From positions 1-28,404 of the IMG/VR virus record IMGVR_UViG_3300035698_023916: a stretch of DNA of 28,404 nt; one strand, given 5' to 3'. Below the pieces are notes generated by a model that was not told the origin of the DNA, did not search any database, and saw nothing but the letters and a program-made list of their open reading frames with translations. Shown here in pieces: positions 1-28,404 of the stretch (its first letter is position 1; the number at the start of each line of letters is the position of its first letter). A program made the position numbers and the translations under genes. The DNA comes from a virus.

Positions 1-2045
1 ATCCCATGATTAGCTGATGATTCTCCATATATGGCACAATTCGGGGCACTACCATAAACTCCATATAAAGTTGTTGCCTTGCCATATACTCCATAATTTA
101 CTGCACTACCATAAATTGCATGATCTGCGGAAGAACAGCCATATATGGCACAATTTGGAGCTACACCGTATATTCCATATAGAGTTGTTGCATTACCGTA
201 TATACCGAAACATACTGCACTACCATAAATTGCACAATTACCTGTTGCACAACTTATTACTCCACATTCTACAGTACCTGAATTTACATTTATTTGACCA
301 CTAGCAGTTAATAAAACACCTGCATCAGTATCAAATCGTTTTGATGTATCATTCCAAAATGGAATTCCTGTTGATGTTGGAGAATCTTCTCTAGTTGCTA
401 CTGCTTGTGTACTATCTGTAACAGTTTGACTACCATCAACATCGGCGGTAGTTTCACTAGATCCTCTAATAGTAGTTATAGCCATATCATTAGTAAAAGT
501 TCCCATGTAAATATTTACTGTTAATGTTGAAACACCAACTACTTTTACTTTTGCTTTAACCGTAATTGGATCTGTAGTATTTGAAATTATATCACCTACT
601 AAAAAAGGACCATTGCCAATATTATCAAAATTAAAATCAACTGAATATAAACCAACTCTAAATGTGTCTGAACCTTCATTAAACATTAAATGATAATCTA
701 ATGAAGTACCTCTATCTATTTCTAAACCTGCAATATTTTTTGTTACACCACTACCTACTTCATTAGCATTTATTACCAATAAATTATCATCTATTTCAAC
801 AGTTTCAACACTTGTAATAAATTGACTACCATTAACAATTAAATCACCATCTATTGTTACATTATCTTCAACATATAATTCACCATATATTTGAGTTAAT
901 TCATCTCGAGTTGCTAAAGCTCCAAAAGATATTTTTGGTTCAAGTATATTTGTATTAAAACTAGCTATTACTCCATAATCATAAGATAATATTTTATAAT
1001 TAGTATCATCTATTTTAGCTCTTAAAATTAAATCATCAGCTTTTTTTGCCATAGAAAAAGATTTAACATCACCAACTTCAAAAAATTCATATTCCTCAGT
1101 TCCATCAATTTTTGCCGGAATATAATTAATTTTATTTACCCAATCAATTTGACCAGTACCATAATATATTATTCCAATTATTCTAAATTGATCAATTCCA
1201 TTTGTAGCTCTGAAATATTTATACTGACTATTATAAATTTGACTCGGTTTGAAATATTTTGATGATATATCATAAGTTAACCAATTTGTTAAAGTTATTA
1301 TATCAACAGCCTCTATATGACCTGTTGTTTCATTTATTCCTATTGCATAACAAGTACTATTTGTGAAAGTACTTAATGTTACATTTTCTGTATATAAAAT
1401 TGTTTTATCTTCTATAGTAATTACTGGTTTTTCTATTACTAAAGTTCCAGTATCAACCCACATATCAAATTCAACAAAACCTAATGATTTTGTTTTATTA
1501 TGATACTCAAATATATTTTGAATTAATCCACTAGAATCAACATAAAATGAACCTATAACTCGAACACTTATTGAAATAGCATCAATAACAGTATCAACAT
1601 AAAATCCATTTTTTTCATCAGACCAAGTAGGTTCATTAGTTGTTAATCCATAATTTCCTGTACCTTTTGTGGCAGGAGTAATACCAGTAGAATAACAAAA
1701 CAAATAATAAATAGTACTATTTGTTTTTACAGGAATTTGACCAGTACCCCAAGATAATGTTTTATCTGAATTTTCCCAAATCGTTTCATAAGTAAGATAT
1801 TCAACATTAACTGCACCACCTGGATATGTTGTATTCAAAGTATCTCTATCTGATTCAATACTTTTAGTGGTTGTTTTATATATATTAAATGTACTACCGG
1901 ATACAATTGTTGGTGGATTTAAACTTGCCTTTTTAAGCATTATATTTTCTAATCCAAGCATCCCCCTTAATGCATCGTTAAGCATTAAACCGTAAATTCT
2001 TGGATGTTCATTTTTTTTGGGTAAACCAGTATAGCCATTAGCCAT
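1..2045 (-). CDS. Tail fibre / appendage protein, 3' end outside window
   Basis: An open frame of 681 codons with no stop runs off the left edge. It starts MANGYTGLPKKNEHPRIYG, with AGGAG seven bases before the ATG. Residues about 385-450 hold an element common in phage fibres: a short 'V.DNVTIDGDLIVNG' strand followed by 'VEIDDNLLVINANEVGSG' and a conserved 'AGLEIDRG'. From about residue 600 the chain becomes a tandem 38-residue repeat built of IYG/VYG turns, seen in full twice and entering a third copy at the edge. Such YG-rich repeats often lie just before a C-terminal chaperone or receptor-binding domain in fibres, but that part is not in the window. The gene follows the gpI-like gene, the usual P2/Mu position for a fibre. 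The repeats contain several cysteines, which is unusual for an external fibre. Fibre role: fairly sure; receptor: unknown. Confidence 0.8.
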   Translation of the reverse strand, partial: MANGYTGLPKKNEHPRIYGLMLNDALRGMLGLENIMLKKASLNPPTIVSGSTFNIYKTTTKSIESDRDTLNTTYPGGAVNVEYLTYETIWENSDKTLSWGTGQIPVKTNSTIYYLFCYSTGITPATKGTGNYGLTTNEPTWSDEKNGFYVDTVIDAISISVRVIGSFYVDSSGLIQNIFEYHNKTKSLGFVEFDMWVDTGTLVIEKPVITIEDKTILYTENVTLSTFTNSTCYAIGINETTGHIEAVDIITLTNWLTYDISSKYFKPSQIYNSQYKYFRATNGIDQFRIIGIIYYGTGQIDWVNKINYIPAKIDGTEEYEFFEVGDVKSFSMAKKADDLILRAKIDDTNYKILSYDYGVIASFNTNILEPKISFGALATRDELTQIYGELYVEDNVTIDGDLIVNGSQFITSVETVEIDDNLLVINANEVGSGVTKNIAGLEIDRGTSLDYHLMFNEGSDTFRVGLYSVDFNFDNIGNGPFLVGDIISNTTDPITVKAKVKVVGVSTLTVNIYMGTFTNDMAITTIRGSSETTADVDGSQTVTDSTQAVATREDSPTSTGIPFWNDTSKRFDTDAGVLLTASGQINVNSGTVECGVISCATGNCAIYGSAVCFGIYGNATTLYGIYGVAPNCAIYGCSSADHAIYGSAVNYGVYGKATTLYGVYGSAPNCAIYGESSANHG
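6..233 (-). repeat. Two 114-bp tandem repeats in the fibre gene
   Basis: Units lie at 120-233 and 6-119. The 21 bases at 214-234 recur at 100-120, giving a period of 114 bp (38 codons). Each unit encodes AIYGSAV..., then a KATTLYG/NATTLYG segment, then APNCAIYG and SSA(D/N)H. The last codon before the edge fits the start of a third unit. Confidence 0.9.
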
Positions 2046-2058
2046 ATTTTAACTCCTG

Positions 2059-3393
2059 TTATGAAAAATAATTATATGAATATAATTGATAACTATAAGT
2101 ATCACCAACTTCTGATTCTGCGTTAACTATAGATATCGTGAAATTAAATGTCGTATCAACCGCAAAAAAAATATCTGGAGTATCAATTTCAACATATAAT
2201 TTTCCATCAAACTCTAACAATTCTATTTTTTGTAAAATTCTTTCTTGTACAAATTTATGTTTAATATAAAAAAAATAATCATCACCAGCTGCATCATATT
2301 CTTTTTCTGTTAATACCCCTATTTCAATAGTATCATCACTAAAATATAATCGATACTCTTGAATCCAATCCAGTCCTGGAATCGTATCTGAATATATTAC
2401 CATTCCATTTTCATTTGTTACAATCTCAAGCTCTTTACCTACTGCTACTGCTTTAAGTGAATAAAATAATTTTGATAAAACATGGCGAATACTATCAAAA
2501 TTAGTTTTTATATTTGAATCTATATTGGAAAACCAAAGAGTATCATTTGTAAAAGATTGTTCTAATAAAATTTCTATCTCAACAAATGGAGTTCTAAAAG
2601 CATTATCAGTTCTTATATTTGCACCATTTACATCCATATCTGTTGTTAAACCTATATCAGTTATAACATCAAAAGAACCGATATATTCTTCATACGAACT
2701 TCTACTAAATGCTTCCCAATCTATCGTATCAAGGGCATAAACATTCCCTTTCAACCCATAAATATAAAATATTGTTTGAAATACAGTCTCTTTTAATTTA
2801 TTTCTATATATAGTAAATATATTATGTAAAAATAAATTTTTAAGCTTTGCTAATGTTGCATCATCAAAATAAGTTAAATCACCTAAATAAAAACCAAACA
2901 AATCTAACATAATATCAACAATTTCAGGGTCTAATTCATAATCAGGATTATATATATTTTTGATTGTTTCAATAGCATTAACTGCACCAGTATCTGTATT
3001 TTGAGTCAAATCTAAATATTGTTTTTCAAATACATCAAAAACTTGTTTTACTCTCAAAGCAAAAGCAGTTGGTACGGTATTTTGTATGTTATTATGTTTT
3101 ACATATACTGTATATTCTTTTGTACTTCCATCCTCAGCTTCAATAATATAATAAATAGGATCTATATAATCATTCTCTGATATACTGCTAGTTTGAGGAA
3201 TATTGTTCATTGTTATACTTTTACCAATAAAAGTAAAACTAGGAATTAAACTATTAAAATCTCTTTCAATAGGAATAGGCAAAATAATATCATAATTATT
3301 TTCTTCCAATCTAGCATGAATATCTATATCTAAACCTGCATTAACAGACGATAACAAACTAAATGATGTGAATTTTTTAAAAGTTGTTGCCAT
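2059..3393 (-). CDS. Baseplate gpI-like tail protein with N-terminal DUF5018-like domain
   Basis: 444 residues with two parts. Residues about 8-98 follow the DUF5018-type beta pattern: 'LIPSFTFIGKSITMNN', then 'SENDYIDPIYYIIEAEDGST' and 'KEYTVYV'. This fold is usually found on cell-surface proteins. Residues about 110-444 have helical features of P2 gpI-like baseplate proteins, with 'FTIYRNKLKETVFQTIFYIY' resembling the family's 'h..KGT..al...l.' segment, and then a beta-rich C-terminus. Position supports the call: it follows gp25/W-like and gp6/J-like genes and precedes the fibre, as in P2 and Mu (W-J-I-H). It probably links the baseplate wedge to the fibre. The start has AAGGA ten bases upstream. 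gpI assignment: moderate; DUF5018-like domain: good. Confidence 0.6.
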   Translation of the reverse strand: MATTFKKFTSFSLLSSVNAGLDIDIHARLEENNYDIILPIPIERDFNSLIPSFTFIGKSITMNNIPQTSSISENDYIDPIYYIIEAEDGSTKEYTVYVKHNNIQNTVPTAFALRVKQVFDVFEKQYLDLTQNTDTGAVNAIETIKNIYNPDYELDPEIVDIMLDLFGFYLGDLTYFDDATLAKLKNLFLHNIFTIYRNKLKETVFQTIFYIYGLKGNVYALDTIDWEAFSRSSYEEYIGSFDVITDIGLTTDMDVNGANIRTDNAFRTPFVEIEILLEQSFTNDTLWFSNIDSNIKTNFDSIRHVLSKLFYSLKAVAVGKELEIVTNENGMVIYSDTIPGLDWIQEYRLYFSDDTIEIGVLTEKEYDAAGDDYFFYIKHKFVQERILQKIELLEFDGKLYVEIDTPDIFFAVDTTFNFTISIVNAESEVGDTYSYQLYSYNYFS

Positions 3394-3403
3394 TAGTATT
3401 TCC

Positions 3404-3610
3404 TTAACTTTCTATAGTTATATCGTGAAAATAATACTCAAAAACAAAATTTGTTTTAGTAGTTGTTATGTCATCATCATTTTGAGCGTTGCTTTTTAAA
3501 TAAAAATTATTACCAATTATATTTTCAGAACTACCACTATCTACAAGTGAAGCATAAAGAATTGTTATGGTAACAGTATTATTCGCAGTATTTATTTCTG
3601 ATGAAAGCAT
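3404..3610 (-). CDS. Small orphan ORF between gpJ-like and gpI-like genes; start uncertain
   Basis: 68 residues from the first ATG, unrecognised. The frame is open further up: from the stop of the preceding gene it reads GGHNWLSGGVGGTS and then the ATG, and this glycine-rich lead-in looks coding. No ATG, GTG or TTG occurs in frame between that stop and 3610, yet a very strong GAGGAGGT lies at 3647-3654, about 37 bases upstream, where it would serve a start near 3641. The ORF is in the same frame as the gpJ-like gene, so it may be a readthrough extension of it, a gene with a lost start, or a real short protein initiated weakly after GGTGGT. Baseplate location suggests a small wedge component. 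Confidence 0.5.
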   Translation of the reverse strand: MLSSEINTANNTVTITILYASLVDSGSSENIIGNNFYLKSNAQNDDDITTTKTNFVFEYYFHDITIES

Positions 3611-3646
3611 TGAAGTACCACCAACACCACCTGAAAGCCAATTATG

Positions 3647-3654
3647 ACCTCCTC
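3647..3654 (-). promoter_or_regulatory. Strong Shine-Dalgarno site without a matching start codon
   Basis: GAGGAGGT overlaps the TGA of the gpJ-like gene (3653-3655). The only start-like codon at normal spacing is a TTG that opens a 20-codon frame ending in TAA. It is not in frame with the downstream ORF. Confidence 0.6.
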
Positions 3655-5230
3655 ATGCTGAATTATCATTTGGTACTAAATTCCAATCACTATCATATAA
3701 TCCAATATTTTCATCAAGATCTTTTTCAATACCATCACCCAAATATAAATAAGAACCAGATTGTTTAATATTAGTAAAAACTAATAACTTTTGATATGAC
3801 AAATCACCTTCGTCAATATCATCAATTAATTCTACTGATTGCATTTTTAAATTTATTTTTCTTAATTGGGTTAACGTATCAAATTCATTTAAAAATTCTG
3901 AATGATAAATGTTTCTAAATACAGTACCATAGCTATCTAATGCTTTTTCTAAATCAAAAAAATCAGCAACTATTGTATCCATACTTGAGTGTGTGGTATC
4001 GATTTCTTGTGGTGAAACAATATCTAATTTAAATTTAATATTTTCTAACGAATAAATACCAACATATTCAATTGATGGAAATTCGATATCACTAAAAAAT
4101 ATATCTTTTTCTTTTAAATATTCAAATAAAACTTCCTTATTATATTCAGTTAACTGAGTTGAATGTCTTGGTACAACATAGATATAAATAGTTGTCCATT
4201 TTGTATTATCATCAGGATATAATTCCCAACCAGCCATAACTTTGCAATCCAAAACTAAAGGATGTAACAATAAATAATCCCTATAATCATTTCTTCTAGT
4301 TATATATGGATTTGTTACAAAAAATCTTGTAATGTTTTTTCTTACATCCGCAGCAGAATTTTTATTTTGACCACCTTTTATTTCATCATCATTTGTAACT
4401 TTTAATATTGTACTAGTTGAGCCACCATCAATATCGGGTATATTTGATACTATCTTTATTATTTTATCAATAGACAATACATTACCATCAGCACCTAAAG
4501 AGGTTAAATAATCAATTCTGACATTTTTACCACTTGCTGGTTTTATTCCAAAAGTACCATCAGAAAATAATATATAAATTCCTTCTGAAATTATTCTTAC
4601 TATATAATGTTTATCCTCATCCGTTGAAAAATAAAAATTACTTACTTCTTCCCACAAATCAGTTGAAGTTGGTTCTACTTCTGTATCGTGAACATAAACC
4701 TTTATATTATCTTTGTTCAATTGATCAAAAACATAATACTTTTGATTATCACTACCATCTGAAGTATTATTTATTTGTTTCCATTTTCCTTGAATTACAC
4801 TAATATCTATTTCTGTTTTTGTTGCTTGTAATATTACTGACTCTTGAGTCGAAAATAAAACAGTTCCATCATTTGTTGAAATTTCTGTACCTAAAGGAAT
4901 AGGTATATCTTTTGCATGTGCTATACCATCTTTTAAATAAAATCTTACATCTCCCTCTGATGAAACATAATTATTAATTTCCATTTGAACAAAATTAGCA
5001 TAATTTAAAATTCCTTCTTCGGAAATAGAAATGTGAGGAAAAGAATTTAAAAATTCATTATTGATAGCTGCTAATGAAAATTGTTGTTTATATGTTAAAA
5101 TATATTCCATTAATTGGAATATATTATCATCAGTTGACACGTCTTGCCATTCTGATTTAGCTTTTATTTTATTAGTAGTATCTTGCTCTAAATTATCAAA
5201 TTCATATGGTATTAACTGATATTCACTCAT
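3653..5230 (-). CDS. Baseplate wedge protein, T4 gp6 / P2 gpJ-like
   Basis: 525 residues. Two signatures of the Baseplate_J/gp6 family are visible. Residues about 222-250 read FSDGTFGIKPASGKNVRIDY and go on to LGADGN, matching the family's 'FGDG.fG..P..G..I.v.Y..t.G..gN'. Residues 286-318 read GGQNKNSAADVRKNITRFF followed by 'NPYITRRNDYRDYL', matching 'GG.d.Es...lr...p.....  .aVt..DY'. In contractile tails this protein dimerises to form the wedge ring around the hub and contacts gp25 and gp7/gpI. It follows a gp25-like gene and a zinc-knuckle gene. The TGA stop is immediately followed by an open frame (see 3404-3610). Confidence 0.85.
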   Translation of the reverse strand: MSEYQLIPYEFDNLEQDTTNKIKAKSEWQDVSTDDNIFQLMEYILTYKQQFSLAAINNEFLNSFPHISISEEGILNYANFVQMEINNYVSSEGDVRFYLKDGIAHAKDIPIPLGTEISTNDGTVLFSTQESVILQATKTEIDISVIQGKWKQINNTSDGSDNQKYYVFDQLNKDNIKVYVHDTEVEPTSTDLWEEVSNFYFSTDEDKHYIVRIISEGIYILFSDGTFGIKPASGKNVRIDYLTSLGADGNVLSIDKIIKIVSNIPDIDGGSTSTILKVTNDDEIKGGQNKNSAADVRKNITRFFVTNPYITRRNDYRDYLLLHPLVLDCKVMAGWELYPDDNTKWTTIYIYVVPRHSTQLTEYNKEVLFEYLKEKDIFFSDIEFPSIEYVGIYSLENIKFKLDIVSPQEIDTTHSSMDTIVADFFDLEKALDSYGTVFRNIYHSEFLNEFDTLTQLRKINLKMQSVELIDDIDEGDLSYQKLLVFTNIKQSGSYLYLGDGIEKDLDENIGLYDSDWNLVPNDNSA

Positions 5231-5247
5231 TTTATATTATACCTTCC

Positions 5248-5457
5248 TTAAATTTTTCGGACAATTCCATAACCATCACAAACAGGACATTTCTTATTTT
5301 TACCGTCAGGTGTTCTCCAAAATCCAGATTTACATCTACTACTAGGACATAACCTTGCATTTTTATGGTAATCTTTATTACCCCTTTTTAACTCTTGAAA
5401 AATTCTTTTCACTTCGTGTGAAGTCCATCCTGTGTTTCTTCCAATTAAATAACCCAT
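5248..5457 (-). CDS. Small zinc-knuckle protein in baseplate operon
   Basis: 69 residues from MGYLIGRNTG. I chose the ATG at 5457 rather than the one at 5469 because GGAGATTAAA places a ribosome binding site directly before it, while the upstream ATG has none. Four cysteines form C-x4-C ... C-x2-C; the second pair lies in CPVCDGYG, which fits the DnaJ-type CxxCxGxG zinc knuckle. Basic residues are common. It lies between gp25-like and gp6/J-like genes, so a small structural or assembly role in the baseplate is likely, but I do not recognise a named family. Confidence 0.6.
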   Translation of the reverse strand: MGYLIGRNTGWTSHEVKRIFQELKRGNKDYHKNARLCPSSRCKSGFWRTPDGKNKKCPVCDGYGIVRKI

Positions 5458-5487
5458 TTTAATCTCCATTTGATTTTTATTTTTATT

Positions 5488-5853
5488 TTATAAGCTTTGA
5501 ATTCCACCAGTTTGTACTGTAATCTCTAATGGATAATCACCTCTTAATAATAATTTTAAATATATTTTATCCTCTTCAACTGCTGCATTATAATCTATAA
5601 TATCAAGATCAAATTTTGTTTTTATATCCGTAATAATTTCATTTATTAAATCAATTATTTCATCCTCATCAATAGATTTAAAAATTCTATACATCAATGT
5701 ATTTCCAAAATCTGTATAAGGTACTTCATTCCTATTGACTTCTAAATACAAACTTACATTATCTTGTTTTGTATCTATCGTTTTTGTGGTTCTGGTTTTT
5801 ATTTTTCCTGTTCCATCTAATAACATTTGTCTGTCAATTGTCCATTCTGCCAT
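5488..5853 (-). CDS. Baseplate wedge protein, T4 gp25 / P2 gpW-like
   Basis: 121 residues. The layout fits gp25: a short variable N-terminus, 'FGNTLMYRIFKSIDEDE' in place of the family's 'lLfePld', a long helix (about 66-82), and a C-terminal strand pair 'DKIYLKLLLRG'. The well-known EPR motif after the helix is not present ('FDLDIIDYN' occupies that place), so the match rests on size, secondary structure and position just upstream of the gp6/J-like gene. In contractile tails gp25 nucleates sheath polymerisation on the baseplate. The RBS is GAGGT, ten bases before the ATG, directly after a TTTATATTTAT motif. Confidence 0.65.
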   Translation of the reverse strand: MAEWTIDRQMLLDGTGKIKTRTTKTIDTKQDNVSLYLEVNRNEVPYTDFGNTLMYRIFKSIDEDEIIDLINEIITDIKTKFDLDIIDYNAAVEEDKIYLKLLLRGDYPLEITVQTGGIQSL

Positions 5854-5866
5854 TTAATACCTCAAT

Positions 5867-5877
5867 ATAAATATAAA
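5867..5877 (-). promoter_or_regulatory. TTTATATTTAT motif upstream of gp25-like gene
   Basis: Exact 11-mer on the coding strand, 14 bases before the start codon and just ahead of the RBS GAGG. It is one of seven intergenic copies in the window. A promoter-like role is inferred from position only. Confidence 0.4.
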
Positions 5878-5880
5878 TTA

Positions 5881-6264
5881 TCAATCGCTTACAACATCTT
5901 CTTGTGTTGCATCTGTTATCTCAACTGTACAGCTACATGGTACAGTTACACCGTTCGGCATCATGTGTAATCCTGTACAAATTCCTATATCACCTTTTCG
6001 ACAAACTGGACCTAATGTTGCCGATGTTAAAGACGATGCAAATAATGTTAATATACCAAACAAAAATGTTGGTGCTACTGGATGAGAACACCCTGTTGCA
6101 ACTCCCATTAACATTAAATTCATGACTGGTTTATCATTTATGCGTGTCATAGGGTCCATCAATGGTATCATCACTATTTTATCCGCAGTTTGAGGACCAT
6201 TTTCAGTAATTTTTAAATGTTGATCATAATCAATATCTACTCTTATAATTGGTTGTTGTGGCAT
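5881..6264 (-). CDS. PAAR-like spike tip candidate
   Basis: 127 residues from MPQQPIIRVD. The longer reading from 6303 is less likely because GGGAG stands at correct spacing before the ATG at 6264. Residues 86-118 (PVCRKGDIGICTGLHMMPNG, then VTVPCSCTVEITDA) have the feel of PAAR and PAAR-like caps: a '.vcr.GD', a turn, and a closing 'I.v.C.C.V.I.' strand. Cysteines 96, 110 and 112 have the same C-x13-C-x-C spacing as the C-terminus of the next gene upstream. Known PAAR tips bind a metal ion and sharpen the central spike. Residues 60-85 are hydrophobic. It follows the spike gene, which fits a tip protein. Moderate confidence. Confidence 0.5.
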   Translation of the reverse strand: MPQQPIIRVDIDYDQHLKITENGPQTADKIVMIPLMDPMTRINDKPVMNLMLMGVATGCSHPVAPTFLFGILTLFASSLTSATLGPVCRKGDIGICTGLHMMPNGVTVPCSCTVEITDATQEDVVSD

Positions 6265-6268
6265 TTTT

Positions 6269-7612
6269 TTACTCCCATTTATCTGTTGTTTGACCAGGAT
6301 CATCTATATAAACATTACATTTACAAATAATATTCATACCCTGTTCAGATGTAAATAACCCTCGACAAATACTTGTATCATCTTCTCGAATAGGTTTTAC
6401 ATCATCAATAATATCATTTATAGCTGTTGTTAATATAGTCCCCGAACCCGATACAAAACTTGCCGGATAATCATTACCTTGTATATAAGTAATTGTTGGT
6501 TCACCAGGTGTGCCTAATACAAAAATAATATCTTCATCACCTACTGTATGAGTATAATTAATACTTGCATCACCTGCTCCCGATATTCTTATTAATGTAC
6601 TTGGACTTGTAGGATAATTAGTGCCTGTTGACCTTGTAGTCGCTATTGTAACACTCCCACTACCATTATCTGTAACCTTTGTTATAGTAAATTGTGAAGA
6701 ATTATTACTATATATATCTCCAACACTTGGTAAAAAAGTAACTCCAAAAGCATCAAACGTAAATGGACTTTCTCGATGTAATATACCACTTGCAAGAGGA
6801 TCATTTACACCTGATGTTTTCTCAACTGTTAATGTTGCACTTCCTGCACCCGATGGTGTAATCTTTGTTACTGTAAATTGTGAAGAATTATTACTATATA
6901 TATCACTTTCTTTTGGACTATTCGTCATTCCCGAGCAATCAAAACTAAATATATTACCCGTAACTTTTGCCAATGTACCACTCACCGGAGGATCATTAGT
7001 TCCTATAGTTCTATCTGTTACTAATGTACCTTTAGTTGAATCTAATGGGTTTTCATGTATACTTGCAATAGTATATGTAGATGAATTAACACTATAAGTA
7101 TCACCTACTTTAGGCCATACTGTAACATCAGTACAAGAAAAATTAAAATATGTAATATCATATATAAATGTAGTTTCACCAGCACCTGACACTTTTGTTA
7201 ATGTGCTATGATATAATGGTTCATTAGTACCGAATATTCTTCGAGTAACTAATCTAATATTATATGTTTTATCACCAGTAGCTGGTTTATCATCAATTTC
7301 AAGATATGTATATCTTATAATTTTAAATTGACTTCCATTATTAGAATATATAGAACCGTCATAGTATCCATCATTTGGCTGTTCTGGGGCCGGATCTAAT
7401 GATGCAATATTTTCTATTGCTATAAAAAAATTATATGTTTTTAATGCACATTGCAAAGGTAAATAATTTAATTGATTTACTAATACAGGTAAACCATCTG
7501 CTTTAATTGATGTTAATAAAAATGGAATTTTTACTGGTTGTCCAGGAACTCCTATTGAATCAGTTGTTACACCTAACGTTGCGTTGCTATTTGCTAAATT
7601 TTTTAAAGCCAT
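6269..7612 (-). CDS. Repeat-containing baseplate protein with PAAR-like C-terminus
   Basis: 447 residues. The middle holds four repeats of a beta unit starting YSNN(G/S)SQF (residues 89, 173 as YSVNSSTY, 239 and 301), each followed by a strand and then a 'GTNDP..SGTL.K.SG' segment. Spacing is 84, 66 and 62 residues. The C-terminus (about 407-436, 'IREDDTSICRGLFTSEQGMN' then 'IICKCNVYIDD') lines up with the C-terminus of the 127-residue neighbour, including C416, C430 and C432 at identical spacing. It lies between the spike and the smaller PAAR-like gene. It may be a second, decorated spike tip or a baseplate adhesin. I do not recognise a named family for the repeats. RBS GAGG before the ATG. 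Confidence 0.5.
   Translation of the reverse strand: MALKNLANSNATLGVTTDSIGVPGQPVKIPFLLTSIKADGLPVLVNQLNYLPLQCALKTYNFFIAIENIASLDPAPEQPNDGYYDGSIYSNNGSQFKIIRYTYLEIDDKPATGDKTYNIRLVTRRIFGTNEPLYHSTLTKVSGAGETTFIYDITYFNFSCTDVTVWPKVGDTYSVNSSTYTIASIHENPLDSTKGTLVTDRTIGTNDPPVSGTLAKVTGNIFSFDCSGMTNSPKESDIYSNNSSQFTVTKITPSGAGSATLTVEKTSGVNDPLASGILHRESPFTFDAFGVTFLPSVGDIYSNNSSQFTITKVTDNGSGSVTIATTRSTGTNYPTSPSTLIRISGAGDASINYTHTVGDEDIIFVLGTPGEPTITYIQGNDYPASFVSGSGTILTTAINDIIDDVKPIREDDTSICRGLFTSEQGMNIICKCNVYIDDPGQTTDKWE
6687..6904 (-). repeat. 32-bp direct repeat, copies 186 bp apart
   Basis: The 32 bases at 6687-6718 recur exactly at 6873-6904. They encode the DIYSNNSSQFT part of two of the four beta repeats. The exact DNA identity suggests a recent duplication or gene conversion. 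Confidence 0.9.
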
Positions 7613-7624
7613 TATTATCCTCTA

Positions 7625-8590
7625 TTATGTTATATTTACTTTACCTACTAAACCAGCCAATTCTATTCCAGCTACACCAAGAGTAACTGAACATGTTGCA
7701 TTCGATATTACAGCATCTGTTACACCTAAACTTACTTCACACGTAGCGTTTGACATATAAGCATCTACAGCCGTTAATTCTACTTTATTACCTGCTGCAT
7801 TTTCTGCTAATAATGTTGTTGTTCCATCACCATTTATATGATTACCCGCTGCATCTGTTATTTCAAAACCACTTGAAGTTAATTCTATTTTATTTTTATT
7901 TGCATCTTCAATTGCAATACCAGCAGAATCATGAGTTACTTTATTACCATTGCCATCTTCGGTATATATACCATCATCATTTATTTTTATAATATTTTTA
8001 CCTGCATGAATATTAAATACTTTATCAATTTTTATCCATGCATTATCAAACTTTAAATGTAAATTGCCATCCTTAGATAATGCTACTTGCCAAATATCAG
8101 ATATAAATATTACCTGTTTATTCTTTTCATCAGCTTCAAAATACATTGTAGGATCACTTGAAATATCTCCAAAATTTCTACCAGTTACTTGATTGTATTC
8201 AGCAGAATATTCTATAGACTCTTCATCTATATCTGCATCTTTAGCATCAGAAATAGTTTGATAATATGATGGATCATCATCAGCTTTTGCCTGAACAGGA
8301 TAATTATCTTTCCAATTACACCTATCAATTATTACCGGATAATGTGCATCACCATTTTCAAAAAATACCCACACCCATTCCTCTGCATAAATCGGTTGAA
8401 AATTCCTAGCAACTGAAAAATTTGATGTGGCTTTAGGTAAAAAATCATCTGTTATATCTGCCATCATAGGATACGCTCTTATTGTATATATCCCATTTTG
8501 TAAATCCTCATCTATTCCATTAGCTATTATTTGTGCTCGATATACACCCAAAAACTTATGATTATCAAATTTTTCTTCAAATATATTCAT
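7625..8590 (-). CDS. Central baseplate spike, T4 gp5 / P2 gpV-like (no lysozyme domain)
   Basis: 321 residues. Residues about 13-90 look like the gp5-type OB fold: 'GVYRAQIIANG', a basic strand, and 'EEWVWVFFENGDAHYPVIID', matching the family's 'G..V.v.f..GD...PvViG'. From about 165 the chain is beta-helical, with short pseudo-repeats of the form GNKxExxxxGxxIxDA (about 213-270), and it ends in two 16-residue repeats beginning SNATC (280-295 and 296-311). Together this is a trimeric membrane-piercing spike. There is no lysozyme domain between OB fold and helix, unlike T4 gp5. It follows the hub gene and precedes tip candidates, the usual order. Confidence 0.75.
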   Translation of the reverse strand: MNIFEEKFDNHKFLGVYRAQIIANGIDEDLQNGIYTIRAYPMMADITDDFLPKATSNFSVARNFQPIYAEEWVWVFFENGDAHYPVIIDRCNWKDNYPVQAKADDDPSYYQTISDAKDADIDEESIEYSAEYNQVTGRNFGDISSDPTMYFEADEKNKQVIFISDIWQVALSKDGNLHLKFDNAWIKIDKVFNIHAGKNIIKINDDGIYTEDGNGNKVTHDSAGIAIEDANKNKIELTSSGFEITDAAGNHINGDGTTTLLAENAAGNKVELTAVDAYMSNATCEVSLGVTDAVISNATCSVTLGVAGIELAGLVGKVNIT

Positions 8591-8599
8591 TGTATTTTC

Positions 8600-9763
8600 C
8601 TATTCATAATCTGAACTTTTGATTTCATTATAAAATGGTAAACCTAATCTCAAATTAGTTATATATGCCTCTCTGTCAAATATATGATTAGCACTATAAA
8701 TAATCCATTTCCCAGAATAAAATTCATTTCTGGATATTTCTTTTGAACTCTCAAATAAAGCTTCAACTACAATACCTGGGGTATAACCCCAATTTCCAAA
8801 TATATCGAAAATTGCATATATATTAAAAACATTTTTTCTAAATACAGAATTTTGTAATGGTGCTTGACTATATAATTCATCCCAATATAAATCTTCACCA
8901 ATTGGTGCTGTCTGCATTAATATACTTACTTTTTCTTCATTGTCCGCTTCCATATATTTTGTATTAATACCAGCAGAATCATTTAATGAAAATTTAGAAT
9001 CTGTTATTTTATAATAATAACTTTTCATTTCTCCATTATCCCAATCCCAATAATATGTTTTACCCGAAAATCCACCATCCAATTGATAAGAAATTATTTT
9101 ATCTTCAAATCTCAAATTTTTTATAAAAGCTTCGGAAATTGTTTCAAAATTTTTTCCAGTATCACTTTTTATTTTAAAAAATGACTTGAAATTATGTTTG
9201 TTTTCTTTATTAAAAAAATTCATATAACCAGATTTATTTGACTCTGTAGCAAACTGTGATAAATATTTTATAAAACCAAAACCACTTCTATTCAATTGCA
9301 TGAATTTTCTACTAGCAGGGGATGGTGAATCATTATTTTCATTAGATTCTAATTTGGATTTCCCTGAATTAACATTTGACTCACTCAATATATCACTTAT
9401 TGTTTTATCAATTTTATTTTCAAAACCTTTTGTTATTTTATCTTTTGATAAATATAAAAACCATTTTGGTATCAATGTTATTATATAATCTTCACCCTCT
9501 ACTCGTGTCTGAAAAACTAAAAATATTAATTCTTTTTCAATATCATCGTTAGCTATTTTGATTTTAATAGTAATTTCTTCACCTGAAATAATTGGATATT
9601 CTTTGAATATACCAAAATCATTCCGCATACGAAGTTCACCTATATAAATATAATTATGCATCTCTTCATATATAGTAAAACTTTTATATACCTTATCAAT
9701 TTCTGTGAATTCTTTATTGTCTCTCATATACATACTTAATTCAAACTGACTATTTGTTATCAT
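8600..9763 (-). CDS. Baseplate hub protein, T4 gp27 / P2 gpD-like
   Basis: 387 residues. The C-terminal third carries the clearest sign: residues about 325-378, 'GNWGYTPGIVVEALFESSKE' followed by 'YSGKWIIYSANHIFD' and 'AYITNLRLGL', match the hub family's 'G...l.pG..v.v......  .G.w.V..v.H.......y...l.l'. The N-terminal half contains paired beta segments with a Lys/Ser-rich linker at about 130-155. Hub trimers connect the tube to the spike, and the spike gene follows at once. The start overlaps the stop of the upstream gene by ATGA, implying translational coupling; its own RBS is weak. Confidence 0.7.
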   Translation of the reverse strand: MITNSQFELSMYMRDNKEFTEIDKVYKSFTIYEEMHNYIYIGELRMRNDFGIFKEYPIISGEEITIKIKIANDDIEKELIFLVFQTRVEGEDYIITLIPKWFLYLSKDKITKGFENKIDKTISDILSESNVNSGKSKLESNENNDSPSPASRKFMQLNRSGFGFIKYLSQFATESNKSGYMNFFNKENKHNFKSFFKIKSDTGKNFETISEAFIKNLRFEDKIISYQLDGGFSGKTYYWDWDNGEMKSYYYKITDSKFSLNDSAGINTKYMEADNEEKVSILMQTAPIGEDLYWDELYSQAPLQNSVFRKNVFNIYAIFDIFGNWGYTPGIVVEALFESSKEISRNEFYSGKWIIYSANHIFDREAYITNLRLGLPFYNEIKSSDYE

Positions 9764-10071
9764 TTTATATTTCTCTCTATTTTTAAAGCATCATATATTT
9801 TAAAAATTGAAGTTCTTTTTATTAATTTTATCGTTTGACCAGAATCTAATTCAGACCAATCTGTAATTCTATTTATCCACAGAATTATAAAAGATAAATT
9901 CCTATCACCAAGATAAACTAATGCAATTTTATCAGCACGAAATTTATAATTATCACTTATTATATATTCTGTAAAATCATCATCGGTCAATTTATCTAAA
10001 ATATCTAAATTATACATAGAAATGGTTTTATCTCTGCCAGATAAATAATATTTTGTTTGATTAACTGCCAT
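9760..10071 (-). CDS. LysM-like baseplate protein, T4 gp53-like
   Basis: 103 residues. 'FRADKIALVYLGDRNLSFII' followed by 'LWINRITDWSELDSGQTIKL' fits the LysM-like pattern of phage baseplate proteins (gp53 type): 'D.IA...yGd..lw..I...N.i.d...l..G..i.i'. In T4, gp53 joins neighbouring wedges; related LysM proteins sit near the hub in other contractile systems. The gene lies between the tube-junction candidate and the hub, which suits either role. RBS AGGAG. Its TGA overlaps the next start. Confidence 0.6.
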   Translation of the reverse strand: MAVNQTKYYLSGRDKTISMYNLDILDKLTDDDFTEYIISDNYKFRADKIALVYLGDRNLSFIILWINRITDWSELDSGQTIKLIKRTSIFKIYDALKIERNIK

Positions 10072-10088
10072 AACTCTTTACTCCTATA

Positions 10089-10973
10089 TTATTTATTTTT
10101 GTTTTTTATTTTTTCTATATAATCTTTAGCTTTTCCTGAAAGAGTTCCTATTGTACTATTAACACTATCAGCTATACTTAGAAAAAATTCTTCTAAATTA
10201 AGCGGTTTAGCTTCACCTACATCTTGTCTATTGTTTTTAAATTCATCTATTGTTAAATTAGTCCAAACATCCTGAAATAATACTTTCACAGATACACTTG
10301 CTGATAAAGGTACTCCTATTGATTGACCAGAACTTTTTAATTTCTGAACATTAAGAATATCCCAATCTACTTCAACATCCTGAATAACTACATTTTTTAA
10401 TTTTAACCAATTTCCTATTCCTATTTCACTAACAAACCAACTTATTTTGCCATTAAAAGGTCCATCTTTACCTGTATAAATAAAATTAATACCAGGAGGA
10501 CTTAAAAAATTACTTCCAATTTGTTCAAAAACATTAGGATTATCTTTATCTGATTCAACTGGTAATACACATTTTTGTAACATTCTTATTGGCAATTCAA
10601 CATCATTCACCGCATTGTTCTCTGCTTGAAAAAACATATTCAATGTAATCGTTGATGGTTTGGTAGAATTCCAAATTTGTCTATACATACTTTTTGTTTG
10701 TAATGATCCTACACCTGCTAATGTCAACAATTTTGATATATTAGCAGCAGCACCACTTGAACCCATTGTGAATATTTGAGACCAATCTGAATTAATAGTT
10801 TCTTTATATGAATTATCTTTTATCCAAGCTTTAAATTTGCCCCTTGGAAGTTCGGGTATAAAAATAGAATCATTATTTTGCCATTTTTTTATAGTGAATT
10901 TATATGTATGATAATCATTAGTTTGAACACCTTTTGTCCGATTTACATCTTTTAATATTGTTATTGTAGACAT
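10089..10973 (-). CDS. Baseplate protein, candidate tube-junction (gp48/gp54-type)
   Basis: 294 residues. Two segments stand out: 'TITLNMFFQAENNAVNDVEL' with 'PIRMLQKCVLP' (about 109-137), and 'VVIQDVEVDWDILNV' with 'GVPLSASVSVKVLFQDVW' (about 195-238). A sequence of 'sets of strands, then a P-x-L-x-x-x-x-V-P, then x-a-x-V-x-v-x-f' is common in baseplate and tube-initiation proteins placed right after the tape measure. Position directly after the tape measure agrees with T4 (29-48-54). I cannot tell gp48 from gp54 or from another inner baseplate protein. The C-terminal tail is Lys-rich. RBS AAAGGAGA. Confidence 0.45.
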   Translation of the reverse strand: MSTITILKDVNRTKGVQTNDYHTYKFTIKKWQNNDSIFIPELPRGKFKAWIKDNSYKETINSDWSQIFTMGSSGAAANISKLLTLAGVGSLQTKSMYRQIWNSTKPSTITLNMFFQAENNAVNDVELPIRMLQKCVLPVESDKDNPNVFEQIGSNFLSPPGINFIYTGKDGPFNGKISWFVSEIGIGNWLKLKNVVIQDVEVDWDILNVQKLKSSGQSIGVPLSASVSVKVLFQDVWTNLTIDEFKNNRQDVGEAKPLNLEEFFLSIADSVNSTIGTLSGKAKDYIEKIKNKNK

Positions 10974-10984
10974 AAAAATCTCCT

Positions 10985-13285
10985 TTATTGAACTTGAATA
11001 AAATATGGTAATAATCCACTAGCATCATTTGAATATCTCGGTACTACTGCTGTTACTTTTATATCACCTGTTGAAGCTTCTTTTTCTTTGGCAACTTTTA
11101 ACGCTTGATTAAATAATTTATCATATTGTTCTTTAAAACTTTCTATCATTGCATTTTTGTCTTTATCAGATAAATCACTTGTCTCTTTAAAAATTTTAAT
11201 AAATTTATTAAAATCACTATGTAAGGCTTTTTCATCTGCTGTATTTTCTGTCTTTATTGTACTCATCATTTTGTCTATAGTAAATTCAGGAGTTTCAAAC
11301 ATTTTCATAAATGTTTTATCTGTATTCTTCGCTAAATCTTTAAACACTTTTAATTCATTTTTAAACACTTTTAATTCATCTTGTTTCTCTTTAAGATCTA
11401 TATTCTCTTCTTCTGTTCTATCTTTTGTTTTTTTTAATATTTTAATTTCACTCTTTAATGTTTTAATTTCAATTTCTTTTTTTTCCGCTAATTCTTTTTG
11501 ACCTTCACCTAATATTCTTTTTTTACCAAACTTTTCTTCTATAAAATTAGACATTTGATTAGCTAATAAACCACCCAAAGGACCTGTTAATAAAGTAGCA
11601 GTTACTGTAGCAATTTTAGTTATATTACCTTTCTCTCCAACCGTTGACAATTCTGTACCTTTTACAATTTTATCAAGTTTTTTATCTGTTACTTTATTCT
11701 TTTTTCTATCTTCTTTACTAACTTTTAATCCCTGCTCTTTAAAAAGTCTTTGACCAAATATTTCTACATTTTGTAATTTATCCATTGCACTTTGAAATTT
11801 ATCTCCTAACCATTCAAATTTAGGTTCTAAAACTTTCCAAAGCCATTGACCAAAAGTCATTAATGTACCCAATAAAGCACCATATTTTGCACCTTCCGAT
11901 CCTGCAATACCACCTAAAGCAGCAAATTTGGCTATTTGTTTTAATCCATGTACCGCAAATTTTCCTAATGCACCTTCTTCTTTAACAAGTTTTCCTGTTT
12001 CTTCATCTCTTATAAGCTTTTTTGTTTTTTTATCTCTTTTATATAATTCCGGTGCTTCACCTGTAAGACCTTGAAGTAAACCAGACGGATCACCTTTACG
12101 AAGTTTATCAATACCCCGTTCACCCTCTTCCCCTTTATATAAATCTGACATAAACATCATCATTCCGGCAGCACCAGCAGCAACTTTTAAACCAGTTTTT
12201 ATTTTTTCTTTGGTGGTTGTTTCTTTTTCTTCTTCATCTTTTGGTTTACCCTTAAACGTTTTAATCAATTCTTTATGTCGAGTTTTTTCAACTTTATCAT
12301 CTTTTTTACCAAGTATTTTTTCAAATCTGGATTCTTTCTTATCTTTAACTTTTTCTTTTGCTTTAGATACTTTTTTATCACTTCCTATTTCTTTATTCTC
12401 AATAATCATTTGTTCATATATTTTTTGAGTATATTCATCTTTTGTTGGCAATTCCTGCCCTTTTTCTTTTTCTAATCCCCTAACTAAAGGTTTACTTTTC
12501 TCGATTTTATTAATTTTTTTGTCTTTTATGTCTAATACTAATGATTTAATACCTGTATCAATTTTTTCTTTTTTTTCTAATTTCAAAGGTTTAACATTAG
12601 TTTTAACTTTTTCTTTTTTTTCTAATTTTAAAGGCTTAACACTTGTATTTTTAATTTCACTAAAAGGAACTTTACCTTCCTTAAATTGTTTTCGCCTTGC
12701 TTTTTCTCGAAGATTTTCATCTTCTTTTGTTTTTTGAATCTTTAATTCTTTTTTCTTTTCATTTTCTTCTTTATTTCCAAATATTTTATCTTTTGTTTTA
12801 CCAAATAATTTTTTAACACCACCACCAATATCTATTCCAAATTTTTTTAACGTATCATCCAATAAACCAACAGTTTGTCCTATTGGTCCCATCGATTTTA
12901 ATATATTTGTAGTAGTTCCAACTGTTTTTTCTGTTACTTCATCAAATTTTTCACCAAGTACTTCACCTGTTTCTTGTGCAAAATCACCCAACTTTCTGCC
13001 TAACATATTAGGTTGTTGTTTAGAAAACTTTTTTATATCTTTTAAATTACCAAGGGGACTATACTTTTGTTCCATTTGCCCCTTAACACGATGAAACATT
13101 TTAGATTTACGAAGCTTTTGAACATTATATAATTCATCAACTTTTTTTCTTTTTTCTTCTGATATAGTTTGAGCATTATTTATATTTACATCGCCCTGAA
13201 TACGGACCGGTTTTTTTGATTTGATTATATTTTTAAAAGCATTATTTATATTCTTTTCTGCTTCTTTTGCTGACCTATTAGCCAT
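10985..13285 (-). CDS. Tail tape measure protein
   Basis: 766 residues, very rich in Lys and Glu, with long helical and coiled-coil stretches (about 170-360 and 595-655). Hydrophobic segments at about 364-379, 450-485 and 556-577 are typical of tape measure proteins that insert into the host membrane. A near-tandem 15-residue unit, VKPLKLEKKEKxxT, occurs at 216-229 and 231-244. The gene follows the tail assembly chaperone and precedes baseplate genes, the canonical place. By the usual rule of about 0.15 nm per residue the tail would be near 115 nm. The ATG has AAGGTGAG upstream. Confidence 0.75.
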   Translation of the reverse strand: MANRSAKEAEKNINNAFKNIIKSKKPVRIQGDVNINNAQTISEEKRKKVDELYNVQKLRKSKMFHRVKGQMEQKYSPLGNLKDIKKFSKQQPNMLGRKLGDFAQETGEVLGEKFDEVTEKTVGTTTNILKSMGPIGQTVGLLDDTLKKFGIDIGGGVKKLFGKTKDKIFGNKEENEKKKELKIQKTKEDENLREKARRKQFKEGKVPFSEIKNTSVKPLKLEKKEKVKTNVKPLKLEKKEKIDTGIKSLVLDIKDKKINKIEKSKPLVRGLEKEKGQELPTKDEYTQKIYEQMIIENKEIGSDKKVSKAKEKVKDKKESRFEKILGKKDDKVEKTRHKELIKTFKGKPKDEEEKETTTKEKIKTGLKVAAGAAGMMMFMSDLYKGEEGERGIDKLRKGDPSGLLQGLTGEAPELYKRDKKTKKLIRDEETGKLVKEEGALGKFAVHGLKQIAKFAALGGIAGSEGAKYGALLGTLMTFGQWLWKVLEPKFEWLGDKFQSAMDKLQNVEIFGQRLFKEQGLKVSKEDRKKNKVTDKKLDKIVKGTELSTVGEKGNITKIATVTATLLTGPLGGLLANQMSNFIEEKFGKKRILGEGQKELAEKKEIEIKTLKSEIKILKKTKDRTEEENIDLKEKQDELKVFKNELKVFKDLAKNTDKTFMKMFETPEFTIDKMMSTIKTENTADEKALHSDFNKFIKIFKETSDLSDKDKNAMIESFKEQYDKLFNQALKVAKEKEASTGDIKVTAVVPRYSNDASGLLPYFIQVQ

Positions 13286-13299
13286 AAGCTCACCTTGCC

Positions 13300-13479
13300 T
13301 TACATCATTATTTTATTTGGATTTGCTCGTCTTTTTGCATCTTTATTATCTTTCTCTATATAATATTTAAATTCAAACCAATCCATCGTCTCAACATCTC
13401 TCTTTGTAAAACCATTATTCTGGGCAATTGACGATATACAATCAAATATCCACATTATATTTAAGTTGTTATCTATTGA
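13300..13479 (-). CDS. -1 frame extension of the tail assembly chaperone
   Basis: This stretch lies between the zero-frame stop of the chaperone and the tape measure gene. In the -1 frame relative to the chaperone it is open from the T9 run (13479-13487) to TAA at 13302-13300 and reads SIDNNLNIMWIFDCISSI, then AQNNGFTKRDVETMDWFEF and KYYIEKDNKDAKRRANPNK. The 'GFT..DV..M.W.E..YY' pattern looks like real chaperone C-terminus. A separate start at the internal ATG (13455, 51 residues) is possible, but the 20 bases before it have no Shine-Dalgarno match. The slip would give a fusion of about 406 residues. Seen: frame, run, lack of RBS. Inferred: programmed frameshift. Confidence 0.6.
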   Translation of the reverse strand, partial: SIDNNLNIMWIFDCISSIAQNNGFTKRDVETMDWFEFKYYIEKDNKDAKRRANPNKIMM

Positions 13480-14519
13480 AAAAAAAACATTGGAGATATT
13501 GGATATTGTTCGAGTTCGCTAAATCCACAATTATAACAAGTAAATGTTAATTTATTACTAAATCCATGATATATTTTATCAATATATATACTCATTTTTT
13601 TTATTGTTGATAACGATAAACCCCTAACAAATTTTAAAAAATTTTCTCTATGCTTATCTTCAACAATTATATAATAATCAAAAAATTCTTTTAAATGTAG
13701 TATAAAATCTAAATCAAAAAAAGTTTGTAAATTATCACCTACTATCTGTAAAAAATATTTCTTTTTTAAAAGATCCTCAACCTTATCCATATTATCAATA
13801 GCTTCAATCTCTAATTTTTCTAATTGTTTATTCATCTTCATCAGAATATTTGTATTCTCACTTTGTTGATTCATCTCAACTTGTGCCTTATCAATTTCTA
13901 CTTTACTTAAATCTTTAGCTTTTTCTTTTAAATTTTTATATAAATCTACATTTGATTTTTGCTTGAATTTTTCCAAATCTTTTCTTAATTTCTGAATTTC
14001 TGTTATATGTAATAACTTATCAACTTCTTTAAAAGCTTTCTTCCTATAATTTATAAAATATTCATCTTTTTTATCTATATCTTCTCGAAGAGGCATATGT
14101 AATTTTATTTCTAATCTATTATTACCATCCTCATCTATAACTATCTCTTCACCAATAGATTTTTTAAGTATATTTTCTTCTTGTTTTGAAACATAAAAAG
14201 TATTAGCCGATTTTTTTTTACAATCTGGACAAGTAAATGAAATTTGATATTCATCATCTCTACAATTAATTTGTTGAACATAAAATAATTTAAGCCTATC
14301 CGGTTGGGTTAATTTATCAGTAGTTTTTATATACTCTGTTTTCCCCCAATCAATTAAATCATCAAAAACTGCTGTAAAAGTATCTTCAAAAGCTTCTCTT
14401 GACTCATCTATTGATAACATTAATTGAGTCCAATGTTCTACTTTAGCCCATTTCATCCAAACAAATTCAGGGTAATTTTTTAGTTTACCATTTGTTAATA
14501 ATTTAATTTTTTGATACAT
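13473..14519 (-). CDS. Tail assembly chaperone / baseplate hub assembly, T4 gp26-like
   Basis: 348 residues in the zero frame. It resembles the T4 gp26 family: 'LTQPDRLKLFYVQQINCRDD' then 'YQISFTCPDCKK' (residues 70-102), matching 'DR...l..lR..s.G..y.....CP.C', and a second pair CYNC at 328-331 followed by 'PISPMFFF'. The four cysteines may form a zinc site. A coiled-coil insert spans about 175-245, making it longer than T4 gp26 (about 208). It ends MFFFQ-stop, where the three Phe codons form T9. Known phage tail chaperones upstream of the tape measure often shift -1 at such runs; here the -1 frame is open for 59 more codons. RBS AGGAGATACT. Confidence 0.75.
   Translation of the reverse strand: MYQKIKLLTNGKLKNYPEFVWMKWAKVEHWTQLMLSIDESREAFEDTFTAVFDDLIDWGKTEYIKTTDKLTQPDRLKLFYVQQINCRDDEYQISFTCPDCKKKSANTFYVSKQEENILKKSIGEEIVIDEDGNNRLEIKLHMPLREDIDKKDEYFINYRKKAFKEVDKLLHITEIQKLRKDLEKFKQKSNVDLYKNLKEKAKDLSKVEIDKAQVEMNQQSENTNILMKMNKQLEKLEIEAIDNMDKVEDLLKKKYFLQIVGDNLQTFFDLDFILHLKEFFDYYIIVEDKHRENFLKFVRGLSLSTIKKMSIYIDKIYHGFSNKLTFTCYNCGFSELEQYPISPMFFFQ
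13479..13487 (-). promoter_or_regulatory. T9 slippery run, candidate -1 frameshift site
   Basis: Nine Ts read TTT TTT TTT in the zero frame, then CAA TAG. The run contains a canonical T_TTT_TTT heptamer two codons before the stop. A slip of one base backwards enters the open -1 frame at TCA ATA GAT. Confidence 0.65.
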
Positions 14520-14537
14520 AGTATCTCCTTTTAATTT

Positions 14538-15167
14538 TTATATTGTTGTAAATGTTGTTACACTTGGTACAAAAGTTATATTCATCCCATTATTAACATC
14601 AAAAGTAATCGAAACAGGTTCTTGCATTCCTGCATCAGCATAATCATATCTTTGTTTAGTTATCGTCCTTGGAGAACAGCCAAAATAATTCCTTATCTCT
14701 TTAACAGCATCATTTCTATCATGTATTATAATTTTTAAATCTCTCTCATAAAGATTTCTAGGCAATTGTGTATTAGTACTAGTTTCAAACATTAATTTAC
14801 ACCAATTGTAATACATTTGTTTTGCTGTAGAATCAGTATCCGAATAAAAATCTATTACTAATGGATCAACATCATTAGAATTTAATACTGAAATTTTTGT
14901 CGAACCTATATTTTTTGCCTCAGCACTTATTTGAACTTCTGGCAATTCAACCGATTTCACTAAACCAGTTAATTTGAAAGCTTGAAAAGTACTTGCTATT
15001 ATTAAATCTGGTATCCTTTCAGTATCAAATGCACCACCTTTAGCGTTAGTTGCGGATATATTAATACTCGAATAAGCCCAACTTAAAGGAGTAAAATCAA
15101 TTTCAAATTTATATTTAGGCATTAAATCAAATCTGGACTTTTGGCTTAAAGGATCAATTCCTCTCAT
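14538..15167 (-). CDS. Tail tube protein paralogue (T4 gp19-like), third copy
   Basis: 209 residues. 'LVKSVELPEVQISAEAKNIG' (about 69-88), 'PLVIDFYSDTDSTAKQMYYN' with W, and 'YFGCSPRTITKQRYDYAD' followed by 'PVSITFDV' match the gp19 family: 'V..v.lP......  .g.....  l.l.f......  ..y..W......Y.gcfP..i.......  ...v.F'. This is the longest of three tube-like proteins in the cluster and the one nearest the chaperone and tape measure, so it may be the specialised form near the baseplate. It overlaps the previous stop by TAATG. Confidence 0.7.
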   Translation of the reverse strand: MRGIDPLSQKSRFDLMPKYKFEIDFTPLSWAYSSINISATNAKGGAFDTERIPDLIIASTFQAFKLTGLVKSVELPEVQISAEAKNIGSTKISVLNSNDVDPLVIDFYSDTDSTAKQMYYNWCKLMFETSTNTQLPRNLYERDLKIIIHDRNDAVKEIRNYFGCSPRTITKQRYDYADAGMQEPVSITFDVNNGMNITFVPSVTTFTTI

Positions 15168-15718
15168 TATATACTCTCCCCTACTAATCTTATTTGATCA
15201 AACGCAAAAACAGTATCAAAAGTTATATATCCCTCAACATTATCCATAGCCAACCCTTCAATTCCCATTTTCTTTTTAGGATATATCCCTTCAATAATAA
15301 ATATATGATTAGTTGGTTTTTTATCTAAATTTAAAAGAGTAACAGTAGCATCTGTTTTTAATGCCATCAAAGGAAAATTATCTATATTATTGAACCATTG
15401 CGATAATTGCAACAGTTGCCAACCACCTTCCGGTAACATGATAGTAACTGACCATTCATGAGATGCCCATACAGCACCATTTGGAACTGTATATGCTCCA
15501 TAGCGAGTATATACTATTGTTGAATCTCTATTTTTCGGTGGGATAGATGTATTCTTTATTAGGAATGACATTGAAACACCCTCACCAACAGTTGGCAAAT
15601 ATGGTATCATAACATTAAACATAAAGTTTTTTGTTATCATCCCATGAGCTTTTAAACCATTAACAGATGTTAAATAAACAAGCAAAGAATTTATATCAGT
15701 TATATTTGAATTAGCCAT
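15167..15718 (-). CDS. Tail tube protein paralogue (T4 gp19-like), second copy
   Basis: 183 residues. 'SMSFLIKNTSIPPKN' , 'SHEWSVTIMLPEGGWQLLQL' with 'SQWFNNID', and 'FIIEGIYPKKKMGIEGLAMD' then 'YITFDTVFAFDQIR' follow the gp19 tube pattern, including the 'G.yP.....  gl......  i.f...f.fD.i' ending shared with the copy at 16510-17028. It is translationally coupled to both neighbours by TAATG overlaps. Tube subunits form hexameric rings around the tape measure. Which of the paralogues is the major tube protein cannot be told from sequence. Confidence 0.7.
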   Translation of the reverse strand: MANSNITDINSLLVYLTSVNGLKAHGMITKNFMFNVMIPYLPTVGEGVSMSFLIKNTSIPPKNRDSTIVYTRYGAYTVPNGAVWASHEWSVTIMLPEGGWQLLQLSQWFNNIDNFPLMALKTDATVTLLNLDKKPTNHIFIIEGIYPKKKMGIEGLAMDNVEGYITFDTVFAFDQIRLVGESI

Positions 15719-16380
15719 TAAATTGAAATCTCCTTTGTATATTGAAGATTTGTTTCACCTGTTGTTTCATTCTCATCATAAATACTAAAAATAATAGTAT
15801 CATATAAATAATTATCTATTACATCAAAAATTAATACTTCACATAATATTGTATATGAATATCTATAATATCTACCGTGATCAAACATTCCTGTTAAATC
15901 AGAATTATCAGTTATATCTTCAAAAATTGTTTGTACTGTATATTTACAAGAATTACCATTAGCATCTACTCCCAAATCTAAACCAACTTCTTGAAAATCA
16001 AACTCTAACAATGCATCTTTTTGAAACTTATACCAATCTATATTTGATAAATTCATATATTTCATTTTATCTGCAAAAAAATCTATTTGATAACGAAGAG
16101 TACAATTAAGGTAATTTATTGATTTTTCATTACTTACTATATAATCTCTACGATAATTAGGAATTGACGTTACCCCTTCTTGTCTATCCGCAACACCTAA
16201 CCTAAAAACATTATAAAGAGGAAAAATTTTCTCACCTAAATTGTCTTTAGCTTTAGTAAAAACAGTTTCTATATCTGTAGGGTAATATTGCCAATTTGTA
16301 TTATCAACACTTAGAAATTTTTTCTGTAATTCTTCAGTAATCTTTATATCATATAAATCTAAACAATTTGTTATAACCAT
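15718..16380 (-). CDS. Structural protein of unknown role between tube genes
   Basis: 220 residues from MVITNCLDLYD. I chose 16380 because AGGAGATTTTTTT stands before it; a longer reading to 16446 adds a Tyr/Ile-rich stretch from the untranslated leader. Visible features: 'SINYLNCTLRYQIDFFADKM' and 'FQKDALLEFDFQEVG', then 'ITDNSDLTGMFDHGRYYRYS' with a Tyr/Ile-rich C-terminus. The 'Y.iD...........  .l.f.f' and 'nSDl......GR.yR' features appear in virion proteins near sheath and tube genes of large phages, and a tail terminator or sheath-end role is one possibility. I do not recognise a firm family. It has its own upstream motif copy and a terminator before it. Confidence 0.5.
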   Translation of the reverse strand: MVITNCLDLYDIKITEELQKKFLSVDNTNWQYYPTDIETVFTKAKDNLGEKIFPLYNVFRLGVADRQEGVTSIPNYRRDYIVSNEKSINYLNCTLRYQIDFFADKMKYMNLSNIDWYKFQKDALLEFDFQEVGLDLGVDANGNSCKYTVQTIFEDITDNSDLTGMFDHGRYYRYSYTILCEVLIFDVIDNYLYDTIIFSIYDENETTGETNLQYTKEISI

Positions 16381-16401
16381 AAAAAAATCTCCTGTTATAT
16401 A

Positions 16402-16412
16402 ATAAATATAAA
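16402..16412 (-). promoter_or_regulatory. TTTATATTTAT motif upstream of 15718-16380
   Basis: Exact 11-mer, 22 bases before the start codon and downstream of the terminator at 16439-16486. The order terminator, motif, RBS, gene suits a promoter that restarts transcription. Confidence 0.45.
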
Positions 16413-16438
16413 TATATTTTATACAACAAGAGATTTTG

Positions 16439-16486
16439 TAAAACAAAACGATAGGAGTAGCTATATTATCATTAACGCCTATCGTT
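16439..16486 (-). terminator. Rho-independent terminator after first tube gene
   Basis: On the coding strand AACGATAGG pairs perfectly with CCTATCGTT (16486-16478 and 16455-16447) across a 22-base loop. The 3' arm runs into TTTTGTTTT. It lies just past the stop of the tube gene at 16510 and would limit readthrough into the next gene. Confidence 0.7.
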
Positions 16487-16509
16487 CTATATAAAAATTT
16501 AAAATTTAT

Positions 16510-17028
16510 CTAAAATGTTAAAATATTATCTGGATCAAAATTTACATCATCAACCGCAAATGTTACATCAAATGCTATAAAACCGTCTGATGAATCTTGA
16601 TCAAGCCCTGAAATTTCAGGTTTATTTAATGGGAAACAACCTAAATATTGAAATCTCTTATTTACCGTAACCTTATCTAAAGCTAAAAGTGAAATATTTA
16701 TATCTGTTTTTGCTTTCTCTACATCTACCACATTAGATTCCTGATCTGTATAATCATACCATTTCAGAATATTATCATATACTGTATGTGTTTCATCTAA
16801 TAATATTGATATAGTTGCTTCACCTTCAAACGTTGTACCAGATGGTTGATTAAAAAAATCATTTAAATATCTTATTTGATCTTTTGATTTTGTTTTGCCC
16901 GGAATAGTAATTGACCGAGCAAGAAATTCAAAATTATTTGCACCAAAATCAGGTATATTTGGAATTGATATTTTCCACATAAAAGTTTTTTGCATCATAC
17001 CAATTGATCGTAATCGTAATAAACTCAT
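16510..17028 (-). CDS. Tail tube protein (T4 gp19-like), first copy
   Basis: 172 residues, close to T4 gp19 (163). 'FEFLARSITIPGKTKSKDQI', 'EGEATISILLDETHTVYDNI' with 'LKWYDY', and 'RFQYLGCFPLNKPEISGLDQ' then 'GFIAFDVTFAVDDVNFD' give the full tube pattern, including 'l.gcfP......l......  ..f.vtf..d'. It follows the sheath gene and one small ORF, and it is followed by a terminator, so it can be expressed at high level with the sheath. Of the three tube-like genes this is the best candidate for the main tube subunit. RBS AAAAGGAGATAATAAAT. Confidence 0.8.
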   Translation of the reverse strand: MSLLRLRSIGMMQKTFMWKISIPNIPDFGANNFEFLARSITIPGKTKSKDQIRYLNDFFNQPSGTTFEGEATISILLDETHTVYDNILKWYDYTDQESNVVDVEKAKTDINISLLALDKVTVNKRFQYLGCFPLNKPEISGLDQDSSDGFIAFDVTFAVDDVNFDPDNILTF

Positions 17029-17048
17029 ATTTATTATCTCCTTTTATT

Positions 17049-17264
17049 TTATTTTAAATATGAAGAATTGAAATCATTTTGTCTAAAAATATATTCCAAG
17101 TTTTCTCTTAATGCATCTGAACCCATTGCTTGTACTAAACTATTTAATGTTTCTTCTTCTCCAAAAACATCAATAAATTCTTCAAGAGCATCCAATTCTT
17201 TACCTCTTTTAATTGACCAACCATAATTATCTTCTCTTCTAAATTTTCGATTTTGTCTTAACAT
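17049..17264 (-). CDS. Small acidic helical protein between sheath and tube genes
   Basis: 71 residues, unrecognised. A basic N-terminus (MLRQNRKFRREDNYGWSIKR) leads into an acidic helical part, 'ELDALEEFIDVFGEEETLNS' and 'LVQAMGSDALRENLEYIFRQ'. The same RBS block (AAAAGGAGATAATAAAT) as the tube gene stands before it, so it is expressed in the sheath-tube operon. It may be a small chaperone or regulator. Evidence is position and good RBS only. Confidence 0.55.
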   Translation of the reverse strand: MLRQNRKFRREDNYGWSIKRGKELDALEEFIDVFGEEETLNSLVQAMGSDALRENLEYIFRQNDFNSSYLK

Positions 17265-17293
17265 TTATTATCTCCTTTTATAGTTTTTAAAAA

Positions 17294-19150
17294 TTAAACT
17301 AATTCACTATATAATGAATTACTTGTATATATCAAATTTAGGGTTACTTCTCTTGCCAATTGCTGCGAAACGAAAGTTAAATCAACGATTATCTTTCCAG
17401 CATCTTTTGTTATATCTGTATTCTTACCAAAATCAATATTCCATTTGTTTGGTTCAATAGTACCATCAAATAATATAATTTGTTTTAAATATCCTACGAT
17501 TAAAGTTTCTATTAATAAAAATGTTTCAGCATTAATAACTTTAAAATTAACAACTAACAATGATGTTCCAAACTCTTTAACCATTGAATTAATTAAAAAT
17601 ACTGTATTTTGATATGATGAAGCAGATGATTTTTTCTGCATTGTAAAATCTGCATATATTACATTACCATAAGCTCGAATATATCTAATTACATTAACAC
17701 CAACTTTACTTAACAATGCTCTTTCCGCTGACTTAAATGCTCTTTCCGCCTTAACCGAATTTATAGAACCTCGGTTTTCACCAATTCCGGCTGGTGGCAT
17801 AAATGGTTGATTTGCAACACCAACTAATCTTGCTTTTTTCATTGCTGCAAGTGCTGATGCCGGGCATAAATATGATTTGCCTTCAAAACTCATATATTGA
17901 TTTGGAGAAAAAGTACAAGTATTTCTTGAATCAATATTTAATGTTGTTGTAATCCATGTTATAATATTCGCAGCCGTATCAGAAATAGTATCAATATATG
18001 CTACATTATCTCTAGCATTAACTAATGTAACTATTTCATCTATAACTGTTTTTTCTGTAATTCCTGCACCACAAAATAAATCCCATGCAAATTTTTCATT
18101 TTCAAATAATGCAATTGCTGTAGCTTGTTCTGTTGAAGTTGCTGCTATACCGTCATCACCACCGTCACAATAAACTATTGTAGATTGATCTGCTGGTACA
18201 ACTCTACCATCAATATCAGAATTATTTATAATCCAAAAATTTGTTGAATTTGATTCCGCAACATCTTCTATAAAAAGATTAGCTCCAAATCCATTAGCTG
18301 CACCTGATACCCGGCTTACTGTATATTCAACTATTTCAGATTCAGTACCATCAGCTTGTTTAATATATTCTACAATAGTAAAAACTGCATTGTTATTATC
18401 ATTATGATAAGTTGAATCTTTTATTTTTACACCCAGTCTATCTGACCAAGTTTTTTTACTTCTTGCAATAAGAGCAAATAATTCTTCTGTTGTGTAATAT
18501 GAATAATCAATTTCAATATCCGCTGCATTGTCAATAGCGTAACCAGCATTACAAGTAAGAATTATATCACCAGTTGCATAATTAATTTCTAATTTACTTA
18601 AACCTGTAGCTGCACTAGTTAATACACCATTTCCGTCAACATCTTTTATATTATAAGTTGTACTAGAAATTGTATAACTTATTGTTGCTGTTTTTGGTAC
18701 TATTGGTTTATTAACAGTATTAATTAAATATGCTAATGTACTACCATCACCTGTACCTAAGACTTCATCTAAAACAGCAGTTTCAACTACTGCGGAAAAT
18801 GTATAATCATCTCTTACTGTTACACCTGCAGCAAAAGGGGTATAAGTCTCTGTTTTTGCTAAAATACCACCATATTTAGCATCTTTAGTTACATTTAATA
18901 TATAAACACCCGCTGCTTCATTAAGTATTTCTACAGCTGAAATATAAGCTGGTTTATCAACTGCGTTAGTTATAGTACCAAAATGAGTTTCTAAAAATCC
19001 TTTTGTTACTAATAATGGTCCATCGGGATCGGTTTGATCAGGGCCTTTTTCAAATTCTCCAATTTGAGCCATAACATTACTAGCATTGAATATTATAAAA
19101 TCACTTTTATCTATTGGCACAACTCGTACACCTGGATTAATATTAGGCAT
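17294..19150 (-). CDS. Tail sheath protein (T4 gp18-like)
   Basis: 618 residues, close to T4 gp18 (659). The N-terminus has MPNINPGVRVVPID, the PGV start typical of sheath proteins, and continues 'GEFEKGPDQTDPDGPLLVTK' as in the family's '..G.f.kGP...p..v.s'. The C-terminal half holds 'AAMKKARLVGVANQPFMPPA' with 'GIGENRG' , 'KVGVNVIRYI' and the conserved closing region around 'SAERALLSKVGVNVIR' and 'LAREVTLNLIY'. Sheath subunits contract around the tube to drive the spike. It starts a cluster of major tail genes. RBS AAAAGGAGATAAATT. A motif copy lies 52 bases before the start. Confidence 0.9.
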   Translation of the reverse strand: MPNINPGVRVVPIDKSDFIIFNASNVMAQIGEFEKGPDQTDPDGPLLVTKGFLETHFGTITNAVDKPAYISAVEILNEAAGVYILNVTKDAKYGGILAKTETYTPFAAGVTVRDDYTFSAVVETAVLDEVLGTGDGSTLAYLINTVNKPIVPKTATISYTISSTTYNIKDVDGNGVLTSAATGLSKLEINYATGDIILTCNAGYAIDNAADIEIDYSYYTTEELFALIARSKKTWSDRLGVKIKDSTYHNDNNNAVFTIVEYIKQADGTESEIVEYTVSRVSGAANGFGANLFIEDVAESNSTNFWIINNSDIDGRVVPADQSTIVYCDGGDDGIAATSTEQATAIALFENEKFAWDLFCGAGITEKTVIDEIVTLVNARDNVAYIDTISDTAANIITWITTTLNIDSRNTCTFSPNQYMSFEGKSYLCPASALAAMKKARLVGVANQPFMPPAGIGENRGSINSVKAERAFKSAERALLSKVGVNVIRYIRAYGNVIYADFTMQKKSSASSYQNTVFLINSMVKEFGTSLLVVNFKVINAETFLLIETLIVGYLKQIILFDGTIEPNKWNIDFGKNTDITKDAGKIIVDLTFVSQQLAREVTLNLIYTSNSLYSELV

Positions 19151-19201
19151 AATTTATCTCCTTTTATTTAATAATCATTATCATTATTCATGTTGTTTTA
19201 T

Positions 19202-19212
19202 ATAAATATAAA
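19202..19212 (-). promoter_or_regulatory. TTTATATTTAT motif upstream of sheath gene
   Basis: Exact 11-mer in a 127-base gap, 52 bases before the sheath start. Apart from a 7-codon ATGAATAAT... frame without RBS, nothing else is seen in the gap. Confidence 0.45.
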
Positions 19213-19277
19213 ATAACTATTTTAATTTTAATCTTGTGTTTCATTTGATTATTAATAAAAATTTCTCTCAATAATAT

Positions 19278-20453
19278 TTAATCTAATATAACTTGTTGAG
19301 ATAATGGCAATGGATCAATCATTTTTTGTTTACTACCATTGAAATAAGCAGATATTCTATCAGGAAAAATACTTTTTCCATATATTGTAGTATTTCTTTC
19401 ATCTATGATATATATATTAGATTTGTTTTTAATTGCTCTATTCATAAAAGTGCTAAAATCATCACTATGTATTCTTTTACCCAATGTTTTTAATAATGTT
19501 TTTTTACTACCATCACTTAATTCTAACCATGAAATTTCATTTGGAATTAATTTTGTATAATAATAATCAGTTTTATCTCTGACATCTTTAGATAAATATA
19601 CCAAATCTTTATTTACATCAAAATGTGGTAACATTATAGAAATAACATTATTACTCCAATCTATTTTACCTTCATTAATTTGTCTTGATTCTACTGTTAC
19701 ATATGATTGAGCATCTTTTTCACTATAGCCATGATTAAAAGCAGCCATTTGAAAATTTATAATGTCTTGAATATCTTTTTTAGATAATCTAATTTTTTTT
19801 AAATTCCAATTTCTTTTTTTATTCATCATATATGAAAAAGCATCATCTATAACCTGTTGAGGTGCATTATCAAATAAATTATTCCAATATTCTTTTGACT
19901 CTTCATTAATTTGTCTTGATTCAACCATGATTTTTTTACCATCAACTATGATATATTCAACATATTGAACTTGTTGATTCATAGTTCTTTGATAATCTAT
20001 TGTGTCATAATCAAATGAAATAGTAAGACTACCCGGCATATTAGTTATAGACATCCTATCTCTACCTCTGCCTTTTTCGATATTTTTTCTGTTACTTACA
20101 GTAAAAATACCCATACCAATATAATTTTTGTTTCCAGAAGACTTTCTGTATTCATCAAATGTATAACTAACTTCCATATTATAAGATTTATTATCATCAA
20201 TACCTTTAATGATAAATTGATCGCCCATATCTAATTTGCTTAAAGCAGAATAAATATCTAAAGTACTTGTTTTTTTACCCTCTAATTTTACTATCATATT
20301 ATCTTCCTCTTCCTCATTAAAAATATTTTCGTCGCTGTCATCATAATAATCACCCTTAGCTTTATTATCCCTGCCAATAGCCAATTGATATTGTGGCTCT
20401 GAATAAACTTGACCAAGAGATCCAAAAGATGATTCAATTAACTTTACTATCAT
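19278..20453 (-). CDS. Multi-module protein with repeated leader-like motifs, function unknown
   Basis: 391 residues, not recognised. It starts MIVKLIESSF, the leader shared with several genes upstream. The same leader appears inside at residue 53 (MIVKLEGKKTS), just after an acidic stretch (DENIFNEEEEDN). VESRQINE occurs at 177-184 and 254-261. These points divide the chain into about four pieces: 1-52, 53-176, 177-253 and 254-391. The last two repeats come from a 21-bp identical DNA repeat (19671-19691 and 19902-19922). It looks like several small genes fused, or a polyprotein. It overlaps the upstream gene by ATGA and has an RBS (AGGATAGGTG). It lies just upstream of the sheath gene, so a head or neck role is possible. 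Confidence 0.55.
   Translation of the reverse strand: MIVKLIESSFGSLGQVYSEPQYQLAIGRDNKAKGDYYDDSDENIFNEEEEDNMIVKLEGKKTSTLDIYSALSKLDMGDQFIIKGIDDNKSYNMEVSYTFDEYRKSSGNKNYIGMGIFTVSNRKNIEKGRGRDRMSITNMPGSLTISFDYDTIDYQRTMNQQVQYVEYIIVDGKKIMVESRQINEESKEYWNNLFDNAPQQVIDDAFSYMMNKKRNWNLKKIRLSKKDIQDIINFQMAAFNHGYSEKDAQSYVTVESRQINEGKIDWSNNVISIMLPHFDVNKDLVYLSKDVRDKTDYYYTKLIPNEISWLELSDGSKKTLLKTLGKRIHSDDFSTFMNRAIKNKSNIYIIDERNTTIYGKSIFPDRISAYFNGSKQKMIDPLPLSQQVILD
19671..19922 (-). repeat. 21-bp direct repeat encoding ESRQINE
   Basis: The 21 bases at 19671-19691 recur exactly at 19902-19922, 231 bp (77 codons) apart. A diverged form is in the gene at 24197-25360, encoding LLESRKINESS. Confidence 0.85.
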
Positions 20454-20671
20454 TCACCTATCCTAAATACATTTAATTTATTTATGATATATTTCATAGT
20501 TAATCCATATATCCTATTTAGATATTTAATCTCATCCCATAAAGCCCTTGTTTTATGCTTGTTATTAACAGCAGTTTTATTTAATGCATCAAATAATCTT
20601 TCATAATCATATTGATATTCTGCATATCTTTCATCAAGTTTTCTTTGAGAAATTCTTATTTCAATTATCAT
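20450..20671 (-). CDS. Small hypothetical protein
   Basis: 73 residues, unrecognised; basic and helical, rich in Tyr, Lys and Arg, with 'RYAEYQYDYERLFDALNKTA'. It starts MIIEIRISQRK, which loosely resembles the shared MIVKLxE leader. Both ends overlap neighbours by ATGA, so it is translated with them as one coupled unit (20901 to 19278). Confidence 0.5.
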   Translation of the reverse strand: MIIEIRISQRKLDERYAEYQYDYERLFDALNKTAVNNKHKTRALWDEIKYLNRIYGLTMKYIINKLNVFRIGE

Positions 20672-20901
20672 AATGCTTTTCTAAAATCTGTTAATCCTTC
20701 AATTAAATAATCCAAATATTTTGCTAATTCTGAATCACTAAAACCTAACAGATCAAAATCAATTCCAAAAGTAATAGCATCAGCCATTTCCATACCAGAT
20801 CTGCCAAGAGAACTTGATTTTTTTAATTCACTAGCAACCAAATCAGAAATTTTATTATTATATTCTCTTCTAAAATTATTATTTTCGATTCTTCTCAACA
20901 T
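20668..20901 (-). CDS. Small hypothetical protein
   Basis: 77 residues, unrecognised. Arg/Asn-rich N-terminus (MLRRIENNNFRREYNNKI), then two probable helices (about 15-60). First gene of a three-gene coupled run. GAAAGGATAA provides an RBS. A motif copy lies 33 bases upstream, so transcription may restart here after the GIY-YIG gene. Confidence 0.5.
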   Translation of the reverse strand: MLRRIENNNFRREYNNKISDLVASELKKSSSLGRSGMEMADAITFGIDFDLLGFSDSELAKYLDYLIEGLTDFRKAL

Positions 20902-20933
20902 AAATTATCCTTTCATTTTTAATTGTATTTACT

Positions 20934-20944
20934 ATAAATATAAA
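20934..20944 (-). promoter_or_regulatory. TTTATATTTAT motif upstream of 20668-20901
   Basis: Exact 11-mer in the 99-base gap after the GIY-YIG ORF, 33 bases before the next start. The gap also has a TAAAAC-AG-GTTTTA inverted repeat, too tight to be a clear terminator. Confidence 0.4.
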
Positions 20945-21000
20945 AATTAAATTTTAAAACCTGTTTTACGAATTGAAAAGTTTAAATTGAAAGGAAAAAA

Positions 21001-21369
21001 TTATCTCTTGAATTGTATTCCATCTTCTTCTATTTTACGTTCAAAAAAATCTAAATTATGTTTACCATATAAAATATATTTTTCATACATTTTGCCTATC
21101 GCTTCTAATATCTTATATGAATAAACATCACGACAAACCGTTATTAATTCATACCATTCACCATTAGTATTATGCCTTCTAAACCAATTTTTTAAATAAG
21201 CTTCTTCTTTAAACATATCTTTTACTTCAAATAAATAAATTAATTTTACACCCGCTGCACTAGTATTTTGTAATGTCTTTAATCTTTGGTCTATGTTTTT
21301 TGAAACACCTATCTTGAATATTTTTTTGTTAGATAATGATTGCAATAAATATAAATATTCTTTCTTCAT
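21001..21369 (-). CDS. GIY-YIG-type nuclease domain protein (MUG113/T5orf172-like)
   Basis: 122 residues. 'YLYLLQSLSNKKIFKIGVSK' with 'NIDQRLKTLQNTS', then 'LIYLFEVKDMFKEEAYLKNW' and 'NTNGEWYEL' match the short GIY-YIG branch seen in MUG113 and T5orf172 proteins: 'YvYll......yKIG.s.n...Rl..lq', 'E..lh..f......gEWf.l'. The YLY...KIG pair replaces GIY-YIG, the Arg after DQ and the Glu of GEW are in place, so the nuclease site may be intact. In phages these can be homing-like nucleases. Unlike its neighbours it has no visible Shine-Dalgarno site (AT-only before ATG), and it separates neck genes from tail genes, which fits insertion as a passenger. Confidence 0.7.
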   Translation of the reverse strand: MKKEYLYLLQSLSNKKIFKIGVSKNIDQRLKTLQNTSAAGVKLIYLFEVKDMFKEEAYLKNWFRRHNTNGEWYELITVCRDVYSYKILEAIGKMYEKYILYGKHNLDFFERKIEEDGIQFKR

Positions 21370-21387
21370 ATTATATATTAATTAAAA

Positions 21388-21945
21388 TTAAGAAATAGGT
21401 TCTATTAATTCATAAAAATTATCAGCATATCTTCTTATATGACGTGATATATAATCCTTCGCAGGACGAAATAGGGGTCTGGCTGGAAGTTTTTTTGTTC
21501 CATATTCTAACCATTTGGCGATTAAAATTAGTTTAACAGTAGTTTTACCTACTTTAGTTGTTCTTCGCTCATCTATACCTATTTTTATTCTACTCTGTCC
21601 TTTCTGGTATTTAATCTCAATAGCATCTAACAACTCACCAGTACGAAACCACATATTTTCGGGATAACCTTCCTTGATTTTTCTTTTTAAATAATCAGGT
21701 GATAAGGGAATCCAAATTTTTTTGAATTCTTGGTTTATTACAATTTGATATAAATACTCTCGATAAAGTTCAGAAATATAAAGGATAAAAAGCATGTAAT
21801 CTTCATTTGCTCTATTTTTAATGCCAAATATTTTTTTAGCCGGACTCCATTTAGAACCTTTAGCTTTATAAACAGAATTTATTCTTTTCCAGATTGAAGC
21901 GTTTTGGAATTTGGGATCTATAACATTAATTATTATATGGAACAT
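21388..21945 (-). CDS. HK97-gp10-like neck / tail-completion protein
   Basis: 185 residues. The C-terminal part reads 'LILIAKWLEYGTKKLPARPL' and then FRPAKDYI, matching the hallmark 'a.wlE.GT.k.paRPFlrpA' of HK97 gp10-type proteins. That group helps finish the head-tail connection. The middle 'MWFRTGELLDAIEIKYQKGQ' also fits ('l..TG.L..si.v'). It sits after several putative head-completion genes and upstream of the sheath, as expected. The start codon follows the T7 tract of a terminator hairpin, and its RBS GGAGG is inside that hairpin's stem. Confidence 0.65.
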   Translation of the reverse strand: MFHIIINVIDPKFQNASIWKRINSVYKAKGSKWSPAKKIFGIKNRANEDYMLFILYISELYREYLYQIVINQEFKKIWIPLSPDYLKRKIKEGYPENMWFRTGELLDAIEIKYQKGQSRIKIGIDERRTTKVGKTTVKLILIAKWLEYGTKKLPARPLFRPAKDYISRHIRRYADNFYELIEPIS

Positions 21946-21987
21946 AAAAAAAGCCTCCGTATATATAAATATAAACAGAGGCTTTTT
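21946..21987 (-). terminator. Terminator hairpin containing the RBS of the next gene
   Basis: On the coding strand AAAAAGCCTCTGT (21987-21975) pairs with ACGGAGGCTTTTT (21960-21948), one A-C mismatch, around a 14-base loop. The T7 tract follows. The 3' arm includes GGAGG (21954-21958), the RBS of the ATG at 21945. The loop holds the TTTATATTTAT motif. Confidence 0.75.
21965..21975 (-). promoter_or_regulatory. TTTATATTTAT motif in terminator loop
   Basis: Exact 11-mer, 20 bases before the start codon at 21945. Transcripts starting from it would lack the 5' arm of the hairpin and leave the RBS free. Confidence 0.5.
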
Positions 21988-22008
21988 AAGGAGTAATATT
22001 AGAAATTA

Positions 22009-22326
22009 TTAAATAAATTTTATTTTTGTTTTGTCAATATTGGATATAAAAACATTATCAAATCTTTCTATAGTAATAATTAATTGACGTGCTCTTGTTA
22101 ATCCATATCTTATTTCACTAGTTGTTTTTCTATTAGTCCTATATATTGGTAAAATAGAATCTTTTGTTAATATATAATCAGTAAAAATAAACTCAACAAA
22201 ATATCTTTCCTTCCGGTAAAGAATATCACCATAATAATCAAATATTTGTTGTAATCTATCAAGATTTACTTTAACTTTTGGTTGTAAATTTATATTGCTG
22301 GTAAATATCTTATATTTGCTTTCCAT
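22009..22326 (-). CDS. Hypothetical protein, possible neck component
   Basis: 105 residues, unrecognised. Mixed strands and helices, 'LDRLQQIFDYYGDILYRKER' and 'IRYGLTRARQLIITIERFDN'. RBS AGGAA. It lies in the run between the putative head-closure gene and the HK97-gp10-like gene, so a neck or tail-terminator role is possible. Its transcript ends at the hairpin at 21946-21987. Confidence 0.5.
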   Translation of the reverse strand: MESKYKIFTSNINLQPKVKVNLDRLQQIFDYYGDILYRKERYFVEFIFTDYILTKDSILPIYRTNRKTTSEIRYGLTRARQLIITIERFDNVFISNIDKTKIKFI

Positions 22327-22334
22327 TAAAATTC

Positions 22335-22670
22335 CTATGAATAATTATCAAAATCCATTTTTATATATTGAGGTTCAGCATTTGACTCTTTTACAAATAC
22401 AGAATCTATATTATGTAAAGTCGTTCTACCCTCTTTAGTAACCAGAATTATAGAATACCTTATTTTACCTTCAGTAAACATTATTGTTCTAACATAAGTA
22501 TTTTCTAAACGTCCAGCATCACCAAAATCTAATGATACTCTTTGACCAAGATTATACTTTGCTGGAATTTCAAAATTTTCTTTAAATATTTTACCATTCT
22601 TTAACAAAATTTTCTTGCCTTTTTTTATTGTTTTCTCATAAACAGAATTATCAAGAATTTTTCTTAACAT
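22335..22670 (-). CDS. Hypothetical beta-rich protein in the neck gene run
   Basis: 111 residues, unrecognised. Basic N-terminus (about 1-35) then a strand-rich part, 'KYNLGQRVSLDFGDAGRLEN' and 'IRYSIILVTKEGRTTLHNID', which looks like a small barrel. It starts three bases after the previous stop (TAG TAA ATG), with the RBS GGGG inside that gene's last codons, so the two are coupled. Confidence 0.5.
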   Translation of the reverse strand: MLRKILDNSVYEKTIKKGKKILLKNGKIFKENFEIPAKYNLGQRVSLDFGDAGRLENTYVRTIMFTEGKIRYSIILVTKEGRTTLHNIDSVFVKESNAEPQYIKMDFDNYS

Positions 22671-22673
22671 TTA

Positions 22674-23096
22674 CTAACCCCTTTTTGGTGCAAGTATATA
22701 TATTTTTTTTGCGGTTTTTAAAGAACTACCTGATTTAATATCCACAATTTCAAAGGTTCTATCCCGATCTTCAACTTGACCATCAACATAATGAGTATGT
22801 TTATAAACTATAATATCATTTAATTTTAATTTATCTTCATCTTTAAAAAAAGCTACAATAGGTGTTTTATTTTCTTGATATGCACCAATCTTTTTTAAAA
22901 ACCTAGTTTCTGGTTCAAATATAATAAAACCTTTAGTTGTAAGATTACTTTCATTTGTAGACTCTTCATAACCAAATACTCCACTACTTGAAATTCTAGT
23001 TAAATGTATTTCAAGAGAATAAGGAGAATAATCTAAAATATTATCAATGTTCTCTAACTGAACTATTGAACAATAATCTAATGTATCTAATGACAT
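22674..23096 (-). CDS. Possible head-closure/neck protein
   Basis: 140 residues. Strand-rich: 'SPYSLEIHLTRISSSG', 'TKGFIIFEPETRFLKKIG', 'LKLNDIIVYKHTHYVDG' and 'RTFEIVDIKSGSSL' then 'KIYILAPKR'. The 'D.I...g..y.Iv.v......  ..y.L.p.R' ending is like head-closure proteins of the SPP1 gp16 type, and its position upstream of a gp10-like gene supports this, but the match is weak. RBS AAGGAAA. Confidence 0.45.
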   Translation of the reverse strand: MSLDTLDYCSIVQLENIDNILDYSPYSLEIHLTRISSSGVFGYEESTNESNLTTKGFIIFEPETRFLKKIGAYQENKTPIVAFFKDEDKLKLNDIIVYKHTHYVDGQVEDRDRTFEIVDIKSGSSLKTAKKIYILAPKRG

Positions 23097-23111
23097 TTTT
23101 TATTTTCCTTA

Positions 23112-23558
23112 TTATGGCATATCTTTAATATCTTGTTTAACTGCAAAAATTTTCTGCATTATATTCTCAACTTGCCATAACAATCTAAATAATGCATTAT
23201 AATTTTGTAAGTCTTTTCGAGTAAAACCACCCGATTTAACAGCCCTTAAATTTTCTTCAGGTGAACCATAATCAAATTGAGACCAATCAAAAGGTATTTT
23301 TTTACTCTTACCAAAAATATAATAAAAGGCTAATGCTTGAGGTACTAATACACTTCTTTTTTTCTGATTAACTAATTTTATTAAATCATTACTTGGAATA
23401 CTTGGAATTTTTGCTTTATTGATTACATCATCCAACTTAGAATTTAAAATTTCCAATTTAGCTTTAAGTTTTGGCATCATTTGTTTTCTATATGCTTTCA
23501 TTTTAACAGTACTTTTAAAACTTCGTCCAGACCTTACCTTTTCTAATTTAACTATCAT
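23112..23558 (-). CDS. Hypothetical protein with MIVKLE leader
   Basis: 148 residues, unrecognised. Starts MIVKLEKVRSGRSFKS and is basic and helical; a coiled-coil-like part at about 24-50 (KQMMPKLKAKLEILNSKLDD), then 'KKRSVLVPQALAFYYIFGK' and 'GGFTRKDLQNYNALFRLLWQ'. Clear RBS AAGGAGATAAA. Carries the leader found on several neighbours, without the [LI]-x-E at residues 5-7 (it has L-E-K). Confidence 0.55.
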   Translation of the reverse strand: MIVKLEKVRSGRSFKSTVKMKAYRKQMMPKLKAKLEILNSKLDDVINKAKIPSIPSNDLIKLVNQKKRSVLVPQALAFYYIFGKSKKIPFDWSQFDYGSPEENLRAVKSGGFTRKDLQNYNALFRLLWQVENIMQKIFAVKQDIKDMP

Positions 23559-23567
23559 TTTATCTCC

Positions 23568-23843
23568 TTACCTTAATGAAATTATAAATGAAAGGTTTTT
23601 AATATCTGCAATAATTGAATTCTCATCTTCTGAAACTATTCTAACTTTTTGTGGCATATTAATATGACCACCATTGCCATCTAAAAATACAAAATAATTT
23701 GATGTACCCTGAACTCTTTGTATTTTTGGTAAGTTAGCTATAAGCAAATCACCCATTGATTTGTCTCTTATAAAAATAGATTTAGCTAACATTATTTTAT
23801 TTAATGTTTTATTAGTTATTTTTTCATTAATTTTTATTAACAC
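23568..23843 (-). CDS. Hypothetical protein with MLIKINE leader, GTG start
   Basis: 91 residues, unrecognised; starts at GTG, overlapping the previous gene's last codons. Starts MLIKINEKITNK (I-N-E at 5-7). The rest is strand-rich ('NYFVFLDGNGGHINMPQKVR'). The start region (23838-23852) is identical over 15 bases to part of the gene at 24197-25360, where the same leader is internal. Confidence 0.55.
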   Translation of the reverse strand: MLIKINEKITNKTLNKIMLAKSIFIRDKSMGDLLIANLPKIQRVQGTSNYFVFLDGNGGHINMPQKVRIVSEDENSIIADIKNLSFIISLR

Positions 23844-24166
23844 GTTATTTTCCCTTGTTTTGATTCATATCTATCTGCTACAAAAGTATCTTCAATTTTT
23901 TGAAACGCTTTTATAACTATTTCTTCAGACCTTGTAATTTCAAAAAAAGCACCTCGTCCTTTTTTGGCTAAAGCATGAGCAATATCAGTCTGACTAACAT
24001 TATTCCCAAAAGTATCTTTTATTACATCAACTAATTCGTTTAATTCACCATTTAAAACAAAGCCATTACCTTTATCTGTATTAATTTTAAATGAATAACT
24101 ATTGCCACCTCCAAAAACTGGATAAACTTTAGTCCAATCACTACCTTCACTTATTTTTATTAACAT
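23837..24166 (-). CDS. Hypothetical protein with MLIKISE leader
   Basis: 109 residues, unrecognised. Starts MLIKISEGSDWTK (I-S-E at 5-7). 'YSFKINTDKGNGFVLNGELN' followed by 'SQTDIAHALAKKGRGAFFEI' suggests a small alpha/beta domain. It ends ESKQGKITC and overlaps the GTG start of the next gene. A similar ending (ESKQRKEGENN) is fused in frame to the leader in the gene at 24197-25360. Confidence 0.55.
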   Translation of the reverse strand: MLIKISEGSDWTKVYPVFGGGNSYSFKINTDKGNGFVLNGELNELVDVIKDTFGNNVSQTDIAHALAKKGRGAFFEITRSEEIVIKAFQKIEDTFVADRYESKQGKITC

Positions 24167-24640
24167 AATATTTTATCCTCTTTTCTAATTTAAGTATTAA
24201 CTATTTCTATTAATCCAAGCAACAGCCTCATCCCATGTATCAGTATCCCAAATTTGTTCTCCATAAGGAGTAATTATTGAAAAATAGCTTGGTCGTCTTT
24301 TCAATTTAACAATATAATAACTTGTCCCTTCTATTTCTTTCCAATCTAAAATTTTATCATTTACATTTCTTTCAGCTTTTTTAAGAATTAGTGGTAAATT
24401 ACTACTCTCATTAATTTTTCTGGATTCTAGTAATTCAACTTCAACAGCTTTTACCATTTTTTCTCTAGGATAAACACCCATGTTAAAATATTTTCCAATA
24501 TAATAATTTTCAGCATCTCTTAAAGTACCATTTATACCAGTAACTAATGTATTTCCATCCACAAATGTTACTTTTACATCAATTCTACCTTCTATTATTT
24601 TTTTTGTTTTATTCTCGATTTTTACTAACACGTTATTTTC
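23838..24640 (-). repeat. 15-bp direct repeat at a gene junction and inside a fused ORF
   Basis: The 15 bases at 23838-23852 recur at 24626-24640. In the first copy they span the end of one gene and the GTG start of the next; in the second they are inside one continuous ORF. Flanks also agree (ESKQ before, [VL]L[VI]KI after). Confidence 0.8.
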
Positions 24641-25360
24641 TCCCTCTTTTCTTTGCTTTGATTCACTTTGTATATATTTTGAAGCTATATTAATAATTTT
24701 TGGTTCTTTTATTAGTTCTGACATAAACAAATCAACAAAATTTGAAATATTTAAATGATTATATTTAGGTGCTCTTATATATTTACCTTTACCTCTACCA
24801 AAATCAAACGGTATAACAACACCTAGTTCAACTAAATAATTCATTATAATTCTAACACTTTTTATATAAGATGCTTTATAACCACCAAATTTAGAAAATC
24901 CAACCCAAACCAAATCACTTATTGCCTTTTCTAATCCAGAATATTTTTCTTTAGATTCTTTCTTAGGTGCTGGTTGATCTGTCTTTACAACTGTATTTGG
25001 TTTAATTGCTGGAAGTATATCGCTTTTACTTTCCATCGGTACAGGCTCTTGTTGAATTGGTATAACTTTATCAATTACAAGCTCTTGTTGTATTGCATAC
25101 TTTGCTTTTTTACAAGCATTAGCAAAAGCCAAAACAACATTATTTAATTGACGTTTCCGGTTATTCCCACAACTATTTATTTTTCTCTTATAATTAGCAA
25201 CAGTACCATAAGATAAATTACTTTTAGCATCATTATAAAATTTACCAAATAATTCATTTTTTAATACTTGAACATCATCATAAGAACTTTCTAAATCTAT
25301 TTTGTATTCTTTTTTTAACCAATCTTGAGTTTCAGCTCTGTTTTCAATAACTAAATACAT
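24197..25360 (-). CDS. Probable fusion protein with internal leader, function unknown
   Basis: 387 residues, unrecognised. Starts MYLVIENRAETQ, a loose form of the leader. Residues about 90-140 are a Pro/Gln/Lys-rich linker; 140-236 is helical with 'LVWVGFSKFGGYKASYIKSV'. At 244-254 a leader (VLVKIENKTKK) follows ESKQRKEGENN, as at the gene boundary 23837/23843. Residues 310-320 read LLESRKINESS. The last part, from about 321, ends 'YGEQIWDTDTWDEAVAWINR', a small domain-like unit with 'W..A..wI'. It looks like two or three small genes joined. RBS AGGAGTAATAAG; overlaps the previous stop by ten bases. Confidence 0.55.
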   Translation of the reverse strand: MYLVIENRAETQDWLKKEYKIDLESSYDDVQVLKNELFGKFYNDAKSNLSYGTVANYKRKINSCGNNRKRQLNNVVLAFANACKKAKYAIQQELVIDKVIPIQQEPVPMESKSDILPAIKPNTVVKTDQPAPKKESKEKYSGLEKAISDLVWVGFSKFGGYKASYIKSVRIIMNYLVELGVVIPFDFGRGKGKYIRAPKYNHLNISNFVDLFMSELIKEPKIINIASKYIQSESKQRKEGENNVLVKIENKTKKIIEGRIDVKVTFVDGNTLVTGINGTLRDAENYYIGKYFNMGVYPREKMVKAVEVELLESRKINESSNLPLILKKAERNVNDKILDWKEIEGTSYYIVKLKRRPSYFSIITPYGEQIWDTDTWDEAVAWINRNS

Positions 25361-25980
25361 ATCTTATTACTCCTTTTATTTTCAACTCTATGACCATATT
25401 GTGTCAATATATCCCTAACCTCATTTTCGTTAGTTCTTAATTGTCTAGCAGTCATAACAACAGCTTGACGGGGAGTGTTATTACTATCTACAAAATCTAA
25501 ATAACCATCAACTACATTTCTATCAAAAGTTCCAATAGCAGGGAGTTTAACTTCACTAGTATATTTCTCTAAATCATCAATTACTTCCGGTTCAACAGCA
25601 TAAGTTATACCTGTTGAAGATTCTTCTTTGTCTATTTCTTCATTTCTTTTTTTTGATTCATAACCATCATATTCAGAAGTAGAAGTTGTCAAATCTAATT
25701 TTAAATGACTTTTTAACCACTTCGCAGCATCTCTTATTGCTACATTATTTGCAATTCTACTATCTTTAATTAACTGACTTTGATCTATTTTATCATCAAC
25801 ATAATTAGTTAAATATTGAGCATAAAAATTATTATAATTAGCTAAATCAACATTATTCGGATCAGTACCGTAACTATCATTCTTTTTGGAAAGCATATCA
25901 AAAAAATTATATTTCTTTAATGCATTTGCAATTTCTTCTTTAACACCATTTGTTAGTTGATTGTTTCTTCCAATAGGCAT
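25351..25980 (-). CDS. Hypothetical protein
   Basis: 209 residues, unrecognised. N-terminal half helical, 'EEIANALKKYNFFDMLSKKN' and 'IRDAAKWLKSHLKLDL'; acidic linker (about 108-122, rich in E, K, S); then a C-terminal part 'PRQAVVMTARQLRTNENEVR' with 'DILTQYGHRVE', which resembles a small helix-turn-helix but is not conclusive. It lacks the shared leader. RBS CAGGAGT; a motif copy lies 39 bases upstream. Confidence 0.5.
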   Translation of the reverse strand: MPIGRNNQLTNGVKEEIANALKKYNFFDMLSKKNDSYGTDPNNVDLANYNNFYAQYLTNYVDDKIDQSQLIKDSRIANNVAIRDAAKWLKSHLKLDLTTSTSEYDGYESKKRNEEIDKEESSTGITYAVEPEVIDDLEKYTSEVKLPAIGTFDRNVVDGYLDFVDSNNTPRQAVVMTARQLRTNENEVRDILTQYGHRVENKRSNKICI

Positions 25981-26018
25981 AAATTTACTCCTGTATATAT
26001 AAATTAAATCATTTTAAT

Positions 26019-26029
26019 ATAAATATAAA
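26019..26029 (-). promoter_or_regulatory. TTTATATTTAT motif upstream of 25351-25980
   Basis: Exact 11-mer in an 80-base gap, 39 bases before the start. The AT-only palindrome AATTTATTAATAAATT also lies in the gap; it is too weak for a confident terminator. Confidence 0.4.
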
Positions 26030-26060
26030 AATATTCATTACAAAATTTATTAATAAATTC

Positions 26061-26675
26061 TTAAACATCTATTTCTGACCAATGTTTCTTCGCTATCAAA
26101 TTCATTGCCCAATATCCCATCCCATTTCCTGGACTAGGTATTTCTCTACCAACACTTTCAAAAATAAATGGTCTGCCATTTACAAAACTTGTATAAATTG
26201 GTGAATTATAACCAAGCTTGCCTCTTTCAAATGGTTCTTTCTTACCAAAACCTAACCAATTATTTACACAATGATTAGTTCCAACTAAAAATGCTTTTGC
26301 TTGATTCTGTATGGCACCTCTTGGTACTATCAAAACAGAATCTTGTTCAAATTCAAAACCTAAACTTCTTAAATCTTTTTCTAAATTTCCATTATCCTGT
26401 AAATCAACTACAAAAAAACTTTCCTCTTTACCAACAGTACCGCCCTCTGGATATTTACCTTTTAAAGAAGTTACACCATACCCAGCAGACTTCAATTGTG
26501 CTAATAATGATTTATTCCTTTGTATGTTTTCTTTTTTTGTATATGGTTCACCTTTACCGCAATCTCTTGCTTTTCTAAATGCTGTCAAAGCACCGCAATC
26601 ATGTAATTCATTATGTCGCCAAATTCTTGATAGACTTGACTCATTAAATTGCTTGTTTTCTAATTGTACTATCAT
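26061..26675 (-). CDS. DUF3293-like domain protein with MIVQLE leader
   Basis: 204 residues from MIVQLENKQFNES. I chose 26675 because GGAGGTAACAAA is directly upstream; a reading to 26738 would begin within the previous gene. 'GALTAFRKARDCGKGEPYTK' , 'KENIQRNKSLLAQLKSAGYG' , 'GKEESFFVVDLQDNGNLEKD' and 'LGFEFEQDSVLIVP' match the DUF3293 pattern ('iTa.np......eN..RN..L...L...gy.....  .E.S..v......  ....fgQ.avl'). The C-terminal part (about 130-204) is an added unit with 'FLVGTNHCVNNWLGFGKKEP'. The function of the family is not known to me. The neighbour upstream has the same core, so the two are likely paralogues. Confidence 0.6.
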   Translation of the reverse strand: MIVQLENKQFNESSLSRIWRHNELHDCGALTAFRKARDCGKGEPYTKKENIQRNKSLLAQLKSAGYGVTSLKGKYPEGGTVGKEESFFVVDLQDNGNLEKDLRSLGFEFEQDSVLIVPRGAIQNQAKAFLVGTNHCVNNWLGFGKKEPFERGKLGYNSPIYTSFVNGRPFIFESVGREIPSPGNGMGYWAMNLIAKKHWSEIDV

Positions 26676-26679
26676 TTTG

Positions 26680-27369
26680 TTACCTCCAATAGTCTTTAAT
26701 TTCTGATATGTCTGATCTTTTAATCCAATTAAGATCACCCCTTGATGACCAAAAATGTTTTAATACCTTATTTTCTTCTTCAACAATTTTTTTATTAACC
26801 ATTCTTATATACACCATTTTATCATCTGGAATTCCTTGATATGTTTCAGCATAAAGTCTATTTAACTCTTCCGTGATTTTGTCAACATTAAATGGTATAT
26901 TAAACATCCAACTTTTGCTTTTAGAAAAATAATCTTTCGGTTCTTTATCATATGTTACTACATAATCAACTTGATCCTTTAGTTTATATGGATTATTAAT
27001 TCCAGCTTTTTTATAATAATAAAACACTATTTTCCCATTATCCTTATTATCCTTATTTTCTGCATATATAAAAGATTCTTGATTATATCTTTTACCAAAT
27101 TCTAATAACTCATCTTTATTAATATTCATAATAACTAATGGATTTTCATAATAACCATATTTACCTTTTATTTGTATATATTTAAACATACCTCTCTTCA
27201 ATAATTCTTTAAATTCATCCTGTCTATCTTTGTTCTCAGCATTAGTTAATCTTTCACCCATTGGATTTTGTGCCGTCATAATACCAAATGAATATATACC
27301 AGGCTCTACACCATGCATCAATCTTTTAAATCTTGTTTGTGGATTTTCTAAATGTAAATTTTTCAACAT
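26680..27369 (-). CDS. DUF3293-like domain protein, second copy
   Basis: 229 residues. 'YSFGIMTAQNPMGERLTNAE' then 'NKDRQDEFKELLKRGM' , 'IKGKYGYYENPLVIMNINKD' and 'FGKRYNQESFIYAE' (about 26-105) follow the same pattern as the gene at 26061-26675, in the standard order and spacing. The C-terminal half (about 110-229) differs and is basic. It ends DYWR-stop like the next gene upstream, and that last stretch (TGGAGG) provides the RBS of the gene at 26675. No MIVKL leader. RBS AAGGAGAG. Confidence 0.6.
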   Translation of the reverse strand: MLKNLHLENPQTRFKRLMHGVEPGIYSFGIMTAQNPMGERLTNAENKDRQDEFKELLKRGMFKYIQIKGKYGYYENPLVIMNINKDELLEFGKRYNQESFIYAENKDNKDNGKIVFYYYKKAGINNPYKLKDQVDYVVTYDKEPKDYFSKSKSWMFNIPFNVDKITEELNRLYAETYQGIPDDKMVYIRMVNKKIVEEENKVLKHFWSSRGDLNWIKRSDISEIKDYWR

Positions 27370-27404
27370 AATTGCTCTCCTTTAAATATTACCTCCAATA
27401 GTCT
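26680..27404 (-). repeat. 16-bp direct repeat at two gene ends (DYWR-stop)
   Basis: The 16 bases at 26680-26695 recur at 27389-27404. Both encode DYWR followed by TAA and include GGAGG. Confidence 0.85.
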
Positions 27405-27901
27405 ATTCCAAAATTTATATTTCGTTTTATCTGTTTGTTTTCTGATAAGAATTTTTTAATTCCACCAGTCATAAAGTCATACGATTTATAATAATTATCA
27501 TCATAACCTAATAAAGTTAATGACTCATTCTGATTAATAACTTTTTCTTCATATACAGCCCACTCAATGAAATTCTTAACTGCTTTTTTTCTGTACTTCC
27601 ATTGATTAAATTGCACAGACCAATAACTCTCAGATCTGGAAACATATTTTCTGGCCCTAATCCAGCCCTGTTTCGATACTGACCGGATTATTTCTTCTCT
27701 TGCATTACCTTCAGTCGAAAACTTTTCACTATGCCTATCATATATCACTCTGATTTCTTCTTTAGTTAATCCAAAATCTGTAGGATGATCAATGATATAT
27801 TTTATATGTGAACTGGTCGAAACTTCAACAATTTTTTTATCTTTAATCCAATACGCTTTTAATGTTGAATAACTGGACTCTTCAACTAATTTTACTATCA
27901 T
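27389..27901 (-). CDS. Hypothetical phage protein with MIVKLVE leader
   Basis: 170 residues, function unknown. It starts MIVKLVEESSYS (L-V-E at 5-7). Residues about 14-90, 'LKAYWIKDKKIVEVSTSSHI' , 'IIDHPTDFGLTKEEIRVIYD' and 'EGNAREEIIRSVSKQGWIRA' then RKY, look like a compact domain I have the impression of from other phages ('ayWi...g.i..v...tHi..i...P..Fgl...ei...Y....e..g.EG.aReeii....  gwiR.R'), but I have no name for it. The end is basic and closes NFGIDYWR. RBS AAAGGA. Confidence 0.55.
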   Translation of the reverse strand: MIVKLVEESSYSTLKAYWIKDKKIVEVSTSSHIKYIIDHPTDFGLTKEEIRVIYDRHSEKFSTEGNAREEIIRSVSKQGWIRARKYVSRSESYWSVQFNQWKYRKKAVKNFIEWAVYEEKVINQNESLTLLGYDDNYYKSYDFMTGGIKKFLSENKQIKRNINFGIDYWR

Positions 27902-27921
27902 AATTTTTAATTCCTTTAAAG

Positions 27922-27932
27922 ATAAATATAAA
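27922..27932 (-). promoter_or_regulatory. TTTATATTTAT motif upstream of 27389-27901
   Basis: Exact 11-mer, 21 bases before the start, directly after the TAA of the frame-shifted continuation of the next gene upstream (27935-27937). Confidence 0.45.
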
Positions 27933-27971
27933 AATTATTTATTCTCTATAATTTTAACTATTTCTTCTTTA

Positions 27972-28187
27972 TTATAACCACAATTTTTTAACATTTTTTT
28001 TATTAAATTCATCAATATCTTCTTGATCCCAAAAACGACACATTCCTGTTGTTATAACATCTAACACAGAAACTGTTGATTCATAAATTGATTTACCACG
28101 TGCTCTAAATCTTTCAAACAATTCTTTAGTCGTTATAATCTTTACACTCATTCTACTCATTCTACTCATTCTACTCATTCTACTCAT
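27972..28187 (-). CDS. Small protein with Met-Ser-Arg repeat start; possible frameshift near end
   Basis: 71 residues, unrecognised. It starts with four copies of MSR, then MSVKIITTKELFERFRARGK. GAGGAGGTGAAAC gives the first ATG an excellent RBS; each repeat also has an ATG, so the true start within the repeat is not decided. The core could be a small helical DNA-binding-like fold, 'IYESTVSVLDVITTGMCRFW' being its middle. After an A8 run (28003-28010) the zero frame reads NVKKLWL-stop, but the +1 frame stays open as MLKNCGYNKEEIVKIIENK to TAA at 27935. Loss or skipping of one A would give a longer, more natural C-terminus. Confidence 0.55.
   Translation of the reverse strand: MSRMSRMSRMSRMSVKIITTKELFERFRARGKSIYESTVSVLDVITTGMCRFWDQEDIDEFNKKNVKKLWL
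28146..28187 (-). repeat. 9-bp tandem repeat at a gene start
   Basis: ATGAGTAGA occurs four times in a row, followed by a partial fifth (ATGAGT). Each unit encodes Met-Ser-Arg and brings a start codon. Confidence 0.9.
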
Positions 28188-28205
28188 GTTTCACCTCCTC
28201 TAATA

Positions 28206-28404
28206 TTAATCAGTTAAATTTTCATCTGAAATGAAATTATTCATTTTTCCAAGATTATCAAAAGGACCATAAACATCACCATGTTTAATATTATTAGCAA
28301 CATCCCAAGCCTTATCATAAGACATTATCCCTTTTTTTATTACACTACCAATATCAACATTAATTATAATATATCTACCAATAACTTTACTTAAAATTAA
28401 ATCA
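28206..28404 (-). CDS. 3' end of an unknown gene, 5' part outside window
   Basis: The frame is open from the right edge to TAA at 28206-28208, giving the last 65 residues. They read DLILSKVIGRYIIINVDIGS, then VIKKGIMSYDKAWDVANNIK, HGDVYGPFDNLGKMNNFISD and ENLTD. 'YDKAWDVANNIKHGDVYGPF' has the look of a small alpha/beta unit. I do not recognise the family. It is followed by the strong RBS of the MSR-repeat gene. Confidence 0.5.
   Translation of the reverse strand, partial: DLILSKVIGRYIIINVDIGSVIKKGIMSYDKAWDVANNIKHGDVYGPFDNLGKMNNFISDENLTD

Follow-up and report, generated by a model that had tools for sequence, protein, structure and literature searches.

The window, by which we mean the whole 28,404-nucleotide stretch analysed here (IMG/VR record IMGVR_UViG_3300035698_023916), is a 28.4-kb viral fragment of 27% GC with its genes on the minus strand. 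These genes end in 25 TAA, 6 TAG and 5 TGA codons, which is stop usage of the standard code. We focus on the junction between a putative tail-assembly chaperone gene and the presumed tape measure gene. The features of the region are as follows:

17294..19150, minus strand: tail sheath protein
16510..17028, minus strand: tail tube protein, 172 aa (phrog_45, E=1.5e-19)
15167..15718, minus strand: tail tube-like protein (phrog_45)
14538..15167, minus strand: tail tube-like protein, upstream of the chaperone (phrog_45)
13473..14519, minus strand: putative short tail-assembly chaperone (TAC-N, T4 gp26-type), 348 aa in the zero frame, profile-profile score 30.4-36.8
13479..13487, minus strand: run of nine T's (T9), a putative slippery site with the in-frame heptamer U_UUU_UUU at 13485-13479, aligned with the TTTTTTC of relatives
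13473..13475, minus strand: zero-frame stop TAG of the short product, read from the sequence
13300..13479, minus strand: putative -1 frame extension (TAC-C, gp51 C-terminal-like), 59 codons plus TAA; the long form would have 406 aa
13453..13455, minus strand: internal ATG of the -1 frame without a Shine-Dalgarno sequence, the rival start of a 51-aa protein
10985..13285, minus strand: presumed tape measure protein, 766 aa, named from position, size and synteny only, without a family match
10089..10973, minus strand: PmgG-like protein, downstream of the presumed tape measure gene, as in relatives

The chaperone gene lies between tail tube genes, recognized by their PHROG matches, and the presumed tape measure gene, recognized by its size, position and synteny. 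Its wider neighbours are sheath, tail tube, PmgG-like and gp25-like genes, in an order that matches that of Rhizobium RHph_N46, QdP_Psa3, phiXF1 and PhiXhv-12. Other parts of the minus strand have features of their own. The stretch that separates the 172-aa tube gene from its neighbour contains a hairpin at 16447-16486 (AACGATAGG...CCTATCGTT) followed by T-rich DNA; it is terminator-like by eye and absent from the scan output (loop too long). The listed 242-aa ORF at 15718-16446 begins at a TTG without a Shine-Dalgarno sequence, and its real start is probably the ATG at 16380 with AGGAG upstream (220 aa). Among the head-tail joining genes is a 122-aa protein (21001-21369) whose related PHROG families include a homing endonuclease, and a probable SAM-dependent methyltransferase with a GTG start (26061-26738; phrog_30877, phrog_2226) overlaps its upstream gene by 59 nt. 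Two altered readings of stop codons were rejected. TAG read as glutamine would gain only four codons before a TAA at the chaperone end, and stop usage is standard; TGA read as tryptophan alters nothing at the chaperone junction.

The 348-aa chaperone ORF (14519..13473, minus strand) ends ATG TTT TTT TTT CAA TAG, or M-F-F-F-Q-TAG. The T9 run occupies 13487..13479 and is followed by CAA (13478-13476) and TAG (13475-13473), one codon thus separating it from the stop. Within the run, U_UUU_UUU (13485-13479) fits an in-frame heptamer of the X_XXY_YYZ type. After a slip, reading in the -1 frame would continue S-I-D-N-N-L... for 59 codons to the TAA at 13302-13300, for a fusion of 347 + 59 = 406 aa, and 14 nt separate the end of this frame from the ATG at 13285 of the 766-aa gene. 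T9 is the sole coding-strand run of nine or more T's in the window. Because about two are expected in such AT-rich DNA, the run alone is unremarkable; what is remarkable is its position. None of the other predicted proteins contains FFF.

The -1 frame reads as coding. An open frame of 59 codons has a chance probability of about 0.004-0.005, depending on whether local or global stop density is used. By codon score the -1 frame ranks above 662 of 664 off-frame windows and falls at the 5th percentile of windows from true coding sequence. Between the chaperone and the presumed tape measure gene, the -1 ORF occupies a gap of 187 nt, the sole large one in the tail module; no other gap in the annotated part of the window is as long. 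The frame is open upstream of the ATG at 13455, back past the T run, while the +1 frame is closed after the junction. At this ATG there is no Shine-Dalgarno match, which is present at three or more nucleotides in 33 of the 36 genes. The initial annotation had described the T9 run and its MFFFQ-stop, a protein-like -1 frame giving a 406-residue fusion and an internal ATG without a ribosome binding site, and all of these are borne out, coordinates included. A downstream stimulatory RNA structure is frequent in -1 frameshifting but not universal, and hence no defining requirement; here, folding without pseudoknots gave nothing above shuffles (z=-0.34).

The family of the chaperone was not evident from curated HMM thresholds, under which it had no match: PF12322 and phrog_150 were both absent and phrog_13792 appeared at E=0.42 only. 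The relatives with a +1 extension, discussed below, likewise fall under the PF12322 cut-off, so this threshold is not decisive. Comparison by hhalign gave a score of 33.7 against a T4-like gp26/gp51 profile (0 of 200 shuffles as good), 36.8 against a profile of relatives from large phages (0 of 100) and 30.4 against an environmental T4-like gp26 profile (0 of 60), with P of about 1e-3 to 2e-4. The window chaperone has two CxxC motifs, CPDC and CYNC. Its alignment spans the second half of a zinc ribbon (FTCYNCGF in the window, MKCSRCGF in a relative) and stays in register to the terminal FF or last residue. This weak relationship, which stands above shuffles, indicates a remote gp26/gp51-type tail-assembly chaperone, an identity that the neighbouring tail genes and their order fit. 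The AlphaFold model of the chaperone was unusable (mean pLDDT 47).

Close relatives were not found by scanning viral contigs with the chaperone, sheath, baseplate wedge and tube proteins, by scanning genome contigs with the chaperone, or by a distant DNA search with positions 12000-16500. One sheath match (L002) was rejected, as it covers 57 residues only on a contig without a recognizable tail module. With no close relative, the run and frame are not comparable within the window's own lineage.

Among T4-like phages, the same junction is evident. The gp26 ORFs of S-CAM4, ACG-2014f and Vibrio 6E35.1a end in FFG-stop, FFA-stop and FFV-stop, respectively. In the DNA of all three, TTTTTTC is followed by one codon and the stop, after which the gp51 extension continues in the -1 frame. 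The zero-frame chaperone and the -1 extension are both matched by a single gp26/gp51 profile, phrog_150, or by phrog_634, which is the gp51 part of it. The gp26 locus of IME-SM1 (L033) has a similar two-frame layout; the baseplate region of this baseplate relative (L021) was uninformative. At least 568 related places turned up when IMG/VR was scanned with the T4-like extension, and the best 80, environmental T4-like loci, were analysed. The extension is in the -1 frame in 79 of these best 80 and TTTTTTC is near the stop in 74, with the same geometry as in the window; these are best matches, many of them alike (37 distinct at 80% identity, four from named phages), and not 80 independent events. 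The TTTTTTTTTCAATAG of the window aligns with the junctions of these T4-like relatives. The relatives' -1 geometry and the profile alignments support the initial proposal that a T4 gp26-type chaperone, encoded immediately before the presumed tape measure gene, is extended by a -1 slip. As for whether homologues keep the run and the frame, nearly all of these best matches have the frame, and nearly all have a T run as T6C, not T9.

The extension itself was compared with the C-terminus of gp51. A profile of four -1 extensions placed the window -1 ORF first among 336 window ORFs (E=0.013), while a 37-sequence extension profile placed it third (E=0.099) and addition of gp51 to the extension profile moved it to sixth (E=0.85). 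Against T4 gp51 alone, 20 of 300 shuffles and 4 of 164 segments did as well as the window extension. Given how rank and E vary with the profile, homology to gp51-type extensions is suggestive, not proven.

We consider it very probable that the locus encodes the chaperone of a divergent contractile-tailed virus, with a minority -1 ribosomal slip on U_UUU_UUU producing a 348-aa short and a 406-aa long form. Most ribosomes would end at the TAG and release the short chaperone. A minority, with their tRNAs on UUU UUU, would slip one base back into the -1 frame and add 59 residues to form the long product. By analogy with lambda gpG/gpGT and T4 gp26/gp51, the abundant short form would cover the tape measure protein, and the extension of the scarce long form would bring in tail-tube subunits.

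The same protein outcome would follow if it were RNA polymerase that slipped, adding a U on the T9 run so that a U10 mRNA encodes the fused long chaperone. Nine T's are within the length range of known polymerase slippage, the run is set in 27% GC DNA, and the T4-like relatives have only T6. However, nearly all of the T4-like relatives examined have TTTTTTC, which is too short for efficient polymerase slippage, and the window retains a perfect in-frame U_UUU_UUU. Because of the T6C of the relatives we take the ribosome to be the usual agent, and slippage by the polymerase alone appears unlikely here. It is very unlikely that the two frames yield separate proteins, the second being a 51-aa product made from the ATG at 13455 by re-initiation or coupling after the TAG, with no fusion. 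This ATG does lie 17 nt past the stop codon, and a small separate gene is annotated at the corresponding place in PhiXhv-12 and BcepSauron. However, it has no Shine-Dalgarno sequence, the -1 frame extends upstream of it past the T run, and in relatives (T4 gp51, the longer paralogues of PaBG and Erwinia phages) this region continues the chaperone without a change of frame. An assembly error has a slimmer chance still. The window is a single viral contig, homopolymers are error-prone, and one more T fuses the frames, so that a true run of T10 (or T7) would make one continuous 407-aa ORF without any frameshift; against this, the two-frame layout recurs at the same residue in the contigs of 79 relatives among the best 80, and a two-frame reading is therefore expected in the window. 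An untranslated -1 frame that merely happens to be open is scarcely credible, for although about two T9 runs are expected in such DNA and 59 open codons have P of about 0.005, the codon score, the end 14 nt before the next gene and the layout shared with relatives all argue otherwise.

Minority -1 ribosomal slippage, the reading that we prefer for the window, would be one of several means by which related chaperones come in a short and a long form. In T4, gp26 (208 aa) and gp51 (249 aa) are members of the same family, both matching PF12322/phrog_150, and gp51 amounts to gp26 with about 48 additional residues. This is like the window in pairing a short form with a C-terminally extended one, but the T4 proteins are encoded by two paralogous genes on opposite strands with no frameshift. 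Tandem gene pairs in which the second is about 45-65 residues longer at the C-terminus are present in PaBG, Lu11, HRDY3, two Erwinia phages and Sen-NF (loci L020 8401-10130, L014 3498-5261, L022 2186-3716, L023 2185-3719, L024 1969-3722 and L025 2193-3710). In these phages, as in T4, gene duplication takes the place of frameshifting. A comparable extension, fused in one frame, is present in T4 gp51 and in the longer paralogue of PaBG, Lu11, HRDY3 and the Erwinia phages. The annotation of phage HRDY3 also lists two tail sheath genes, separated by about 20 kb (212220-213860 and 233426-235018, corresponding to L004 11566-13206 and L024 1-854). Two-gene homologues had been named in the initial annotation as evidence against a frameshift; they do exist, in T4 and in the PaBG, Lu11 and Erwinia phages, but as each is a short plus a long paralogue they support the short/long logic instead.

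A further arrangement is found in seven other phages or contigs, in which the extension is in the +1 frame: RHph_N46, QdP_Psa3, phiXF1, PhiXhv-12, BcepSauron, Motura and the IMG/VR contig L012. Apart from L012, the +1 extensions are at L003 15900-16285, L006 5195-5389, L007 5102-5284, L008 5027-5476, L009 5321-5590, L010 and L013 3794-4003. A further scan for +1 relatives found no more. The sites are TTTCCC-TAA in the Rhizobium phages, QdP_Psa3 and phiXF1, TTTCCCTCT-TAA in BcepSauron, TTTTCTTCCCAGT-TAA in Motura and CTT-TGA in L012. In the last, a 238-kb contig, the chaperone ends at this CTT-TGA (8390-8430) and the +1 frame then runs up to the tape measure gene; CTT-TGA is the +1 shift site of bacterial release factor 2. 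A profile of tandem long paralogues only picks the +1 ORF as its best match in six of the seven loci (E 1.8e-10 to 0.12), and for PhiXhv-12 a single PHROG family has matches in both frames, to the chaperone in one and to the extension in the other. The +1 extensions are annotated as separate hypothetical genes or left unannotated. These phages resemble the window in superfamily, in gene order and in having an extension, of about 50-64 codons, that precedes the tape measure gene. They differ from it in the frame, which is +1 and not -1, and in their mostly TTTCCC-TAA-like or CTT-TGA sites. Membership of the window in this group was rejected, as its site differs, its +1 frame is closed and the long-paralogue profile misses its extension.

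The variants of the superfamily comprise -1 sites of T6C (most T4-like phages) and T9 (the window), +1 sites of TTTCCC-TAA and RF2-like CTT-TGA, tandem paralogues in PaBG, Lu11 and the Erwinia phages, and dispersed paralogues in T4. There is roughly an even chance, in our judgement, that one superfamily has repeatedly switched its short/long means between -1 slips, +1 slips, tandem paralogues and dispersed paralogues, with the window as a deep -1 branch in which T9 may add polymerase slippage. The present comparison extends T4-type frameshifted tail chaperones to a very divergent virus and brings slips in either direction, -1 or +1, together with separate paralogues in one superfamily. It can address why the short-to-long ratio matters and why phages alter its setting. 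The small 'hypothetical proteins' annotated between the chaperone and tape measure genes of several large phages probably represent the latter part of a gene that is read with a frameshift.

Of known frameshifted chaperones, lambda gpG/gpGT belongs to another protein family and uses the slippery site GGGAAAG. As proposed for the window, its gene precedes the tape measure gene and gives short and long forms through a -1 slip near the 3' end (PMC5009743). The 2016 review describes G/GT frameshifting as widespread 'except T4'. The initial annotation proposed that a clear case would tie gp26 to the lambda-type G/GT system. However, PMC12846349 cites Vladimirov, Gautam and Davidson (Virology 2022, 566:9-15) for poly-T slippery sites of T4-like chaperones, and by that citation the chaperone genes were identified in 2022, so the tie is not new. 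An earlier observation that cyanophage gp51 is short of about 200 N-terminal residues (PMC3037559) fits a frameshifted extension annotated by itself. Phage Adele (Pakpunavirus/Vandenendeviridae), likened here by site and layout, has a myovirus TAC with a -1 shift before the tape measure gene, as proposed for the window, at an invariant GTTTTT motif and in another lineage (PMC12846349). The nearest counterparts are the gp26/gp51 genes of cyanophages and marine T4-like phages (S-CAM4, ACG-2014f and Vibrio 6E35.1a), which share with the window a gp26-type chaperone, a T run, separated from the stop by one codon, as the place of the -1 shift, and an extension, of about 55 codons, that ends at the next gene. 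Their site is U_UUU_UUC (T6C) in contrast to the T9 (U_UUU_UUU) of the window, whose 348-aa chaperone is larger, has an extra central segment and retains only remote sequence similarity. Frameshifted chaperones of T4-like phages have therefore already been described, and the window differs from them in its T9 site and its divergence.
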